A DNA stretch of 64,000 bases from Paenibacillus andongensis (GTDB taxonomy: Bacteria > Bacillota > Bacilli > Paenibacillales > NBRC-103111). This document shows, piece after piece, positions 1 through 64,000 of this stretch (position 1 is the first letter of the stretch; every line of letters begins with the position of its first letter). The stretch lies in contig NZ_CP104467.1 of NCBI RefSeq assembly GCF_025369935.1, forward strand, positions 569,501 to 633,500, given 5' to 3'. Position numbers and translations under genes: made by a program. Under the pieces are notes generated by a model, which did no database searches, had not been told where the DNA came from, and saw only the letters and a program-made list of their open reading frames with translations.

Positions 1-1332
1 GTCCCTTTTCTTAGTAACGATTTCGATAGAATGCTAGGTGAGAAAGCCATTGATAATCGTGAAGCGCTTGTGAATCAAATTGTAAAGGCTATCGAGGATA
101 ATAAGTTGGATGGTATTAACATGGATATTGAGAATGTAGATGCAGCTTATCGGGATAAATATACGGATATGGTCAAAATGCTGCGCGATAAACTCCCGAG
201 CCGGATGGAAGTATCAGTCGCTGTAGCAGCGAATCCTACAGGGACGACGAAGAGCTGGATTGCATTGTATGATTACAAGGCATTAGCCGCGGTGAGTGAT
301 TACTTAATGGTCATGGCTTATGATGAAAGCTACCCTGGAGATCCGACCCCGGGACCTGTGGCAAGTTTACCCTTTGTCGAGAAATCGATTCAATACGCAG
401 TAGCGCAGGCACCAGCTGATAAAATCGTTCTTGGTGTTCCGTTCTACGGGCGGTACTGGAATCAAGATGCTGCTGCAAATGGTTCTGGTGTATCCGATCA
501 GGCATTAATGAACCTGATTGACATGTATAAGGGAACTGTGCGATATGATGCAGCTAGCCAATCACCGGTTGCAACTTTCACGATAAGTCCGACTGATGCA
601 GCATCTAGCGTATATGGCAATAAGCTCGGCCCCGGAGACTACACCGTGTGGTTCGAGAACGAACAGTCGCTCAAAGAAAAGCTGAAATTGGTAAGCAAGT
701 ATAACTTGAAGGGGACTGGAAGCTGGAGCTTGAATCAGGAAGCGTCTGATACCTGGGAGTATTACAGCTTATGGTCGGATGGGTTTTACTTCGCCGACAT
801 GCAGAAGCATTGGGCGCAAGCTAACGTGATAGCCGCGGCGAACCGCGGATGGATGCTCGGCATAGCCTCCGACCGGTTCGCGCCGGACGCGGCGCTCACA
901 CGAGCAGAAGCCGCGACGATTATCGTGCGCGTGCTGGGCTTGAAGGGCGAGGCGGCTGCAATCGACGCCTCGTTCAGTGATGTCCCTGCCACCCATTGGG
1001 CGTGGCAGGATATCCGGCTCGCGAAGATGAGCGGGCTGATCCAAGGGATCAGCAGCGAACGCTTCGCGCCGGATCAGATCATGACGCGGGAGCAGATGAG
1101 TGTGCTGCTCTCCCGCGCTTTGAAGTTGACTTCGCAGGCTGGCGGCGGAGCCGCTGCGAAGGGCTTCACCGACGTGCCGGCAGGCAGCTGGTCGGCGGAG
1201 GCCATCGCTGCGATGAGCAGCAATGGCCTTGTCGACGGCTACGCGGACGGCACGTTCCGCCCGAGCGCGTCCTTGACGCGCGGGGAGATGGCGGCGCTGC
1301 TCAGCCGCGCCCAGCCGCTGCTCACGAAGTGA
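1..1332 (+). CDS. GH18 family hydrolase with three C-terminal SLH domains (5' partial)
   Basis: The frame is open from base 1, so the start lies outside the window; the first internal ATG is at 31. The glycoside hydrolase 18 signature DGxxxDxE reads DGINMDIE (bases 109-132), its last Glu being the expected acid/base catalyst. The fold continues through the MAYDE and GVPFYGR segments typical of YaaH/YdhD-like peptidoglycan or chitin hydrolases. From about base 784 three SLH modules follow (DMQKHW, SDVPATHW, TDVPAGSW starts), which in this family bind pyruvylated secondary wall polymer and hold the enzyme on the cell surface. By inference it is an exported wall- or chitin-cutting enzyme; substrate is not decidable here. 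The SLH part is visibly more GC-rich than the catalytic part. Confidence 0.9.
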   Translation, partial: VPFLSNDFDRMLGEKAIDNREALVNQIVKAIEDNKLDGINMDIENVDAAYRDKYTDMVKMLRDKLPSRMEVSVAVAANPTGTTKSWIALYDYKALAAVSDYLMVMAYDESYPGDPTPGPVASLPFVEKSIQYAVAQAPADKIVLGVPFYGRYWNQDAAANGSGVSDQALMNLIDMYKGTVRYDAASQSPVATFTISPTDAASSVYGNKLGPGDYTVWFENEQSLKEKLKLVSKYNLKGTGSWSLNQEASDTWEYYSLWSDGFYFADMQKHWAQANVIAAANRGWMLGIASDRFAPDAALTRAEAATIIVRVLGLKGEAAAIDASFSDVPATHWAWQDIRLAKMSGLIQGISSERFAPDQIMTREQMSVLLSRALKLTSQAGGGAAAKGFTDVPAGSWSAEAIAAMSSNGLVDGYADGTFRPSASLTRGEMAALLSRAQPLLTK

Positions 1333-1347
1333 GCCGGCTTTAGCAGA

Positions 1348-1393
1348 GAACCGCACCCTACTCCGGCTTGCCGAGTGGGGTGCGGTTCTTTGT
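1348..1393 (+). terminator. Rho-independent terminator after the GH18-SLH gene
   Basis: Perfect 11-bp stem (GAACCGCACCC pairing with GGGTGCGGTTC) 15 bases after the stop codon, followed by a short T-rich tail. It separates the hydrolase from the gerP operon that converges on it. Confidence 0.85.
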
Positions 1394-1440
1394 TCATTAG
1401 ATTGTGAGGCTGCGAGGGATATGGTTAATGGTGGTTACCA

Positions 1441-1627
1441 ATGTTGTAATTCCTACAACAATTCGCAGGCCAAAAGGTTGTTTTTCAGCTTGAAGTTGCA
1501 TCTCATACAACATTTTGAGCCCATTTGTTGCAAAATCGCCTGAATGGGGTTCAATTGTTGTACTTTATGCAACAATGAAGAAAGAGAAGTGCGATCTAGA
1601 CCGCAATTGTTGCACTTACTACAACAT
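1441..1627. repeat. Cluster of four TTGTTGTA/TACAACAA palindromes
   Basis: This gene-free stretch between two convergent transcription units holds four imperfect palindromes at 1441-1462, 1495-1511, 1554-1576 and 1606-1627. Each has an arm like TGTTGTA or TGTTGCA, a 4-6 base centre, and the complementary TACAACA arm. Centre-to-centre spacings are about 52, 62 and 51 bases. Members of the same family recur at 10856-10928 and 34089-34221. Function unknown; the arrangement suits either hairpin RNA or a DNA-binding dimer. Confidence 0.8.
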
Positions 1628-1632
1628 CACAC

Positions 1633-2085
1633 CTAAGTCTGCTGGGGAGCTCCTTCAAAAAAACCGACGCCTTCTTCTTTGCCAAGTTGGACAAAGGTTG
1701 TCTTTTCTTTGGGGCCGGGCTTATCTGTGACGAATTGACGGGTATTTTTAACATGGGTTTCGGCACTGGTGATCCGGTTGGAGCCAATGTGCAGCAGAGC
1801 GGAAGAAGAAACGCCTATAATTCGGATGTTCTGTACACAAATAAATGAACCTAAGTTATCCACACACATTGTGAAGGGTTCCGGAGGCTGGGGGATGGGA
1901 AAGGCTCTTCGAAAAAAGGGATAAGCCTGGAAGCTCCCCTCATTCCCATAATAGAAGGGGACTTCGCGCTGGACAGCGAAGACTCTTGTTTTTAGAGCTG
2001 TGTTGATGTTATCGCCAACATGCATGACGCTGCTCGAGCCTAAGTCATTTATATAGACATTGCCGACGATGGATAAGCGACCCAT
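1633..2085 (-). CDS. gerPE: Spore germination protein GerPE
   Basis: The 150-residue product begins with the GerP-type pattern SIVGNVYINDLGSSSVMHVGD, and a second copy of the same pattern (IRIIGVSSSALLHIGS) occurs in the middle, which is typical of GerPE. GerP proteins are made in the mother cell and are needed for coat permeability to small germinants. The ATG at 2085 has a GGAGGG ribosome site about 8 bases upstream and lies 3 bases after the gerPD stop, so the two are translationally close. It is the last recognisable gene of the operon; no gerPF follows, only the palindrome cluster. A perfect DnaA box (TTATCCACA, 1856-1864) lies inside the coding region and may be chance. Confidence 0.85.
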   Translation of the reverse strand: MGRLSIVGNVYINDLGSSSVMHVGDNINTALKTRVFAVQREVPFYYGNEGSFQAYPFFRRAFPIPQPPEPFTMCVDNLGSFICVQNIRIIGVSSSALLHIGSNRITSAETHVKNTRQFVTDKPGPKEKTTFVQLGKEEGVGFFEGAPQQT

Positions 2086-2088
2086 AGG

Positions 2089-2271
2089 TCATCCCTCCGA
2101 TGGAAGAGGTACGAATGGAGAAATGATAACCGATTCGGGAGGCGTGTCGAACATAGAGGATAATGAAATGACTTCTGTATCACCAATGAGAAATACTGAA
2201 GAACTGGCTACCCCGACGATTCGCACGTCACCTACGCAAAGTTGTTTGTTTTCTACATGTAAGTTCAGCAT
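2089..2271 (-). CDS. gerPD: Spore germination protein GerPD
   Basis: The 60-residue product matches GerPD in length and pattern: VGDVRIVGVASSSVFLIGD followed by the characteristic FDTPPES segment and a short proline-rich end. It is a small coat-associated protein with no enzyme motif or signal peptide. The ATG at 2271 follows an AAGGAAGG ribosome site and starts 3 bases after the gerPC stop. It is the fourth gene of a five-gene leftward operon transcribed from the sigma-K-like promoter at 3610-3638. Confidence in the family is high; the biochemical role of GerPD is not known for the family. Confidence 0.88.
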   Translation of the reverse strand: MLNLHVENKQLCVGDVRIVGVASSSVFLIGDTEVISLSSMFDTPPESVIISPFVPLPSEG

Positions 2272-2274
2272 ATT

Positions 2275-3045
2275 TTAGCCTTCCTTCCTTGGTAAACTGG
2301 ATATGTAATTCTCAATTGCACGGAATATATCTTGTTTTGTTTTCTCGATGATGCTGGTTGTCACGGCCTCCAGGGGTTCTTTGAAACCAACACCGCGGTA
2401 CTGATTGACATAAATCTGAATGCGGGTGTCTAACTGTTTACGGATATCATCGATAATAAGGGCTTTGTAATCCTCGTCCAAAGGATACTGATATTTGTTT
2501 TCGAGATTGTTCATATCGGCATGAACACCATATTGCAAGTATTGTTCTATCCTGCTAGAGACCTCCTGCTGAATGCCAAAACCAGAGGTGCTTTCTTTCC
2601 CCAAATCTTGCCCTTGATTCCCCGTCCCTTGCCCCTGATCTTGCCCTTGTGTTCTTACCCCTATTCCTTCCCACGTACTAATCCCTTGTCCTTGCATTTG
2701 ACTTTTTCCCTGCCCTTGTCCCTGTCCCTGCCCCTGAAAAAATGCATTCGCCTCAGATTCAGCATTTTTGCCCACAGAGGCACCATTCACTGTGAGGTCA
2801 TCGATATTGTCAAGTAAGCTGGGGCTGATACCGATGGTTAAGGTCCCGTCTAGCTTTTCGACTTTGAGTTGATCGAATTTATATTCAATTTTATCGATGT
2901 GGACGCCCTTCTGATTTTTCAAGTCGTTAAGGTCCGTTTGCAGTTTGGTTACGGTTTGTTCGAGCTTATCAATTCGCTGCTTCTGCATTTCAATATAGGC
3001 GGAGACCTGCTGGGCCCATTGCTGCCAAGTTATACAATTATGCAT
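2275..3045 (-). CDS. gerPC: Spore germination protein GerPC with Gln/Gly-rich insertion
   Basis: GerPC, the largest GerP protein (256 residues). The N-terminal third is a predicted coiled coil (heptads through about residues 15-45), then the conserved HIDKIEYKFDQLKVEKLDGTLTIGISP segment, and a C-terminal helical region ending at an EKTKQDIFRAIENYI stretch. Between about residues 95 and 150 lies a low-complexity insert of repeated Gln-Gly (QGQGQG) units, encoded by a degenerate hexanucleotide repeat. I do not know this insert in textbook GerPC, so it may be strain-variable. The ATG at 3045 follows a strong AAGGAGGTG site. It lies between gerPB and gerPD in normal operon order. Confidence 0.88.
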   Translation of the reverse strand: MHNCITWQQWAQQVSAYIEMQKQRIDKLEQTVTKLQTDLNDLKNQKGVHIDKIEYKFDQLKVEKLDGTLTIGISPSLLDNIDDLTVNGASVGKNAESEANAFFQGQGQGQGQGKSQMQGQGISTWEGIGVRTQGQDQGQGTGNQGQDLGKESTSGFGIQQEVSSRIEQYLQYGVHADMNNLENKYQYPLDEDYKALIIDDIRKQLDTRIQIYVNQYRGVGFKEPLEAVTTSIIEKTKQDIFRAIENYISSLPRKEG

Positions 3046-3105
3046 CTAGGAAAGGCACCTCCTTCCGGTTTCAATCAGCTTGTAACGCCCGAGTTGGGGG
3101 ATATA

Positions 3106-3315
3106 TTAAGTTGGCGGCGGTAAAGGAACCAGAGAGACTGGGTTCGTTGTGCTTGCTCCAAGTTGTGGCGCGGCTTCAACGAAGCCGCCTGTATTGTACA
3201 GATTAGATAGTGATCGGATAGATCCGGCAGTGCCAATTTGCAGAACGGAGGAGTTAGCCACTGAATCCACTTTTAAATGCTGAATCATAATGGTCTGTTG
3301 GATGGTCCAGTTCAT
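3106..3315 (-). CDS. gerPB: Spore germination protein GerPB
   Basis: The 69-residue product has the GerPB signature: VNSSVLQIGTAGSI-like core (seen as VANSSVLQIGTAGSIRSLS), then YNTGGFVEAAPQ and a proline-rich tail. The ATG at 3315 follows GAGGTG with 9-base spacing. It is the second gene of the operon, 40 bases after gerPA. As in Bacillus, GerPB is presumably a structural coat component assembled during late sporulation; this role is inferred from the family. Confidence 0.9.
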   Translation of the reverse strand: MNWTIQQTIMIQHLKVDSVANSSVLQIGTAGSIRSLSNLYNTGGFVEAAPQLGASTTNPVSLVPLPPPT

Positions 3316-3355
3316 GTTGGATGAACACCTCGCTCAGGTTAATAATGGATGGATT

Positions 3356-3580
3356 TTAAATAATGATTCCACTGGCATTGTTTTCGATTAGGTCAGAATC
3401 ATTGGTTACGGTTGTGCTATAAGCATTATATATGCGAGGGAAATCCCCGGTATTAAATGAGCCTGCACCGGCAAAAGTTTTGGAGGAGCTGTTAGGTGCG
3501 ATGATTAAGGAATCGCCGAAGTGGACGACGGAGCTCGGCCCCACGCTGATGATTTTGACATTCCCTACGATAGATGGCAT
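3356..3580 (-). CDS. gerPA: Spore germination protein GerPA (GerPA/GerPF family)
   Basis: The start is taken at ATG 3580 (MPSIVGNVKI), not the upstream in-frame codon at 3604, because a GGGGGT ribosome site lies 6 bases before 3580 and the predicted transcription start is near 3603. The 74-residue product has the GerPA/GerPF pattern, including SSKTFAGAGSFNTGDF. Its position at the head of the operon favours GerPA. GerPA and GerPF are close paralogues, so the label could be exchanged, but only one member of the pair is present here. Confidence 0.85.
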   Translation of the reverse strand: MPSIVGNVKIISVGPSSVVHFGDSLIIAPNSSSKTFAGAGSFNTGDFPRIYNAYSTTVTNDSDLIENNASGIII

Positions 3581-3609
3581 AGTCGACCCCCTTGCGCTTA
3601 TCACAACTA

Positions 3610-3638
3610 TAGTATATGAGGGTATTCGCCTAGAGGTG
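3610..3638 (-). promoter_or_regulatory. Sigma-K-type promoter of the gerP operon
   Basis: Reading leftward, a CACC -35 element (3638-3635), a 16-base spacer and a -10 of CATATACTA (3618-3610) match the mother-cell sigma-K consensus (AC in the -35, CATAnnnTA in the -10). The predicted start near 3603 leaves a leader of about 23 bases before the gerPA ribosome site and ATG. This agrees with sigma-K control of gerP in Bacillus. Confidence 0.75.
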
Positions 3639-3704
3639 CCCTTGTTTTTCCTTTGGGTGTCACATCAGGGAATAGGCACATATACTGCTAGTGAAAATGA
3701 GGTG

Positions 3705-4169
3705 ATGGGCTTGAGCGGGTTTAATCGCCATCCTTGGCTAAAGTGGGAGCAAGTTGAGAAGTTCCTTGGGCAAAAGCTGCCATTCGGTGAAAAAGGGCAG
3801 ACCTTTCTAGATAATATGACGTGGGCTGAGGGATATGTACAGGACATGCTGAAAAAAGCAATGCCAGGTCTGGATGCCAGTATTTCTTCTCAGGGATATG
3901 CGGGCTCAGAAATCTTTGAGACGCATGAACACGTCATTATTAAGGTGAAGATTGCCAAAGATGAAAATCCAAGAGCGCTTCAGGTGTTTGTGAAATCCAA
4001 TCAGATCAAGCTAACCGGCTTTGTAAGCGGAAAGAACCGAATCCTTAAGCTTCCGACCCTTGTGCAGCCAAGGACGGCTAGAGTGAGCTACAAACAGCGT
4101 CTGTTGGAGATCAAGGTGCGCAAGCGTGGCTTGAGGGAGAATTATGTTGAGGCGTACATCCGTTACTAG
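3705..4169 (+). CDS. Hsp20/alpha-crystallin-like protein, probably spore-associated
   Basis: About 154 residues. The C-terminal 90 residues have the alpha-crystallin/Hsp20 pattern: EIFETHEHVIIKVKIAKDENPRALQVFVKSNQIKLTG, then a LPTLVQP segment and a final LEIKVRK strand. The longer open frame back to 3432 runs antisense through gerPA and is not believed. A GAGGTG ribosome site ends at 3704, so either ATG 3705 (too close) or TTG 3711 (6-base spacing) could be the true start. A CATATACTG element at 3679-3687 resembles a sigma-K -10, so this gene may be expressed divergently from gerP in the mother cell. Small-HSP-like coat proteins such as CotM are precedents. Confidence 0.75.
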   Translation: MGLSGFNRHPWLKWEQVEKFLGQKLPFGEKGQTFLDNMTWAEGYVQDMLKKAMPGLDASISSQGYAGSEIFETHEHVIIKVKIAKDENPRALQVFVKSNQIKLTGFVSGKNRILKLPTLVQPRTARVSYKQRLLEIKVRKRGLRENYVEAYIRY

Positions 4170-4192
4170 CGAGTTAGTAGGTAAAAAGCAAA

Positions 4193-4219
4193 AACCCTCA
4201 AGCCATATGGCTGAGGGTT
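4193..4219 (-). terminator. Terminator for the NlpC/P60 gene
   Basis: Hairpin AACCCTCA.GCCAT with a T-rich tail (TTTTTGCTTTTT) when read leftward. The tail on the + strand is weak, so it mainly ends the leftward P60 transcript and may also catch the Hsp20 transcript. Confidence 0.8.
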
Positions 4220-4232
4220 ATCCTTATTTAGA

Positions 4233-4751
4233 CTAAAGAACGCGGCGAGCTGTCATATAACGGGACGACCAAGTTCCGCTGTGAATGTTAGTAATACGGA
4301 CTCCGCCTGCACCATATGTCTGCAGTAAGTTACCATTGCCCATATAAATGGCTACATGGTTAATGACACCAGGTTTGCCCGGAATAGAGAAGAACACAAG
4401 ATCGCCTGTGCGAAGGTTGTTTCTGGATACATAGCTTCCGACATGGGATTGTTGTTTAGAGGTCCGCGGCAGGTTTACGCCAACCTGCTTGAACACGTAT
4501 TGGGTAAAGGAAGAGCAGTCAAATGTTCGCGTTTGACCCGCTTTTGCACCGAATTGGTAAGGTCTTCCCAAATAGTGTTTACCGATCGAAATCACTTGAC
4601 TGGCACGAGAAGTTGCTGTGATTGATGCATCAATGGCTGGTGCTGCTCCGGCTTGATGAGGCGCACTCACCATTCCTGCAGAAAGTCCTATGGAAACGGT
4701 CAATGCCGCAATGATTAATTTCTTATACCACGTTTGTTGTTGGTTTTTCAT
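4233..4751 (-). CDS. Secreted NlpC/P60 peptidoglycan endopeptidase
   Basis: 172 residues: a signal peptide (about residues 1-36, Lys-rich start, hydrophobic core, AGA-AP cleavage region) and one NlpC/P60 domain with no binding module. The catalytic Cys is in FDCSSFTQYVF and the His in NHVAIYMGNG. The third triad position, 12 residues after that His, is Gln (LLQTYG) where Spr and most relatives have His; Gln or Asn is tolerated in some members. The family cleaves D-Glu-diaminopimelate links in wall peptides. The ATG at 4751 follows AAGGAGG. The leader can fold back on the start (see 4751-4838). Confidence 0.88.
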   Translation of the reverse strand: MKNQQQTWYKKLIIAALTVSIGLSAGMVSAPHQAGAAPAIDASITATSRASQVISIGKHYLGRPYQFGAKAGQTRTFDCSSFTQYVFKQVGVNLPRTSKQQSHVGSYVSRNNLRTGDLVFFSIPGKPGVINHVAIYMGNGNLLQTYGAGGVRITNIHSGTWSSRYMTARRVL

Positions 4752-4838
4752 CTGGTATGCCTCCTTAGTGTTTTCGTAAGTGAACTTACGTCTCTACTGA
4801 GTTAACTGGGGTTCGTCTACAGGCCCAAGTATACCAGA
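4751..4838 (-). promoter_or_regulatory. Structured leader overlapping the P60 start codon
   Basis: In the leftward transcript, TCTGGTAT (from 4838-4831) is complementary to ATACCAGA (4758-4751), whose last base is the A of the start codon. Between them lies a perfect 7-bp hairpin (CGTAAGT/ACTTACG, 4775-4790). Such pairing could limit start-codon access. I could not match it to the c-di-AMP riboswitch consensus that often precedes wall hydrolases. Confidence 0.35.
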
Positions 4839-4939
4839 TGAAATTCCACCTATTATTTACCTTGCAATCCTTTGGCCAGTGGTATCCAAGGTTTTAAGGT
4901 TAATTCTGAGGGAATGATGAGAATTTCATTATAATGTTC

Positions 4940-6307
4940 TTATTGACACGTTTTTGGCAGCGTAATCAAAGCGGAAGTACCTTGACCTAAGCAGCTTTTG
5001 AGCTGAATGGTCCCTTCATGCTTCTGAACGATATGCTCCGCAATAGCCAGTCCCAGACCCACTCCGCCTTGCTTGCGATTCCTTGCTTTATCCGTCCGAT
5101 AGAAGCGGTCGAAAAGGTGCGGCAAATCACTTTCCGCGATGCCAATACCTTGATCAATGACTTCGATAGTGACCCGCGTATTCTCTGTGACGCCGATTTT
5201 CAATACGACCATTTCTTGGCTGTATTTGAGCGCGTTATCTAGCAAAATAATGAGAAGCTGCCTGATCTTAGAAGGATTTCCGTTCATATGAAGCTCTTTC
5301 AGGTCTTGGTCAATCTGCACCGCGATCTCTCTGCTTGACGTAACTCTAAGCGAAGCTGCGGTTTGCTGGGCAATCGGGAGGAGGTCGAAGGTGATCTTCT
5401 GTTCACAATCTTCTTTCTCCTTATCTGTAAGGGAAAGCAGGTTTTGTGTAAGGATCTTCAGCTGGGCTGATTCGGAGATGATGGCTTCGAGCGCTTCTTC
5501 ACGCAGCTGATCATCCTGCAAAGCCCATCTTCGCAGTAAACTTGCGTAGCTCTCAATGATCGTGAGCGGCGTACGCAGCTCGTGGGAGGCATCCGCAAGG
5601 AATTGCTCCTGCTTTTGAAACATTTCCTGCAGCCTATCAATCATTCTATTAAACGTTGCACTAAGCATGGTTAACTCATCATTCGTGAGCTTGTCAGGCA
5701 TGGGGATGTGCCTAAATGAGCCGCTTTTCTCAATGTTTTGCATCGTGGTCACTAATTGCTGAAGTGGTCGAAAGAGCACATTCGTGTAGAAATAACCCCC
5801 AAGAAGAGCTAGTATCAGCGCACCTGTGGAAGTTAATAAAAGAATAGAGATGAGCATGCGAGAGTATTCGCCCAACCTCTGCATGCTGCGTCCAATTTCT
5901 AAAATAGCAACTTGATGCCCTTCTTTGTACACAGGCATTTTCACGAATATAAAAATTCCGTCCGGCGCTGTTTTTAAGATGACCGTTTCTTTATCTACAT
6001 AACTGGCAGGAAATTGGAGCAGCTTGGGGTCCGAATATATTTGATAAACAACCTTTGAATCTGGAGCAATATACCGCAACATTTCTTGCGGAATGAGGAG
6101 CTCCTCCATCTGCGAGTTATTCTGCCAATACTCAGGATGACTAGGTAAATCCTTCAGAATCAAGGTGCGGGCCTTGTCCTTCAGCAGCTCCACTTCGCCC
6201 TTAGTCGTAACCCGAATGAACATATAGTAGACAAAAGTGAAGCTGAAAAAAAGAATCAACATCAGCCCTGCAGAAACCCACAGTGTGATTTTCAGCTTAA
6301 GGCTCAT
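4940..6307 (-). CDS. Sensor histidine kinase (HAMP-HisKA-HATPase)
   Basis: 455 residues. TM1 about residues 8-31, an extracytoplasmic region of roughly 115 residues, TM2 about 148-172, then HAMP. The phospho-acceptor His is in ADASHELRTPLT, the N-box is LLDNALKYS, and the ATP lid motifs are DQGIGIAESDLPHLFDRFYR and GGVGLGLAI. Its ATG overlaps the regulator stop by 4 bases (ATGA), showing translational coupling. It belongs to the broad ArlS/YkoH-like type of envelope sensors. The stimulus cannot be told from sequence. Confidence 0.92.
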   Translation of the reverse strand: MSLKLKITLWVSAGLMLILFFSFTFVYYMFIRVTTKGEVELLKDKARTLILKDLPSHPEYWQNNSQMEELLIPQEMLRYIAPDSKVVYQIYSDPKLLQFPASYVDKETVILKTAPDGIFIFVKMPVYKEGHQVAILEIGRSMQRLGEYSRMLISILLLTSTGALILALLGGYFYTNVLFRPLQQLVTTMQNIEKSGSFRHIPMPDKLTNDELTMLSATFNRMIDRLQEMFQKQEQFLADASHELRTPLTIIESYASLLRRWALQDDQLREEALEAIISESAQLKILTQNLLSLTDKEKEDCEQKITFDLLPIAQQTAASLRVTSSREIAVQIDQDLKELHMNGNPSKIRQLLIILLDNALKYSQEMVVLKIGVTENTRVTIEVIDQGIGIAESDLPHLFDRFYRTDKARNRKQGGVGLGLAIAEHIVQKHEGTIQLKSCLGQGTSALITLPKTCQ

Positions 6308-7065
6308 GAGGGCGTCTGCCCGTCTTTGGGGACAGATTCACTAGCCGAATCGTCCGCTTCTTTGCTTGAGGAAGGTTCAACCTTCAGCAAGTAGCCAATA
6401 CCGCGTATCGTCTGAATCAGCTTGGAGGAGAAGGGTTTGTCCACCTTTTGCCGCAAATATCGGATATACACGTCAACCACGTTCGTATCTCCTACGAAAT
6501 CATATCCCCAAACCTCAGAAATGATCTGCTCCCGCGACATCACTTCGTCCTGATGCTGAATCAGAAAACGCAGTAAATCAAACTCCGTAGGTGTTAATTC
6601 GATGGGTGTCCCCTCTCGCGTAACAGCTCTACTTTTTAAATCCATGGTGAGATTATCTACTTTAAGCAAATGAGGCTGCTCTGCCGACTGGTCCTGCAAG
6701 CTTCTTTGGCGAAGTAGACTGCGAATGCGGGCGAGCAGCTCGATTGTGGCAAAGGGCTTCGTCACATAGTCGTTAGCGCCTTGGTCAAGTCCACTGACTC
6801 GGTCCGGGACAGCATCGCGTGCCGTCAGCAGGATTATGGGGAGGGTTGTGTTGACCTGCCGTATGCGGCGCAGCACCTCTAGACCGCTGAGCTCCGGCAG
6901 CATGACGTCAAGCAGGATAAGTTCCCAGTCCGACTCGTTTAAGGCTGCATTCAGTCCAGAGCGCCCATCTGCTCTTGTATGTACCTCGTATCCTTCATGC
7001 TCCAGCTCCAGCTGAAGTACCCTGGCGATACGTTCTTCGTCCTCAATTAGCAATATGCGGCTCAT
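6304..7065 (-). CDS. OmpR-family response regulator (ArlR/YkoG-like)
   Basis: 253 residues: receiver domain with acidic pocket (IEDEE), phospho-acceptor Asp in LLLDVMLPELSG, conserved Thr in LLTARD and Lys in VTKPF, followed by a winged-helix domain ending with the IQTIRGIGYLLK signature. About 20 residues of Ser/Asp/Lys-rich tail follow the winged helix, which is longer than usual. It is the first gene of a two-gene leftward operon with the kinase. It does not show the 11-nt half-site array seen upstream of the second two-component system in this window. Confidence 0.92.
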   Translation of the reverse strand: MSRILLIEDEERIARVLQLELEHEGYEVHTRADGRSGLNAALNESDWELILLDVMLPELSGLEVLRRIRQVNTTLPIILLTARDAVPDRVSGLDQGANDYVTKPFATIELLARIRSLLRQRSLQDQSAEQPHLLKVDNLTMDLKSRAVTREGTPIELTPTEFDLLRFLIQHQDEVMSREQIISEVWGYDFVGDTNVVDVYIRYLRQKVDKPFSSKLIQTIRGIGYLLKVEPSSSKEADDSASESVPKDGQTPS

Positions 7066-7266
7066 GGCGGATAGATTTCACTCCTAACGGCTCACTAATG
7101 ATCAAAGGTGTCGATTCGTTCTTTATTTTCTCTATTCGGTACATTTACATACATAGGTAAAAAGCGGAGTCTTTGGGGGAATGTCTTGTTAGCGTCATTA
7201 GCCTAGTCCGCGTTCATCCTTTGTGACATAAAATAATCCTAGAAGACTGATGAAGGAGTAGGACAA

Positions 7267-7590
7267 ATGAGTATATCTCCGAAAAAGAAGGTGCGCATCA
7301 AATCCAACCAGAAAGTAGCGATTTTATTGCAAGACCATGATGCTACTACAAGAGTCTATGTGGAGATTCAAGGGGAGCTCAATTCGCGGGAGGTTATGGT
7401 TGAGGCGCTAAAACGTTTAGAAGATGGATTGATCTATGCAGACGTGGATTGTACGGAGTTAATCGAGAGTGAGTATATTGAAGTGTTCCCTAAAAAAAAT
7501 CCGTATCGCCGAGAAGAGGAGGATTTCATCTTCCTCATTGACCGTGCGTATGCAGAAGACTACGTGGTATCCGCCAAAATCGTTAAATAA
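7267..7590 (+). CDS. Conserved-looking small protein of unknown function
   Basis: 107 residues, no signal peptide or membrane segment, evenly mixed charge, with an N-terminal basic stretch (KKKVRIKSNQK) and beta-rich appearance. I do not recognise the family. The ATG follows GAAGGAG at about 10 bases. It stands alone: a divergent promoter region lies upstream and a terminator follows at 7615. Codon use resembles its neighbours, and the only long competing frame is a shadow, so I believe it is a real gene. Confidence 0.6.
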   Translation: MSISPKKKVRIKSNQKVAILLQDHDATTRVYVEIQGELNSREVMVEALKRLEDGLIYADVDCTELIESEYIEVFPKKNPYRREEEDFIFLIDRAYAEDYVVSAKIVK

Positions 7591-7614
7591 GGGTAAGGTG
7601 AGGCCAAATGAAAA

Positions 7615-7669
7615 ACCCCTTATCGATAGATCTGAAGGCCAATGCCTTTGAGAACAGTCGATAAGGGGT
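7615..7669. terminator. Bidirectional terminator with nested hairpin
   Basis: Arms ACCCCTTATCGAT and GTCGATAAGGGGT enclose a second hairpin (AAGGC/GCCTT, 7635-7648). Leftward reading ends in TTTTT, suiting the aldolase-like gene at 7686; rightward reading has a weaker T tail. Confidence 0.75.
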
Positions 7670-7685
7670 CTTTCAGTTGAGAATA

Positions 7686-8651
7686 TTAATTTTTATGAAT
7701 AATAGGAGCTGTCTCTACGGAAGTCAAACGGTCATAGAAATCCACAAAGTTATTTCTTTCATCTGAGCTAAGCTGAGCCATAGCCGTACGCGGATGCTCA
7801 TCTAGCGCTCCTACGATCATGTAAGGAATGAGGTAGCCCCAATCCCATTTTTGACGCATAGTAATCATGTGTTTCTCGATAATTTCAAGTACCGGACGAA
7901 TGTCGTAACGTGCTCCTTTTAGATAGCTAAGAAGAAGCTCCGTTGTACAGTTCCCTGCTGCGCGGCCCATTCCATAGACAGAGGAGTCGAGGAAAGTCAC
8001 GCCTTTGGAAGCACCGGCAATCGTGTTTGCGAAAGCAAGCTGCAGGTTGTTGTGCATATGTAAACCAAGTTCTTTCTCAGGAAGCAGACGTTGAAACTTC
8101 GTTACGAGGTATTCAATGTCCTTATGATCCATGCTGCCGTAGGAGTCTACGATGTAGACAACGTCAACAGGGCTTTTATTGATTTCTTCGAAAGCTTCAA
8201 CCAGTTCATTTTCCATGACATGGGAAAGCGCCATAATATTAAGTGACGTTTCGTAGCCCATGTTATTGAATTTTTGAACAAGCTCAAGGCCTTTATCAAC
8301 GTCTTTGATGTAACAAGCAACGCGGATCAGGTCAAGCAAGCTGTCTTCACGAGGCAAAATGTCGTTCTCATCGACGCGGCCGATATCTACGAGTGCGGAT
8401 AGCTTCGTATCGGTCTTTTTGGTAATAACGTCACGAAGGAAGGATTCATTCAAGAATCTCCATGGACCGGATGCTCCGCCTTTAAGCAGCTTTTCCGAGT
8501 TTTTATAACCAATTTCCATATATTCTACACCGGCTGCACTTAAGCCGCGATACATGTCTTGGACAAATTCCACGCTAAAATCCCAATCGTTCACCAAACC
8601 GCCGTCCCGAATCGTACAATCCAAAATCTTGTGTTGATGATGCTTAACCAT
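7686..8651 (-). CDS. DRE-TIM (HMGL-like) aldolase/lyase family protein
   Basis: 321 residues. The N-terminus carries the DRE-type motif as LDCTIRDGG, the metal-binding HxH pair is in GLHMHNNLQLA, and the GxGRxxGN loop is GMGRAAGN, all in order for the LeuA/4-hydroxy-2-oxovalerate aldolase superfamily. By family these enzymes use a divalent metal for retro-aldol or Claisen chemistry on 2-oxo acids. The C-terminal domain lacks the LeuA regulatory part, so a leucine-synthesis role is unlikely. Similar stand-alone proteins in Firmicutes are annotated only as aldolase-domain proteins, and the substrate is unknown. It is monocistronic and ends at the terminator 7615-7669. Confidence 0.8.
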   Translation of the reverse strand: MVKHHQHKILDCTIRDGGLVNDWDFSVEFVQDMYRGLSAAGVEYMEIGYKNSEKLLKGGASGPWRFLNESFLRDVITKKTDTKLSALVDIGRVDENDILPREDSLLDLIRVACYIKDVDKGLELVQKFNNMGYETSLNIMALSHVMENELVEAFEEINKSPVDVVYIVDSYGSMDHKDIEYLVTKFQRLLPEKELGLHMHNNLQLAFANTIAGASKGVTFLDSSVYGMGRAAGNCTTELLLSYLKGARYDIRPVLEIIEKHMITMRQKWDWGYLIPYMIVGALDEHPRTAMAQLSSDERNNFVDFYDRLTSVETAPIIHKN

Positions 8652-8831
8652 ACTCGCAAAAGCCCCTTTCGATTACATATATCGCTTCTGATTTTGCTAT
8701 ATTATCACTTATCTTGAGGCAGCTTGTCAATGAATGTCACTTAATAAACATGTGTTAGGTCCTTCAAACTGAAAGGAAAACTTATCCTTCTAAGTATAGA
8801 CACGTATGCCGCCTGCATAAGATGGCGGTAG

Positions 8832-9041
8832 TATTCGATATGCCGACGAAGGAGTGAGACGAATGCCAACTCGCCTAAGGCGATAGAGCTAGGCCGCTAC
8901 ATTTCCCTCCCCGAGGGGAGAGCTCACTTCGCTGGCGATCATACGTCAGCTATGAGCGGCTGGGTTGAAGGCGCGATTGAGTCCGGTATTAGAGTAGCGT
9001 ACAATGTAAATGAGCTTCCTATTTATGGATACGGATTTTAA
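8832..9041 (+). pseudogene. C-terminal relic of a flavin amine oxidase
   Basis: A frame open from 8832 to the TAA at 9039 has no plausible start but reads PEGRAHFAGDHTS then GWVEGAIESGIRVA. This is the FAD-binding C-terminal signature of flavin monoamine oxidases (PEGRIHFAGEHTS...GWMEGAIESG). Only about 55 codons of the usual 450 or more remain; the rest is gone. The C-terminus is well kept, so loss may be fairly recent. The rest of this 440-base gap (8652-8831) holds only the upstream region of the leftward aldolase gene. Confidence 0.75.
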
Positions 9042-9089
9042 AATTTGGCCAAGTATGCAGCTGCATAGGGTCTCGGGGGAGGGTGCCTA

Positions 9090-10016
9090 ATGAATCGAAA
9101 CGAGTGGTCATCAGCAAAAGAGGTTGCCGTGAAAGCCGCATGGAAAGCAGGAGAGCTGGCAAAAGAACGATTCGGGGGCAAGTTGGATATTCAGCACAAG
9201 GATGATCGCGGAGATTTGGTCACCGAAGTGGATGTCTTGTCGGATCGTTTGATTGTGGAAGACATCCTGGCGGTATTTCCAGGTCATCGTATATATAGTG
9301 AAGAAGCGGGTGAAGGAGGGGCAAACAGCGATTGGGTATGGCACGTCGATCCGCTGGATGGCACGAATAATTTTGCCTTAGGCATACCGCTTTACGGCGT
9401 TTGCATCTCTTTGAGCTATCAGGGACAAATTGTCTTAGGAGTGATCCGCGATTCGGCTTTGGGGCTGAATTATGTTGCCGTTAAGGGCGAAGGTGCTTGG
9501 CAGGAGGATGTTAAGCTTGAGGCGAAGCCGAAAGGTGCGCTGGTCAAGTCCACAATTTCATGGATTCAAGGCCATGGGGTTGGCAAGGATGATCACAGAG
9601 CGCTCAGGCTAAGGCATCATCTAGAGCATTCGGTTAAAAGAGTGCTGCGCATGTGGGCACCGTCATTGACCTGGGCGATGCTCGCCAGAGGCGACCTGCA
9701 TGGTGTCGTGCTGTACAACTCCGAAGGTGAGGATTTGTACGCGGGTTTGCTGCTCGCGCAGGAGGCCGGCGTGAAGGTGACGGATTTTGCGGGTAATCCA
9801 GTTGCTATGCTTGGGGGCTTGGGCGTGGGTGTAGGTGTGAGTGTAGGTGCGAGTGAGGGTGCGGGTGCAAGTACAAGTGCGAGTGCAAGTGCAGGTATAA
9901 GTACAAGCTCCGAGGTGGGGGAAGAGTTGGCTCTGGCGGTTTACTTGGTGGCTGCTGTGCCGGAGTATCATGCGGAGCTGCTGAAATTGGTGCAGGAAGC
10001 CATCAAAGTAGAATAA
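9090..10016 (+). CDS. Inositol-monophosphatase-family phosphatase with repeat insertion
   Basis: 308 residues. Metal and substrate motifs of the IMPase/FBPase/CysQ family are present: YSEEAGE (catalytic Glu region), DPLDGTNNF, and the C-terminal GEDLYAGLLLAQEAG that replaces the usual WDxAAG. Members hydrolyse inositol phosphates, PAP or sugar phosphates with Mg2+; the substrate cannot be told here. About residues 245-273 are a Gly/Val/Ser/Ala low-complexity insert between the last two strands, encoded by a degenerate 6-nt repeat. It lies in a region where family members have a surface loop, so activity may survive. GAGGGTG ribosome site precedes the ATG. Confidence 0.85.
   Translation: MNRNEWSSAKEVAVKAAWKAGELAKERFGGKLDIQHKDDRGDLVTEVDVLSDRLIVEDILAVFPGHRIYSEEAGEGGANSDWVWHVDPLDGTNNFALGIPLYGVCISLSYQGQIVLGVIRDSALGLNYVAVKGEGAWQEDVKLEAKPKGALVKSTISWIQGHGVGKDDHRALRLRHHLEHSVKRVLRMWAPSLTWAMLARGDLHGVVLYNSEGEDLYAGLLLAQEAGVKVTDFAGNPVAMLGGLGVGVGVSVGASEGAGASTSASASAGISTSSEVGEELALAVYLVAAVPEYHAELLKLVQEAIKVE
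9821..9906 (+). repeat. Degenerate GGTGTA/AGTGCA hexanucleotide repeat inside the IMPase gene
   Basis: About 14 consecutive six-base units of the form RGTGNR keep the reading frame and encode alternating Gly/Ser/Ala/Val. Each unit encodes two residues, so unit gain or loss never shifts frame. Confidence 0.8.
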
Positions 10017-10081
10017 TGTGGGAACAATATGCAGATGATAATGGCATACTTTGCAAGTTGAAGAAGAGAGGATGCTATGCG

Positions 10082-10498
10082 ATGAAGAGCTTTGTTCCTA
10101 TATTTTTTGAATTTGAAAAGGAGCGGGATGCGCTCCTTGCGCTTGATACGCTGGACGAGCTTGGCTACAAGCCGGAATTACTGGGCGGAGAGAAGTCCAC
10201 GGTGCACATCCATCTTGATGAACAAGAAATAACATCTGCGCTAGAAATTGCGCAGTCACACGGCGGACGTTTAGTGGAGCGTCCGCAGACAGAGTCAGAG
10301 CCAGCCGTTTACGCCATGGCATACGATCTCGAGGGCTCCATCCGCATTCCGGCCCACACCGTGAATGAGGATTGGTCCGATAGCTACGCTGAGGCGAATG
10401 TATCGTCCGCAACCGACGCAGTGCCGAGTGAGGAAGAGGCGGCCTTTGACCCGTCCGCTGACGACTACAACCATTTCAGCGCCGGTATCCGGCTGTAA
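10082..10498 (+). CDS. Hypothetical cytoplasmic protein
   Basis: 138 residues from ATG 10082, which follows GAGAGG at about 10 bases; a longer version from ATG 10016 would overlap the IMPase stop (TAATG) and is a possible coupled start. The first 70 residues look like a small alpha/beta domain (FVPIFFEFEKERDALLALDTLDELGYKPELL); the last 60 are acidic and probably disordered. No known motif, signal peptide or membrane segment. It is probably co-transcribed with the IMPase gene. I do not recognise the family. Confidence 0.6.
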   Translation: MKSFVPIFFEFEKERDALLALDTLDELGYKPELLGGEKSTVHIHLDEQEITSALEIAQSHGGRLVERPQTESEPAVYAMAYDLEGSIRIPAHTVNEDWSDSYAEANVSSATDAVPSEEEAAFDPSADDYNHFSAGIRL

Positions 10499-10672
10499 AA
10501 TGAGTTGGGGGAGACCGCGCGGAAGCTGTGCTATTGTGAGCGAATTCTGTTCGAGTTAGCGAGCTTGTTGAGCTAGGCGCGAGTTAGTGAGGGGCGGCTA
10601 GCGAGGGGTGAATCCACGCGGGTCGCAGGGACCCAGTGCGAAACCCGCGCTGGTCGCGCGAAAGCAGAGTCA

Positions 10673-10746
10673 TAGCGATGAAAAACATCGCTAACTCGCG
10701 CCCGCGGCCGAGCAACTCAGCCATAAGGATGAAAATCATCCTTATG
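10673..10746. repeat. Two perfect hairpins in a gene-free region
   Basis: TAGCGATG-AAAAA-CATCGCTA (10673-10693) and an 11-bp hairpin with a 3-base loop (10722-10746, arm CATAAGGATGA). Neither is followed by a T-run. They lie in the 10499-10807 stretch, which also has several GAGTTAGYGAG-like repeats and no credible gene. Confidence 0.7.
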
Positions 10747-10807
10747 TTGGCCTGCTTCGCCTACCCTCACAATCCTACGTGTCCATTCATCCCGTGGACG
10801 CTCCCAC

Positions 10808-10837
10808 GCACTAACCCGAACGGGTTAGTGCATTTTT
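10808..10837 (+). terminator. Strong intrinsic terminator
   Basis: An 11-bp perfect stem (GCACTAACCCG / CGGGTTAGTGC) with a 2-base loop, followed by ATTTTT. It probably ends the IMPase/10082 transcript 310 bases after the last stop codon, leaving a long structured 3' UTR. Confidence 0.85.
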
Positions 10838-10855
10838 AGTTGAATTAGGAAAGTA

Positions 10856-10928
10856 TGTTGTACAGCGTACAATAATTTTCTTGATTTCATCAAGGAAAAG
10901 CTCCGAATGGTGTATGTTGTACAACAAT
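10856..10928. repeat. Two TTGTTGTA-family palindromes
   Basis: Palindromes at 10856-10876 and 10914-10928 (ATGTTGTACAACAAT) with centres about 55 bases apart, separated by a further hairpin (CTTGAT/ATCAAG, about 10877-10900). Same family as 1441-1627 and 34089-34221. Confidence 0.75.
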
Positions 10929-11050
10929 TCACGGATAAGCAATCAAATGCCCTGAACATATTCGTCTTGGAGGCTACCAACTTGCTTTGCAGCAACCGCA
11001 ATACTCTCGCCCCAGGGCTGAGTAAGCCGACTACTTAGCCTATTTAATCA

Positions 11051-11112
11051 CTTCTTACACTTCTTCCACTTCTTTCATTTCTTTCATTTCTTTCACTTCT
11101 TTCACTCCTTTC
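11051..11112. repeat. CTTCTTTCA-type octamer/nonamer repeat tract
   Basis: Pyrimidine-only strand with about seven tandem TTCTTTCA-like units lying 100 bases upstream of the lipoprotein gene at 11217. The flanking 10929-11050 and 11113-11200 stretches hold no gene I can support. Confidence 0.75.
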
Positions 11113-11216
11113 TAGGCATCCGCCTTTTTATTGTAGATACCACAGAATCCGTAACCTTTACCCTCATTACTGCGTCTGGTGAGATAAGGAAGATAATTTG
11201 TGGAGGAGTGAGTCGG

Positions 11217-11996
11217 ATGAGACGAATGGTGGAGATGGTTTTGGTGGCAGCAATCATAAGTGTGATGACTGGATGTGTGGGTGAGCAAACAAAGAGTAGC
11301 ACGAGCAAAAGCAGCAATAGTCCCCAACCGACATCAATGGTTCCTCCGACAGCTTCTCCTTCTACACCATCGACGCCAATCTCCCCAACACCAAAAGTCA
11401 CACCAAATTCAACCGCACAGGTACCAATAACTACTCCTACTCCTAGTGTCAAACCAAGTCCAACTTCGTACGCCAAAGAAGCCGACGCGAAGAAAGCAAT
11501 CGAAAGCCGAACCAAAGAAACGATAAAAGCGCTGAAGGAGAAGGATCTGAAAAAGCTCGCAGAGCTAATTCATCCGAAGAAAGGTGTACAATTCTCACCG
11601 TACTCTTATATTCATGTGTCGAGTGATGTCCAGGTTCTGGGCAGCGGGCTTGCAACCCTTTGGGCAAATACCAGCACTACACATTGGGGCGACTACGATG
11701 GTTCAGGTGACCCTATTGACCTTACTTTTCCCAACTATTGGGATAAATTTGTCTATAACGAAGATTTTGCAGCCGCACCGCAAATCAGTTATAACATTAT
11801 TCTCGGCAAAGGGAATATGATTAATAATGTGTTCAGTGTATATCCGACGACTTCAGCGATTACGGTGGAGTATCATTACCCCGGCCTAGATCCGCAGTTT
11901 CAGGGGATGGATTGGACCAGTCTGCGGCTTGTTTACGAGTACTCAGGTTCTCAGTGGTATCTAGTTGCGATTGTCCATGACCAGCATACGATGTAG
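11217..11996 (+). CDS. Lipoprotein with Pro/Thr/Ser-rich stalk, unknown C-terminal domain
   Basis: 259 residues from ATG 11217, chosen because GGAGG lies 10 bases upstream; GTG 11208 would be too close to the site. The N-terminus has a hydrophobic core and lipobox (SVMTGC), so it should be lipidated and held on the outer face of the membrane. Residues about 25-90 are a Pro/Thr/Ser/Lys stalk of low complexity. The C-terminal 160 residues, starting at a charged helix (KKAIESRTKETIKALKEKDL), resemble small NTF2-like folds that often follow such stalks, but this is only an impression. Function unknown. Confidence 0.75.
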   Translation: MRRMVEMVLVAAIISVMTGCVGEQTKSSTSKSSNSPQPTSMVPPTASPSTPSTPISPTPKVTPNSTAQVPITTPTPSVKPSPTSYAKEADAKKAIESRTKETIKALKEKDLKKLAELIHPKKGVQFSPYSYIHVSSDVQVLGSGLATLWANTSTTHWGDYDGSGDPIDLTFPNYWDKFVYNEDFAAAPQISYNIILGKGNMINNVFSVYPTTSAITVEYHYPGLDPQFQGMDWTSLRLVYEYSGSQWYLVAIVHDQHTM

Positions 11997-12098
11997 CTCC
12001 GTTCCATTTCTAATTCCAATAAACGTCCAAAAGCCGTATTAAATCTCGATTATTCCGGGGGATAGTTCGGTTTTTTCGCTTTTTTTCAAAATTTAGGA

Positions 12099-12127
12099 TT
12101 GACAGCTTCCGTTTAATGTCATATTCT
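12099..12127 (+). promoter_or_regulatory. Sigma-A promoter of the DAACS symporter
   Basis: TTGACA at 12099-12104, a 17-base spacer and TATTCT at 12122-12127. The predicted start is about 40 bases upstream of the AAGGAG ribosome site at 12161, which supports GTG 12176 as the start codon. Confidence 0.75.
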
Positions 12128-12175
12128 TATCCCATAAAACCGAGTAACATCATAGGAATTAAGGAGATGATTCTA

Positions 12176-13531
12176 GTGAATAACAATTTAGTGACGGCAT
12201 TCCAAACCAACTGGGTCAGCCTAGTCGTATCAATTATTATTATCGGGGTCCTCGTCTTTTTGGCGAAGAAAAGAGTTAGCTTTGGTAGCCGCGTTTTCAT
12301 CGGTTTAGGACTTGGGTTAGTAGCAGGGGTCGTTTTTAATCAACTGGGGCTTCAATATAAAAGTGTGAGTACGATCGGAACGATCTATGTGAATTTGATC
12401 AAAATGCTCGTTATGCCTTTAGTACTTATTCTTGTCATCAATAGTATTTCATCGTTATCGAGTCTAGGTCAGCTGCGTAAACTGGGTTTGAAAACGATCG
12501 GTTGGTTTTTGCTAACAACAGGAATCGCGGCGCTGATCGGATTGGTTGTCGCTTTGGCGATTGATCCAGGTAACGGAATTGCACAGGCTGTGCCGAAAGA
12601 TTTTAAAGCAAGAGAAATCCCCACGTTCTCACAGGTTATTCTGGACTTGGTTCCTTCCAATCCAATTAACGATATGGCGACTGGGAAGGTTGTACCGGTT
12701 CTGATCTTCGCGATTTTTGTTGCCGTAGCAATTGTACATGTCGGCTCGAAAAAGCCGGAAAGTGTAGCAGCCGTTAAATCGTTTATTACATCAGCAACAG
12801 TTGTTGTTCACCAAGTAGTTAAGTATGTTATCCGTCTGACACCTTATGGGGTGTACGCGTTGATCGCAGCTATGGCTGCTAAATATGGTTTGGACACACT
12901 AGCTCCATTGGCTAAAATTATTCTAACTTCTTATGTAGCTTTGATCATTCACTTTGTGTTGATTTTCGGTGGTTTGGTTCTTTTCGTGGCAAAAGTAAAC
13001 CCAATCAAATTCTTCAAAAAGGCTTATCCGACGATTGCTGTCGCATTCACAACACGCAGCAGTTATGCAACGCTGCCTGTGAACTTGGAAGTGATCACGA
13101 AGCGTCTTCGTGTATCGCCGCGTATTGCAAGCTTCGTGGCACCGCTTGGCGCAACGATGAACTTCAATGGTTGCGGCGGGGTTTGGCCGGCGGTTGTGGC
13201 GATTTTCGTAGCGAAGGTTTACAATCTTCCGCTTGGCATTTCCGAATACCTTATTCTTATCTTGGTTAGTGTGGTTTCCTCCATTGGTGTGGCCGGCGTT
13301 CCGGGTCCTGCTGCGATTTCGACAACAGTTGTACTTACAGCTTTAGGCTTACCTTTGGAAGGTATGGGTCTGGTGCTTGGAGTTGAGGCACTGATCGACA
13401 TGGGTCGTACAGCAGTTAATGCTACAGGAACAACAGTTACAGCTTTGCTCGTGGCTGAGTCTGAGGGAGAATTCGATCGTGCTGCATTTGACCGCGACGA
13501 AGAGGATGACCTCGAATTGGCTACTGCGTAA
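12176..13531 (+). CDS. DAACS-family sodium/proton:amino-acid or dicarboxylate symporter
   Basis: About 451 residues. The start is GTG 12176 (AAGGAG, 9-base spacing) rather than the earlier ATG 12116, which would lie inside the promoter. The protein has the DAACS/SDF pattern: multiple membrane helices, MLVMPLVLILVI in the early part, the first re-entrant loop replaced by TTRSSYATLPVN (Ser/Thr-rich HP1), the NMFD-like helix 7 motif seen as ATMNFNGCG, and VAGVPGPAAIS in HP2. The sequence resembles the TcyP/YdjN cystine-carrier branch more than GltP, but substrate choice is inference. The C-terminus is acidic and cytoplasmic. Confidence 0.85.
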   Translation: MNNNLVTAFQTNWVSLVVSIIIIGVLVFLAKKRVSFGSRVFIGLGLGLVAGVVFNQLGLQYKSVSTIGTIYVNLIKMLVMPLVLILVINSISSLSSLGQLRKLGLKTIGWFLLTTGIAALIGLVVALAIDPGNGIAQAVPKDFKAREIPTFSQVILDLVPSNPINDMATGKVVPVLIFAIFVAVAIVHVGSKKPESVAAVKSFITSATVVVHQVVKYVIRLTPYGVYALIAAMAAKYGLDTLAPLAKIILTSYVALIIHFVLIFGGLVLFVAKVNPIKFFKKAYPTIAVAFTTRSSYATLPVNLEVITKRLRVSPRIASFVAPLGATMNFNGCGGVWPAVVAIFVAKVYNLPLGISEYLILILVSVVSSIGVAGVPGPAAISTTVVLTALGLPLEGMGLVLGVEALIDMGRTAVNATGTTVTALLVAESEGEFDRAAFDRDEEDDLELATA

Positions 13532-13550
13532 TCTATATCTCTAAAAAGAT

Positions 13551-13584
13551 AGAAGGACCTGCATCTTAGGATGCGGGTCCTTCT
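13551..13584. terminator. Bidirectional terminator
   Basis: AGAAGGACCTGCATC / GATGCGGGTCCTTCT stem with TTAG loop between the convergent symporter and flavoprotein genes; followed by T-rich sequence rightward and preceded by A-rich sequence (T leftward). Confidence 0.85.
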
Positions 13585-13585
13585 T

Positions 13586-14845
13586 TTATGCCTGCTGAGC
13601 AGCATTTTTACCAGCCATAAAGCCCGTTGAAAAAGCCGCGGTAATGTTATAACCGCCTGTATAGCCGTGAATATCGAGGATTTCACCACAGAAATAAAGC
13701 CCATTCACCAGCTTCGATTGCATGGTGCTTGGATCGATTTCTTTCAATTGAACGCCGCCGCCTGTGACAAAGGCTTCCTCGAGGGAGAGTGTTCCTTTGA
13801 CGATAATAGGGAAAGCTTTCATCCGTTTGCACAGCTCGAGCCATTTTTGCTTCGGGATGTTGTCGTATGTAAGCTGATCGTCTAAGCCGGACTTCTCGAG
13901 CATGATCGGGATTAATCGATCGGATAAGAGAGGCTTAAGCACGTTTTTGATCGCTTTTTTGGCTTCAGCTTTGGCGAGAGCCATGCTTTGGTTGTAAACT
14001 TCGTCCGTGCTTAGATCCGGAAAGAGATCCACAGTGAGCAAGACTTCTTTGCGCTCTGATTTGTTGAGCTCTTTCACGACGAACTGACTACAGCGCAGCG
14101 CAATCGGCCCCGACAAACCAAAATGCGTAAAAAGCATATCGCCGCGATGTGAAATGATCGACTTCCCTTTGGCGTTCCACACGCTGAGCGTCACGTCACG
14201 CAAGGAAAGTCCTTGCAGCTCACGGCTGCGGATAAAAGCTTCCTTCGAGGTTAACGGAACCTCGGTCGGAAAGAGCTGCGTGATGGTGTGGCCACCAGCT
14301 TCGGCCCAAGCATAACCGTCTCCTGTTGAGCCGGTATGCGGGACAGAGCATCCGCCGGAAGCAATGATGACAGCTTTGCTGTTCATCGTTTCGCCGGACT
14401 GCAGACGGACGCCTTGGACGCTGCCGTCCTTGTACAAGACCATCTTGACCGGACTGTTCGTCCGGATCTCGACACCTTGCCTGCGAACTTGGCCGATCAA
14501 CGCGTCTACGACGGTTTTGGCCTTGTCGCTAACGGGGAACATGCGACCGTTGTCCTCTTCCTTCAGGCGGATGCCGAGATTTTCAAAGAAATCAATGATG
14601 TCCTTATTGCTGAAATGGGTTAAAGCACTATATAAGAAGCGCCCGTTGCCTGGAATATGCTTGATCAATTCATCCATGTCTTTGTTGTTCGTTACGTTGC
14701 ATCTGCCGCCGCCGGATATCCCGAGCTTACGCCCCAGCTTGTCCCCTTTATCCACCAAAAGCACCTTCGCGCCATCTGCACTCGCAGCAATGCTGGCCAT
14801 AAGCCCAGCGGAACCGCCGCCAATTACAATTACATCATATGTCAT
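13586..14845 (-). CDS. NAD(P)/FAD-dependent oxidoreductase, BaiN/YhiN (HI0933) family
   Basis: 419 residues from ATG 14845 ([11 protein letters not shown]); a GTAGGGG ribosome site lies upstream and the longer in-frame version to 14869 is not needed. The Rossmann dinucleotide motif [10 protein letters not shown] and the family signature [16 protein letters not shown] are both present, as is the C-terminal [18 protein letters not shown]-contact segment. The family is a widespread flavoprotein of largely unknown substrate; BaiN is reported in bile-acid dehydroxylation but most members have no assigned reaction. Monocistronic, convergent with the symporter. Confidence 0.88.
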
Positions 14846-14981
14846 TCGAATAAAGCCCCTACATCGCATATTTTGACACCATCATAGCATGCAAGGTGTG
14901 TCTAATTCAAAGTAGGAGGACAGGCAGATATCCGATTATATAGGTTTTTAACGAAGATAAAAAATAAAGATGCACACAGGC

Positions 14982-15065
14982 TGTGGATAACATGTTGATA
15001 AAATAGATTATATTGTGAATAAATTGTAAGGGTTCTGTGGATAAAGCCCGATAGGGTGTGGATAA
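14982..15065. other. DnaA-box cluster (three perfect, two near-perfect boxes)
   Basis: Perfect TGTGGATAA boxes (complement of TTATCCACA) occur at 14982-14990, 15036-15044 and 15057-15065. One-mismatch boxes occur at 14994-15002 (TGTTGATAA) and 15014-15022 (TGTGAATAA). All five point the same way and sit in AT-rich sequence upstream of the galU relic. No dnaA, dnaN or other replication gene is near, so this is not oriC by context. It resembles the dispersed DnaA-box clusters of Bacillus subtilis that tune initiation. Confidence 0.75.
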
Positions 15066-15109
15066 AGGGCTGGATCATCAAAGTATTTTCTAAGACCTGA
15101 CCGGTAATT

Positions 15110-15337
15110 TAATACCTCAGGACACCATATCCTGAAAGTGATAATGAGTATCAGCTGACGGACGCTTTGCGCAAGATGTGTATGCAGGAAGGGCTGATGG
15201 CGCTGGAACTCAAAGAAGATCGCTACGATATCGGAGATAAATTCGGTTATATGAAGGCGATTACGGGGCTGGGCCTTCAAAGAGATGAAAAGAGCTCGGG
15301 AGGAGAAGCTGCGGAGGCGAGTTGTGTAAAAGAATAG
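15110..15337 (+). pseudogene. galU: galU relic, upstream copy (C-terminal fragment)
   Basis: A frame from about 15128 to the TAG at 15335 reads NEYQLTDALRKMC, then RYDIGDKFGYMKAI, the C-terminal signature of UTP-glucose-1-phosphate uridylyltransferase. The upstream part (15070-15127) still resembles the RPDRY segment but is out of frame and interrupted. Only about 65 codons remain of roughly 290, with no start, so this is a dead fragment. A related fragment lies at 19593-19689 on the far side of the protease gene. Confidence 0.8.
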
Positions 15338-15745
15338 GCAGGGATAAAGGTCGGGTCCGCTCTGGGTCAGGCTTATTTGTTGTATTCATAAAGCTTGAGT
15401 AGGGTGCTTTTTGCTATATATAGGGGGTGGGAGTGAATATTCTATTGCTGCTTGTGAGCAGGCGTCTTTGATGACCTTAGAGTCTTGAAAGATTATCAAG
15501 GTGCTCTTCGAATATTCATCGTTCTAAAGTTACATATTCTGGAGCAATTGTTCCCTTGCTTTCCCTGTCCAGAAAAGTCTGGGTACTTGTGACCCAGCAG
15601 TTATATAGTGCATTCTGTATGGTCTTGAAAACGTACGGATAGCGGTTTTTTTTGTGATTTGTCCAAAAAAGGAGGAATTTACCACTTCCTGTCGAAATTT
15701 TCTTCTTGTAGAAAATGTAAGACATATCCGACATGGAGGGGAAAC
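15338..15745. other. Gene-free upstream region of the protease gene
   Basis: About 400 bases with no credible gene. It holds a CTGGGT/ACCCAG hairpin (about 15578-15597), a T-run near 15645-15652, an AAAGGAGGAAT stretch (15667-15677) that resembles a ribosome site but is followed by no gene-like frame, and a TTTTCT/AGAAAA hairpin near 15698-15715. I could not fix a promoter. Confidence 0.5.
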
Positions 15746-18700
15746 ATGCAATTGAGCAAAAAAAAACGTCTTCGTAACCTGACAGCAATGCTAGCTACTG
15801 TACTCACCTTATCTTTGGCCACACCTGCTTTAGCGAATGGGGAGTTGTCCAATGGTGAGTCAAAATTCGAATCGGGATGGACCCATTCGGCAAATCTTGA
15901 GGAAATTGTTTATGACGGCAAAACTAAACACCCGAGGTTTATGAAAGGAATTTTATCGCCAGTCATTGAGAGTGACAAAGAAATTGTCCAGCAGTTTCAG
16001 ACGAATTCATTTTTACATTTTGATCCAACAGACCAGCAGCTTCAAGTGGTAAAAAGTGAGACAGATGACCAAAACAAGCAGCACGTTTTGTATCAACAAT
16101 TATACAAGGGGACACCTGTATATGGAAAATTTCTGCAAGTGCATTTAAACGCTAACCGACAAATTTATGCAATTATGAATTCCACTGCCGAAGGCATGGA
16201 TCAATTGAATCTCAATGTTAATCCATCCCTAACTGGCGAACAAGCTGTTGCCAAGTACAAGGCTCATCTGGAACAACAGCTTGGCTATACAATCGAAACA
16301 GGGGGCACGTTTCATGATATGGCTGTTTCCCAACCACAAGCAAGTTTAAGGGTTTATGAAAAAGAGGGTGCTTATTTGCTTGTGTACGTGATTGATTTTA
16401 ATTACATGAAGCCTGAGTTCGGAAACTGGACTGGATTTGTTGATGCCTCTTCTGGTCAAGTTATAGATGAATTCAGTAAAATCGAAAGGCTCGATACGAG
16501 CAGGAATAGTACAGGAACAGGGGATAGTTTTAGCGGCCAGCAGCGGCCTTTAAATATCTTCCTAGATAACCCTGGTAACCCATCGCCAATCTATGTCCTT
16601 GTAGACAACACAAAAAACATGTCTAATGGCGGTTATATTATTACATATAATGAAAAAACGAATTACCCTGTTACTAGTGACTCGACGAAACACTTTACCG
16701 ACAAGCACGGGGTAGACGCCCATTATTTAACTGGCAAAGTTTATGATTATTATAAGCAAAATTTCAATCGTGATAGCTTAGACGGAAATGGTATGAAAAT
16801 GGTATCTTATGTTCATGATGGAACCAATGTCCCTAACGCATTTTGGACAATGTTAACACCAACACAGGGTGTCATGTTCTATGGTGATGGCGATGGAGTA
16901 GGCTACAAGTGTATGTCTTGTGAAATGGACGTTGTCGCACACGAACTGACTCACGGATTAACAGCATTTACTGCGGACTTGGACTACGTAGGCCAGTCAG
17001 GTGCTTTGAACGAAGCTTTCTCCGATATTATGGCGGCTGTGATGGACGGCAACTGGACTGTAGGTGAAGATACAGGAACCATAATTCGAGATATGTCTAA
17101 CCCCAATGCGAAGGGCCAGCCGCAACATTTGGACCAATATGTAAATACTGTAACGGATTATCGTGGTGTACATGTGAACTCTGGAATTCCGAACCACGCT
17201 GCTTATTTGATCGCTACGAAGTTGGACCAAGCAGGGTATAACGGAAAAAGCTTACTCGGCAAGTTAGCCTATTATGCGCTAACCAAATATCTAACCCATA
17301 CTTCTCAGTTTATTGATGCAAGGAATGCCTTTTACACGGCAGTTGATGATTTGGGCGTGTCCTCCACTGACATTACAACTGTACGCAACATTGTAGATCA
17401 AGCGTGGAAAGAGGTTGGTATCCCTTACACAGATTCCATCGCTGCAGATGCATTTGAGCCCAACAACACATTTGCGCTAGCTAAAACGATCACTTTTGGA
17501 ACGAAAATTCCAGGAACTTTGCAGACGGATGACCTAGATTTTTACAAATTTACAATTGGTGGAAATGTAACGCAGAATGTATATGCCTATCTTTATGGTT
17601 ATTCAGGTAATATGGCTGCTATTCTCTTCAAAGATACTAATACAGTACCAGTGCATTTAACTAATACCACTGACCCTAGTATCACTTATTCTACCTATGG
17701 AGCTTCGGCTTTTAAACAATCATTGGAACCAGGAAATTATTATCTATTAATTGATACTTATGGTGAATCGTTTAATTCCAAAGGACCCTATAGCCTTTTC
17801 TTTACTAATGATTCGAGTAAATCAGCCATAACATCTCATCTGGCTGAACGTATCAATGAAGCTGGTCAATTGCTGGACGTTCATACCTATATGCCTGCAG
17901 ACAAGAAAAATGCATTGAATCAAGCCGTTACCGAGGCACTGTCCGTTACTGGTTCTGTGTATGCTGCCGAAACACAGTTTAATGAGACACTTAAGCTTGA
18001 TACAGCAATCAAAACCTTTTCTGCTGAAACAGATAAAGCTGCTCCAAGCTGGTCATCGGGAAGTGCATTAAGTGCTTCCAATATCACTACATCAGGCTTG
18101 AAATTAACCTGGCCCCTTGCCCAAGATGCTTTATCAGGAGTAACTCAGTATAAAATATACCAGGGCAGCACTCTGCTTGGCACAGTTGCAGCTAGCGTGA
18201 ACACGTACGATGTATCGACTTTGTCCGCCAATACTCCTTATACATTCACAGTAAAGGCTGGAGATGCTTTAGGCAATTGGACGACGACAGGATTATCAGT
18301 GACAGCTACAACGCTTAGCAATAGCGGCGGCGGTGGAGGTGGATGCTGCGCTGGCGGTGGATTTGGCGGTGGCTTTGTACCGAGCACACCGGAAAAAACA
18401 ACCGAAGGACAGCAGGCTGTTGCAGAAACCGCACTTAAAAGTGCAGTCGATGGAAAAGTCACTATAACTGTAGATCAAAAAGAAGCTGTTCTTCCAGTTA
18501 ATGCTTTTGATTTGATAGGCAATAACAAACTGCAATTAAACCTTGGAACCGCGGTTCTTTCGCTGGATAGTTCCATACTAAAGGATTTGGCAAATCTGCT
18601 TGGTTCGAATAAGGGGAAAGATGCCAAGCTTGTTTTTAAACACGAGAAGCTTAACGAGAGTGAAAGCCAGCAATTAATCAACAAAGCTGCTGGAGCTAAC

Positions 18701-19507
18701 GGCAGCATGAAGCCCGCAACAGAAATATATAATTTTGAATTGCAAGCAGTGGACGGCGGGCAGAGCCTTAAGCTTGGCAAATTTGAGAAGCCTGTTGAAT
18801 TGACGCTTACTTACAAGCAGGGAACTAATCCAGATTTGCTCGGTGTATATTATTACAACGAATCGACTTCCCAGTGGGAATATGTCGGAGGCACTTCTAA
18901 TAAGAGCAATAACACTATCACTGTTGTTCTTTCCCATTTCAGCAAATATGCAGTTGTGGAATTGGACAAACAGTTCAACGATATTCCATCCGATCACTGG
19001 GCAAATAAAGCATTAAAGTCATTATCGGCTAAGCATATCGTAACCGGAACTTCAGAAACCATGTTCTCACCCGAGGCTAAAACGACACGAGCTGAATTCG
19101 CGGCACTCCTTGTACGAACACTTGGATTGAAAGCATCAAAACCTGCTCCTTTCCAAGATGTGGATCAATCAGCATGGTACACAGATGCTGTAGCAGCTGC
19201 CTATGAGGCGGGTCTTATCGGCGGACGCTCTGAGACGAAATTTGCACCTCTTGCTACCATGACTCGCGAAGAGATGGCTGCCATGCTCGTACGCGCTTAT
19301 GAGTTTAAAACGGCTAAAAAACTAGGACAAGGGGAATTATCGCTTGTTGATAACAGCCTAATCTCAGGATGGGCTAAAGGCCAAGTTCAAACTGCAGTGA
19401 GCAATGGATTAATGAATGGGATCGGCAATAGTAAATTCGCTCCACAGGAGCTGACAAATCGCGCTCAAAGTGCGCAAGCCATTTATAATCTGCTTCAAAA
19501 GTTATAG
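15746..19507 (+). CDS. SLH-anchored thermolysin-type (M4) metalloprotease, multidomain
   Basis: 1253 residues from ATG 15746 (GGAGGGG, 6-base spacing); the frame open back to 15659 is upstream read-through. Order: signal peptide (1-32); fungalysin/thermolysin propeptide and PepSY (about 60-250); M4 catalytic domain with HELTH zinc motif (His399, Glu400, His403) and third ligand Glu423 in GALNEAFSD; catalytic His in GVHVNSGIPNHA; a pre-peptidase C-terminal (PPC) beta domain; a helical segment; a fibronectin-III domain; a Gly-rich linker holding a Cys-Cys pair; a beta-rich domain common in Paenibacillus surface proteins; and three SLH modules (from about residue 1075). It is a secreted zinc endopeptidase held on the cell wall. 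It is flanked by two galU relics. Confidence 0.93.
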   Translation: MQLSKKKRLRNLTAMLATVLTLSLATPALANGELSNGESKFESGWTHSANLEEIVYDGKTKHPRFMKGILSPVIESDKEIVQQFQTNSFLHFDPTDQQLQVVKSETDDQNKQHVLYQQLYKGTPVYGKFLQVHLNANRQIYAIMNSTAEGMDQLNLNVNPSLTGEQAVAKYKAHLEQQLGYTIETGGTFHDMAVSQPQASLRVYEKEGAYLLVYVIDFNYMKPEFGNWTGFVDASSGQVIDEFSKIERLDTSRNSTGTGDSFSGQQRPLNIFLDNPGNPSPIYVLVDNTKNMSNGGYIITYNEKTNYPVTSDSTKHFTDKHGVDAHYLTGKVYDYYKQNFNRDSLDGNGMKMVSYVHDGTNVPNAFWTMLTPTQGVMFYGDGDGVGYKCMSCEMDVVAHELTHGLTAFTADLDYVGQSGALNEAFSDIMAAVMDGNWTVGEDTGTIIRDMSNPNAKGQPQHLDQYVNTVTDYRGVHVNSGIPNHAAYLIATKLDQAGYNGKSLLGKLAYYALTKYLTHTSQFIDARNAFYTAVDDLGVSSTDITTVRNIVDQAWKEVGIPYTDSIAADAFEPNNTFALAKTITFGTKIPGTLQTDDLDFYKFTIGGNVTQNVYAYLYGYSGNMAAILFKDTNTVPVHLTNTTDPSITYSTYGASAFKQSLEPGNYYLLIDTYGESFNSKGPYSLFFTNDSSKSAITSHLAERINEAGQLLDVHTYMPADKKNALNQAVTEALSVTGSVYAAETQFNETLKLDTAIKTFSAETDKAAPSWSSGSALSASNITTSGLKLTWPLAQDALSGVTQYKIYQGSTLLGTVAASVNTYDVSTLSANTPYTFTVKAGDALGNWTTTGLSVTATTLSNSGGGGGGCCAGGGFGGGFVPSTPEKTTEGQQAVAETALKSAVDGKVTITVDQKEAVLPVNAFDLIGNNKLQLNLGTAVLSLDSSILKDLANLLGSNKGKDAKLVFKHEKLNESESQQLINKAAGANGSMKPATEIYNFELQAVDGGQSLKLGKFEKPVELTLTYKQGTNPDLLGVYYYNESTSQWEYVGGTSNKSNNTITVVLSHFSKYAVVELDKQFNDIPSDHWANKALKSLSAKHIVTGTSETMFSPEAKTTRAEFAALLVRTLGLKASKPAPFQDVDQSAWYTDAVAAAYEAGLIGGRSETKFAPLATMTREEMAAMLVRAYEFKTAKKLGQGELSLVDNSLISGWAKGQVQTAVSNGLMNGIGNSKFAPQELTNRAQSAQAIYNLLQKL

Positions 19508-19510
19508 AAT

Positions 19511-19561
19511 GTTCAAAAAGGGCTGCTCCCAAGGTCGTTATGACTGAGGGGCAGCCTTTTT
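19511..19561 (+). terminator. Terminator after the M4 protease gene
   Basis: AAAAAGGGCTGC arm and GCAGCCTTTTT arm around a 28-base loop, starting 4 bases after the stop codon. Confidence 0.8.
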
Positions 19562-19592
19562 GGTCGGGATTCTTTGCTGATCGCAACCGGTT

Positions 19593-19689
19593 ATACGAAC
19601 GATTGAACGGGGAGCGGGGAACGAGTTTCAGCTGACAGATACTCTGCTTAAGATGTGTCTGCATGAAGGGTTGATGGCGCTTGGATATC
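19593..19689 (+). pseudogene. galU: galU relic, downstream copy (shorter fragment)
   Basis: In one frame the sequence reads RTIERGAGNEFQLTDTLL then KMCLHEGLMALG, matching the same GalU region as the relic at 15110-15337 and about 80 percent identical to it in DNA over 70 bases (by eye). It loses homology after the GLMALG codons and runs into the regulator promoter. It has no start and is not a gene. Confidence 0.75.
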
Positions 19690-19693
19690 GAAC

Positions 19694-19749
19694 ATTCAGC
19701 AACCTTTCAGCAACCGCTCAGATTGCTTTTAGGGAGGATATGGGATACT
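19694..19749 (+). promoter_or_regulatory. 11-nt phased half-site array and promoter of the regulator gene
   Basis: Direct repeats in exact 11-base steps: ATTCAGCAACC (19694), TTTCAGCAACC (19705), GCTCAGATTGC (19716) and a weak fourth TTTTAGGGAGG (19727), then a possible -10 GATACT at 19744-19749. OmpR-family regulators bind direct repeats of 10-11 base period, so this is a likely autoregulatory site of the gene at 19794. Confidence 0.75.
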
Positions 19750-19793
19750 GGTTGTAGAAAACGTGTACAATGAATTTCGGGGGGATTATAACT

Positions 19794-20477
19794 ATGCGTC
19801 AATTAAAAGGTATCAAAATTCTACTCGTCGATGACGAGCCTCATATTTTAGAATTTCTGGAGTTAGGTTTAGCGAATGAAGGGTTTGAGGTTATGACGGC
19901 TCAGGATGGGATCAGTGCGATTACAGCATGCAATAAATTTCAGCCGCATATCGCAATTCTGGATGTGATGATGCCGGGGATGGACGGATTCGAAGTTTGC
20001 CGAATGATTAAAAAGACGGAAAATGTCGCAGTTATCATGCTGACGGCTAAGGATGAAGTCGATGACCGGGTTAAGGGACTCACGCTTGGGGCCGATGATT
20101 ATATGATTAAGCCGTTCAGCTTTGAGGAGCTGCTTGCCCGTATCTATGCGCGGATTCGCAACCATTTCCCCAACTTGTTCGGTGAAGTGATCATTGGACC
20201 GCTTCGCATGGATGATCGGCGCAAGGAAATTAGCCTGCATGACAACGTGCTGGAGCTATCTCCTACGGAATATGAGTTGCTCAAATTTATGTCAATTAAT
20301 CACGGACTTGTATTAAGCAAATCGATGATTCTCGATAAAGTATGGGGCTATGACTTCGGTGGCGAAGAGAACATCGTCGAGGTGTATATTCGCTCCTTGC
20401 GCGATAAACTAGGCGATAAAGAACATAAGCTGATCCGCACAATTCGCGGCGCCGGTTATCGGATGGACTTAACATGA
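19794..20477 (+). CDS. OmpR-family response regulator (probable regulator of the 11-nt arrays)
   Basis: 227 residues from ATG 19794, preceded by GGGGGGAT; the in-frame ATG 19770 lies before the ribosome site. Receiver domain: acidic DDEP, phospho-acceptor Asp in ILDVMMPGMDG, Thr in MLTAKD, Lys in MIKPFSF. Winged helix: ELSPTEYELLKF, VWGYDFGG and the terminal IRTIRGAGYRM. Its ORF overlaps the kinase start by 4 bases (ATGA). The half-site arrays at 19694, 22393 and 25357 lie before this operon, a secreted protein gene and an export operon, so I infer it activates all three when phosphorylated. Confidence 0.92.
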   Translation: MRQLKGIKILLVDDEPHILEFLELGLANEGFEVMTAQDGISAITACNKFQPHIAILDVMMPGMDGFEVCRMIKKTENVAVIMLTAKDEVDDRVKGLTLGADDYMIKPFSFEELLARIYARIRNHFPNLFGEVIIGPLRMDDRRKEISLHDNVLELSPTEYELLKFMSINHGLVLSKSMILDKVWGYDFGGEENIVEVYIRSLRDKLGDKEHKLIRTIRGAGYRMDLT

Positions 20478-21979
20478 AAAGGCGGGGCCGGTTTGCCGAG
20501 CATTTTGCTATCGGTTCGCTGAAATTCCAGCTGCTATCGCGGTCCTTGTTGGTGATGTCTGCGTTGCTGCTGCTGATTGGTGTATTCCAATATATTTTCA
20601 TGCAGCAATTTCTGTATAAGAACAAGGCGGAAACGATTCGCAACCAGCTTGCGACGTTACCTCCCAATACGTGGCAACGGGCAGGGGAATTTCCGGATCG
20701 AGGCCAGAATCCTTTTATGTCCAGACGAGACACTAACGGTGGTAACCGTTCGGAGAATGCTGGAGGAGAGTTTCCCCGAATTTTCATTCCTGATTTATCC
20801 ATTGCTTTGATCGATAGTGAAGGGACTTACAAGCAGTTATCTTCAGAAAATGTAACGACCTCTTTGCAGCTTACGAAGGAAGAATATCAGGAATTATTGA
20901 AATTGAAATTGAAACCAGGCGATTACCGAATCATGAAGGATAAAGATGGCAATGAACAGTTAATTGTCTTTCATCAAATTCGTGAGAGATCCCAAGGCGT
21001 ACAAGGACTTATTCAAGCGAGTTCGAGCACAGCACCGATCAAAGATTTGCTGCTCCGTCAGTTGTTTACCTTTCTACTATTGTCCATGACAGCAATGGTT
21101 ATAGGACTGCTTGGATTCCTGCCCGTACTAAGGCGGACGTTGGTGCCGCTTTCGAATATGGTGGATACCGTGAAACAAATCGATTCAGGTAATCTGGGCG
21201 AGCGGTTTCCTGCGCATCAGGGGCAGGTGGAGATTGACCGGTTATCGACTTCTTTCAATAGTATGCTGGAGCGACTGGAATTTTCTTTTGAGGCGGAAAA
21301 AGAGGCCAAAGAGCAAATGCGCCGCTTCGCTGCGGATGCCTCGCATGAGCTTCGTACACCGCTGACTTCGATTCATGGCTTTCTGGAAGTGCTGCTTCGC
21401 GGAGCGTATCAACAGCCGGAGCCATTGCTGAAAGCGCTGAAGTCTATGCACGGCGAATCCGTACGCATTAATAAGCTAGTTGAAGACCTGCTGCTGCTTG
21501 CCAGATTGGATCGAACGCCATCTTTTCAGAAAACGGAAGGGCTGCTCGATGAGATGCTGCATGAGATGGAGCCTCAGCTTCGTCTACTGGCGGGAGACAG
21601 AACCGTTACTTTTACGCTGGAGCCTCAGATCCGTTGTCTATATGATTCGGATAAAATCAAGCAGGTCGTACTCAACTTGTTTCACAACGCCGTTCAGCAT
21701 ACGCATCCGTTGACCGGACAACTAGGGCTTTCGTTAACAAAGACAGATGCAGGTGTCGAGATTGCTGTGCAAGACAATGGGCCGGGTATCGCACCTGAGC
21801 ATCTCCCTCATTTGTTTGATCGGTTCTACCGCATCGATTCCTCAAGGGCTAGGCGGAGTGGCGGTGCCGGATTGGGGCTGTCGATCACGCGCTCCATTGT
21901 GGAGCTGCATGGCGGAACGATTGAGGTTCATAGCACAGTAGGTGAAGGTAGTACATTTAAAGTGCTGCTGCTTCCATAG
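20474..21979 (+). CDS. Sensor histidine kinase partner of the 19794 regulator
   Basis: 501 residues. TM1 about residues 17-39, an extracytoplasmic domain of about 150 residues rich in Arg/Asn/Gly early on, TM2 about 193-220, HAMP, then HisKA with phospho-acceptor His291 in ADASHELRTPLTS, N-box LFHNAVQHT and ATP motifs DNGPGIAPEHLPHLFDRF and GGAGLGLSI. The large sensor loop suggests an extracellular or envelope signal. Together with the flanking regulon (secreted protein and ABC exporter) an envelope or antimicrobial-peptide cue is plausible but unproven. Confidence 0.92.
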   Translation: MKRRGRFAEHFAIGSLKFQLLSRSLLVMSALLLLIGVFQYIFMQQFLYKNKAETIRNQLATLPPNTWQRAGEFPDRGQNPFMSRRDTNGGNRSENAGGEFPRIFIPDLSIALIDSEGTYKQLSSENVTTSLQLTKEEYQELLKLKLKPGDYRIMKDKDGNEQLIVFHQIRERSQGVQGLIQASSSTAPIKDLLLRQLFTFLLLSMTAMVIGLLGFLPVLRRTLVPLSNMVDTVKQIDSGNLGERFPAHQGQVEIDRLSTSFNSMLERLEFSFEAEKEAKEQMRRFAADASHELRTPLTSIHGFLEVLLRGAYQQPEPLLKALKSMHGESVRINKLVEDLLLLARLDRTPSFQKTEGLLDEMLHEMEPQLRLLAGDRTVTFTLEPQIRCLYDSDKIKQVVLNLFHNAVQHTHPLTGQLGLSLTKTDAGVEIAVQDNGPGIAPEHLPHLFDRFYRIDSSRARRSGGAGLGLSITRSIVELHGGTIEVHSTVGEGSTFKVLLLP

Positions 21980-21992
21980 GTTAGATGAAGGA

Positions 21993-22028
21993 GCCTTATC
22001 TCGACTTGTCGGGGTGGGGCATTTTTTT
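21993..22028 (+). terminator. Terminator after the kinase gene
   Basis: GCCTTATCTCGAC pairs with GTCGGGGTGGGGC through several G-U pairs, then ATTTTTTT. Confidence 0.75.
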
Positions 22029-22108
22029 GTCTATAGAAAAAAAGAGCCCCCAGAAGCTTCTATTTGGGCAAAAGGTGGCTAATGCTGTATTCAGCACGAA
22101 ATTTATAT

Positions 22109-22237
22109 TTCCATTGGAATTTTTTCAATGGAATCGACTCTCTGATCTCGAAATTCGTACTTTTATTGGAAAAAATCCAATGGAATTGACTTCCGGGCTG
22201 CCAAATCCCTACTTCCACTGGAGTTAATCCAATGGAA
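22109..22237. repeat. Cluster of three TTCCATTGGA/TCCAATGGAA palindromes, 52-nt period
   Basis: Palindromes at 22109-22133, 22161-22184 and 22213-22237 have centres 52 bases apart. The bases between also resemble one another (GGAATYGACT after one palindrome, AAAT..C.TACTT before the next), so the unit is a degenerate 52-nt tandem repeat. A fourth, weaker unit follows to about 22275. The whole gap 22029-22392 holds no gene I accept; the 72-codon frame at 21985-22227 is this repeat read as protein. Confidence 0.8.
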
Positions 22238-22392
22238 ATTGTATTCAGGTTCCGAAATTCACAAAGTGGGAGCTGAATTTTCCAACTATGAGTTTTGGGA
22301 CAGTCCTATTTGGTTTCGAGATATGGAAGGGTAGCCGGCCAATGATAACAAGCCAAACTACATCTGCGAGCTGCCTTATGGGCATCTGCTAT

Positions 22393-22469
22393 TTTCAGCC
22401 AACCCTCAGAAATCTCTCAACCAATCTTCAGTTTACACTCAGATGAGATTCAGGTTAGGCGTCTATACT
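22393..22469 (+). promoter_or_regulatory. Six 11-nt phased half-sites and promoter of the secreted repeat protein
   Basis: Six uninterrupted 11-base units start at 22393, 22404, 22415, 22426, 22437 and 22448, each NYTCAR plus five variable bases (TTTCAG, CCTCAG, TCTCAA, CTTCAG, ACTCAG, ATTCAG). The -10 TATACT is at 22464-22469, 16 bases after the start of the last half-site, and there is no good -35. This is the geometry of an activator that overlaps the -35 region. Confidence 0.85.
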
Positions 22470-22520
22470 TGGTTTTGTAAGGAAGAAACAAAAAAATAAA
22501 GAAAAAGGTGGAAACAAATT

Positions 22521-23636
22521 ATGAAAAACATCGGTAGAAAAATTCTTACAGGTTCATTGGTAGCTTCTTTTGTACTCGGAGTTGGTTTTGTTGGAGCCTT
22601 ACATAATCAAGCATTTGCAGATACGGTGACTGGCACTTCAACGAGCACATCAACTCAAAACGCAGGACCGGGAGGCAAAGGTCGTGGAGATTTCGGAGAC
22701 CGCGGTGGCTTCAGGGGTGTGAACGTTGTAAAAGAAACAGCGACAATCCTAGGCGTTGAGGAAAGCGTCGTACAGGACGCATTGAAAGCGGACAAAACTT
22801 TAGCTGCATTTGCAGAGGAAAAAGGACTGGCGAAAGCAGACTTTTTGCAAAAGCTGGTCGCAGCAGAGACCGCTTCGATTACAGCTGATGTAACAGCGGG
22901 CAAAATTACACAAACACAAGCTGATAAAGTTCTCAAAGGTCTAACTGATCAGTTGACGAAGCGTATTGAAGCGACTGGGTTCAAAGGCGGATTCCCTGGT
23001 GGAGAAGGCGGTCGCGGGGGCATGGGTATGGGCAAAGGCCACGGAGGCAATCTGGTAGAACAAACAGCAACCATTCTTAGCGTAGAGCAAAGTGTTGTGC
23101 AGGATGCTTTGAAAGCTGGCAAAACATTATCGGCTTTTGCAGTGGAAAAAGGATTAACGGAAGCAGACTATGTAGCTAAGTTAGTTGCCGCAGAAACAAC
23201 AGCTATCAACGCTGAGGTTACAGCTGGGAAGATCACGCAAGCACAAGCAGACCAAATATTGTCCGGCTTATCCGACCGATTGACAAAACAAGTGCAAAGC
23301 ACGCGTCCTGAAGGTGGTCGGGAAGGTAGAGGCGGCGGTCATGGTGGCCCTGGTGGCCCTGGTGGTGGGCTTTTCGGGAACCCTGAAGTGTTGACACAAA
23401 TTCTGGGCATCACGCAAGATGAGCTAAGAACGGAATTAGAAGCAGGTAAATCAATCCTGGATGTTGCTACAGCTAAAGGCATCAGTGAAGATGATCTCGT
23501 CAGCAAAATCAAAGACGGAATGACGGATTCCATTAAGAAGCATGTGGAGCAAAAAGGCACTGACCGTAAGCGCCCAACAGGCACACCGTCTGCCAATCCA
23601 ACAGCACCAACACCAGCTCCGGCTGCAACGAGCTAA
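22521..23636 (+). CDS. Secreted protein with three helical repeats and Gly-rich linkers
   Basis: 371 residues with a signal peptide (about 1-34, AFA-DT cleavage). Three helical repeats follow, each with a LGV/LSVEESVVQDALKAGKTL-type start and an EKGLxxADxxxKLVAAE second half; the first two also have the ITADVTAGKITQTQAD helix. This pattern is like the DUF2680-type repeats of secreted Firmicute proteins. The repeats are joined by Gly/Arg-rich linkers (GGRGGMGMGKGHGG) and the protein ends in a Pro/Thr/Ala tail. AGGTGG ribosome site before ATG 22521. It is directly behind the six-site array and is the likely main extracellular output of the two-component system. Role unknown. Confidence 0.8.
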   Translation: MKNIGRKILTGSLVASFVLGVGFVGALHNQAFADTVTGTSTSTSTQNAGPGGKGRGDFGDRGGFRGVNVVKETATILGVEESVVQDALKADKTLAAFAEEKGLAKADFLQKLVAAETASITADVTAGKITQTQADKVLKGLTDQLTKRIEATGFKGGFPGGEGGRGGMGMGKGHGGNLVEQTATILSVEQSVVQDALKAGKTLSAFAVEKGLTEADYVAKLVAAETTAINAEVTAGKITQAQADQILSGLSDRLTKQVQSTRPEGGREGRGGGHGGPGGPGGGLFGNPEVLTQILGITQDELRTELEAGKSILDVATAKGISEDDLVSKIKDGMTDSIKKHVEQKGTDRKRPTGTPSANPTAPTPAPAATS

Positions 23637-23652
23637 AAATGAATTGGAGGAG

Positions 23653-23679
23653 GCTGCTCGCTATGCGGGCGGCTTTTTT
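23653..23679 (+). terminator. Terminator after the secreted repeat protein
   Basis: GCTGCTCGC pairs with GCGGGCGGC (including G-U pairs) around a TAT loop and is followed by six Ts. Confidence 0.75.
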
Positions 23680-23718
23680 GCCGTTCCGGTGAGATAGCAA
23701 TTAAGTCCAGATTCCACG

Positions 23719-23927
23719 CTTTAGTGATGATTTACATCACTAAAGTGTGCGAGAGGCGGAGGAGTGACTCGTTAGTGATGTAAAATATGCTTAAATGATG
23801 AGGCGCTGGCCGAGTAGTCCGATTCCGCTTCGTAGATTGGTAGTCTGCGTAAAATAAGTTTTTAGACTGACCCTATAAAGAAACAGCGGCGGACTAGGAC
23901 TGAAAATAATGTCTTAGACTGCTGCTG
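23719..23927. repeat. Two hairpins in a gene-free stretch
   Basis: CTTTAGTGATG / CATCACTAAAG (23719-23745) is a perfect 11-bp stem, and a near-copy of one arm (TTAGTGATGTAAAA) follows about 40 bases later. A 17-position stem with G-U pairs spans about 23883-23927 (CAGCGGCGG.. with ..CTGCTGCTG). The stretch 23680-24041 holds no gene I can support. Confidence 0.6.
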
Positions 23928-24041
23928 CTTCTATCATGCTAACGTTCTATGGAACCGACGGGTCATTATTTGACCCAAAAAGCTTGAGGCCACGAGCGCT
24001 CTCAATATTTAACGTGATTAAGATAGTTTCGCTCCCTAGAA

Positions 24042-24488
24042 TTACTTAACGCTCTTTCCCCATTCGACAGGTTGTTCCAGGATTATCCCGTCTGTCTGCA
24101 CCCATTGGGAAAGGCTGTTCTCTTTGGCTTGAATAACGATAAAATGCAGGTCTTCCGAAGCGGACGTATTCTTTAGCACTCTCACTCCGTCAGGAGCGAT
24201 TCGAACCGAGGTTCCTTCGATCACTTCAAATTCGTTTCCGTCCACTTGGATAAGACCTTGTCCTTTAAGAAAGATGTAAAGTTCCTCATTTTCTTGGTGT
24301 TTGTGATAGAAGGGGATCTCTCCCTTTGGGGGCAGATTATTCAGTGATACTTCCATGCTCGTAAGATTTAGGGATTCTTTCAGGAAAATTTTACCTTTTA
24401 TCATTCCTTCCGTGACGTTTCCAAAATTCGAAAATGCACCTGCATGGTTAATGGAGTAATTCACTTGATTCGGCTCCAATTTGTTCAC
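24042..24488 (-). CDS. Cupin-domain protein
   Basis: About 145-148 residues forming one cupin beta-barrel: the first metal motif is HKHQENEELYIFLKG (His-x-His with Glu), and the second region is IAPDGVRVLKN, in which the usual second-motif His is not obvious. Start could be GTG 24488, which is only 2-3 bases from AAGGAG, or TTG 24479, which is better spaced from GGAGAGG. Substrate unknown; small cupins of this type often bind metals and act as isomerases or dioxygenase-like enzymes. It is the last gene of a leftward cluster with an SRPBCC protein and an ArsR regulator. Confidence 0.8.
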   Translation of the reverse strand: MNKLEPNQVNYSINHAGAFSNFGNVTEGMIKGKIFLKESLNLTSMEVSLNNLPPKGEIPFYHKHQENEELYIFLKGQGLIQVDGNEFEVIEGTSVRIAPDGVRVLKNTSASEDLHFIVIQAKENSLSQWVQTDGIILEQPVEWGKSVK

Positions 24489-24523
24489 CTCTCCTTAGAT
24501 CTAATTGTATCAGTAACGTTAAA

Positions 24524-24967
24524 TTAAAAGGCTGGCAGGGTTTTACCTGTTTCGAGCAGGCTCTTCAAATTACTGAGAATGACAGGCCAGCCATTATTAA
24601 ATCCTTCGATCTTACCTTCATCTTTGCGAATATCCTGTTCTAACAAATCCTCGTGTCGGAGCGTCAGCTTTATAGTATCGTTCATAGGTGTTAATTCATA
24701 AGTAACTCTCGAAATTCGATCGCCTTCAACGTCTTTGACGCTCCAGCTAACTGTGAGTAAACGATGCGGCTCACATACAAGAACTTCACCATAATGATCA
24801 ACCTTATCTTTATTCATCAACTTAAAGCTAGATCCGACTTGCCAATCTGAAACGATTTCACGACCAAAAAAGTACTGCTTAGTGAATTCACTATTAGTTA
24901 GAGCTGCCCAAAGCTTCTCAGGTGTAGTCGCGATGTAAGTTGTATAAACGAATGAAGTTTTATTCAA
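24524..24967 (-). CDS. SRPBCC (AHSA1-like) domain protein
   Basis: 147 residues with the AHSA1/START-like pattern: YIATTPEKLWAALTNSEFTKQYFFG at the start and EGFNNGWPVILSNLKSLLETG at the end. TTG start at 24967 after a strong GAGGAGG site; it overlaps the ArsR gene by 8 bases. Such proteins have a hydrophobic cavity and occur next to ArsR regulators in many Firmicutes, often with unknown ligands. A second ArsR/SRPBCC pair is at 37997-38874. Confidence 0.88.
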   Translation of the reverse strand: MNKTSFVYTTYIATTPEKLWAALTNSEFTKQYFFGREIVSDWQVGSSFKLMNKDKVDHYGEVLVCEPHRLLTVSWSVKDVEGDRISRVTYELTPMNDTIKLTLRHEDLLEQDIRKDEGKIEGFNNGWPVILSNLKSLLETGKTLPAF

Positions 24968-25280
24968 GTTTTGAATCCTCCTCTAAGGCTTGTTTTAGTG
25001 TGTTTAATGCCTCGATCCGGTGACGCTCAAACTTGCCGATCCATCGTTGATAAATGTCCCCGATAGGTACGGGGTTAAGATAATGAAGCTTTTCACGGCC
25101 TTGCCAAACCACAGTAACTAGATTTGCCTCTTCCAGCAGCAATAGGTGCTTCGTAACAGCTTGACGAGTCATGGTCATTTGTTTACAGAGTTCTCCCAAG
25201 GATTGTCCGTTATTCTCGAACAAGAGGTCGAGTAATTCTCTGCGTGTACCGTCTGCAAGTGCTTTAAAAAGTTTGTCCAT
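24960..25280 (-). CDS. ArsR-family HTH regulator (first ArsR/SRPBCC pair)
   Basis: 106 residues: winged helix with LADGTRRELLDLLFENNGQSLGELC, recognition helix MTMTRQAVTKHLLLLEEANLVTV and the REKLHYLNPVPI wing. No metal-binding ELCVCDL Cys motif, so it is of the non-metal group paired with AHSA1 proteins. The -10 TATAAT ends 6 bases before the ATG, so the transcript is probably leaderless, and a perfect inverted repeat lies in the promoter spacer, suggesting autorepression. Confidence 0.9.
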   Translation of the reverse strand: MDKLFKALADGTRRELLDLLFENNGQSLGELCKQMTMTRQAVTKHLLLLEEANLVTVVWQGREKLHYLNPVPIGDIYQRWIGKFERHRIEALNTLKQALEEDSKLE

Positions 25281-25286
25281 GTCTCT

Positions 25287-25316
25287 ATTATATGCAACAA
25301 TTTAGTTGCATGTCAA
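25287..25316 (-). promoter_or_regulatory. Leaderless-type promoter and operator of the ArsR gene
   Basis: Reading leftward: TTGACA (25316-25311), an 18-base spacer that contains TGCAAC...GTTGCA inverted arms (25293-25310), and TATAAT (25292-25287). The predicted transcription start falls on the A of ATG 25280. The arms in the spacer are a likely ArsR operator. Confidence 0.75.
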
Positions 25317-25356
25317 ACATTGTAAAAAAACTTTAGCTTATGCCACTGGAACTAGT

Positions 25357-25433
25357 TTTCAGCAAACGCTCAGCTTGTGTTCAACTTATATTCAGCCTAC
25401 GCTCAGACTGGTTTCAGCGATCTCATTTACACT
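25357..25433 (+). promoter_or_regulatory. Six 11-nt phased half-sites and promoter of the export operon
   Basis: Six 11-base units start at 25357, 25368, 25379, 25390, 25401 and 25412 (TTTCAG, GCTCAG, GTTCAA, ATTCAG, GCTCAG, TTTCAG). The -10 TACACT is at 25428-25433, again 16 bases after the start of the last unit, exactly as at 22393-22469. The third unit in both arrays ends in CAA instead of CAG. Confidence 0.85.
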
Positions 25434-25501
25434 AAGTCCAGTAGGAATTGTTATAGCCTGGGCGGTGGACAGTCTGGGTACCTGGGAGAGGGGCATAAAG
25501 G

Positions 25502-27184
25502 ATGAAATTAGGTCGGAAGAAGAAATGGGTCATTGTGGCCCTAGCTGCCATTCTATGTGGAGCGGGAACTTACTATTACGTACATAGCAAGGCGCAGCCA
25601 GCGTCTGCAGCAGCACAGCAAACTACGATGAAAGTGTCCAAAGGGGCGATATCCATGGCGGTATCAGGAACTTCTCAGCTGGATGCCAAGGACAAGCAAA
25701 ATATTGTGATCCCCATAGATGGTATCATCAAAACGATGAATTTGACGCAAAATCAGGCGGTCAAGAAAGGCGATGTGCTAGTCGAGCTTTCGGTGCCTTC
25801 AACGGAAACGACTCTCAAGGAAGCCCAGGTCAGCTTACAGCAGCTTGAGAAAGAGCTTGCAGATCTGCAGGACCAACAAAATCATATGAGTGTTGCAGCT
25901 TCCATGTCTGGCAAGCTTACATTACCGGCCAATCTTGATGTGGGCAGTCAAGTCAATAAAACAACGAAGATCGGCACGATTTCAGATACATCGCAGTTTA
26001 AAGTGAAGCTGCCATTCTCCCTGCAAGAAGCTGTGCAGCTGAAAAAAGGTGACCCTGTAGAGCTCAGCGTCGATGGCTATTTACTATCCAAGGTCGGAGC
26101 CGTGGATACGATAGACCGTGAAATTAAAGCGGATGCTAACGGGAATAAAGTGGTTACAGTGGAGGTTCTGGTTAGCAATGATGGGACGCTTTCGGCGGGT
26201 CTTAAGGTAAAGGGCAGCATCGGCAGCGGTGATGGTAAAATCGACTCCTCCGAGCAGGTGGCGCTTGAGTATGTGCGTACATCTTCCATTTTTGCAGAGG
26301 CAAGCGGAACGATAAAAAGCATGAAATTTAAAGACGGAGAGACGGTGAAACAGGGCGAATTGATCGCCACCTTGTTCAATGACGACCTTCAAAACAATAT
26401 CATTAGCAAGCAATCAGCCATTGAAAGTCAGAAAATCCGTGTGAGTGATGCGGAGCAGAAAGTAAATCAATTGACGATCAAGGCGCCGTTCGATGGCGTG
26501 TTCTCGGCTGATTTTGCCAATAGTAAAAACAATGTGCTTCGCAATTATCCAGTAGGCGCGCAAATTAATGCCAATACAACCCTAGGAGCCGTAGCGAGCC
26601 TAAGCACGATGCAGCTGGCTATTGCCGTAGATGAGCTCGATTTAACAAGCGTCAAGGTGGGGCAGAAGGTAACCGTGAAAGTTGATGCTATCGCCGGAAA
26701 GACGTTCCAAGGTGAAGTGACTTCCGTATCTAATGTAGGAACAACGACGAATGGGGTCACAACGTATGATGCTGTGGTAGCGATTCCGAATACGGATCAG
26801 AATGATTTGAAATATGCGATGACGGCGACGGCTGAAATTTCTATACAAGATAAGAAAGATATTCTCGTGCTTCCGATCCAAGTGGTTACAACAACCAGAG
26901 GAAAGTCTACCGTTACGCTGAAAAAAGCGGATGGCTCGCTCGAAGAGCAGCACGAAATCAAAGTGGGTATTCGCAGCAAAACGCAGGTTGAGGTGGTAAG
27001 CGGTTTGAACGCAGGCGACGAGGTCGTGATGCCGGTGCGCAGAGCGACTACAACGAATCAACAGCAGCAAGGGTTCCCTGGGGGTGCAGGTGGTTTTCCG
27101 GGTGGTGGAGGCGGCTTCAATGGCGGAGGAGCTGGCGGCTTTGGTGGAGGCGGAACGCAAAATGGTGGAGGCACGGGCCGTTAG
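25502..27184 (+). CDS. MacA/HlyD-like membrane-fusion (adaptor) protein of an ABC exporter
   Basis: 560 residues, long for the family (about 380). One N-terminal membrane segment (about 9-28), then a lipoyl-like domain (IDGIIKTMNLTQNQAVKKGDVLVEL), a short coiled coil, a second lipoyl/barrel block (ASGTIKSMKFKDGETVKQGELIATL), another coiled coil, a beta-barrel region (MQLAIAVDELDLTSVKVGQKV) and a membrane-proximal domain. The last 45 residues are Gln/Gly/Phe-rich. Two half-motifs hint at internal duplication. In Gram-positives such proteins couple a MacB-type transporter to the outer wall face. First gene of the operon behind the 25357 array. Confidence 0.88.
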   Translation: MKLGRKKKWVIVALAAILCGAGTYYYVHSKAQPASAAAQQTTMKVSKGAISMAVSGTSQLDAKDKQNIVIPIDGIIKTMNLTQNQAVKKGDVLVELSVPSTETTLKEAQVSLQQLEKELADLQDQQNHMSVAASMSGKLTLPANLDVGSQVNKTTKIGTISDTSQFKVKLPFSLQEAVQLKKGDPVELSVDGYLLSKVGAVDTIDREIKADANGNKVVTVEVLVSNDGTLSAGLKVKGSIGSGDGKIDSSEQVALEYVRTSSIFAEASGTIKSMKFKDGETVKQGELIATLFNDDLQNNIISKQSAIESQKIRVSDAEQKVNQLTIKAPFDGVFSADFANSKNNVLRNYPVGAQINANTTLGAVASLSTMQLAIAVDELDLTSVKVGQKVTVKVDAIAGKTFQGEVTSVSNVGTTTNGVTTYDAVVAIPNTDQNDLKYAMTATAEISIQDKKDILVLPIQVVTTTRGKSTVTLKKADGSLEEQHEIKVGIRSKTQVEVVSGLNAGDEVVMPVRRATTTNQQQQGFPGGAGGFPGGGGGFNGGGAGGFGGGGTQNGGGTGR

Positions 27185-27218
27185 CCGGGAGCCAGCCCAA
27201 CGGAGAGGAGTGATTCGG

Positions 27219-27944
27219 GTGAATATCATTGAACTAAACGAGGTAACGAAGAGTTATGCTCGGGGTGCAGAGGAATTACAGATTTTGCGCGGCATTACCC
27301 TGCATATTGGGGTAGGAGATTTTGTTGCCATCATTGGTCCCAGCGGATCGGGAAAGTCAACGTTAATGAATACAATCGGACTTCTGGATAGTCCAACTTC
27401 TGGCTCCTATACATTAGACGGCGTAGCGACGGAGAAGATGTCGGACAACGGGCTTGCAGAGCTGCGCAATCGTAAAATCGGCTTTATTTTCCAACAGTTC
27501 AACCTGCTGCCTAGACTTACAGCGATGGAGAACGTAGAGTTGCCGATGATTTATGCAGGCATTTCATCCAAACAGCGGAGAGAACAGGCGCAGCGGATGC
27601 TGGAGAAACTGGGGATGGGTGAGCGAGGTCATCACAAGCCAAGTGAACTGTCTGGCGGGCAGCAGCAGCGGGTTGCCATTGCCAGAGCTTTGGCCATATC
27701 ACCGTCCTTAATTCTAGCAGATGAGCCGACTGGTGCACTGGATTCGAAGACGGGCATTGAGGTGCTGGAATTGATTAAGGAGCTGAATGAGCAAGGCAAC
27801 ACGATTGTTTTGATCACCCATGATCATCACATTGCGGACAATGCCAAACGCGTCGTGACGCTGCGTGATGGAGAAATCATTAGCGATCAAAGAAACGAAC
27901 TGCTCCCAACACCTGCACGTAAGTTAGAGGGGGCGGTTTCATGA
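27219..27944 (+). CDS. MacB-type ABC exporter, ATPase subunit
   Basis: 241 residues from GTG 27219 (GAGAGG upstream); the longer open frame from 27084 is an overlap with the adaptor gene. Walker [11 protein letters not shown]-loop [17 protein letters not shown], signature [15 protein letters not shown], Walker [14 protein letters not shown] and switch His LITHDHH are all intact. It belongs to the LolD/MacB class that serves FtsX-like permeases. Its stop overlaps the permease ATG by 4 bases, so the two are made as one unit. Confidence 0.93.
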
Positions 27945-29119
27945 GAATTTGGGAGCTTTTCCAAATGGCGCTGGCCACGGTGCGTTCAAATCCGCTTCGT
28001 ACGGTGCTAACCATGCTAGGCGTTATCATTGGCGTGAGCTCAGTTATTACATTAGTTTCGATAGGCCAAGGCACGTCCAAGGCGATTGAAAAGCAGTACG
28101 AAGGACTGGGGACGAACCTGCTGACGGTGAATCTGATGGGCAACGGACGAGCTACACAACTGAATTATGATGAGGTTATGCAGCTTGAGAATACTTCGGG
28201 AATCAGTGCAATTGCACCGACGATGACTAGAAATAGTACTAGTATCAAATACGACCGGACAACAGAGACTTACAATGTCATTGGTACCAATGATCGATAT
28301 CTAAGCTTGCAAAAGGGGACTGTCGCTAGCGGCCGCTTCCTGGCACAAGCCGATCTGGACTTCCGTAATCACGTTGCGGTCATAGGCAGTGATGTGGCCA
28401 AGCAGTTTTTCGGTACGGATGACCCGATTGACGAAGAAATTAATGTGAACGGATATATGTACACGATAATCGGTGTTCTCAAGACGAAAGGATCCAATAC
28501 AAGCGGGACTTCGCTCGATAGCTCGGTTTTTGTACCTCTCCCTACCATGAGCAGGGACTTTAAGCTGGGCAACATTCGGACGGCTTACGTCGAAGCAGCT
28601 TCTGGCGATGAGGTGAGCCGGGCACAAAGAACGCTAGAAGCGTATTTATTTAATAAATTTAAAAGTACTACGGGCTATAACATTTTGAATTCATCCGAAT
28701 TAATTAGCGCCAGACAGACGGCTTCCAGTACATTGACCAATCAGCTAGTTGCGGTAGCGGCGATATCCCTTCTGGTAGGCGGGATCGGCATCATGAACAT
28801 CATGCTCGTAACCGTGAGTGAGCGCACCCGGGAAATTGGGATTCGGAAATCGATTGGCGCGAAGCGGAGAAACATTTTACTGCAGTTCCTAGTTGAAGCT
28901 ACGCTGATTAGTGGCATGGGTGGGTTGATCGGATTGATTTTGGGGATTGGCTTATCTCTGGCGTGGCCTTATATCAACCCTAGTCAACAAACGAGTTTGT
29001 CTATAAATATTGGGCTTTACGCATTCCTATTCTCGGCCTTGGTTGGTGTTATTTTCGGATTATATCCAGCTAATAAAGCATCAAAATTAAAACCTATCGA
29101 CGCACTGCGTTTTGATTAG
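27941..29119 (+). CDS. MacB-type ABC exporter, FtsX-like permease
   Basis: 392 residues: TM1 (about 18-42, TVLTMLGVIIGVSSVITLVSIG), a large extracytoplasmic domain (about 45-260), then three helices ending at YPANKASKLKPIDALR, the standard MacB permease layout. Large outer domains of this type drive mechanotransmission rather than forming a simple channel. Substrate could be a peptide, a lipid or a protein. Together with the adaptor it should form a MacAB-like complex. Confidence 0.92.
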   Translation: MRIWELFQMALATVRSNPLRTVLTMLGVIIGVSSVITLVSIGQGTSKAIEKQYEGLGTNLLTVNLMGNGRATQLNYDEVMQLENTSGISAIAPTMTRNSTSIKYDRTTETYNVIGTNDRYLSLQKGTVASGRFLAQADLDFRNHVAVIGSDVAKQFFGTDDPIDEEINVNGYMYTIIGVLKTKGSNTSGTSLDSSVFVPLPTMSRDFKLGNIRTAYVEAASGDEVSRAQRTLEAYLFNKFKSTTGYNILNSSELISARQTASSTLTNQLVAVAAISLLVGGIGIMNIMLVTVSERTREIGIRKSIGAKRRNILLQFLVEATLISGMGGLIGLILGIGLSLAWPYINPSQQTSLSINIGLYAFLFSALVGVIFGLYPANKASKLKPIDALRFD

Positions 29120-29140
29120 GTCCACAGGAGGTATGAAAAC

Positions 29141-31333
29141 ATGATTCGCAAACTAACATCGATTTCACTCAAAAATATGAGCTTGGCCCTACTGTTGACT
29201 GGCAGTTTGGCGGCTGCGCCGTGGGTGGCTCCCGCTGCTCATGCGGCATCCGAAGCGATTTATATCTCGAATTCCTCCTATTTTACATTAAACCAAGCGG
29301 CACTTTCGTCCTCTTCGCTTCAATTTTCCGTTCTTTTACATAATGGGGAAAGCCAATCAATCGATTTTAACCAATATGGGGTACGGGTTACGGATCAAGC
29401 AGGACACAGCTACACGGCGAAATTAAGCGAGAAAAAGAGTGCAAGTGTGCTCCCCGGGCAGGATCAAAGCTTCCGCTTCTACGCTAACCTGCCAGCAGGT
29501 GAAACAGCAGATCAACTTAAGGTTGATGTGTTCCGTTGGGACTTTAGCAAAGCCGATTTCATGAATCATCTAGGCGATCTTCCTGTTTCCTCGGTTGTGC
29601 AGGAGGGACAGGTCAAGGTGCCAGAGCAAATAATTAATTTGCATGCACTTGATAGTACGCTCTCCGATGATGCTTCCGTTGCTTTCCAATTGGGCCAAAG
29701 CGTTCGGGTGACGGAAAATGGAAAATGGCACATGTACACGCAAGTTTCTGTGAAAAACTTAGGCTCGAGCAGTGTTAAGCTGCCTTCCGGTCTACAGGTT
29801 AGGCTCGTGGATGCTAACGGATTGAAATATACAGCGGCGGTTGCCAGCGGTTCCGACACAACGTTCCTACCGAATCAATCGGATACGATGACGCTCAAAA
29901 CACTCGTTTCAAGGCAAATGCCGACCAGTGGTCTCACGCTGGAATATTATTACTTGAATCAAAGCGAGGATGTCTCGCTAGGTACGTTAAGTCTAAACGC
30001 TTCGCTCCAAACAACTGCGCTTGGCGCCAAACAAGTTTATGCTGGGCAGCAGGAGGGCGAGCAGGTCACCGTGAAGGCGAATATGTCGACATATTCGATT
30101 CAAGATGACGGTGTGCATGTGCAGACCGTTGTCACGCTCAGCAATGACGGCGGGGCGATCGCTTCCGTGCCATCCTTCTCCGCTTCTTATCAGTTCGGTG
30201 ACGCCGGCACGTCTGTTACATCGACAGATAATTCCGTCCGCAGCGGTTACCTGGCTTCAAAGGAGACGGCAACGTACTACTTCAACGGCATTTTGCCTAC
30301 GGGCGTTGATCCGAATACGGCTCAGCTGGTGCTGTGGCAGAAGGCTAGCGCGGGGAGTTCGAGTAGCTCAGGAACTGGATCGACAGCAAGTACATCGAGC
30401 GGCGGGACGGCTTCTGGAACAGTAACCGCCAGCTCAGGGTCTTCTGCAAGCTCGACGTCTGGCAGTAGTGGAACTGCTGCGACCGGTCAAATGCCTGTTG
30501 CCGTCTTTCAGCTTAAAGGGGCAAGTGAAGCGCAAAGCGGTTTTACTACTGCTGTGAACTATGAGCTTGGCAGCAAGCTAAATTTCAACAACAGCTCTGT
30601 TGTAAACAAAAATCTAGATGTCTCCTTAGTGGAGCTGCATGCGCTCGAGAACGACGATCTAGGCTACAAAACAGCCGTAGCTAAATATAAAATCACGAAC
30701 AACGGAACAAGCACCCTTGCCCTTCCGGAGCTTCAAAATGAACTGATCGACAGCAAAGGCAACACCTACACGGGCTCTCGCCAAAGCGTAGTTGCGACTC
30801 AAATTACACCGGGAAGTTCTTATGTGGTGAGCTATTCCTACCTGCTTCCGAATAAAACACAATCGGATGAGGAGACATTCGCATTGAACGTTTATGATGA
30901 TAAATCTGTATCCGAGGGCAATGTATCTATCGGTACTTATCGGGTAGCGATGCAGAAAGAGACGGAAGGCGATACGCTTGCCCTGTATCCTTTCTCGCTC
31001 AAAGTGAATGACAGCTCGATAAGCTGGCTTTATAACAGTGGAACGTACTCTTATCAACTTAATCTGGATCTAGACATTGCTCATGAAGATCAGGTGATTA
31101 TCGATTCGAATTTCTCCAAAATTGAATTCGACATGGTCGATTCCCTCGGTCGTATTGTTGGCACTCAAACAGCAACTCTCACGGGGACTGGGAAATTAAC
31201 CAGCGGCAAGCAAAAAGTCGTTGTCACTGGCTTGAAGAATGAGCAAGTTGACTCCGGTGTGGTCGTCAATATGTACGAGGTCATTGAGACGCCGAATGGG
31301 ACTGCTAAGAGACTTATTAAGCAGTTTCATTAG
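29141..31333 (+). CDS. Secreted multidomain beta protein of the export operon
   Basis: 730 residues, signal peptide (about 1-37, HAA-SEA). At least four related beta-rich modules of roughly 110 residues can be seen (patterns such as VTDQAGHSYTAKL... VLPGQDQSFRFYANLP; LVDANGLKYTAAV... FLPNQSDTMTLKTLV; LIDSKGNTYTGSR... ITPGSSYVVSYSYLLP), like DUF4352-type immunoglobulin-fold modules. A Ser/Gly/Thr linker (about 407-450) splits the protein in two. GGAGGT site before ATG, 21 bases after the permease stop, so it is the fourth gene of the operon. It may be the extracellular partner or sensor of the exporter; no enzyme motif is visible. Confidence 0.75.
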   Translation: MIRKLTSISLKNMSLALLLTGSLAAAPWVAPAAHAASEAIYISNSSYFTLNQAALSSSSLQFSVLLHNGESQSIDFNQYGVRVTDQAGHSYTAKLSEKKSASVLPGQDQSFRFYANLPAGETADQLKVDVFRWDFSKADFMNHLGDLPVSSVVQEGQVKVPEQIINLHALDSTLSDDASVAFQLGQSVRVTENGKWHMYTQVSVKNLGSSSVKLPSGLQVRLVDANGLKYTAAVASGSDTTFLPNQSDTMTLKTLVSRQMPTSGLTLEYYYLNQSEDVSLGTLSLNASLQTTALGAKQVYAGQQEGEQVTVKANMSTYSIQDDGVHVQTVVTLSNDGGAIASVPSFSASYQFGDAGTSVTSTDNSVRSGYLASKETATYYFNGILPTGVDPNTAQLVLWQKASAGSSSSSGTGSTASTSSGGTASGTVTASSGSSASSTSGSSGTAATGQMPVAVFQLKGASEAQSGFTTAVNYELGSKLNFNNSSVVNKNLDVSLVELHALENDDLGYKTAVAKYKITNNGTSTLALPELQNELIDSKGNTYTGSRQSVVATQITPGSSYVVSYSYLLPNKTQSDEETFALNVYDDKSVSEGNVSIGTYRVAMQKETEGDTLALYPFSLKVNDSSISWLYNSGTYSYQLNLDLDIAHEDQVIIDSNFSKIEFDMVDSLGRIVGTQTATLTGTGKLTSGKQKVVVTGLKNEQVDSGVVVNMYEVIETPNGTAKRLIKQFH

Positions 31334-31358
31334 TATTGATGGGAAAAGTAATTCATAC

Positions 31359-31412
31359 AAAAAAAGACTGCCAGGCATGGGGCTATTTTAGCCTTGTCGG
31401 GCAGTCTTTTTT
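31359..31412. terminator. Bidirectional terminator after the export operon
   Basis: AAAAAAGACTGCC / GGGCAGTCTTTTTT stem with a smaller inner hairpin (GGCTATTTTAGCC), T-rich on both sides; shared with the convergent phosphoesterase gene. Confidence 0.85.
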
Positions 31413-31429
31413 GGTTGTCACGGAGACGC

Positions 31430-32416
31430 CTACTTCACGTCGTATCCTTTGGCGATGGATGGCTCAATCCATCGTTTTTTGAAGTGTTCGCGGCGCATGA
31501 TCACCACGCGGTCCTTGTAGACGTCCACGACGAGACTTTGGCTGATGGCCTGCGTCTCGGGCACGTTTTGCGCGTTCCATACCTCCCGGATGGAAGCGCT
31601 GGAAGCGGCAAGGAACTTCAGTTGCTTCACTTGACTGGTCGTTTCTAGGTTCCAGTGGGTGTGACCGCTGAACAGAATGACGTTCGGGTGCGCATCGAGC
31701 AGCGCCCGCAGCTCTTCGTGCTGGACGACGCCCAGCTCCCGATCCGTGCCATCCAGCGTCTGCGGCAGCGGCTGGTGGAGGAACACGAACACGGGCTTGC
31801 CGGCGTCCGCCGAGCCCGCGGCCGTAAGCCGCTCGCGCAGCCAGCTGAGCTGCTCGGGCGAGAGGAACGCATCCTCACCGTAGGATGCGTTCACGTCCCT
31901 GTACGCTTCCCCGCTAAGGAAGAGGAAGCGGTAGCCCTCCACGATAAGCTCGTGATACGGCTTATCGTAGCCCATCATGCGGTCGAACAACGCGACCGCT
32001 TGCTTGCTCGACCATGTTGGATTCATCTTCGATGTATCCAAACCACCCTCCGTCGTGCGCCACACGCCGTAGTAATCGTGGTTGCCCATGGTCGCATGCA
32101 CAGGGGCATGGTGCTGGCGGCCGAGCAGCGCCAGCAAACTGCGATAGTCGGCCTCACTCCCATTCGTGAGGTCGCCGTTCAAGACGAGCAGCTTGCTGTC
32201 CGGGCGCAGCGCGTGATGATCGGCCAGCGCTTGGCTCAGCCGCAGCTGCGCGACCTGGTCGTAGGAAGTGATGTGAACATCACTCATCACGGAGAACGAA
32301 AACAGCGGCGCAGCCAGCGGCTGTTCCACCTGTTCGCTAGCCAAGGTTGTGTCTCGCACCGAGGTCAACAATAGAAGAAAACTAAGGATAAGTATTCGCA
32401 GCTTTAAAGATTTCAT
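31430..32416 (-). CDS. Secreted calcineurin-like metallophosphoesterase
   Basis: 328 residues from ATG 32416 (GGAAGGTG upstream). Signal peptide or signal anchor about 1-27 (LILSFLLLLTSV). The five metal motifs are in order: SDVHIT, NGDLTNG, MGNHD, FLHQPLP, SGHTHW. The family hydrolyses phosphodiesters or phosphomonoesters with a two-metal site. The middle of the gene is noticeably more GC-rich than its neighbours. Substrate unknown. Confidence 0.88.
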   Translation of the reverse strand: MKSLKLRILILSFLLLLTSVRDTTLASEQVEQPLAAPLFSFSVMSDVHITSYDQVAQLRLSQALADHHALRPDSKLLVLNGDLTNGSEADYRSLLALLGRQHHAPVHATMGNHDYYGVWRTTEGGLDTSKMNPTWSSKQAVALFDRMMGYDKPYHELIVEGYRFLFLSGEAYRDVNASYGEDAFLSPEQLSWLRERLTAAGSADAGKPVFVFLHQPLPQTLDGTDRELGVVQHEELRALLDAHPNVILFSGHTHWNLETTSQVKQLKFLAASSASIREVWNAQNVPETQAISQSLVVDVYKDRVVIMRREHFKKRWIEPSIAKGYDVK

Positions 32417-32719
32417 TTGGTATTCACCTTCCAATTAGACTTATCGGTTGTCCTTATTTAGCTTGCTTTAGCGATAGATCGTGCAGATTTAGATCGTAGG
32501 AAACATTCAAGCTCACTTAGTGAGCGATTTCCTTCTGGTAATAGGTTGCTGGTTATGATTCTGTTTAGCTAGGAGTGAACGATTGGAACCCAATGTCAGA
32601 GTAGCTATCTTTCCCGGCATTTAGGGGGAGAAGTTGTACGGCGCGGCTAGGCCCCCTAAAACCGGAGTCTTGCCCACCAAAAATGATTCATGCGTAGAAT
32701 ATCGCGTTTTTTCAAGCTA

Positions 32720-33616
32720 TTACATCGCTTTATGAAAGGCAGAAGTGTCATCCAGCGTCTTGACCCATGCTGAAAACATCTTCGGAGGTTTTCGGTTTAA
32801 ACTACCATGCATCCTGCGGTTATTGTAGAAGTCCATGTAACGATCGAGTGCATCATAAGCCTCTTCAAAGGTCATGAAGTCTCTTATGCCGAACAAGTGA
32901 CGTTCAAGTAGACTGTGAAACGACTCAATGTAAGCATTCATATTCGGCGTCCTTGGCGGAATGCGTTCATGGACGACGTCTAGGCACTCGCACATATCTC
33001 CAAACAGTTTGCTTACGAATTGCGGGCCGTTATCTGTACGGATTACAGGCATCTCTTCTCCAGGGTTTAGCCGGCTCTGTATCGCATAACAAAGCGTCTG
33101 GACCTCATGCTTGGCCTCACATACCGTACCTCTGTACTGTTTAACGACGACACGGTCAAACACATCTATGATGCTGAGCATATAAAAGAATCGCTCCTGT
33201 CCAATGACGTATCCGTACTTGATATCCATTTGCCATAATTGGTTGGAGCCTGTTACTACTCGGTTCTTCGGCAGCCTGCGCGGATGTGTCTGTATGCGCT
33301 GGCGTGGCTTTTGAAGAATGCCTAACTCTTTGCATAAGCGATACGATTTCTTTTTGTCCAGCCTCACGTTATATTGGTCACGAATACATTGTGCAAGAAG
33401 CTTGTAGCCATAGACATGTTCTTCGCCCTCTATGAGCTCAAGCAGCCACGCGTTGATTTGTTCGTCACACACTTGTTCACCCGTAAACGTATGTGAGTAT
33501 CCAGGCACAGGGCGCCCTCTCCGGCTTTCTTTGGAACATTCAGATAGCGGGGTGGTAGCTCTCTTCTTACGATCGTAATAGGTGGACTCTGAAAGGCCAA
33601 GGATACGCAGAACCAA
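32720..33616 (-). CDS. IS3-family transposase OrfB (integrase core)
   Basis: 298 residues from a TTG, although it is probably made only as an OrfAB fusion. The DDE triad is complete: Asp in WQMDIKY, Asp in IRTDNGPQF, Glu in NAYIESFHS. The HTH_21-like region EHVYGYKLLAQCIRDQYN precedes it. In the -1 frame the open sequence runs upstream without stop through the A6G slip site at 33685-33691 and joins orfA, as usual for the family. Intact, so the element may still be active. Confidence 0.9.
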   Translation of the reverse strand: MVLRILGLSESTYYDRKKRATTPLSECSKESRRGRPVPGYSHTFTGEQVCDEQINAWLLELIEGEEHVYGYKLLAQCIRDQYNVRLDKKKSYRLCKELGILQKPRQRIQTHPRRLPKNRVVTGSNQLWQMDIKYGYVIGQERFFYMLSIIDVFDRVVVKQYRGTVCEAKHEVQTLCYAIQSRLNPGEEMPVIRTDNGPQFVSKLFGDMCECLDVVHERIPPRTPNMNAYIESFHSLLERHLFGIRDFMTFEEAYDALDRYMDFYNNRRMHGSLNRKPPKMFSAWVKTLDDTSAFHKAM

Positions 33617-33651
33617 CGCTACTGGTTCACCCCGCTTAATAAATGGTTCTG

Positions 33652-33972
33652 CTACTTCGAATTTCTCGGATAAGCGGGGTCTTTCTTTTTTAGCAATTCG
33701 CGCAGGATCTCAAGCTCTAGCTCTTTCTCGCCAAGTACTTTAACGGCTTTTTCATAGCGTTGTTCTACATCTTGTAGACGCTGCAATTCTTGCAGATGCT
33801 CGTCAGCCACTGGGATTTCTTCCGGAGGAATAGAGTCACGGTGATCTCTGATCCACAAACGGATGGTTTCAGGATGGATGTCATACATGCGGGCTAATAC
33901 CCCCACCTTAATACCAGCCAATGCTTCCTTAACAATTTTAAGCCGTGCTTCTTCTTTCAGCCTTTTCCCCAT
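33652..33972 (-). CDS. IS3-family transposase OrfA (HTH)
   Basis: 106 residues: helix-turn-helix (RLKIVKEALAGIKVGVLARMYDIHPETIRLWI) followed by a long leucine-zipper-type helix (LQELQRLQDVEQRYEKAVKVLGEKELELEILREL). In the family it binds the IS ends and dimerises with OrfAB. The A6G slip site falls near its 3' end. Confidence 0.9.
   Translation of the reverse strand: MGKRLKEEARLKIVKEALAGIKVGVLARMYDIHPETIRLWIRDHRDSIPPEEIPVADEHLQELQRLQDVEQRYEKAVKVLGEKELELEILRELLKKKDPAYPRNSK
33685..33691 (-). other. Programmed -1 frameshift site (A AAA AAG)
   Basis: Read leftward the heptamer is in the correct phase for tandem slippage (the third base of a CTA codon plus AAA AAG). After a -1 shift the frame continues into orfB without a stop for about 25 codons before the orfB TTG. 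Confidence 0.85.
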
Positions 33973-34088
33973 ACTGAATCATCTCCTTGTCCCTAGTTTA
34001 AATTATTGGGTGGGAGGACTCCAGTTTAATTAGGGGGCCTAGGAGCGGCGTACAACATTTTTGTCTATTTTTTCTTATAAAGCTGAGA

Positions 34089-34221
34089 TTGTTGTAGTTT
34101 TTACAACAAAAAAGCATTAATTCTTAAGTTTGGGCTGTTTTTGAGCTAAGTGTTGTATTTTTTACAACAATCGCCGACAACTCGCGGATTCTCTCACTTA
34201 ATGTTGCACAAAGTACAACAT
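34089..34221. repeat. Three TTGTTGTA-family palindromes, with a fourth split by the IS
   Basis: Palindromes at 34089-34109, 34151-34169 and 34201-34221, centres about 61 and 51 bases apart. A fourth, GTTGTAC (32633-32639) and GTACAAC (34050-34056), is separated by the IS3 element and would be contiguous without it. The rest of the 34057-34300 stretch has no gene. Confidence 0.8.
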
Positions 34222-34308
34222 TGCAACTAGCTTCCCACTCCTAGTGGTATTCCCAGTTCCTAGGGAATTTATTTATTTTGCCGCCCAGCCCAAATATCAG
34301 CTTTTATG

Positions 34309-34358
34309 TTGACTTTTAAGTCAGTTGGTTGTATGGTTAATTACATGAGTAACTAACC
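34309..34358 (+). promoter_or_regulatory. Promoter and operator of the YtrA-type regulator operon
   Basis: TTGACT (34309-34314), 17-base spacer, TATGGT (34332-34337). Overlapping the -10 and start is a near-perfect inverted repeat GGTTAATTAC-ATGA-GTAACTAACC (34335-34358), suited to a GntR-family dimer and so to autorepression by the first gene. Confidence 0.75.
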
Positions 34359-34376
34359 AACGTGGTGGTGAGAGAA

Positions 34377-34745
34377 ATGGGACTAATGATGGACGATAGC
34401 CGCCCGATTTTTGTGCAAATTGCAGAGCGAATTGAAGACGACATTATTGAGGCAAGAATGCCGGAGGAATCGCAAGTGCCTTCTACGAATCAGTTTGCAT
34501 CCTTTTATCAAATTAATCCGGCGACAGCAGCGAAAGGTGTTAATTTGTTGGTAGACCAAGGGATTTTGTACAAGAAACGAGGGATTGGCATGTTTGTAGC
34601 GGAGGGAGCGCGAACGAAGCTGATGGAGAAGCGGAAAGAACTATTTTATGAGCAATATGTCGTGACGATGGTGAAAGAAGCCGAGAAGCTCGGGATTACC
34701 GTAGAGCAATTGACGGAAATGGTGCGCAGAGGGGAGAAAGAGTGA
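34377..34745 (+). CDS. GntR-family regulator, YtrA subfamily
   Basis: 122 residues from ATG 34377, with GGTGGTGAG upstream. Winged helix (PIFVQIAERIEDDII, VPSTNQFASFYQINPATAAKGVNLLVDQGILYKKRGIGMFV) and only a short helical tail of about 45 residues, which is the YtrA type without a large effector domain. Such regulators repress the ABC operon they precede. The gene overlaps the ATPase start (TGATG). Confidence 0.9.
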   Translation: MGLMMDDSRPIFVQIAERIEDDIIEARMPEESQVPSTNQFASFYQINPATAAKGVNLLVDQGILYKKRGIGMFVAEGARTKLMEKRKELFYEQYVVTMVKEAEKLGITVEQLTEMVRRGEKE

Positions 34746-35638
34746 TGACCAACATTGTGGAAGTGAAAGGACTAACCAAGTCCTATGGCCAAGTGACGGC
34801 AGTGGATCATGTTAGTTTCACGATTGAAGCAAATAAAATCTATGGCTTGCTAGGCAGAAACGGTGCAGGCAAAACGACGATCATGCATATGATCTCATCT
34901 CAACAGTTCGCTACAAGCGGCGAGTTGAAGGTATTTGGGGAAGAGCCTTACGAGAACAGCCGGGTGCTCAATCAGATTTGCTTCATTAAAGAAAGCCAGA
35001 AGTACCCAGATACCTTCCGTGTCATAGATGTAATCGAGGTTGCGAGATCGCTTTTCCCGAACTGGGATCATACTTATGCGCATGCTTTGATTGAAGATTT
35101 TCGTCTGCCTTTGAAAAGAAAAATAAAAAAACTATCCAGAGGGATGCTTTCATCCGTCGGTATAGTGGTTGGTCTGGCAAGCCGTGCTCCATTAACCATT
35201 TTCGATGAGCCTTATTTGGGGCTGGATGCTGTGGCAAGAATCCTATTCTATGATCGCTTGCTTGAAGACTATGCCGAGTTTCCACGGACGGTTATTCTCT
35301 CCACACATCTTATCGACGAAGTTAGCCGCTTGCTCGAGCATGTGCTGGTTATCGATAACGGCAAATTGATTATGAATGAAGATGCGGATGCTCTTCGCGG
35401 TCGTGCTTGCACGGTTTCAGGTCTAGCGACAGCTGTGGATTCATTCACGAGAGGCAAAGAGCTGCTTGAACGCACGGCGATAGGTGCGGCTGCATCGGCT
35501 ACGATTCTTGGTGCTCTGAGTGACCGGGATCGGAAGGAAGCGGAGGCGATGGGGCTTGAATTCGCTCCAGTTTCCATGCAGCAGCTTATCGTTCATCTGA
35601 CACGCACGTCAATCGCGGGAAAGGGGTCTGAGGAATAA
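34745..35638 (+). CDS. ABC transporter ATPase (YtrB-like)
   Basis: 297 residues from ATG 34745 (GTG 34742 is the alternative). Walker A GRNGAGKTT, Walker B LTIFDEPYLGLD and switch His LSTHLIDE are clear. The signature loop is LSRGM rather than LSGGQ, as in many YtrB-like ATPases. About 80 C-terminal residues beyond the ATPase core are of unknown role. Single ATPase domain; it should dimerise with the permease that follows immediately (TAATG junction). Confidence 0.88.
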   Translation: MTNIVEVKGLTKSYGQVTAVDHVSFTIEANKIYGLLGRNGAGKTTIMHMISSQQFATSGELKVFGEEPYENSRVLNQICFIKESQKYPDTFRVIDVIEVARSLFPNWDHTYAHALIEDFRLPLKRKIKKLSRGMLSSVGIVVGLASRAPLTIFDEPYLGLDAVARILFYDRLLEDYAEFPRTVILSTHLIDEVSRLLEHVLVIDNGKLIMNEDADALRGRACTVSGLATAVDSFTRGKELLERTAIGAAASATILGALSDRDRKEAEAMGLEFAPVSMQQLIVHLTRTSIAGKGSEE

Positions 35639-36321
35639 TGAATCAAGTGAAACAGGTAGTAAAACTCCATATGAGGAGCAAAATGACATCGTTGGCTATC
35701 CCGTGGAGCATTATCGGGGCAAACTTTTTGATCAATCTGCTCATAGCGCTGTCGCTAGAGGTAGGTGAATCTATAAATACTGGGGCGATCATTTCGATTT
35801 TCATCTACACCTTTGTAGCAGGAACGGTCACTATTAAGGAAACCTTCCCATTTGCCTTGGGACTGAGTATTCGTAGGAAGGATTATTTCTTTGGGACAGC
35901 TGTGACAGCTACTATTGTTAATGTTAGTTCAGCTCTAGCACTTGCCATCCTGTCTGTGATTGAAGAGGCGACCAATGGCTGGTGGGTTCGATTGCACCTT
36001 TTTAATGTCCAATTTCTAAACGATCTTTCGCTGATAGGCACGTTTGGTATTTATCTGATTATGCTTCTTCATATGTATTTCCTCGGGTTTGCAATATCCA
36101 GTTTACACCGTCGTTTCGGCGGGGCTTCGATGTATATCTTTTTTACATCCCTGCTTTTGATTGGTACGGTAGTTTCCTATATTTTTACACACTTTGGATT
36201 GTGGGGCGGTCTCGTGGATTGGATCATTCACAGTTATATGGATATATTCTGGTGGATGGTGCCTTTGGTTGTCGTGTACTTAGTTGCAGCTTATGGTTTG
36301 CTTCGTAGAGCGACAGTTTAG
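35638..36321 (+). CDS. ABC transporter permease subunit
   Basis: 227 residues with about six hydrophobic helices and no large soluble domain, e.g. IPWSIIGANFLINLLIALSL, IFIYTFVAGTVTI, LIGTFGIYLIMLLHMYFLGFAI, IYFFTSLLLIGTVVSYIF. ATG at 35638 overlaps the ATPase stop. Together with the YtrA-like regulator it forms a three-gene operon like ytr/ABC-2 type exporters, often linked to envelope stress; substrate unknown. Confidence 0.85.
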   Translation: MNQVKQVVKLHMRSKMTSLAIPWSIIGANFLINLLIALSLEVGESINTGAIISIFIYTFVAGTVTIKETFPFALGLSIRRKDYFFGTAVTATIVNVSSALALAILSVIEEATNGWWVRLHLFNVQFLNDLSLIGTFGIYLIMLLHMYFLGFAISSLHRRFGGASMYIFFTSLLLIGTVVSYIFTHFGLWGGLVDWIIHSYMDIFWWMVPLVVVYLVAAYGLLRRATV

Positions 36322-36327
36322 AACTGA

Positions 36328-36360
36328 GAAAAAGCCTATTGCAGCTGCAATGGCTTTTTC
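36328..36360. terminator. Terminator after the YtrA-type operon
   Basis: GAAAAAGCC / GGCTTTTTC outer arms plus inner ATTGCAGCTGCAAT palindrome; works in both directions between convergent genes. Confidence 0.85.
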
Positions 36361-36367
36361 TATTTGT

Positions 36368-36997
36368 TCAGTCACATCCTAATCGAGATCCGCAAGAAGC
36401 GGAACCAAGCCAAGTATGCGGATTACCTGCCCAGCACCATCCTAATTTTGGCTTACCGCCGCTAATCCATAAAGCGGTCACTCTGCGGTCACTGCAGCGA
36501 GAACCGAGCAGAGAGAAGCCGTTATTTTTCTGTAAAATATCCGGGAAATGAGTAATCAAGGCAATGCCTTCCTCGAGGGTAAGGGGGGTGCGATGTTTCT
36601 CCTTAATGGTTTTGATCGCTTCATTTGGAGTGATATTAAGCGTTTCTTTACCTGTATCGATATCCACCGCCAGATAGGCGATACCAGTAGGAAGCTCAAT
36701 ACCCTCAATAGGTTTAAAGCGTTTGATATCATCTGCATCCATGACGCTAAAGCCCATTTTATTATTTCGCTTAACAAGCTGCATCGCTTTTTCACCATCT
36801 ACCCAGTCGCTCTGAACGACGATGACGAACCGAACATATCCTGCTTGCGGTTCTTTTTTTAGCTTTTCGAGCTCCTTGACTCTATCCTTGAGAGGTTCGA
36901 GCTGCTGCTTAAATTCCTCCTTGGTTAACCCAGCAATGTCAGGGTAGCCTTTATCCACTAGGTTTTCGACTTGCCGATCGAATTCATCAGTTAACAA
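36368..36997 (-). CDS. DUF5701-like protein of unknown function
   Basis: 209 residues, soluble, no signal peptide. The C-terminal PKLGWCWAGNPHTWLGSASC segment is the part I associate with the DUF5701 family, and the central FVIVVQSDWVDGEKAMQLV and GYVRF region fits. The TTG start at 36997 follows AAGGAG at 10 bases. Monocistronic; no pathway clue nearby. Confidence 0.7.
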   Translation of the reverse strand: MLTDEFDRQVENLVDKGYPDIAGLTKEEFKQQLEPLKDRVKELEKLKKEPQAGYVRFVIVVQSDWVDGEKAMQLVKRNNKMGFSVMDADDIKRFKPIEGIELPTGIAYLAVDIDTGKETLNITPNEAIKTIKEKHRTPLTLEEGIALITHFPDILQKNNGFSLLGSRCSDRRVTALWISGGKPKLGWCWAGNPHTWLGSASCGSRLGCD

Positions 36998-37182
36998 GGC
37001 GATTCAACTCCTTCCTTCTTTGTCCAACAATCTTTCTTTTTTATATAAAATCATTTTACAACATTAATGCCAATGGTAAACTAATTGAAGGATTGACCTT
37101 TAATATGGGGCAGTTCTTGTGAAAACTTTATAAATGAGATTTAATCTTAATGGAAAAGTGAAGATCAGCCCGAGGTGAATAC

Positions 37183-37896
37183 ATGAACTTGCGGCCAATT
37201 GATATTGCCAGAAAACTTAAGCTAAGTACAAGTGCCTTAAGGAATTATGAAACGAATGGACTTGTTCCTCCTACGCAACGTTCATCCAGCGGTTATCGGA
37301 TTTACACCGAAGAACATATTGCTTATTTTGAGTGTATTCAAGCAATGGCACCAGGGTTTGGTATGGATGTAACATCCGAGGTTCTTCGGAAAATTCAATT
37401 AAAAGAAGTAGATGCTGCCCTTTGGTTGATCAATAACAGCCAGGCCGATCTCCATCGCGATAAAACGTTGGCAGATAGGAACATTCAAATTCTAGAGACT
37501 CAGGAACCTAAGACCAGCCTCGATTCAAACGTAATAAAAGAATGGATGACCATCGGAGAAGTTTCAGCGGAAACGTCCATCCCAAGCTCAGCCATCCGAC
37601 ACTGGGAAAAGGTGGGGCTCATTACCTCATCACGGGATCCTGAAAATGGCTATCGCCTATTTAGTCGATCTCAAATGCGTAAAATTTCACTGCTTCGCGC
37701 TTTGCGGCAAGCCGTTTATTCCGTAGATCTTGTTGATCTCAAGCAAGCCATTGCGGAGATGAATGTTCATGATGTGGAACATGTCAAAAAGGTCGCTCAG
37801 GATTCCTTAAACTACTTAGTCAAAATCAACAAAGAGCAGCTTCGCGGCATGTCCTATTTATACCGGCTTTGCCGATTGTTGAATTTGCTTGATTAA
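37183..37896 (+). CDS. MerR-family protein with two HTH domains
   Basis: 237 residues. A first MerR winged helix occupies about residues 4-70 (DIARKLKLSTSALRNYETNGLVPP, SSGYRIYTEEHI) and a second about 118-187 (TIGEVSAETSIPSSAIRHWEKVGLI, ENGYRLFSRSQM). A long C-terminal helix follows, without an obvious metal or drug site. Two HTH domains in one chain are unusual for MerR proteins, which normally bind as homodimers, so one chain may recognise both half-sites. GAGGTG site before ATG 37183. Confidence 0.85.
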   Translation: MNLRPIDIARKLKLSTSALRNYETNGLVPPTQRSSSGYRIYTEEHIAYFECIQAMAPGFGMDVTSEVLRKIQLKEVDAALWLINNSQADLHRDKTLADRNIQILETQEPKTSLDSNVIKEWMTIGEVSAETSIPSSAIRHWEKVGLITSSRDPENGYRLFSRSQMRKISLLRALRQAVYSVDLVDLKQAIAEMNVHDVEHVKKVAQDSLNYLVKINKEQLRGMSYLYRLCRLLNLLD

Positions 37897-37916
37897 TATC
37901 TCCCAAAAAAGAAAAA

Positions 37917-37972
37917 TACGCCACCCTTGCGGCATGCCCGGATCGGCAAGTGCAGCTAGAGTGGCGCAAAAA
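37917..37972. terminator. Bidirectional terminator between MerR and SRPBCC genes
   Basis: CGCCAC / GTGGCG outer stem with inner CTTGC / GCAAG pairing, A- and T-runs on both sides. Converging genes end on either side. Confidence 0.7.
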
Positions 37973-37996
37973 ACATCTTTTAACCAGCAAAAACGC

Positions 37997-38530
37997 TTAT
38001 ACGACTTTGACTAAGTAAGCATCGAGTTGATCGAACGTTCCGCCGAATCCTTGTTTCATGGAATCATACATGCCCTCAAAGAACTTAAGTTCTTCCTCCG
38101 TTGCATTAATAGGTCCTCCACGCATGATTAGTGTAGTTTTTCCTTCATTTTCAGTGAAAGATAATTTATTCATTATTTCCAGCGGAAAACTTTCGCTAAA
38201 CGGAGCTCTGATAGTGTTAGCCTCAGCATCGGAGAAGGAATTTACGTAGACGAGCTTCTCAGGGGAATTAACTTCATGGTAGACAAACTTACCCCACATT
38301 TCAAAGCCTTCAGCTGATTTCATACTGTAGTGGAAGATACCGCCTGGGCGTAGATCTAAGGTGTGCACGCTTAATTCGAAGCCTGTTGGTCCCCACCAGC
38401 GAGCTAAATGTTCAGCCTCAGTCCACGTTTTGAAAACGAGGTCGCGTGGTGCATTGAAAGTACGAGTAAGAACCAACTCTCCTCCTTCTAATGTGGCATT
38501 GAAGTTGTTCCCTGCTTTTTCTTGAGTCAT
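37997..38530 (-). CDS. SRPBCC (AHSA1-like) domain protein, second copy
   Basis: 177 residues. Start of domain LTRTFNAPRDLVFKTWTEAEHLARWWGP and terminal WFEGMYDSMKQGFGGT-type helix (seen as FEGMYDSMKQGFGGTFDQL) are characteristic of AHSA1. ATG 38530 is 2 bases after the ArsR stop. Many ArsR/AHSA1 pairs like this are thought to bind small hydrophobic ligands; not established. Confidence 0.9.
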   Translation of the reverse strand: MTQEKAGNNFNATLEGGELVLTRTFNAPRDLVFKTWTEAEHLARWWGPTGFELSVHTLDLRPGGIFHYSMKSAEGFEMWGKFVYHEVNSPEKLVYVNSFSDAEANTIRAPFSESFPLEIMNKLSFTENEGKTTLIMRGGPINATEEELKFFEGMYDSMKQGFGGTFDQLDAYLVKVV

Positions 38531-38532
38531 GT

Positions 38533-38874
38533 CTAATCCTCCAAATCAAATTGTTTTTTCTTTTCCTTCTCTAACAATTGCTGCAAATAATCGTCCAAGC
38601 GATTGAATCTCTCTTCCCACATGCGGCGGAAAGAGTCCAGCCAGCCATCCAGCTCTTTGAGCGACTGAAACTGCAGCTTATAGATTCTTTTATTCGCGGC
38701 GGGTTGTACCTCGACAAGTTCTGCATCACTCAGCACGCGGAGATGCTTGGATACTTGTGGCTGCTGAAGCTCAAGCCGATCTGCTATTTCCCCGACAGTA
38801 AGGGGGCCGTCACGCAAAAGCTCGACAATGTGCAAGCGGTTTGGCTCGGCTAGAGCACTGAAAGTCTTATTCAT
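38533..38874 (-). CDS. ArsR-family HTH regulator (second ArsR/SRPBCC pair)
   Basis: 113 residues from ATG 38874 (MNKTFSALAEPNRLHIVELL). The recognition helix is ELQQPQVSKHLRVLSDAELVEV. The frame is open further upstream to 38964, but the -10 TATATT at 38886-38881 places transcription start at or near 38874, so only MNKTFS (or the ATG at 38880 if the start is a little earlier) can be used. No ribosome site is needed in a leaderless transcript. Partner of the SRPBCC gene. Confidence 0.85.
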   Translation of the reverse strand: MNKTFSALAEPNRLHIVELLRDGPLTVGEIADRLELQQPQVSKHLRVLSDAELVEVQPAANKRIYKLQFQSLKELDGWLDSFRRMWEERFNRLDDYLQQLLEKEKKKQFDLED

Positions 38875-38880
38875 ACACAT

Positions 38881-38919
38881 AATATACTCCGTATGGAATA
38901 TTCCTGTCAAGGAATATTT
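38881..38919 (-). promoter_or_regulatory. Leaderless-type promoter and operator of the second ArsR gene
   Basis: Reading leftward: an AAATATTCC element (38919-38911), TTGACA (38910-38905), GGAATATTCC palindrome (38904-38895) inside an 18-base spacer, then TATATT (38886-38881). The repeated AATATTCC blocks on either side of the -35 are likely operator half-sites. Confidence 0.7.
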
Positions 38920-38948
38920 GTCGATGCAATCGCAATTTGTTGAATAGC

Positions 38949-38975
38949 AAAAAGACTGCCTCACCGGCAGTCTTT
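38949..38975. terminator. Terminator-like hairpin with no obvious upstream gene
   Basis: AAAAAGACTGCC / GGCAGTCTTTT stem with TCAC loop, T-rich in both directions. It sits upstream of both the leftward ArsR promoter and the rightward 3D-protein gene, so it ends no gene I can see. Confidence 0.65.
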
Positions 38976-39183
38976 TCTTATTTCACATTTATAGTTTAAG
39001 CCAAGATTCGTTATGTATACTGCTTTATGCTTTCTTAGTTTGTTTTTTTAGCGCTTGGTCCACCTTGGTTTGCGTTCTCGATCTATTAAAATATGAAAAA
39101 ATGATTAAGAGACGTATATAAATCTTCGAATTGGACGAATCTAGTAGCTATAACTCTACTATTTTTTAAGAGGAGGAACTACT

Positions 39184-39873
39184 ATGTTTCGTAAAATTCT
39201 TTATGTGACTTTGACGCTGCCTTTGCTGCTTTGTTTGTGGCAGGTACAGCCCGCCTATTCGTACCCTGAAAGTGAAGATGGGGGGGAATTACCTCCTACG
39301 TATAGTATGGCAAGAAATGCAGGCCCTGTGGAAGGAACAGCTCAAGCTGAACTAGCTCAGCCTAGGACGCAGTATCAAGTGGACCGAGGCGATACGCTGT
39401 TCAAAATTGCACGTGATTTTGGCGTAACCGTAGACGACCTTATCAACTCTAACAATATTCAAAATCCGAACCAACTAACGATTGGTCAAAGTTTAACGAT
39501 TCCGAAGAATGAATCAGAGATTGGTTTACCAAATGGTCAAAAGAAAATTATCAAAAAAGTGTTGAACACAACCCTTACAGCTTATACGGCTGGCTTTGAA
39601 TCAACAGGCAAAAAGGCTTCCCATCCCATGTATGGCATCACATTTAGTGGTCTTAAAGCCAAAGAAGGACGCACGATCGCCGTGGATCCTGCTGTAATCC
39701 CTCTAGGTTCAACGGTGTTCATTGAAGGTATCGGCATTCGTAAAGCGGAGGATATCGGTTCGGCTATTCGCGGTTCTAGAATTGATGTGTTCATGAATGA
39801 TTTGAATGAGGCTCAGGATTTTGGCGTGAAAAAGAACGTGAAAGTTTATTTGCTAGATAGAGAGAATGTTTAA
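39184..39873 (+). CDS. Secreted LysM-3D domain wall protein (YocH-like)
   Basis: 229 residues: signal peptide (about 1-26), one LysM wall-binding motif (YQVDRGDTLFKIARDFGVTVDDLI, about 62-110) and a C-terminal 3D (double-psi beta-barrel) domain with the Asp signatures TAYT, IAVDPAVIPLGS and EDIGSAIRGSRIDVFM. Relatives such as YocH and Sps/MltA-like proteins act as peptidoglycan hydrolases or lytic transglycosylases. AAGAGGAGG ribosome site. Usual DTGGAIKG motif appears as EDIGSAIRG, one Gly replaced by Ser. Confidence 0.9.
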   Translation: MFRKILYVTLTLPLLLCLWQVQPAYSYPESEDGGELPPTYSMARNAGPVEGTAQAELAQPRTQYQVDRGDTLFKIARDFGVTVDDLINSNNIQNPNQLTIGQSLTIPKNESEIGLPNGQKKIIKKVLNTTLTAYTAGFESTGKKASHPMYGITFSGLKAKEGRTIAVDPAVIPLGSTVFIEGIGIRKAEDIGSAIRGSRIDVFMNDLNEAQDFGVKKNVKVYLLDRENV

Positions 39874-39926
39874 ATTGATAAGCAATTTAATAGGTTAAGG
39901 GTCAACCGGGACAACAGTTACAGATC

Positions 39927-39967
39927 AAAAACGCCCCCAGCAAAGGTGCTGAAAGGGCGTTTTTTTA
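39927..39967 (+). terminator. Terminator after the LysM-3D gene
   Basis: AAAAACGCCC / AGGGCGTTTTT arms around a CAGCA/TGCTG inner stem, followed by seven Ts. Confidence 0.85.
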
Positions 39968-40046
39968 CCATAATGTTAGCAGTTCTTATTTTGAATGAAA
40001 ATTAATCAGCCATTTCCCAATAATTCCAACGGCTTCGTCGTAATCA

Positions 40047-42302
40047 TTAATTTGAGTGTACAGGCTGACCGTCTTTAAACTCGCCTTCAAAATCGAGTTT
40101 GCCATCTTCATAATACTTTCCCTTGCCATTGAATCTTCCTTGAACCTCGTAACCCTCATAAATTAGTTTGCCGTTATCTTTAATACTTGTCACATATCCG
40201 TCTGGAATCCCGTTCTTGAATTGTCCAATCAGAACGTCACCAGTCCGGTCTCTACCCATAAGTTCTCCATTAAAATAAATGGTTCCCCAGCCCACAACAT
40301 TATCATTAATGAACTCGGCATCGTACCAGATTGTGCCATCTTCGTGATAGAGCTTCCCTTTTCCGTACATATGCCCGTCTTTAAGCTGACCTTCATAAAG
40401 CAAGTTGCCGGCTTTGTCGTACAGCTTGCCTTCCGTTGCAGGGTCATAGAGATATACGGCTTTGAGGTTCGCATCCCACACCACTTTTCGACCGGAAGCT
40501 TCACCAACCAATCTAAGAGGGACGAACGTGTACCCCTTTTGAAGGTAAGGGGCTGTTGGCAGTTCGGATGTCTTTTCATTAACGGTTGCTTGCGACTGTC
40601 CTAATGTGAGACTAATCGACGTTCCCTCTTTGCTGCCTGTAACCGTTTGGGATGCTTCGTCCCAATTTACTTGCAAACCCAGCTTTTCGAAAATAGGTCG
40701 AAACTCAACCGTTGTAGAACTGTCCTTAAGTTGAGGCTGTTCGTGGAAGATTACTTCCTCTCCGTCAAGATAAACACGAATAGGTTTGTCTGCGTTCACT
40801 TGCGTAATGGTTTTCCGCATCCAATAGTCCCGGAGGGAAGCTGCATTCATATCTTGATAAAGCACTGCGTAAACCCCGCCGCTATGAATTTGGGTACGAA
40901 GAAGTTGATTTTTTTCCTCGATAATCCCCCCTGCATAGATCCATTTGCCCTCAACGAGTTTATAAATTCCCAGCTTGCTAAGCTGATCGGAAGGGACACG
41001 AGATGGCATATAGGCCATTTTTAGGACATGGTAATCGAATGCTTCTTGTACGTCGACCGACCATGGGAGGCTCACCATTTTCTGTTCCGGTTGAAGAGCT
41101 TTGGTCAGTTCCAGTTTCGGACCTTCCACTGTATACCGAATGCTTGTATAATCGCCCCCTTTATAGGAAAACGGATTCTCGAACGGAGAGGATAAAATAA
41201 CCGCGCGATCGGAAGTCGCCAACTCGTGCACGCTGCTCGGACTGCTTCCGCCGAAGAAACCCGTCACTTGTTCAGGTATTTTATCTGCATAAGGGACAGC
41301 TGAAACTAGTGTATCCTGAATGGCGTTACCTTCACCTGTAGATTGAAGGGTTCGAAGAATCAGATTGTTATCCACGTTTTTCAAAATAATTGTGCTTCCG
41401 GTAACACCCAATAGCTTCTCGCCTTGATCGGCTGCTACATCGGCTTGCTTGTTTTGCAAGTTTGCTGCCATCACCACTTTATGTCCATCTTTCTCAACAG
41501 TCCATGCCGCAATTTCCTTACTTACGAAAATATCGAGAGGGATAGCTACCTTGTCAAATAGGCTAAGTACACTAGGTAGTGAATCCGGTTGAGTAACGTC
41601 GATCATTCTCAATTGAAATTTTAGTTGATTGTAGGGCTGTTGAATCCATACGACGTATTTGCCGTTGAATGCGACTGGATGACTGTTGTATAAACTGCCA
41701 TCATTTTTATCCCACAGAACTCGTAAAGTCTTGCTTGCAATGTCGTAAAGCTTAAGCCTATTCTCCGAAGAACCATAATAGGCGACTTGGCCGTTCGCCA
41801 AAGTAGCATCTTGACCTTTTCCAATGATATTTGTTTCCTTAGTTGTCATATTGTACACATTAAGAGTGCTTGTAGATTTATCTTTGTAGACTATGTATTC
41901 GCCGTCCGTTTGAAGATCTTCATAATAGCCCGGCTTGACATCTGCTTGGGTAGATTCGCCGGTTTGAAGATTAACCATTATAATAATTTTTTGACTATCC
42001 AGATATATGGCATAATTATTCGCTGCCGATAATTTTGCTTTGTAGGTCTGGGTCTCGGTTAGTTGTTTTAATTCGCCGCTATACAAATCCCGGGCGAACA
42101 CTTGATAGAATTTGTTCTCGTCATCTCCCATCCAAACCATCTTGGAATCGGTAATGATCGGAAACTCAGGTACCGAGTAGTCTGTTGAGTTATCCTTTTT
42201 GGTGAATGTTGCAGCACTTACATGCACTTCCGGCAAGAAGGACAGCGAGCCAAACGCCAGCATGAGCGCAAGTGCCCCTAACGCAATTTTTTTAAACTTC
42301 AC
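40047..42302 (-). CDS. Secreted beta-propeller protein with copper-amine-oxidase-type stalk domain and MORN repeats
   Basis: 751 residues; GTG start at 42302 after a GGGGGGG ribosome site. Signal peptide about 1-30. Residues 45-350 look like a WD40/TolB-type propeller (repeats such as VWMGDDENKFYQVFARDLYSGELKQLTE). A stalk domain of the Cu-amine-oxidase N-terminal type follows at about 530-635 (FRPIFEKLGLQVNWDEASQTVTG, FVPLRLVGEASGRKVVWD). The end has MORN repeats (LYEGQLKDGHMYGKGKLY, FEGEFKDGQ). No catalytic motif. It is behind a c-di-GMP-type riboswitch, so surface or matrix role is likely. Confidence 0.85.
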   Translation of the reverse strand: MKFKKIALGALALMLAFGSLSFLPEVHVSAATFTKKDNSTDYSVPEFPIITDSKMVWMGDDENKFYQVFARDLYSGELKQLTETQTYKAKLSAANNYAIYLDSQKIIIMVNLQTGESTQADVKPGYYEDLQTDGEYIVYKDKSTSTLNVYNMTTKETNIIGKGQDATLANGQVAYYGSSENRLKLYDIASKTLRVLWDKNDGSLYNSHPVAFNGKYVVWIQQPYNQLKFQLRMIDVTQPDSLPSVLSLFDKVAIPLDIFVSKEIAAWTVEKDGHKVVMAANLQNKQADVAADQGEKLLGVTGSTIILKNVDNNLILRTLQSTGEGNAIQDTLVSAVPYADKIPEQVTGFFGGSSPSSVHELATSDRAVILSSPFENPFSYKGGDYTSIRYTVEGPKLELTKALQPEQKMVSLPWSVDVQEAFDYHVLKMAYMPSRVPSDQLSKLGIYKLVEGKWIYAGGIIEEKNQLLRTQIHSGGVYAVLYQDMNAASLRDYWMRKTITQVNADKPIRVYLDGEEVIFHEQPQLKDSSTTVEFRPIFEKLGLQVNWDEASQTVTGSKEGTSISLTLGQSQATVNEKTSELPTAPYLQKGYTFVPLRLVGEASGRKVVWDANLKAVYLYDPATEGKLYDKAGNLLYEGQLKDGHMYGKGKLYHEDGTIWYDAEFINDNVVGWGTIYFNGELMGRDRTGDVLIGQFKNGIPDGYVTSIKDNGKLIYEGYEVQGRFNGKGKYYEDGKLDFEGEFKDGQPVHSN

Positions 42303-42367
42303 GTTGAAATACCCCCCCTTTTTTTATTAAAACCCTATAAATTCCGTGCATGCAAAAAAGCCAAACT

Positions 42368-42450
42368 ATAGAGCGACCCGGCTATCATATCCCGAAGGGG
42401 ACGTAGACCCGTAGCTTTGCGACTCCGGCTTTCGCGCGAATGTGCCTTTG
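42368..42450 (-). promoter_or_regulatory. c-di-GMP-I (GEMM) riboswitch, leftward, diverged
   Basis: Read leftward: GGCACATTCG-CGCGAAAGCC, then TCGCAAAGCTACGGGTCTA, and a closing AGCCGGGTCGC. The GEMM core elements (GAAA tetraloop, CGCAAAGC, CGGGTCTA and a GCCGGG strand) are in order, but the first stem is poorly paired compared with the two rightward copies. It is followed by a GGCTTTTTT element before the gene at 42302. Confidence 0.7.
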
Positions 42451-42787
42451 ATCTTATTGTATTGGCTTAAACAGGTATGCTACCCTTAACCATTATATGG
42501 TATTTGTGTTAATTCTACAATATACGACATATAGTCTAATACTTATTTGAAAGATTTATTTGTTCCGCTTATAGTTCTCACGAAGGGGATGGGGAAGAAC
42601 ATCCCAATTACCTCGCTATAGTACTACCCGGTTTGGGATTCAGTCGTAAGTATTTCAAAATGGAATTTAAAAATAATTTGTCGAAAATGGAAAATATTTG
42701 TTTCCTATTAAATTAATTAAGTATATAATTGTTGCTAGGCAATTAGAACTATTCGATAGGTCCTAGAGTCATTCCGAGAATAAGAAA

Positions 42788-42893
42788 CGGCAAATCCGTC
42801 CGAAAGGCGGAGACGCAAAGCCACGGGTCTAAGCAAGGGCATTCCTTGTACGACAGCCGGGCCGCCTACATTCCTTTTGGAGTGGCTTTTTTT
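42788..42893 (+). promoter_or_regulatory. c-di-GMP-I (GEMM) riboswitch with terminator-like platform
   Basis: The aptamer has GGCAAATCCGTC-CGAAAG-GCGGAGACGCAAAGCC, CACGGGTCTAAG, a second hairpin (CAAGG..CCTTG) and GACAGCCGGGCC. The CGAAAG loop, the A-minor GACGCAAAGCC strand and the receptor GGGTCTAA are all canonical. A following hairpin with a seven-T run (about 42860-42893) looks like an intrinsic terminator, so ligand binding should change read-through. Controls the SLH surface protein at 42931. Confidence 0.88.
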
Positions 42894-42930
42894 ATTGCCT
42901 TTATATCAAAGTAATAGAGAGGAAGATTAT

Positions 42931-45900
42931 ATGTTGGCAAGGTTGCTGGGGAAAATTGTATTTATTGTTATGTTTTTGACCGTTCAAATCGTATCTTTCT
43001 CAGGTTTAGCGCAAGCAGAAAACCAACCAGCATTACGTGACATTAATGGGTATTGGGCAGAGGATGCCATAAACGAATGGATCGGAAATGGATTGATTTC
43101 GGGCTATGCCGATCAAACCTTTCAACCCGATAAAGTCATTACCAGGGCGGAATTCATATTACTTGTCAACAAGGCATTTGGGTATCTCCATAAAGATGAC
43201 CAAACCTTCAAAGATGTTTCTCTGGAAAAATGGTTCTATAACGATGTGGCCAAAGCAAAATATGCCGGCTATATTTCCGGGTTCGATGACGGCTCCTTTC
43301 GTCCAGATCAACCGATTAGCAGAGAACAGGCTGCCAAAATCATCTATCAACTTATACAATTAAAAGACGTGTTACCAAAGAGTGATACGCGAACGTTTCT
43401 CGATGAGCAGCAAATGTCTGACTGGAGCAAGCCTTACATAAAAGCAGTCGCCTCGGAGGGTTATCTTAAAGGATATCCTGATCAGAGCTTCCGTCCTCAG
43501 AAATCCATTACAAGAGCAGAAGCCGTAGTGATGCTAGATAATGCCGTAGGGCATTTGATCCATAAGCCTGGAACTTATACTCCAAAAGCTGATGTTGAAG
43601 GGAATATGACGGTCAACAGCGGCGGTGTCACTATAAAAAATGCTGTGATCAAAGGCGATCTCATCTTGGCAGCGGGGATAGGGGAGGGGGAAGTGTTCCT
43701 TGATCACGTGACAGTAAAGGGAAGAACGATTGTGAATGGGGGCGGAGAAAACAGCATTGAAATTCAAGATTCAACCCTCAATCAGATGGTGGTTCAAAAG
43801 GACTTCGGCAGAGTCAGAGTTTTTACTAAAGGCTCTACGATAATAAGCGATACCATTATCAAATCGGGTGCGAAATTAGAACAAGAGCAAGGAAACGAGG
43901 GCTTCCAATCTGTTTCCGTGCAAGGAACGACTGTGAATGATGTCGTTCAGTTAGTAGGTACATTTGTGAAAGTTGACCTGAAGTCGACGGTAACTGTCGA
44001 GGTTTCCAGTCAATCCGTTGTCACCTTGCTTGAAACGCAAGCAGGTTCGGAAGGCTCAGGAATCAAGATGCTGGGCAATGCCATATTGGAGCAGATCATT
44101 TTACAATCAGCCGCGAAAGTGACGGGAGAAGGCTCGATACTTAATGCGGTGATTAAGGTGGAAGGCGTAAGCTTTGAGCAAATTGTAAAGAAATATACAC
44201 TTGGCGATCTGGTAAAACTCGTCGTAATTGGCGGTAAGGAAGTTACAGGAAACTCTCCGGTTACTACACCTGGATCAACGAACATATCTCCTGTTCCGAA
44301 TGAGGACAGCCCGGGAGGAGGTGTACCTCCTGGGAAGCCGACAGGTGGAGAACCGGATACTGAGCCGGGAAATGTAGAGGATATTAATGCTGCTTTTATC
44401 ATACAAAACAAGGTATACACACTGTACCCAGCCATGGCAGATTATTCGACGGTTCAATGGGACGTTTCAAACACGGTTACACAGGATACATACCAGACCG
44501 AATATAGTGGGACGGTAGAAGACGTAGGAATCTACAGCATTATAGGCGGATCGGTTTCTCCAGCTCCGTATGACGTAACCAAACGAAATTCAACAAAGCA
44601 TTATTCCGGGGTTCTGTTATCCAGCATTACTGTTAACGAAAGCGTGTATGCTCAGGTTTATTATGTTGGCAACGAGATGATTTCTTATCAAATCAATGGC
44701 AGTTACGCTGTCCATGATCTAGGTAATCAGCTGACAGAACAGGCGGTGCCGCTCGCTGCAGGGGATAGGATTACGCTCGTTTACGGAAGTCAGTATCTTG
44801 TTTTTGCAACATGGAACGGAAGTGATTGGGAACTTGATGGGATTTATGATCAACTTGAGTCTCCAACTGGTCTAAAAGCATCCACAGTATCGAATAGGGA
44901 GATCGCTTTGCAATGGAACCCAGTTGCGAATGCGGACCAGTACCATATTTATTACAGCGCAACTGCTACTGGCAAGTTTGTTCCCTTGGAGGATCAAAAT
45001 GGTAAACCGATTACGGTAACCGGAACGACCTATGTCGATAGCACGAATCTTCCACATACGACACGATATTATGTCGTTACATCAGCAATGGATAGAATTG
45101 GCGTGGAATCCAGACCAAGCAGCATTGCTTTTGCTACAACTTATTATAATGCACACATAGCTCTGGATTTTGAGATCACGAATACGTTGAAACATCCATC
45201 GGAGCCAATTCTCTATATCACAGATAAAACGAACAAAAAGCTTTATCGCGTCAATTACGAAACAGGTGATAAAACCTCCATTGCGTTTGACCTAGCACCG
45301 GAGAGTCTCACATATGCAGACGGTAAAATCTACGTTTCCTTGCTAAAAGCGGAACATTCTTCCTATACGTATATTGCACAGCAACAAGGCGCAATTGCGG
45401 TTGTGAATGCGGCTACCCTTACGCTTGAAGGAACACATAATATTGCGATTGACCCCTTTGATGTCGCAGTCGTTTCCGGTTATCTCTACGTGTCATCTGG
45501 TTCAGGGCAGTGGACGAAGATTAAGTCATATGATTTGAAGACCTTTGCGGAGGTGGGTTCAAGCGATATTCGCCAACAGAGTTATATCCAAACGCATCCT
45601 TTAGGGAATAAGCTCTATACGATCACAACGGATACGTCACCGAGAGACCTTGGAGCGTATAACGTAACGAACGGACAATACGTCGAGCCAGGCGGTTACG
45701 ATTCTCCGTACCATGGCGATTATGCAATGTCGACGAATTTCACCATTTCTCCGGACGGTGCCTACATCTTTAACGGTTCCGGCAACGTATTTATGGCAAC
45801 AAGCAATAAGTACGACGATATGAAATTTGTATACGGACTTGGACAAGCATATGACGGTATTACCTTTGATCTGTCAAAAAACATTTTTTACACAGCGAAG

Positions 45901-46965
45901 AACAATGCGATACAAGTCTATGATTACACCAATTTTAATAAAAGCGGGCTCTATCACTTGGACGGTACAGCCAAGAATGTATTTAATGGTACCAATCGAT
46001 TGATTTCTGTATCTACGCTAGACGGAAAGAATATCGTCGAAATTGTAGAAAAGAATTCAATCGAAGCGATTGCCCCTATTGCGGTGCCTGGTGTCCAGTT
46101 GGACGGCAGAGTTGTCGACATTGCTTACGATTCCGCAAATAAGAAAGCTTATGCCATCGACGAAGCGTTCCGCAATCTATATGTGGTTGATCTTCAATCA
46201 CAGACGATTGTAAAAACAGTCAAGCTTCCATATCGTCCTGCCGGACTTACTATATCGGAAGACGGTTCAAGTCTCTTTATCGTGAATGATGATCTAAATA
46301 ATCTCATAACGGAAGTGCGCATAACTGATTTACAAATTTTAAGGCACTTGACTTACACGTCAACTGTTGATTCCGGTGACATCGCTCATAGACATATCTA
46401 CCATAAAAACGGGATTCTGTATGTTGTGATGGGTGATTGGGAGCCGACGCTGCTGGCGTTCAATTCGACTTCCTTTGCAGCCGTAAACTACGGAACTGTG
46501 ATCAAAGGGGTTGGCGATCTGGCTTTCTCCAGCAAAAAGAGCACATTCTTTACATGGTATCAGTCTGGCTGGAATGCAGGAAATGCCGGCTCCAACGTAT
46601 TGGCATATTCCGTTAGTGGCAATAGCGTAACCAAATCAGGCGAATCCAGCCTAAGTTACCCGAACTTCTTGAGAGATCCCTTGGATACTCCGGTTCTATT
46701 GTTGGAAAATCAAGGGAAACTGGTCGTAAAGAATAAGGTCCTTGATCTCAATAATGTTGCGCAGGTAATCAGTACATTGCCAGAACCGATTTATGCAGCG
46801 AGTGCTAATGGAGAGCTGCTGGTTGGTAAAAATGGGATATACAGTGCGGCGACCTATCAGAAGGTTGATTCTTTGGCGCTGGGGACAGCAACAGAAATCT
46901 TCTTTGATCAGAATAGAATGCTGTATTATTATGTAAATGGTGCGTTATTGTCTATACAGAAGTAA
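42931..46965 (+). CDS. Large SLH surface protein with polymer-forming, Fn3 and propeller domains
   Basis: 1344 residues from ATG 42931 (AGAGAGG upstream), not the earlier ATG 42877 inside the riboswitch platform. Signal peptide about 1-32, then three SLH modules at the N-terminus (RDINGYWAEDAI, FKDVSLEKWFYNDV, LDEQQMSDWSKPYI). A right-handed beta-helix-like region follows (GVTIKNAVIKGDLILA, VFLDHVTVKGRTIV), then a Pro/Gly-rich hinge (about 450-490), an unrecognised beta domain, a fibronectin-III module (about 655-735), and a YncE-like seven-bladed propeller (about 755-1344). Likely an adhesin or matrix-binding protein on the S-layer. c-di-GMP riboswitch in its leader. Confidence 0.88.
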   Translation: MLARLLGKIVFIVMFLTVQIVSFSGLAQAENQPALRDINGYWAEDAINEWIGNGLISGYADQTFQPDKVITRAEFILLVNKAFGYLHKDDQTFKDVSLEKWFYNDVAKAKYAGYISGFDDGSFRPDQPISREQAAKIIYQLIQLKDVLPKSDTRTFLDEQQMSDWSKPYIKAVASEGYLKGYPDQSFRPQKSITRAEAVVMLDNAVGHLIHKPGTYTPKADVEGNMTVNSGGVTIKNAVIKGDLILAAGIGEGEVFLDHVTVKGRTIVNGGGENSIEIQDSTLNQMVVQKDFGRVRVFTKGSTIISDTIIKSGAKLEQEQGNEGFQSVSVQGTTVNDVVQLVGTFVKVDLKSTVTVEVSSQSVVTLLETQAGSEGSGIKMLGNAILEQIILQSAAKVTGEGSILNAVIKVEGVSFEQIVKKYTLGDLVKLVVIGGKEVTGNSPVTTPGSTNISPVPNEDSPGGGVPPGKPTGGEPDTEPGNVEDINAAFIIQNKVYTLYPAMADYSTVQWDVSNTVTQDTYQTEYSGTVEDVGIYSIIGGSVSPAPYDVTKRNSTKHYSGVLLSSITVNESVYAQVYYVGNEMISYQINGSYAVHDLGNQLTEQAVPLAAGDRITLVYGSQYLVFATWNGSDWELDGIYDQLESPTGLKASTVSNREIALQWNPVANADQYHIYYSATATGKFVPLEDQNGKPITVTGTTYVDSTNLPHTTRYYVVTSAMDRIGVESRPSSIAFATTYYNAHIALDFEITNTLKHPSEPILYITDKTNKKLYRVNYETGDKTSIAFDLAPESLTYADGKIYVSLLKAEHSSYTYIAQQQGAIAVVNAATLTLEGTHNIAIDPFDVAVVSGYLYVSSGSGQWTKIKSYDLKTFAEVGSSDIRQQSYIQTHPLGNKLYTITTDTSPRDLGAYNVTNGQYVEPGGYDSPYHGDYAMSTNFTISPDGAYIFNGSGNVFMATSNKYDDMKFVYGLGQAYDGITFDLSKNIFYTAKNNAIQVYDYTNFNKSGLYHLDGTAKNVFNGTNRLISVSTLDGKNIVEIVEKNSIEAIAPIAVPGVQLDGRVVDIAYDSANKKAYAIDEAFRNLYVVDLQSQTIVKTVKLPYRPAGLTISEDGSSLFIVNDDLNNLITEVRITDLQILRHLTYTSTVDSGDIAHRHIYHKNGILYVVMGDWEPTLLAFNSTSFAAVNYGTVIKGVGDLAFSSKKSTFFTWYQSGWNAGNAGSNVLAYSVSGNSVTKSGESSLSYPNFLRDPLDTPVLLLENQGKLVVKNKVLDLNNVAQVISTLPEPIYAASANGELLVGKNGIYSAATYQKVDSLALGTATEIFFDQNRMLYYYVNGALLSIQK

Positions 46966-47001
46966 AATAATAATGACCCGTGAGAGATATGTAGTTCTCT
47001 T

Positions 47002-47032
47002 AGGTCAACCAGTACTCTGGTTGGCCTTTTTT
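47002..47032 (+). terminator. Terminator after the SLH surface protein
   Basis: AGGTCAACCAG / CTGGTTGGCCT stem with TACT loop, followed by TTTTTT. Confidence 0.85.
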
Positions 47033-47183
47033 GTATGAAATCACACACTTTGCGTGCAAAGTCCTTCTTTTTTGTAGAAATATGTTGAATTTCATTATTT
47101 AATGGAATACCATGGAAAATAGATAGTACTTTACAACTAGAAATAATCACTGAAACACACCTAATATCAAGCAATAATGAACA

Positions 47184-47290
47184 AAGGCAAATCCATCGAA
47201 AGGTGGAGACGCAAAGCCACGGGTCTAAGCCATGAGTCAAATCTCTTGGGATGATAGCCGGGTTACTCTTTAGAGGCTTGTTTTTTTATT
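47184..47290 (+). promoter_or_regulatory. c-di-GMP-I (GEMM) riboswitch before a small orphan gene
   Basis: GGCAAATCCATCGAAAGGTGGAGACGC, AAAGCCACGGGTCTAAGC, a middle hairpin and GATAGCCGGG give a complete aptamer. A T-run (TTTTTTTATTGCC) ends the platform, nearly identical to the end of the 42788 riboswitch. Gene 47318 follows directly. Confidence 0.88.
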
Positions 47291-47317
47291 GCCAAAAAAG
47301 GAAGGGAGGGGCGAAAA

Positions 47318-47560
47318 ATGGCAACATATCTGATGTTGATTAAAGTGTTCGACGATGCCGAGAAGGTTATTTATAAATTTGGTCCAACAGAAGAAAGTAT
47401 GGGTGAAATTGAATTTAATCTAGTTAATGAAGAGTTTCGGCAGATAGAGAGAATCCCGGGTACTACCAAAGACCATATGTTCATGAGGGCTGCTTCGGCT
47501 ATTGCAAGATGTTATACGGAGGGAGAGGGCTTTCCGGATAGAACTTTTTTTGCTTCATAA
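47318..47560 (+). CDS. Small protein of unknown function under riboswitch control
   Basis: 80 residues from ATG 47318, with a strong GGGAGGGG ribosome site. Soluble, no signal peptide or membrane helix. Sequence features: TYLMLIKVFDDAEKVIYKFG and a central RQIERIPGTTKDHMFMRAASAI, then CYTEGEGFPDRTFFAS. I recognise no family. It has its own aptamer and its own terminator at 47605, so it is expressed alone in response to c-di-GMP and could be an effector or regulator. Confidence 0.7.
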   Translation: MATYLMLIKVFDDAEKVIYKFGPTEESMGEIEFNLVNEEFRQIERIPGTTKDHMFMRAASAIARCYTEGEGFPDRTFFAS

Positions 47561-47604
47561 TAGTGTTGTACTTTCATTAAATGCATGATGTAAATAAATG
47601 ATCA

Positions 47605-47637
47605 GCTACCTTGCGACCTCGCTTGGTAGTTTTTTTA
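47605..47637 (+). terminator. Terminator after the small riboswitch-controlled gene
   Basis: GCTACC / GGTAGT stem (with a CTTGCG/CGCTTG inner part) followed by seven Ts. The rest of 47638-47883 holds no gene I can support. Confidence 0.75.
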
Positions 47638-47883
47638 TTCTGTCCCATAACACGTTCACAAATGCCTGGCTCAGAATATTACCCCCTGGGTTACCAAGCT
47701 TGCTAAGTAAAGACTGTCGTATTCATCGCGCTCTATCACAGGTCTTAGACGCGCCCCGACTAAGGTCTAGGAACAAATACCGTCGTTAGTCCGTTTTGGA
47801 AAGCTTCGTTTTTACCTAAAATAAAGACATGAACAAGAGCACAGCAAACAACACAGCAAACAACGAAAGGCGGTGACGAAACG

Positions 47884-48180
47884 ATGAAAAGAAATACAGG
47901 CTTAGCCGCTCTGCTAATCGCATTCGGTGCACTGATTCTGTTAAATAAGCTAGGCATTCACATGGGACCATTTATTGGCTCGGTGATGGGATACTTGATT
48001 CCAATAGGAATGGTCGGCCTTGGTTATGTAGGTATACAGAACGGCAGCAAAATCGGTTGGATTATTGCAGGGCTTGGCGGTATCATCCTGATTGGTAAAT
48101 TAGCTGGTTGGATCATCATTCTACTGGCGATTGGGTTGATCGGTTACGGAATTTCGATGTTGACAAGAAGAACGGTGTAA
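47884..48180 (+). CDS. LiaI/LiaF-TM-like small membrane protein
   Basis: 98 residues, almost entirely hydrophobic: about three or four helices (LAALLIAFGALILLN, GYLIPIGMVGLGYVGI, WIIAGLGGIILIG, WIIILLAIGLIGYGI) and a basic C-terminus. This is the LiaI/LiaF N-terminal type (DUF5668-like) that is transcribed with PspA-family genes in envelope-stress operons. It heads a four-gene operon with pspA, pspC and a second pspA. GGCGGTGACG region before ATG; no LiaRS genes nearby. Confidence 0.85.
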   Translation: MKRNTGLAALLIAFGALILLNKLGIHMGPFIGSVMGYLIPIGMVGLGYVGIQNGSKIGWIIAGLGGIILIGKLAGWIIILLAIGLIGYGISMLTRRTV

Positions 48181-48223
48181 GGCAATGAAACGAATACAGA
48201 GAGTGAAAAAGGTGGTATGAGAG

Positions 48224-48886
48224 ATGAGCCTACTTAGGCGAATGAGAGACATTACCGTAGCGACACTGAATGAACATCTGGAGCGATCGGAAGATCCGGT
48301 CCGCTTGATTGACCAGTACTTAGCAGCGCAGCGTGAGCAGCTTCAACAGTCCGAGAGACTGTATCAACAATGCGTAAGCCACGCAGCTTCACTCCGGCAG
48401 CAATATCTGACGGCGCTGGAAACCAAAGAGAAGCGCGAGCATCAAGCGTTGCTTGCTCTGAAGGCCGGCGAAGAACATATGGCAAGGATCGTGCTTCAAG
48501 AGAAGCTGCAAGCCGAAGAGAAAAGCGAGCAGTATCATGAGTTGTACGATCAAGCGAAGCAGTCCATCCTTGATTTGGATGAAGAGCTGCAGCAGCTCAA
48601 AGCTGATTACAAAGAAGTGGCAGACAAACGCAGCTACTACTTAGCGCGAATGGAGTCCGCAAGGTTGCAGCAAAGATTGCATGCTCGCAGCAGTGTGGCG
48701 CAGGATGCGACACCACGGATGTTCGGTCGCTTGGAAGAGCGCGTTTCCGATATGGAGCTCCATGCAAGAACGCTTCGCGATGTAAGACGAATGGGGCGCG
48801 AAAGTTACTATAGCGGGGGCAACTCGGCCGTAGATGCTGAAATGGAAGCTCTGAGAAACAGACTGCAGCAGGAGGGAGCCAAGTAA
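48224..48886 (+). CDS. pspA: PspA/IM30-family phage-shock protein (first)
   Basis: 220 residues, nearly all coiled-coil helix, with N-terminal amphipathic start MSLLRRMRDITVATLNEHLERSEDPVRLIDQYL and conserved C-terminal FGRLEERVSDMELHARTL. PspA/Vipp1 proteins form rods or rings that support damaged membranes. Compared with the second copy at 49351 it is more Gln/Leu-rich and lower in identity. Second gene of the operon. Confidence 0.9.
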   Translation: MSLLRRMRDITVATLNEHLERSEDPVRLIDQYLAAQREQLQQSERLYQQCVSHAASLRQQYLTALETKEKREHQALLALKAGEEHMARIVLQEKLQAEEKSEQYHELYDQAKQSILDLDEELQQLKADYKEVADKRSYYLARMESARLQQRLHARSSVAQDATPRMFGRLEERVSDMELHARTLRDVRRMGRESYYSGGNSAVDAEMEALRNRLQQEGAK

Positions 48887-48888
48887 TC

Positions 48889-49347
48889 ATGAGCAAACTT
48901 TATCGCTCACGAAGAGATAAGAAGGTTACTGGTCTATGCGGCGGACTCGCCGAGGCCATGAATGTAGATGCAACGCTATTACGTTTGTTAGTGGTGATTA
49001 CCACAATTTTCACCGGAGGAACGGTCATTTTCATCTACTTTGTAGCTGCACTTGTTATTCCGAAGGAACCTGGGTACGATCAGCCTCCATTTGATCCTTA
49101 TGCTGGCTCATATGGCCGTCAAGGCTATAATGGCGGTGCTTGGAACGCTCACAAGCCCCCCCACCCTAACCATGCGCCACAACATACAGGGTACAATACT
49201 CCGTACGACGCAGGGAAAGTAAACAACATCGACGAGATGATGAAAGACATTGAAAAGAAAGCTCTGCAAAGAGAAGTAGAAGAACTGAGAGCCAAAGTCG
49301 CTCGCTTCGAACAACAACCAATTGATATTAAAAAAGGAGACGTGTAA
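48889..49347 (+). CDS. pspC: PspC-domain protein
   Basis: 152 residues. N-terminal PspC pattern KLYRSRRDKKVTGLCGGLAEAMNVDATLLRLLVVI with one or two membrane helices (VVITTIFTGGTVIFIYFVAALVIP), then a Tyr/Pro/His/Gly-rich segment and a charged C-terminal coiled coil (EEMMKDIEKKALQREVEELRAKVARFE-like). The ATG overlaps no gene but is 2 bases after the pspA stop. PspC senses membrane stress and binds PspA in enteric bacteria. Confidence 0.9.
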   Translation: MSKLYRSRRDKKVTGLCGGLAEAMNVDATLLRLLVVITTIFTGGTVIFIYFVAALVIPKEPGYDQPPFDPYAGSYGRQGYNGGAWNAHKPPHPNHAPQHTGYNTPYDAGKVNNIDEMMKDIEKKALQREVEELRAKVARFEQQPIDIKKGDV

Positions 49348-49350
49348 ACC

Positions 49351-50037
49351 ATGGGAGTATTTACAAGAATGAAAGATATGACAAAAGCATCAATTCACGA
49401 GGTATTGGATAAAATTGAGGATCCGATCGTTATGTTGAACCAATATTTGCGGGATATGGAGCAAGAAATCGCGCAAGCTGAAGTGACTGTTGCTAGACAA
49501 ATCGCCAATGAGCGCAAGCTGAAACAACGTCTGGAAGAGTCTGTTCGTCTCGTGGCTGACCGTGAAGCCAAAGCTTCCGCAGCAATCAAAAATGGCCAAG
49601 AGGCAATCGCTCGCCAAGCCGTCGAAGAAAAATTGTACCACGAAGATAAAATTGTTGAGTACACTGATCTATATACTGCTTCCAAAGCGCATGCGGATGA
49701 GTTAACACAGCAGCTGCACGAAATGAAAGATGAGTTCTACAAACTGCGTAACAAACGCAACGAGCTTGTGTCCCGCGCTCAACTGGCTAAAGCCAAAAAA
49801 CAAATGGCACAAGTATCCTACAATGGCGTCATCGAAAGCGGCAACGCATCCCGCGGCTTCCAACGTATGGAAGAGAAAATTATCCAATTGGAAGTTGAAG
49901 CGGAAATCGCTCGCAAGCCTTACGTACCAGCAGGTTCAGTAGGCAGCTATACACCTGTTGACGTTGCAAAGCAAGCTAAAGTTGATGAGCAGTTGAATTT
50001 GCTGAAAGAGAAATTAAGCAGCAAAGAAGCCGAGTAA
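49351..50037 (+). CDS. pspA: PspA/IM30-family phage-shock protein (second, LiaH-like)
   Basis: 228 residues, the canonical member: [42 protein letters not shown] and [18 protein letters not shown] are close to Bacillus PspA/LiaH. Starts 3 bases after the pspC stop, in the same operon, and is followed by a terminator. Two PspA paralogues bracketing a PspC suggests hetero-oligomers or specialised roles. Confidence 0.92.
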
Positions 50038-50053
50038 TGAACGGTGTTTAGTG

Positions 50054-50084
50054 AGAAGCCCCTTTTTGTGAGGGGCTTTTTTGT
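50054..50084 (+). terminator. Terminator after the psp operon
   Basis: AAGCCCC / GGGGCTT stem with TTTTTGTGA loop and TTTT tail. Confidence 0.85.
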
Positions 50085-50228
50085 GTTTTCCAGGGGCTTA
50101 GAGGCTTACAAAATCATAAGATTTTCAACTTTTTTGCAGAGATTTATCCACTCTTTTTCCAGCAGATTACAGATAGAATTAGCACAGGAGCACGAAAGAA
50201 ATGTTAAAACGAAACACGAGGTGAGGTC

Positions 50229-51731
50229 ATGAGTGAAGCTCTGGTCCGGATGGAAGGAATTGAGAAGCATTTTCCTGGTGTGCACGCCCTCCATCAATGT
50301 CGTCTGGAGTTGGCAGCCGGTGAAGTGCATGCGCTTGTTGGCGAGAACGGCGCCGGAAAATCCACGTTAATGAAAATCGCTACGGGTGTCTATCAGAAAG
50401 ATGAAGGCAGAATCATCTTGAAAGGCAAGGAAGTGAACATCCCCAATACGAGAGCGGCTCAGCAGCTTGGCATCTCGATGATTCATCAAGAGCTGAATTT
50501 AATGCCAGATCTGACGATAGCCCAAAATATATTTATAGGGCGAGAGCCGAGGAAGGGAATCAAGCTGTTCGTCGATGATCGGAAGTTGAACGATCAGGCA
50601 CAGCAATTGCTGAACGAAATGAATCTCCAGCTCGATCCGCGCACGAAGGTGTCGGAGCTGACAGTCGCCAAGCAGCAAATGGTGGAAATCGCCAAGGCGT
50701 TGTCATTTCAATCCGAAGTACTCATCATGGATGAGCCGACGGCGGCACTTACCAATGCGGAAATCGAGGATCTGTTTAGGATCATCGAACAATTGCGCGG
50801 GCGGGGGGTAGGCATCGTCTATATTTCTCACCGGATGGAAGAGTTGAAGCGAATTACCGATCGCATCACCGTCATGCGTGACGGCCGCTATATCGATACC
50901 GTGCAGACGAAAGATACGTCCATCGATCAGATCATTGCGATGATGGTTGGTCGTGAACTGTATGTCAGCAATCAGCAGATCGCCATCGGTACTTCAGAGA
51001 CAAGAGTACTCGAGGTTACGAATCTGAACCGCGGTTCTGCTGTGAAAGATGTCACCTTTCATTTGGCAAAAGGTGAGATTCTTGGCTTCGCGGGTCTTAT
51101 GGGAGCCGGTCGTACCGAAGTAGCGAGGGCCATTTTCGGAGCAGATGCGATTGACTCAGGCGACATACGCATCCACGGGCACAAGGTCCAGCTCAAAACC
51201 CCGCATGATGCCGTGAAGCATGGCATCGGTTATTTATCCGAGGATCGTAAACGCTATGGGCTCATGGTGGATATGGATGTGAAGACGAATATCGCCATAG
51301 CCTCTTATCGCAAAGCGAGACGCCTGCTTGGGTGGATGCACGACGGCAAAATTGATCAGTCAGCTTCACACTTTGTGGAAGCGCTTCAAATCAAGACACC
51401 AAGCATTCATCAGCAAGTCAAATTTCTGTCAGGCGGCAATCAACAGAAGGTCGTTATCGGTAAATGGCTGCTTCGAGATTGCGACATTCTCATCTTCGAT
51501 GAGCCCACACGAGGGATCGATGTTGGCGCGAAGACGGAGATTTATAAGCTGCTGGATGAGCTCGCTGCGCAGGGGAAATCGATCATTATGATTTCATCGG
51601 AACTGCCTGAAATATTGCGCATGAGCCACCGCATCATGGTCATGTGTGAAGGGCGCATTACCGGCGAGCTTCGCCAACAGGACGCCACGCAGGAAGCGAT
51701 TATGAAATATGCCACCATGCGAATCAGTTAG
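50229..51731 (+). CDS. Sugar ABC transporter ATPase, RbsA/MglA type
   Basis: 500 residues with two fused ATPase domains. First: Walker [10 protein letters not shown], signature [15 protein letters not shown], Walker [12 protein letters not shown]. Second: GLMGAGRTE in place of a full Walker A, signature [15 protein letters not shown], Walker [14 protein letters not shown]. This split between one strict and one degenerate site is normal for RbsA-type carriers. First gene of the uptake operon; the sugar is not determined. Confidence 0.93.
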
Positions 51732-51751
51732 CATAAGTCTTAGGAGGAATC

Positions 51752-52756
51752 ATGATGTCAACATGGCTTGTAGGTAAAAAAATAGTGCCCACGATGTCTG
51801 GGCAAACGGGCGCTGCACAGAAGCTGCTGGCTTTCGCCAGCTTGATTATGCTAGTTATTATCTTCTCGGTATCTTCCAGCAATTTTTTTCAATTCGATAA
51901 CATCGTAGCGATTATGCTTTCAACAGCCGTTATCGGTGTGCTTGCTCTAGGTTCAACGTTCGTTATCATCACCTCGGGGATTGATTTAGCCGTCGGAACG
52001 GTGATGACCTTCTCATCGGTGATGGCGGGAGTCATCATTACAACTTGGCATTTACCGATGCCGCTTGGCATTATCGGGGGCATCGCCACAGGAGCCATTT
52101 GCGGTCTCATCAGCGGGCTGCTCGTGGCGAAGATGAAAATTCCGCCTTTCATTGCCACACTAGCTATGATGATGGTGACCAAAGGACTTTCACTCGTCAT
52201 CTCGGGGACGAAGCCGATCTATTTTAACGATACGCCGGCATTCTCGCAGATTTCGATGGGGTCCATGCTTAATTCGATCATCCCCGGCTTCGAAATTCCT
52301 AACGCGATTCTCGTCTTCTTCGGCGCTGCCGTTATTGCCAGCATTATTCTATCGAGGACGATCATTGGACGCTATAACTTTGCCCTGGGGAGCAATGAAG
52401 AATCCACGAGGCTTTCCGGCGTTAATGTAGACTATTGGAAAATCGTCATCTACTCGCTAACTGGTGTATTCAGCGGGATCGCCGGCATTATGATGGCTTC
52501 CCGTCTCAATTCCGCTCAACCCGCGCTTGGGTCTGGTTATGAGCTGGAGGCAATTGCAGCTGTGGTCATCGGCGGCACTTCCTTAAGTGGGGGCAAAGGT
52601 TCCATTCTCGGAACCGTCATCGGTGCTCTTATCATGAGCGTGCTCACGAATGGGCTGCGTATCTTATCTGTTAAACAAGAGTGGCAGACGGTCATTGTAG
52701 GAGTTGTCGTTGTACTGGCGGTTTACGCTGATATGATGCGGCGCCGCAAGAAATAA
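51752..52756 (+). CDS. Sugar ABC transporter permease, RbsC/MglC type
   Basis: 334 residues with about 8-10 helices and the family segments GIDLAVGTVMTFSSVMAG, FNFALGSNEEATR-like (seen as YNFALGSNEESTRLSGVN), and GYELEAIAAVVIGGTSLSGGKGS. GGAGG ribosome site, 20 bases after the ATPase stop. Forms a homodimer in the membrane with RbsA and receives sugar from the lipoprotein at 52820. Confidence 0.92.
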   Translation: MMSTWLVGKKIVPTMSGQTGAAQKLLAFASLIMLVIIFSVSSSNFFQFDNIVAIMLSTAVIGVLALGSTFVIITSGIDLAVGTVMTFSSVMAGVIITTWHLPMPLGIIGGIATGAICGLISGLLVAKMKIPPFIATLAMMMVTKGLSLVISGTKPIYFNDTPAFSQISMGSMLNSIIPGFEIPNAILVFFGAAVIASIILSRTIIGRYNFALGSNEESTRLSGVNVDYWKIVIYSLTGVFSGIAGIMMASRLNSAQPALGSGYELEAIAAVVIGGTSLSGGKGSILGTVIGALIMSVLTNGLRILSVKQEWQTVIVGVVVVLAVYADMMRRRKK

Positions 52757-52819
52757 ACTTCGGTATTCACTCCAACTCGGAGTCACATACAACAAATTAT
52801 AAGTAAGGGGAGATTAAGA

Positions 52820-53854
52820 TTGCATAAAAGGACAAAGAAATTTGCGGTAGCATCATCGCTATTATTATTAACGACGATTGTACTTGGGGCATGCGGTACC
52901 AAAACGACGGATACGAAAACAGCGGCGACAACGACTGCGCCAGCAGCAGCAACAACTGCAGCGCCTGCTGCAGCAAAATCGGATAAAATTTATATTCCGG
53001 TCATCTCCAAAGGCTTCCAGCACCAATTCTGGCAAGCTGTCAAACAAGGGGCTGAGAAAGCCGCCAAAGAATTTAACGTAGAAATAACGTTCGAAGGTCC
53101 GGAAACAGAGTCACAAGTGGATAAGCAAATTGAAATGCTGCAGGCTGCACTCGGCAAAAAGCCGCAAGCCATCGCTTTCGCCGCGCTGGACAGCAAAGCC
53201 GCTACGCCGCTGCTGGAGAAAGCGAAAGCAGGCAAAATCCCCGTCATCGGCTTTGACTCCGGTGTGGACAGCGACATTCCGGTGACGACCGCCGCCACCG
53301 ATAACAAAGCTGCTGCCGCGTTGGCAGCGGACAAAATGGCATCGCTCATCAGCAACGAGGGCGAGATCGCGCTTGTCGTACATGACCAAACGAGCCGCAC
53401 GGGCATTGATCGCCGGGATGGCTTCACCAATCGGATCAAAGAGAAATATCCGAATATCAAAATTGTGGATACGCAGTACGGCGGAGGCGATCAACTTAAG
53501 TCAACAGACTTGGCCAAAGCCATTATCCAAGCTCATCCGAATATTAAAGGCTTCTTCGGTGCGAACGAGGGATCCGCGATCGGTGTTATCAATGCCGTGA
53601 CAGAACTGAAAAAAGACGGCAAAATCACTATCATTGGCTACGACTCCGGCAAGCAGCAAATGGAAGCGATCCGCAGCGGCAAAATGGCCGGCGCTATTAC
53701 TCAGGATCCGATCGGCATCGGTTACTGGTCAGTGAAAGCAGCGGTTCAATCGATTAAAGGTGAAACTGTTCCCAAGTCGATCGATACAGGCTTCCACTGG
53801 TACGACAAAACGAACATTGATGCTGCTGACATCAAGCCACTGCTTTACGAATAG
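52820..53854 (+). CDS. Sugar-binding lipoprotein, RbsB-like
   Basis: 344 residues; TTG start at 52820 after AAGGGGAG. Lipobox VLGAC (residues about 19-23), then an Ala/Thr linker and a type-I periplasmic-binding fold: IYIPVISKGFQHQFWQAVKQGAEKAA, VIGFDSGVDSD, GIDRRDGFTNRI, GFFGANEGSAIGV, GYDSGKQQMEAI. It delivers the substrate to the permease. Ends in its own terminator at 53861. Confidence 0.92.
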   Translation: MHKRTKKFAVASSLLLLTTIVLGACGTKTTDTKTAATTTAPAAATTAAPAAAKSDKIYIPVISKGFQHQFWQAVKQGAEKAAKEFNVEITFEGPETESQVDKQIEMLQAALGKKPQAIAFAALDSKAATPLLEKAKAGKIPVIGFDSGVDSDIPVTTAATDNKAAAALAADKMASLISNEGEIALVVHDQTSRTGIDRRDGFTNRIKEKYPNIKIVDTQYGGGDQLKSTDLAKAIIQAHPNIKGFFGANEGSAIGVINAVTELKKDGKITIIGYDSGKQQMEAIRSGKMAGAITQDPIGIGYWSVKAAVQSIKGETVPKSIDTGFHWYDKTNIDAADIKPLLYE

Positions 53855-53860
53855 GAAGAA

Positions 53861-53900
53861 AGAGGCTGCGCCCATTCGGGCCAGCCTCTATTGTCTTTTT
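53861..53900 (+). terminator. Terminator after the sugar uptake operon
   Basis: AGAGGCTG / CAGCCTCT stem with a GGGC/GCCC inner part and TTGTCTTTTT tail. Confidence 0.8.
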
Positions 53901-53961
53901 ATGAAACTGCTGTGTACAATACACATAGAGCTTAATTCGATTTCGCCAGAGGTGACCCATA

Positions 53962-55578
53962 ATGTACAAAATCATCCTAATTGACGATGAAGACGAAGTC
54001 AGAGAAGGCATCAAGCGGAAGACGAATTGGGAGGCCTGCGGCTTCCAACTGGTTGGTGATTTCGATAATGGCAGAGATGCCTATGAGGCGCTGGAGAGTC
54101 TGCAGCCGGATGCCGTCATTACAGATATTTGCATGCCGTTCATGGACGGCCTTCAACTGACAGAGTTAATTTCCGCGAATTACCGGGATGTTAAAGTTAT
54201 TATTGTAACCGGTTACGAGGATTTTGATTATGCCAAGCAGGCGATCAAACTCAAGGTCAAAGATTATTTACTGAAACCGATTAACTCCGCAGAGTTTACC
54301 GAATTTCTTTATAAGTTGAGGCTAGAGCTGGATGAGGAGCGCAAACAGCGGGAAGATGTCACCTTTCTCCGTCATCAGTTTCACGAGAGCATGCCGCTTC
54401 TTCGAGAGCGTTTTCTTGAACGGTTAGTTACTTCTTGCATGAGAAAAGATGAAATGGAGCGCAAGTTCCAGATGTTTGGGCTTTCTTTGAACGGTCCTAG
54501 TTTTACGGTACTTGCTCTTGATATTGATGAGTTTCACCGTGAATTCTACAGTGACCCAGTGGCTGAGGAGGAGCTATTACGCTTTGCAGCCTACAACATT
54601 TATCATGAAATCATGGAGAAAGAACAAGGCGGCATCGTATTCAGAACGCGTGATGACAAGCTTGTCGCACTGCTCTGTGGTGATTCGGAAAGAATCGAAT
54701 TGACCTGTCAAACGCTTGCCGAGCATGTGCGGCACAGCATCGAGAAATATTTAAACATGACAGTAACGATGGGAATTGGGCGTACTTACAGCGATCTGCA
54801 AGACCTGTCAAAAGCATTTCAGGAAGCGCTTTCTGCGCTGGATTACCGTTTTTTGCTCGGGAAGAATCGGATCATTTCGATTGGAGACATGGAATTTGGG
54901 AGCAGCCTGGATAATCTGAGTTACATCCATATGGAGAAGAGACTGATTTCCGCCATTAAAACAGGTGAAAAGGCAGTCGTGACGCATACTCTAAAGGATT
55001 GGATCAATGAAATGAAGAATGGCAACTGCTCGATGGATAAGTGCTACGGCAAACTGAATAAACTGCTCGTCGCCTTAATGAATGTATTGGTAGAGACAGG
55101 TTTCGAAGAAGCTGAGGTGCTTGGCGATCATTCTTTCATGCAGCTATATGCGAGGAAAACCTTAGATGATGTGCGGCTCTGGCTTGAACAAATTTGTCTT
55201 GCGCTCGTGGACTTGCTAGCTGAGAAACGTACCAAAGTGTCACAAGCCCAAATGGAAGCCGCGGTCGCCTACATTCAAGCGAATTATGCGGATGAACAGC
55301 TCTCGCTTCAGCAGGTATGCAATCATATTTATATGAGCATGAGCTACTTCAGCGCTTTGTTCAAGCCGCATACGGGCGAGACTTTTGTCGAGTACGTGAC
55401 TCGATACCGTTTGGATAAAGCCAAAGAAATGCTGGCCGCTTCGCAGCTCAAAACCTATGAGTTGGCCGCTAAGGTTGGCTACAGTGATCCGCAATATTTC
55501 AGCGTTATTTTCAAAAGACATACAGGCATGACCCCCAAAGAATTCAGGTCAGCGAGCAAAGGTCAGCCTAGCTTATGA
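53962..55578 (+). CDS. YesN-type response regulator with AraC HTH
   Basis: 538 residues: CheY receiver (IDDEDE pocket, Asp in AVITDICMPFMDG, Lys in LLKPI), a 270-residue middle region, and a C-terminal AraC HTH pair (MSMSYFSALFKPHTGETFVEYVTRYRLDKAKEML, AAKVGYSDPQYFSVIFKRHTGMTPKEFR). Its stop overlaps the kinase ATG by 4 bases. It should activate the sugar ABC operon directly upstream and perhaps its own operon. Confidence 0.92.
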   Translation: MYKIILIDDEDEVREGIKRKTNWEACGFQLVGDFDNGRDAYEALESLQPDAVITDICMPFMDGLQLTELISANYRDVKVIIVTGYEDFDYAKQAIKLKVKDYLLKPINSAEFTEFLYKLRLELDEERKQREDVTFLRHQFHESMPLLRERFLERLVTSCMRKDEMERKFQMFGLSLNGPSFTVLALDIDEFHREFYSDPVAEEELLRFAAYNIYHEIMEKEQGGIVFRTRDDKLVALLCGDSERIELTCQTLAEHVRHSIEKYLNMTVTMGIGRTYSDLQDLSKAFQEALSALDYRFLLGKNRIISIGDMEFGSSLDNLSYIHMEKRLISAIKTGEKAVVTHTLKDWINEMKNGNCSMDKCYGKLNKLLVALMNVLVETGFEEAEVLGDHSFMQLYARKTLDDVRLWLEQICLALVDLLAEKRTKVSQAQMEAAVAYIQANYADEQLSLQQVCNHIYMSMSYFSALFKPHTGETFVEYVTRYRLDKAKEMLAASQLKTYELAAKVGYSDPQYFSVIFKRHTGMTPKEFRSASKGQPSL

Positions 55579-57365
55579 GAACCTGGCGGCGTCCTATTCA
55601 ATTCAAAAGCATTCATACAAAGATTGCACTGGCGTTTTCGTGCTTAATTCTTTGCACAACCATCATCCTAAGTTACAGCGCTTACCGCCTCTCTACGGTG
55701 GCCGTTACGGATACTTCATTAGAATATACCAAACAGCTTATCGAGCAAGTGAATAAAAATATCCAAACCTACATCGGCAACATGGAAAGTATATCTGCAC
55801 TATCGCTGAGCAACGCTGATCTGAAACGATACTTGGCTTTGAAGAACCCGAAGGAGGCAAAGGGTGAGCAGCTGGCCAGTCAGATTAGCAGTTATTTTCA
55901 TGACATTGTTGCTTCTCGAAATGATATCGCTTCCATCGTATTTGCGGGCTCCAATGGCGCCGTCGTATCGGAACGCATGGATGCAAATTTCAAATCATAT
56001 GCCGAATTAATTACGCAAGAGTGGTACAGCAAGGCGAATAGAGACAATGGCGACGTGGCCATTTCTCCCTCACACGTTCAGCATCTATATAAGGATGAGT
56101 ACAAATGGGTCGTGTCGATCAGCAAGCAGATGCCAAACCCGTTGCCTGGAGCGGCAAGCGGTGTTCTATTGGTCGATCTGAACTATAACGTCATTAATGA
56201 TTTATGCAACCAAATTCAGCTGGGGCAAAGAGGGTACGTCTTCATACTCGATCAAGCAGGCGATCTGATTTATCATCCTCAGCAGCAGCTTATCTATTCC
56301 GGGCTAAAATCAGAGGATATTCCCACTCTTTTGCAGGCGAAGGACAGCACGTTCCATACGCAAGAAAATGAGCAAAGCAAAATCTACACCGTCCGTACAA
56401 CGAAATTTGGCTGGAAAATTGTTGGAGTTACTTACGCCGGGGATCTAAGCGGAAATAAGAAAGACATGCAGCTGACATCGGCGATGTGGGGCGGTATTTC
56501 GTTAATCATTGCCTTAACGATCTCCATTTTGCTTTCTATCACCCTAACCAAGCCGATTAAACAACTGGAAGTCCATATGAAGCAGGTGGAAAAAGGGAAC
56601 TTCGACATTCGCGTCGATGTAGAAGGTGCGAATGAGATTAGTAAACTATCGCGTACCTTTAATTTAATGATTAGCAAGATCAAAGAGCTCATGAATCAAA
56701 CTTTGAAAGATCAGGAAGTCAAACGAATAAGTGAGCTGAAAGCGCTGCAAGCGCAGATTCAGCCACATTTTCTGTACAATACACTGGATTCTATCATTTG
56801 GATGGCTGAAATGGGGAAAGTGGATGAAGTGGTTACGATGACTTCGGCCTTGTCCAAGCTTCTCCGTTCAAGCATTAGCAAAGGGGAGGAACTCATTCCA
56901 ATTGCGGTTGAATTGGAGCATATTCAGAACTATTTGACGATTCAGAACATCCGTTATCGGAATAAATTTACGTACGCGGTCGACGTAGAATCAGACATTT
57001 TAAGCCATCAAATATTGAAAATTATTTTGCAACCCTTGGTCGAGAATGCCATATACCATGGAATGAAACATCTGCCGGAACGCGGTCATATACGCATCAC
57101 GGGACGCAGGATTGAAGGGGTTATCGAGCTCAAGGTGATGGATAACGGTGTTGGGATGAGCGAGGAGAGATTGAAAACGTTGATGCTCAAAACACGCCAA
57201 ACAGAGTCAGGCAAAGGCTTCGGTTTGCACAACGTGAATCACCGCATTCAGCTTTACTTCGGGGAGCTGTACGGATTGCATTTTGAGAGTGAACTGGAAG
57301 AGGGTACGACGGTAACCGTACGTATTCCGGCCATACCTCCAATCTATAACGATAGTGAGAATTGA
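55575..57365 (+). CDS. YesM-type sensor histidine kinase
   Basis: 596 residues: TM1 about 16-37, a dCache-like extracytoplasmic domain (about 40-295), TM2 about 300-322, HAMP, then the His_kinase domain with QAQIQPHFLYNTLDSIIW (phospho-acceptor His) and HATPase motifs MDNGVGMSEE and GKGFGLHNVNHRI. This is the partner of the YesN regulator. The following sugar-binding protein probably relays the signal to its sensor domain. Confidence 0.92.
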   Translation: MRTWRRPIQFKSIHTKIALAFSCLILCTTIILSYSAYRLSTVAVTDTSLEYTKQLIEQVNKNIQTYIGNMESISALSLSNADLKRYLALKNPKEAKGEQLASQISSYFHDIVASRNDIASIVFAGSNGAVVSERMDANFKSYAELITQEWYSKANRDNGDVAISPSHVQHLYKDEYKWVVSISKQMPNPLPGAASGVLLVDLNYNVINDLCNQIQLGQRGYVFILDQAGDLIYHPQQQLIYSGLKSEDIPTLLQAKDSTFHTQENEQSKIYTVRTTKFGWKIVGVTYAGDLSGNKKDMQLTSAMWGGISLIIALTISILLSITLTKPIKQLEVHMKQVEKGNFDIRVDVEGANEISKLSRTFNLMISKIKELMNQTLKDQEVKRISELKALQAQIQPHFLYNTLDSIIWMAEMGKVDEVVTMTSALSKLLRSSISKGEELIPIAVELEHIQNYLTIQNIRYRNKFTYAVDVESDILSHQILKIILQPLVENAIYHGMKHLPERGHIRITGRRIEGVIELKVMDNGVGMSEERLKTLMLKTRQTESGKGFGLHNVNHRIQLYFGELYGLHFESELEEGTTVTVRIPAIPPIYNDSEN

Positions 57366-57374
57366 GGTGTGAAG

Positions 57375-58355
57375 TTGAAAATTAGAGCAAGCTACGCAGC
57401 GATTGCCGTCATAGTGGTCCTGCTCATGACGACTGCGTATCTCTTCGTTTCAAAGGGGATGGAGGCAAAGGACAGGCCGATTATTCTCATTCCCAAGACG
57501 ATCAATCCTCACGTGGAATTTTGGCGGGTTTTGAACCAAGGCGTGACTGCAGCGGCCAAAGAGTACAATATTGGGGTGAAAGTGATGGGTCCGCCTTCCG
57601 AGTCCGACATCGAGGAGCAGATCAAGTTGGTGGAAGAGGCGATCGCATTGAAGCCGAAAGCCATTATTTTAGCGGCAACGGACTATAACAGGTTGGGGCC
57701 AGTTGCTCAAAGAGTGATAGGCTCCGGCATTACGCTAGTTACGGTAGATTCGGGTCTCGAAGGCGGTGTTTCAACCAGTTTGATCGCAACGGATAACTAT
57801 GCCGCAGGGAGCAAGGCAGTGGAAGCGATGAGACGCTATGTACAGGGGCCTGCTACTTATGCAATTGTCAGTTTTGTCAAAAGATCCACTACCCAGCTGG
57901 ATAGGGAGAATGGGGTGCGAGACCATTTGCAAAATGATCCCTCCATCAAGATATTAGACACGTTATATAGTAATGGTTCTGAAGACAAAGCGTACGAGCA
58001 AACGAAGCAGCTCCTTGCCGAACATTCGGATATTCGCGGTATTTTCGGATTGAATGAAGTATCTACGGTCGGGGCTGCGAGGGCTTTAAAAGAGCTTGAT
58101 CCTGAGCATAGCATTAAATTGGTCGGTTTCGATGGCTCAATGAATGAAATTGCATTCCTGGAAGAGGGGACCCTGCAAGCAGCCATTGTGCAAAAACCTT
58201 TTAACATGGGATATTTAGCGGTAAAAACAGCAATTCAGGTTCATAATGGGGAAAAAGTTAAACCAACCATAGATACAGGCTCTGAGGTTATCACGAAAGA
58301 AAATATGTACACCAGAGAAAATCAAAAGCTGCTGTTTCCTTTCGTTGAGAAATAG
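57375..58355 (+). CDS. Membrane-anchored sugar-binding sensor protein (XylFII/RbsB-like)
   Basis: 326 residues from TTG 57375 (GAGGTG, 5-base spacing; GTG 57369 overlaps that site). It has an N-terminal hydrophobic anchor (YAAIAVIVVLLMTTAYLFV) but no lipobox, and a type-I sugar-binding fold (INPHVEFWRVLNQGVTAAA, ATDYNRLGPVAQRV, VDSGLEGGVSTSLIATDN, GLNEVSTVGAARAL). It is a paralogue of the lipoprotein at 52820, placed after YesN and YesM. A precedent is the XylFII-LytS-YesN sugar-sensing trio of Clostridium. I infer that it binds sugar and signals to YesM. Confidence 0.85.
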   Translation: MKIRASYAAIAVIVVLLMTTAYLFVSKGMEAKDRPIILIPKTINPHVEFWRVLNQGVTAAAKEYNIGVKVMGPPSESDIEEQIKLVEEAIALKPKAIILAATDYNRLGPVAQRVIGSGITLVTVDSGLEGGVSTSLIATDNYAAGSKAVEAMRRYVQGPATYAIVSFVKRSTTQLDRENGVRDHLQNDPSIKILDTLYSNGSEDKAYEQTKQLLAEHSDIRGIFGLNEVSTVGAARALKELDPEHSIKLVGFDGSMNEIAFLEEGTLQAAIVQKPFNMGYLAVKTAIQVHNGEKVKPTIDTGSEVITKENMYTRENQKLLFPFVEK

Positions 58356-58372
58356 AATGTGTTTTATTAAGA

Positions 58373-58398
58373 AGCTCCTCCTTGTGGGGGGGCTTTTT
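58373..58398 (+). terminator. Terminator after the sensor operon
   Basis: AGCTCCTCC / GGGGGGGCT-type stem with TTGT loop and TTTTT tail, starting about 17 bases after the stop. Confidence 0.75.
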
Positions 58399-58555
58399 CG
58401 TGTTATTTAGACGAAGAAAACAGCACTTCTACAAATTTCCCGGGAAATATTGGGTTTAATGTCGAAAGCAAAGGAAGCCATAATAAGAACGGATTGTAAT
58501 GACCTGCTGTTCGTGATGAAAAATAAGGTTTCATATCCAAAAGGGGGAACATGAA

Positions 58556-59437
58556 ATGGGCAGCATGATTCGGATAACAGGTGTGCTTGTTACGATCTAT
58601 CTGAGTGGTTCAAGCTTAATTGGATGCTCGACACCAGAATTACATGAAGGGAAGGCACCGAAATCAGTTTCCATCGAAACAGTGCCACTATCACCACCTG
58701 GGACAGGGAGGACAGCCATAGTATCAACAGCGACTCACGTTAACGACGAAATCGTAGAAACACAGCATTTTTACACAGGACCTCAACATATCCCTTCAAC
58801 TGGCAAAATTGCGTACCTTACCTTCGATGACGGTCCCTCAGAAAGTACGAGCAAGATTCTTCATATCTTAAATAAATTCGGTGTCACCGCTACTTTTTTT
58901 GTTGTCGGCGCGGATACGAGCGAGGGGCGCGCGCTTTATAAGCGAATCGTCGCTGAAGGCCATGCCCTAGGGAATCATACATACACCCATGACTATAATC
59001 GTATTTATAAATCCCCTGAAGCTTTCATGAAGGATGTGCGTAGGCTGGATCAGCTCTTGGAGGAAACGGTTGGGTATCGGCCTGATATTTTACGGTTTCC
59101 GGGAGGGTCGAATAATCACTTGAGCTGGAAGCCAGGAGGCAGAGGCATTATGAGTAAAGTAGCTAGCGTGGTGAAAAGGGAGGGTTACCAGTATTTCGAT
59201 TGGAACGTGAGCTCAACCGATGCGGCTGCCCCTGTGCAAGATAGGGAATTGATCATCGATTCCGTACTTAGCGCAAGCCGCGGCAAGAAGAGCATTATTG
59301 TGCTGATGCACGACAACACCTACAAGACGACGACCCTTGAAGCCCTTCCTATTGTGATTAAAAAGCTGCAAGCAGCTGGGTTTCATTTTGAGAAATTAAA
59401 GAAATCTTCATTCACCTTCCAATTCTTGGAACCTTAA
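58556..59437 (+). CDS. Polysaccharide deacetylase lipoprotein (NodB/CE4 family)
   Basis: 293 residues from ATG 58556 with AAAGGGGG upstream. A lipobox (SLIGCS) ends the signal sequence. The NodB domain has all five CE4 motifs: TFDDGPS (catalytic Asp and metal Asp), HTYTHDY (metal His pair in NHTYTH), RFPGGS, a DWNVSS segment and a LMHD final motif. The family removes acetyl groups from N-acetylglucosamine in peptidoglycan or chitin-like polymers. Monocistronic. Confidence 0.92.
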   Translation: MGSMIRITGVLVTIYLSGSSLIGCSTPELHEGKAPKSVSIETVPLSPPGTGRTAIVSTATHVNDEIVETQHFYTGPQHIPSTGKIAYLTFDDGPSESTSKILHILNKFGVTATFFVVGADTSEGRALYKRIVAEGHALGNHTYTHDYNRIYKSPEAFMKDVRRLDQLLEETVGYRPDILRFPGGSNNHLSWKPGGRGIMSKVASVVKREGYQYFDWNVSSTDAAAPVQDRELIIDSVLSASRGKKSIIVLMHDNTYKTTTLEALPIVIKKLQAAGFHFEKLKKSSFTFQFLEP

Positions 59438-59505
59438 CAGTTGCAAGAAGCCTCTTAAATTGATTACGATTAAGGTAATCGAAAAGAGAGAGGCTGGCGC
59501 TATCT

Positions 59506-60393
59506 ATGCCTGATGTGTTACAGATTGGACCATTTCAACTGCAAGGAAGATTACTAGCACTGCTGCTTGCATGTGCATTGGGACTATGGCTAATTCGGAG
59601 GGTCACGCAACGTTTGCTGCAGGACACCCAAATCGTGATAGCCAAGCCTATTGAGGATCTAATTTTTAACGGTGCTATTATCGTTTTGTTGATCTGGAAG
59701 CTAGGGGTCATTGTGATGCAGCCATTCCTATTATGGAACAATCCATTAAAGCTGCTCATGGTGTCTGGCTCCAGCACGGAGATTGCATTAGGTGTACTTA
59801 TTGCTTGTATCTATATCTATTATCAAATTCGTAAACATCGAATTCCTCTGTTCCTTGTACTGGATGTTATCGCCGTTGGAGTAACGGCTGCAGTTTTCCT
59901 GTTCTGCGCACTGATTCCCGCATATGGACTGCCTACAACGGTACCTTGGGGCATTGGAGTCGAGGGTACGGCATCTCGTTTTCATCCTTATCACGCTTAT
60001 ATCTCGCTGCTTCTTGTGCCGCTGCTTATTTGGCAGCACTTCATTGAGCTGCGTAAGAAGACGCTTGGACAAGGCGTTTTGCTCAAGTATTCGCTGGTGT
60101 ATGGGGGTGCGGCTGGGATGCTGGCCAGCTTCTTTAACGCTGCTAAACCGACACTGCTGTACCTTAGCACAGCGCAGTTGTTGTTTCTATTCATGCTCAT
60201 CCTTGGAATGCTTCTCCCCGTTTTGACACATAATACTAGCAGAAAGGAGCTGAGTACATTGAGTCAAAATGATTCGAAGACGCAAATCCAGCAAGAACAG
60301 CAAAACCAAGAGCGCGAGAAAGCCGCAACACCAGCAGGGAAAGAGGGCTTTGTTGATAAGAAACTGGACGGTCCCAACCGACCTTCCACATGA
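59506..60393 (+). CDS. Multi-pass membrane protein, weakly Lgt-like
   Basis: 295 residues with about seven helices and a Gln/Glu/Lys-rich hydrophilic C-terminal tail (about 245-295). The FHPYHAYISLLLVPLLIW segment resembles the H-P-x-x-x-Y element of Lgt (prolipoprotein diacylglyceryl transferase), but I do not see the Lgt signature GRIGNFIN or its catalytic residues. It may be a distant, non-catalytic relative. Its stop overlaps the next gene by 4 bases (ATGA). Confidence 0.65.
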   Translation: MPDVLQIGPFQLQGRLLALLLACALGLWLIRRVTQRLLQDTQIVIAKPIEDLIFNGAIIVLLIWKLGVIVMQPFLLWNNPLKLLMVSGSSTEIALGVLIACIYIYYQIRKHRIPLFLVLDVIAVGVTAAVFLFCALIPAYGLPTTVPWGIGVEGTASRFHPYHAYISLLLVPLLIWQHFIELRKKTLGQGVLLKYSLVYGGAAGMLASFFNAAKPTLLYLSTAQLLFLFMLILGMLLPVLTHNTSRKELSTLSQNDSKTQIQQEQQNQEREKAATPAGKEGFVDKKLDGPNRPST

Positions 60394-60797
60394 GTCCAGA
60401 CAAGAATAAAATGGCCAAATCCGCTCAGGACCAGAGCACTCAGAACCAAAGCGATCTCGATCCGTTCGAGATTGACTTTCTCCCTCAATTTGAGCAGGGA
60501 CGCGGCCCAAGAGAAGCTTTTGTGAATGAGCATGGCGTCGTTATAGGTGATCATGAATATGAATCGGAGAATTCCCCGCTAGAGCAGTGGACGGCTGAGA
60601 CCGACCCTGAGGTCATGGCTGGAGATGAATGGGTTCATCCTTTTAAGGATGTTGGGTTCCAAAGTGCCGAGAATCGGGACTATTTTGAAAAAGGCATCGT
60701 GCCGCAAAGCGGAATTTTCACGCATCCGGATAAAGATGTTTCCTACGATCCTTACAAGGAATCGATAAAGAAGAAGGAAGATGAAGCGGAAGCGTAA
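60390..60797 (+). CDS. Hypothetical acidic cytoplasmic protein
   Basis: 135 residues, no signal peptide, very hydrophilic and rich in Asp, Glu, Gln and Lys; probably largely disordered. One possible conserved core is EQWTAETDPEVMAGDEWVHPFKDVGF. ATG overlaps the stop of the membrane protein, so the two are a coupled pair. No family recognised. Confidence 0.6.
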   Translation: MSPDKNKMAKSAQDQSTQNQSDLDPFEIDFLPQFEQGRGPREAFVNEHGVVIGDHEYESENSPLEQWTAETDPEVMAGDEWVHPFKDVGFQSAENRDYFEKGIVPQSGIFTHPDKDVSYDPYKESIKKKEDEAEA

Positions 60798-60833
60798 AAG
60801 CTTTCGCTTTATTTCTATTTAGGACATTAGACT

Positions 60834-60861
60834 TTGCTTTCACGGCTATCGGATGTATAAT
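60834..60861 (+). promoter_or_regulatory. Sigma-A promoter of the bacilliredoxin gene
   Basis: TTGCTT (60834-60839), 16-base spacer, TATAAT (60856-60861). The predicted start leaves a leader of about 50 bases before AAGGGG and ATG 60919. Confidence 0.65.
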
Positions 60862-60918
60862 ATAAGTTGTAACGATTACGTTTTGAGAGTAACTAATAAA
60901 TCCTAAGGGGTGGCACAT

Positions 60919-61356
60919 ATGGCAATGTCTTTTGATTCTTACATGAAAGATATGGTTAAACCGATGAGAGAAGATTTGACTCGTCTGGGTATTACAGAGC
61001 TTCTTACACCAGAGCAAGTAGAAGAAGCGATTGAAAAATCGAAGGATGGCACAATGCTGCTAGTCGTCAACTCCGTTTGTGGTTGCGCAGCCGGCCAATG
61101 CCGTCCAGGTGTAGCCAAAGCACTTCAAAACGATACACTGCCAACGTACACATATACGGTGTTCGCTGGACAAGAGAAGGATGCAACAGCGAAAGCGCGT
61201 GAATACTTGGCGCCATACCCGCCATCATCCCCTTCCATCGCATTATTCAAAAATGGTGAACTGGCACATTTCATTCAACGTCACCAAATCGAAGACCGCT
61301 CTGCGGATATGATTGCCGGCGACTTAATTAGTGCTTTCAATGAATTCTGCAAATAA
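60919..61356 (+). CDS. Bacilliredoxin, BrxA/BrxB (YphP/YqiW) family
   Basis: 145 residues from ATG 60919 (AAGGGG upstream); the frame back to GTG 60910 is an alternative. Thioredoxin fold with the unusual CGC active site seen in NSVCGCAAGQCRPG, then YPPSSPSIALFKNGE. These proteins remove bacillithiol from oxidised proteins in organisms that make bacillithiol; whether this organism does cannot be told here. Ends in its own terminator. Confidence 0.93.
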   Translation: MAMSFDSYMKDMVKPMREDLTRLGITELLTPEQVEEAIEKSKDGTMLLVVNSVCGCAAGQCRPGVAKALQNDTLPTYTYTVFAGQEKDATAKAREYLAPYPPSSPSIALFKNGELAHFIQRHQIEDRSADMIAGDLISAFNEFCK

Positions 61357-61383
61357 TAAATAGCATTAACTATAATTCGGAAA

Positions 61384-61417
61384 GGCCGCCTTGCAGGTTT
61401 TGCAAGGGGGTCTTTTT
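61384..61417 (+). terminator. Terminator after the bacilliredoxin gene
   Basis: GCCGCCTTGCA / TGCAAGGGGGT stem with GGTTT loop and TTTTT tail. Confidence 0.75.
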
Positions 61418-61450
61418 GCTTTTTGGAGCCATGTCCGAAGGATTTGACCT

Positions 61451-61479
61451 TTGAAATTTCAAGAATGAAAGTCTATACT
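61451..61479 (+). promoter_or_regulatory. Sigma-A promoter of nadE
   Basis: TTGAAA (61451-61456), 17-base spacer, TATACT (61474-61479). The leader to ATG 61530 is about 45 bases. Confidence 0.7.
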
Positions 61480-61529
61480 AAATCTTAAAGAACGAATGGT
61501 TCCAAACTATAGAAAAGGTGGAGAGATGC

Positions 61530-62339
61530 ATGAGTTTGCAAACGGAAATTATCGCGAAGCTCGGCGTTAAGCCGGAGATTGATGTGGATGAAGAAATCCG
61601 CAAACGTGTGGACTTTCTGAAAAACTATGTATTGGGTGCGAATGCAAACGGCCTACTGATTGCTATCAGCGGCGGCATCGACAGTGCAGTGGCTACGGGT
61701 TTATGCAAGCAAGCGACGGACGAGCTGACGGCCGAGAAGGGCAAAGAGTACAAAACCGTCGGTGTGTTTCAACCATACGGTCAGCAAGTGGACATCGAAG
61801 ATAGCTACGCAGTGGCTAAAGCTTTCGATTTGAAATATCAAATCGAGAATAATATTGAAGAAGCTGTCGACGAAATCGCCATTGAAGTCGAATACGGTCT
61901 CAAGCATATCGGCGTCCACCAGCATGTAAGCCGCGGCGGCAAAGGCAACATCAAAGCGCGGACACGCATGGTTATGCAGTATGCACTTGCTTTTGAACTT
62001 GGCCTGATTGTTGTAGGGACAGACCATGCATCTGAAGCAATCACGGGCTTCTTCACCAAATATGGCGACGGTGCGGTCGACATTACGCCGCTGAGCACGC
62101 TGAACAAGCGTCAAGTGCGTTCACTTGCTTCGAAGCTCGGCGTGCCGCAAAGTGTGCTGGATAAAGCTCCGACAGCCGGACTCTGGGACGGCCAGACGGA
62201 CGAGAACGAGCTGGGTATTACATACGGAGATAACAGTGACTACCTCGAGGGCAAGCAAATTGATCCCGCTGTGCAGGAGAAGCTGGAGAAGCAATATTTG
62301 AAAACGGAGCATAAACGAATCCCGATTCCGGGTGTGTAG
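61530..62339 (+). CDS. nadE: NH3-dependent NAD+ synthetase
   Basis: 269 residues from ATG 61530 (AAAGGTGGAG upstream); GTG 61518 is a less likely start. The PP-loop SGGIDSAVATGL, the GNIKARTRMVMQYALA segment and GTDHASEAITGFFTKYGDGAVDITPL are diagnostic. It ligates nicotinic acid adenine dinucleotide with ammonia using ATP. Length matches the short, amidase-free Bacillus NadE, so ammonia must come from elsewhere. No other NAD genes are adjacent. Confidence 0.97.
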   Translation: MSLQTEIIAKLGVKPEIDVDEEIRKRVDFLKNYVLGANANGLLIAISGGIDSAVATGLCKQATDELTAEKGKEYKTVGVFQPYGQQVDIEDSYAVAKAFDLKYQIENNIEEAVDEIAIEVEYGLKHIGVHQHVSRGGKGNIKARTRMVMQYALAFELGLIVVGTDHASEAITGFFTKYGDGAVDITPLSTLNKRQVRSLASKLGVPQSVLDKAPTAGLWDGQTDENELGITYGDNSDYLEGKQIDPAVQEKLEKQYLKTEHKRIPIPGV

Positions 62340-62358
62340 GGCTTCGCACAGACATAAA

Positions 62359-62393
62359 ACAACCCCCGACCATGATGAGGTCGGGGGTTGTTA
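62359..62393. terminator. Bidirectional terminator after nadE
   Basis: AACAACCCCCGACC / GGTCGGGGGTTGTT stem (14 bp), very strong, between convergent nadE and the aldo/keto reductase gene. Confidence 0.9.
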
Positions 62394-62405
62394 TCATGAA
62401 CTAAC

Positions 62406-63383
62406 CTATGGCATCGATTGCCCGCGGGAGCTGGTGTAGAGGGTGTACCACTCTTCGCGAGTCAGGGATTCGGCTATTCTCACCGCGTCTTTGCAAGCGA
62501 CAATGCGTTCTGCGGAGGACGTACCGATAACCGGTTGAATGCGAGCAGGGTGTTTCATTAGCCATCCGAGCACGATGGATTCTGGTTTCGTTTCATATTG
62601 GTCGGCTAGTTTCTGTACGAGAGCCGTTGTTTGTCTCACAGTTTCAGGCGCATCATCGAGACTGCTGCCAGAGAACTTCCCATTGGCAAGAGGACCCCAA
62701 GCCTGGATTTGAATCTCTTGCATTTGGCAATGCTCCATGATGCCGTCTGCGAAATTGGTGTCCAAGCCAGCTTTTTGGTTGACTGAAATGCCTTGATCCA
62801 ACCAGTCTAGACGGGCTAAGCTCATTTCAAGTTGGTTCACTACGAGCGGTTCCGGCAGTGAATTTTGAATGAAACGAATTTGTGCGGAAGACATGTTGGA
62901 TACACCGAAATGACGGACTTTTCCAGCGGATCTCAATTGATTGAAAGCTTCTGAAATCTCTTCCGGTTCCATAAGCGGGTCTGGACGATGCAGCAAGAGA
63001 ATATCCAGATGTTCCACGCCAAGACGCTGCAGAATTCCATCAACTGAGCTTATGATATGGCTTTTGGAGAAATCAAAGCGAGTTGGAAGCACGCCGTCAC
63101 CAGGGCGAATGCCACATTTGGATTGCAGAATGATTTGGTCGCGCAGATCGGGTCTTTTTTTGAGGATCTCTCCGAAAATAGACTCGGATTTGCCTTTTTT
63201 ATAAATATCAGCATGATCGAACATCGTAATGCCAATCGACAATGCAGCTTCAACAGCTTTCTCAGCGATGATGTAATCTTCCTTCGTATAAGGAGTTGAA
63301 TTCCATTCACCGCCAATTCCCATACATCCATAGACGACTCGGCTATTCGATATTCCACGTTTCTCAAGTGGCATGATTCTCAT
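62406..63383 (-). CDS. Aldo/keto reductase family oxidoreductase
   Basis: 325 residues. Catalytic Asp in FDHADIY, Tyr in the same segment, Lys in LQSKCGI and His in LLLHRPD; NADP-binding end GWLMKHPARIQPVIGTSSAERI. The sequence is closest in look to the YdhF/YccK-like subgroup. Substrate unknown. ATG at 63383; a second ATG at 63374 is possible. Leftward and monocistronic. Confidence 0.9.
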   Translation of the reverse strand: MRIMPLEKRGISNSRVVYGCMGIGGEWNSTPYTKEDYIIAEKAVEAALSIGITMFDHADIYKKGKSESIFGEILKKRPDLRDQIILQSKCGIRPGDGVLPTRFDFSKSHIISSVDGILQRLGVEHLDILLLHRPDPLMEPEEISEAFNQLRSAGKVRHFGVSNMSSAQIRFIQNSLPEPLVVNQLEMSLARLDWLDQGISVNQKAGLDTNFADGIMEHCQMQEIQIQAWGPLANGKFSGSSLDDAPETVRQTTALVQKLADQYETKPESIVLGWLMKHPARIQPVIGTSSAERIVACKDAVRIAESLTREEWYTLYTSSRGQSMP

Positions 63384-63639
63384 TATGTTTGGCCTCCCAG
63401 CTTTTAGTCTATACCCAGTATAACCCTAGTCGAGGCTCGGCATAAGAGCTGAAAATAGTGTAACTTACTTACCTCGAAGTAAGCATTGGGATCGACATGT
63501 TCACTTCTCCCATCCATTAGAGTGAACAAGAATAGAATAGGGTCAAGTATAGACAAGCTCTTCCTCCCCCTTGACCGGAAGCAAGGAATCATGTAAATTG
63601 TACGCACAACGTTGCAAGAAAAGTGGGGCTCAGGAGTCT

Positions 63640-64000
63640 ATGATTATTGGGGTCGGAACGGATTTGGTTGAAATTGCACGGCTTCGTAAAATGTTAGAGG
63701 GTTCTACGGGCGAAAGGTTTCTTGAACGCATTCTGACGCCTCAGGAGAGGGAGTTAGCGCAGAAACGGCGTGGCCGGCTTGCTGAGTTTGCTTCGGGCCG
63801 TTTTGCTGCGAAGGAGGCCATCGTCAAAGCGATTGGCTGCGGCATCGGCAAGCAGATTGGCTTTCAAGACGTCGAGGTTCTACCGGATGAACTTGGCAAA
63901 CCGGTATGCCGTGTGAACGAGGCAGCGCTGCTGCGGGCAGGCTTAATAGGCAGCCACCGCATCCATATTAGCATTACACATACAGAATCGATGGCTGCCG
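63640..64000 (+). CDS. acpS: Holo-[acyl-carrier-protein] synthase (3' cut by window end)
   Basis: Starts at ATG 63640 after CAGGAG and runs off the window. The first residues IIGVGTDLVEIARL and the RFAAKEAIVKAIG motif are the AcpS-type phosphopantetheinyl transferase signature (Mg-binding Asp and Glu). It transfers the 4'-phosphopantetheine group from CoA to the acyl carrier protein for fatty acid synthesis. About 120 codons are present, so nearly the whole gene is in the window. The upstream 63384-63639 region holds no other gene I can support. Confidence 0.95.
   Translation, partial: MIIGVGTDLVEIARLRKMLEGSTGERFLERILTPQERELAQKRRGRLAEFASGRFAAKEAIVKAIGCGIGKQIGFQDVEVLPDELGKPVCRVNEAALLRAGLIGSHRIHISITHTESMAA

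Follow-up and report, generated by a model that had tools for sequence, protein, structure and literature searches.

The locus raises the question of why three c-di-GMP-sensing RNA elements should lie within about 5 kb of a Paenibacillus andongensis chromosome, and in which direction they would switch the genes behind them. In the 64,000-nucleotide stretch that was analysed (the window), a cmscan search at Rfam gathering thresholds returned three c-di-GMP-I matches and no other Rfam match. The aptamers were located upstream of a 751-aa MORN gene (42369..42456, minus strand; RF01051 62.1 bits), a large SLH gene (42779..42869, plus strand; 73.5 bits) and an 80-aa gene (47177..47271, plus strand; 76.3 bits), and all three exceeded the RF01051 cut-off of 35 bits. 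An earlier note had placed three GEMM elements before these same genes and proposed a covariance-model search; this search confirmed them, with the note's coordinates at most 24 nt off. The 80-aa element also passed the cut-off of the variant family c-di-GMP-I-GGC (RF03167; 69 bits, cut-off 59), with RF01051 giving the higher score, and the other two reached 56.3 and 50.1 bits in RF03167. Three elements in 5 kb had been called unusual, and the genome total of 14 RF01051 elements bears this out: three fell inside 4,902 bp with p = 0.00044 in a simulation of uniform placement with 14 per genome. GGC, CGCAAA and the C after helix P3 were found by eye in all three aptamers; in Vc2 numbering the ligand-contact nucleotides are G20, A47 and C92, and the G conserved in all three aptamers is presumably G20.

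The leftward element precedes a 751-aa protein (40047..42302, minus strand) with a signal-peptide-like start (by eye), a Cu-amine-oxidase-N domain above the Pfam cut-off and C-terminal MORN-like repeats that scored below it (20.2 of 22.5 bits). The first rightward element precedes a 1344-aa surface protein (42931..46965, plus strand) with three SLH stretches, an fn3 match below cut-off and a propeller-like region. The gene labels given before (MORN-like secreted protein, large SLH protein) were thus broadly right, but "propeller" for the 751-aa protein had no Pfam support.

In all three window elements the terminator overlapped the aptamer. The MORN terminator (42354..42383, minus strand; AGCCGGG...UUUGGCU and a U-run) lies over the 3' strand of aptamer helix P3 and is the predicted off state, with a folding energy of -6.2 kcal/mol and 10 of 100 shuffles as good. 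The SLH terminator (42860..42893, plus strand; GGCCGCC...GUGGCU and a U7 run) overlaps the aptamer end (-9.5 kcal/mol; 8 of 100). From folding and flank pairing, the 80-aa expression platform (47272..47293, plus strand) comprises a hairpin 3' arm, a U7 run and ATTGCC and would provide the 3' strand of an extended P1; its hairpin was weak (30 of 100). The hairpins alone were therefore only modestly better than shuffles, which preserved base composition only, and 4 of 23 elements had no hairpin in this test because the closing pair was allowed and not enforced. The "nearly identical platform ends" described for the two rightward copies held for the U-run plus ATTGCC, whereas the terminator sequences differ. 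Each window element has its terminator 5' arm within the aptamer and its U-run at +10 or +18; in 7 of the 11 other elements of this genome, a separate strong hairpin started at +5 to +33. When 74 GEMM loci were sorted automatically (14 from this genome, 30 from the family and 30 from the clade), the result was noisy, with odd long hairpins, false early U-runs and four loci without a core match, and its family and clade counts were not used.

Pairing of the 5' flank with the terminator 3' arm was strong for the SLH element, fair for the 80-aa element and weak for the MORN element. The SLH flank (42765..42779, plus strand) is complementary to the terminator 3' arm over 15 bp, forming an extended P1 as the predicted antiterminator; no shuffle of 200 was as good, and it ranked 1 of 17. 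The 80-aa flank (47171..47184, plus strand) is complementary to the platform from CUUG through the U-run to AUUGC, with 2 of 200 shuffles as good, but with a shorter arm window it ranked only 7 of 17. The MORN pairing energy was not unusual (48 of 200). When each flank was ranked against its own terminator 3' arm in a 16-way comparison (one representative per group for the overlap type; L008 and SLH_72 left out), the nine overlap-type representatives ranked 1, 7, 2, 1, 1, 2, 1, 11 and 1, whereas seven separate-terminator elements ranked 11, 13, 7, 14, 11, 13 and 12 (p = 0.001). Parts of the 17-way ranking, with SLH_72 left out, went against the ON model: the seven 80-aa-type elements ranked only 7-11, MORN_80 ranked 13 and L008 ranked 2. 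Across cassettes the pairing was kept with different letters (GAGUCAUUCC/GGAGUGGCUU, AAGCCAA/UUGGCUU, AACCAAGC/GCUUGGUU and AACCAAUC/GGUUGGUU).

We propose that in the ligand-free RNA the P3 helix of the aptamer would lend its 3' strand to pairing with the sequence just before the U-run, and transcription would stop; in the SLH element, the 3' end of the aptamer and not the P3 strand would be the terminator partner. With c-di-GMP bound, the folded aptamer would retain the 5' strand of the terminator, and the 5' flank would pair with its 3' arm and the U-run as an extended P1 antiterminator, allowing read-through. All three riboswitches thus probably turn their genes on, and c-di-GMP would co-induce the MORN-repeat protein, the SLH surface protein and a putative orphan immunity protein. 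The earlier note read the locus as a c-di-GMP switch between surface states; such a toggle found no support, because the three elements share one layout of terminator overlap and flank pairing (the MORN pairing being weak), which predicts co-induction.

Comparison with relatives showed an island of varying gene content whose flanks are fixed. On the left is a LysM-3D protein (39184..39873, plus strand), and on the right are a 98-aa gene with a LiaF-TM domain (score at cut-off) and a 220-aa PspA-like gene assigned by eye (47884..48886, plus strand); both flanks were present in all seven genomes with a close 80-aa gene. That gene was preceded by a riboswitch in 7 of the 7, whereas MORN and SLH are not constant: P. 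alginolyticus lacks both, and there too the riboswitch stands before the 80-aa gene. The constancy of the 80-aa gene itself is no evidence, since these genomes were picked for it. A duplication had been suggested from the two rightward window copies. On these alone it is weak, as the aptamers plus short flanks are 60% identical; it is clearer for the island as a whole, since cassettes before different genes within one genome of the relatives reach 81-91% identity. Related cassettes also stand before Rhs genes. In the same island of Soil787, one heads a GEMM-MORN-SLH-Rhs gene series, which may be an operon; in G044, one heads a GEMM-SLH-Rhs series; and in P. phytorum, one precedes an Rhs tip. 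No Rhs/YD-repeat gene was found in the window by motif search; the genome does have two Rhs cores, both away from this locus. Single damaged copies were also seen: in G054 part of P3 is gone from the SLH copy, whose flank is also mismatched, and G036 carries a lone 3' fragment of the cassette (L127).

Neither Pfam nor NCBIfam gave a match to the 80-aa protein (47318..47560, plus strand) at E 0.1. The note had called it a small orphan protein, but it belongs to an unnamed family with many homologues in the order. Across 392 genomes, an undescribed toxin-like domain had 26 strong matches, and 25 of them had an 80-family gene no more than 106 nt downstream. This was so for all 15 matches with E<1e-50 and for 10 of 11 between 1e-50 and 1e-20, at distances of 5-106 nt; the domain profile was built from 8 of the linked matches, and without these the linkage is 17 of 18. 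We infer toxicity of the domain from its C-terminal position in WXG100-like and Rhs-associated genes. Because many homologues sit directly behind this domain, the 80-aa protein is a candidate immunity protein. The domain had no match in the window genome, so the gene is not beside its toxin and is an orphan at best; judged from family alignments and linkage, the protein is probably an orphan immunity protein. It is only 40-49% identical to 13 aligned members from outside the clade. At 20 other family loci (about 1.5 kb on each side) no Rfam match was obtained, and no c-di-GMP riboswitch was found at L076-L078, indicating that the family as a whole is not tied to the riboswitch. An AlphaFold model of the protein was set aside (mean pLDDT 64.3, from 6 near-identical sequences), and a PDB sequence search gave best E-values of 0.11 for the 80-aa profile and 0.76 for the toxin-domain profile.

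Taken as a whole, three transcriptional ON riboswitches co-inducing the MORN gene, the SLH gene and a putative orphan immunity gene in a variable Rhs-linked island is the reading we favour, with reasonable though far from full confidence. The locus would then be one form of an island whose cassettes are often riboswitch-bearing and which holds Rhs genes of polymorphic-toxin type in relatives. Alternatively, these could be ordinary c-di-GMP-I riboswitches, either OFF switches or mixed in polarity, that control unrelated surface genes and are clustered incidentally, with the 80-aa gene in a housekeeping role. This is unlikely. In its favour, 75 of 107 matches of the 80-aa family lack a toxin-domain match immediately upstream, including the copies in L193, L197 and L198, which adjoin a chemoreceptor-like gene (by eye). 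It also gains from the small effect of forcing the aptamer to form: without ligand energy, pairing of the pre-U segment dropped only 0.22 (SLH), 0.20 (MORN) and 0.04 (80-aa). However, the PilZ-like and L003 elements of the same genome gained terminator pairing (+0.33 and +0.22), unlike the island elements, a weak contrast because four other separate-type elements stayed near zero and L012 fell by 0.16. Flank-terminator complementarity mostly specific to the overlap type, the clustering (p = 4e-4) and the duplication of cassettes inside the island speak against this alternative.

It is improbable that these RNAs have decayed or do not respond and act mainly as constitutive attenuators. The damaged G054 and G036 copies fit such decay, as does Bc1 of Bacillus thuringiensis, which is reported to bind c-di-GMP while its genes are unresponsive (PMC11218506). 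The window aptamers nevertheless scored far above cut-off, and the 80-aa cassettes of six other genomes are 94-97% identical to that of the window and above the RF03167 cut-off. Sensing of another cyclic dinucleotide (3',3'-cGAMP, as in GEMM-Ib) is very doubtful, for although the 80-aa element fits the c-di-GMP-I-GGC variant family, cGAMP-selective GEMM variants carry A at the G20 position and all three aptamers retain G at what is presumably that position.

Beyond the favoured reading of co-induction, c-di-GMP may link settling with surface display and with contact-toxin attack or protection, because related cassettes head Rhs series or precede an Rhs tip in relatives. More tentatively, and with somewhat less than even confidence, we picture a variable island of Rhs polymorphic toxins whose display, toxin and immunity cassettes bear duplicated extended-P1 ON riboswitches. 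The biofilm signal would then itself arm and protect the cell for contact competition without a protein regulator; here the toxin would be gone and an orphan immunity gene would still be under the switch. If true, both a contact-toxin gene series and an immunity gene would be under direct c-di-GMP control through RNA, linking the settling decision to weapons and shields for crowded surface growth. The "surface protein" locus would become a toxin island, pointing to a toxin-immunity pair that matches no Pfam or NCBIfam model here, and it would offer a clear test of how one riboswitch class may reach opposite polarities in one genome.

In the open-licence literature nothing was found on GEMM or c-di-GMP riboswitches with S-layers; in the portions accessible, riboswitch control of polymorphic toxins was not apparent, and only work on tfoY joined a c-di-GMP riboswitch with an immunity protein. 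The comparisons below likewise follow the accessible portions of each source. The Vibrio cholerae tfoY riboswitch lies upstream of an antibacterial system, type VI secretion, but acts indirectly through the regulator TfoY, with low c-di-GMP promoting it, and is carried by neither a toxin gene nor an immunity gene (PMC4858559). Orphan immunity genes of Bacteroidales type VI systems are likewise retained without a cognate toxin, but are other proteins, with no riboswitch mentioned (PMC12247911, PMC10470768). A locus with three class I elements has been described (PMC4759541), but these stand in series in one leader, whereas here there is one per gene in divergent orientation. In C. difficile, c-di-GMP co-ordinates surface structures through riboswitch terminators, as proposed here, with class I OFF and class II ON, whereas class I appears ON at the Paenibacillus locus (PMC6366702). 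In Bc2 RNA of Bacillus thuringiensis, a c-di-GMP-I ON switch, c-di-GMP relieves a terminator lying directly before the surface adhesin gene cap, much as proposed for the present elements; no toxin or immunity context is reported there (PMC4933901).

Three c-di-GMP-I riboswitches had been claimed for this locus in the earlier note, and a covariance-model search with Rfam bore out all three aptamers: 42369-42456 (minus strand), 42779-42869 (plus) and 47177-47271 (plus), respectively upstream of genes for a 751-aa MORN-like protein, a 1344-aa SLH surface protein and an 80-aa protein (47318-47560, plus), after which they are named here. The window occupies positions 569501-633500 of a single 7.64 Mb contig. 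The genome contained 14 elements of this class (RF01051, GEMM), three of them inside 4.9 kb (p = 0.00044). A fifteenth candidate (L029) matched RF03167, the GGC variant, with 30.6 bits; this was below the cut-off, looked false and was dropped. Judging from reading of the translations, other elements preceded a PilZ-like gene (L002), GGDEF-like genes (L001 and L012) and secreted-protein genes (L003 and L008). The last two formed a second pair, at 245151 and 253748 of the genome, approximately 8.5 kb apart, and their products had signal-peptide-like starts.

The 5' arm of the terminator lay inside the aptamer in all three window elements. AGCCGGG, the 3' strand of P3, can pair with UUUGGCU directly 5' of the U-run in the predicted MORN terminator (-6.2 kcal/mol), and GGCCGCC with GUGGCU ahead of U7 in the SLH terminator (-9.5); the 80-aa platform had weak short hairpins (-3.1) or one long hairpin (-11.3) and nothing else. 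In energy, the short hairpins gained little over shuffled platforms, which were as good in 8 (SLH), 10 (MORN) and 30 (80-aa) of 100 cases. Seven of the 11 other elements in this genome had a strong hairpin (-10.5 to -15.1) that lay apart, further downstream, L011 was of the overlapping type, L008 was ambiguous, and no clear terminator was found for L006 and L010 in the platform analysis.

When the 24 nt 5' of the aptamer core were compared with the terminator 3' arm, the SLH element showed 15 bp of complementarity, unequalled in 200 shuffles; shuffles were as good in 2 of 200 for the 80-aa element and in 48 of 200 for the MORN element (7 bp plus a few more pairs). Across nine genomes, shuffles did as well as the native flank no more than 10 times in 200 for 13 of 23 island-type elements, 11-18 times for three and more often for seven; among the 11 other elements of this genome, two (L006 and L011) stayed at 10 or fewer. 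L006 (5759079-5759174) had strong complementarity (1 of 200 shuffles), yet no terminator; its pairing, close to the ribosome-binding site, perhaps forms a translational switch.

Swapping flanks between element groups showed pairing specificity. Among 17 flanks, the own flank ranked 1,1,1 in SLH elements, 3,2,1 in window-type MORN elements, 1 in the second MORN element, 1,2,1,4,1 in P. phytorum-type cassettes, 2 in x_79, 2 in MORN_79, 13 in MORN_80, 1 in L011, 2 in L008, 7,10,11,7,7,10,10 in the 80-aa type and 14,14,9,14,11,16,15 in separate-terminator elements. With one representative per group, ranks of 16 were 1,7,2,1,1,2,1,11,1 versus 11,13,7,14,11,13,12 for separate-terminator elements (p = 0.001); with the arm window extended past the U-run, they were 1,3,2,1,1,5,2,8,1 versus 9,9,11,5,10,6,2 (p = 0.004). 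Additional cassettes retained the pairing with different letters. The sequence TTTTTTTATTGCC, placed in the platform ends by the earlier note, covers the U-run together with the end of the extended-P1 helix in the 80-aa element.

c-di-GMP binds at the junction of P1 and the core. Because of this binding place and the extended P1 pairing, a predicted antiterminator of 5' flank with terminator 3' arm and U-run, ON control is predicted. Forcing the aptamer shifted pre-U pairing by -0.22 (SLH), -0.20 (MORN) and -0.04 (80-aa), by +0.33 in the PilZ-like element and +0.22 in L003, by about zero in L001, L007, L009 and L014, and by -0.16 in L012.

Seven genomes, including Paenibacillus alginolyticus, P. 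phytorum and Paenibacillus sp. V4I3, Root444D2 and Soil787, were selected for a close 80-aa gene (89-100% identical). All seven kept a riboswitch upstream of this gene and the same flanks: LysM-3D at one border, LiaF-like and PspA-like genes at the opposite border. The island between held MORN, SLH and 80-aa genes in the window genome; the same with a second MORN gene in V4I3 (G053) and Root444D2 (G046), the latter with a fourth riboswitch; SLH and 80-aa genes behind a remnant in G054; the 80-aa gene only in P. alginolyticus (G031); MORN, Rhs tip, LRR, 208-aa and 80-aa genes in P. phytorum (G039); and about 44 kb in Soil787 (G048). Among the matches listed from 104 family genomes, this one included, 10 MORN relatives had alignments longer than 710 of the 751 residues; 8 of these had a riboswitch upstream, and none was found upstream of the second MORN copy in G053 or the MORN copy in G051. 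Island riboswitches grouped together, apart from other elements of this genome, in a midpoint-rooted tree of short sequences (about 115 nt) without support values. In G054 (L072), two elements (14091-14175 and 14395-14489) lay about 220 nt apart, and the SLH element had lost part of P3 and bore the other type's flank, as recombination might leave it. In G036 (L127, about 1500-1550), the 3' part of a cassette (P3 strand, terminator, U-run) stood without its 5' half.

Related cassettes preceded Rhs genes. In Soil787, a riboswitch, a MORN gene (921 aa), an SLH gene (676 aa, three SLH stretches, gap 112 nt) and an Rhs gene (2112 aa, 18 RHS stretches, gap 16 nt) ran in one direction. Beyond them, by eye, lay Rhs-tip-like fragments amid transposase-like genes, reaching as far as the 80-aa gene, which marked the opposite border; the Rhs core model matched just two of five such fragments, weakly (0.02 and 1.6e-4). 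In G044, in a neighbourhood that differed by eye, a cassette 88% identical over 118 nt to the window's 80-aa element preceded an SLH gene (657 aa, three stretches) whose end abutted an Rhs open frame (2077 aa, 17 stretches). P. phytorum had a 299-aa Rhs tip (TIGR03696, 3.2e-10) behind a related cassette (83%). A motif search found no Rhs gene in the window. The genome's two Rhs cores were at 3.93 and 5.47 Mb, and none of the 14 GEMM elements lay within 100 kb of either; the proteins (L214 3164-11233, 2690 aa; L215 2819-10645, 2609 aa) also matched SLH repeats, and no c-di-GMP riboswitch was found nearby.

No fitting Pfam or NCBIfam family was found for the 80-aa protein, one member giving sub-cut-off, chance-level matches alone. 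The family had 107 matches, with members in 88 of 392 genomes of the order. At 23 inspected loci (L180-L199, L037-L039), a shared C-terminal domain ended the open frame directly upstream in nine, and a fragment of it was present in at least four (L037, L038, L039, L182). WXG100 matched two of six upstream proteins scanned, one just over the Pfam cut-off and both under that of NCBIfam. A profile of the toxin-like domain (A2) gave 26 strong matches (E<1e-20), 25 of them followed by an 80-family gene at a distance of 5-106 nt; eight of the 25 had built the profile, and 17 of 18 were linked without them. Weaker matches were linked in 8 of 52 cases. The domain was directly upstream of 32 of the 107 family genes. 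It was found neither in the window genome nor in the other six genomes with a riboswitch-linked 80-aa gene, and among 30 genus genomes only as a fragment in one (G030). The window's 80-aa gene is best read as a putative orphan immunity gene; in view of the family members that lack toxin neighbours, it may have another role instead. At three loci in other genomes of the order (L193, L197, L198), a conserved copy without a toxin neighbour adjoined, by eye, a chemoreceptor-like gene.

Overlap-type elements also occurred in G054 (L210 14696-14788, weak flank pairing) and G044 (L211 6752-6846, strong), upstream of what by eye is a pilus or type II secretion ATPase-like gene; this platform may act as a pilus switch too. 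Another element, in G048 (L075 13585-13672), was followed by a polysaccharide polymerase- or ligase-like gene, also named by eye. The riboswitch class of this locus is itself ordinary. What is unusual is a variable toxin-immunity island in which predicted ON cassettes recur, one of them on a putative orphan immunity gene.
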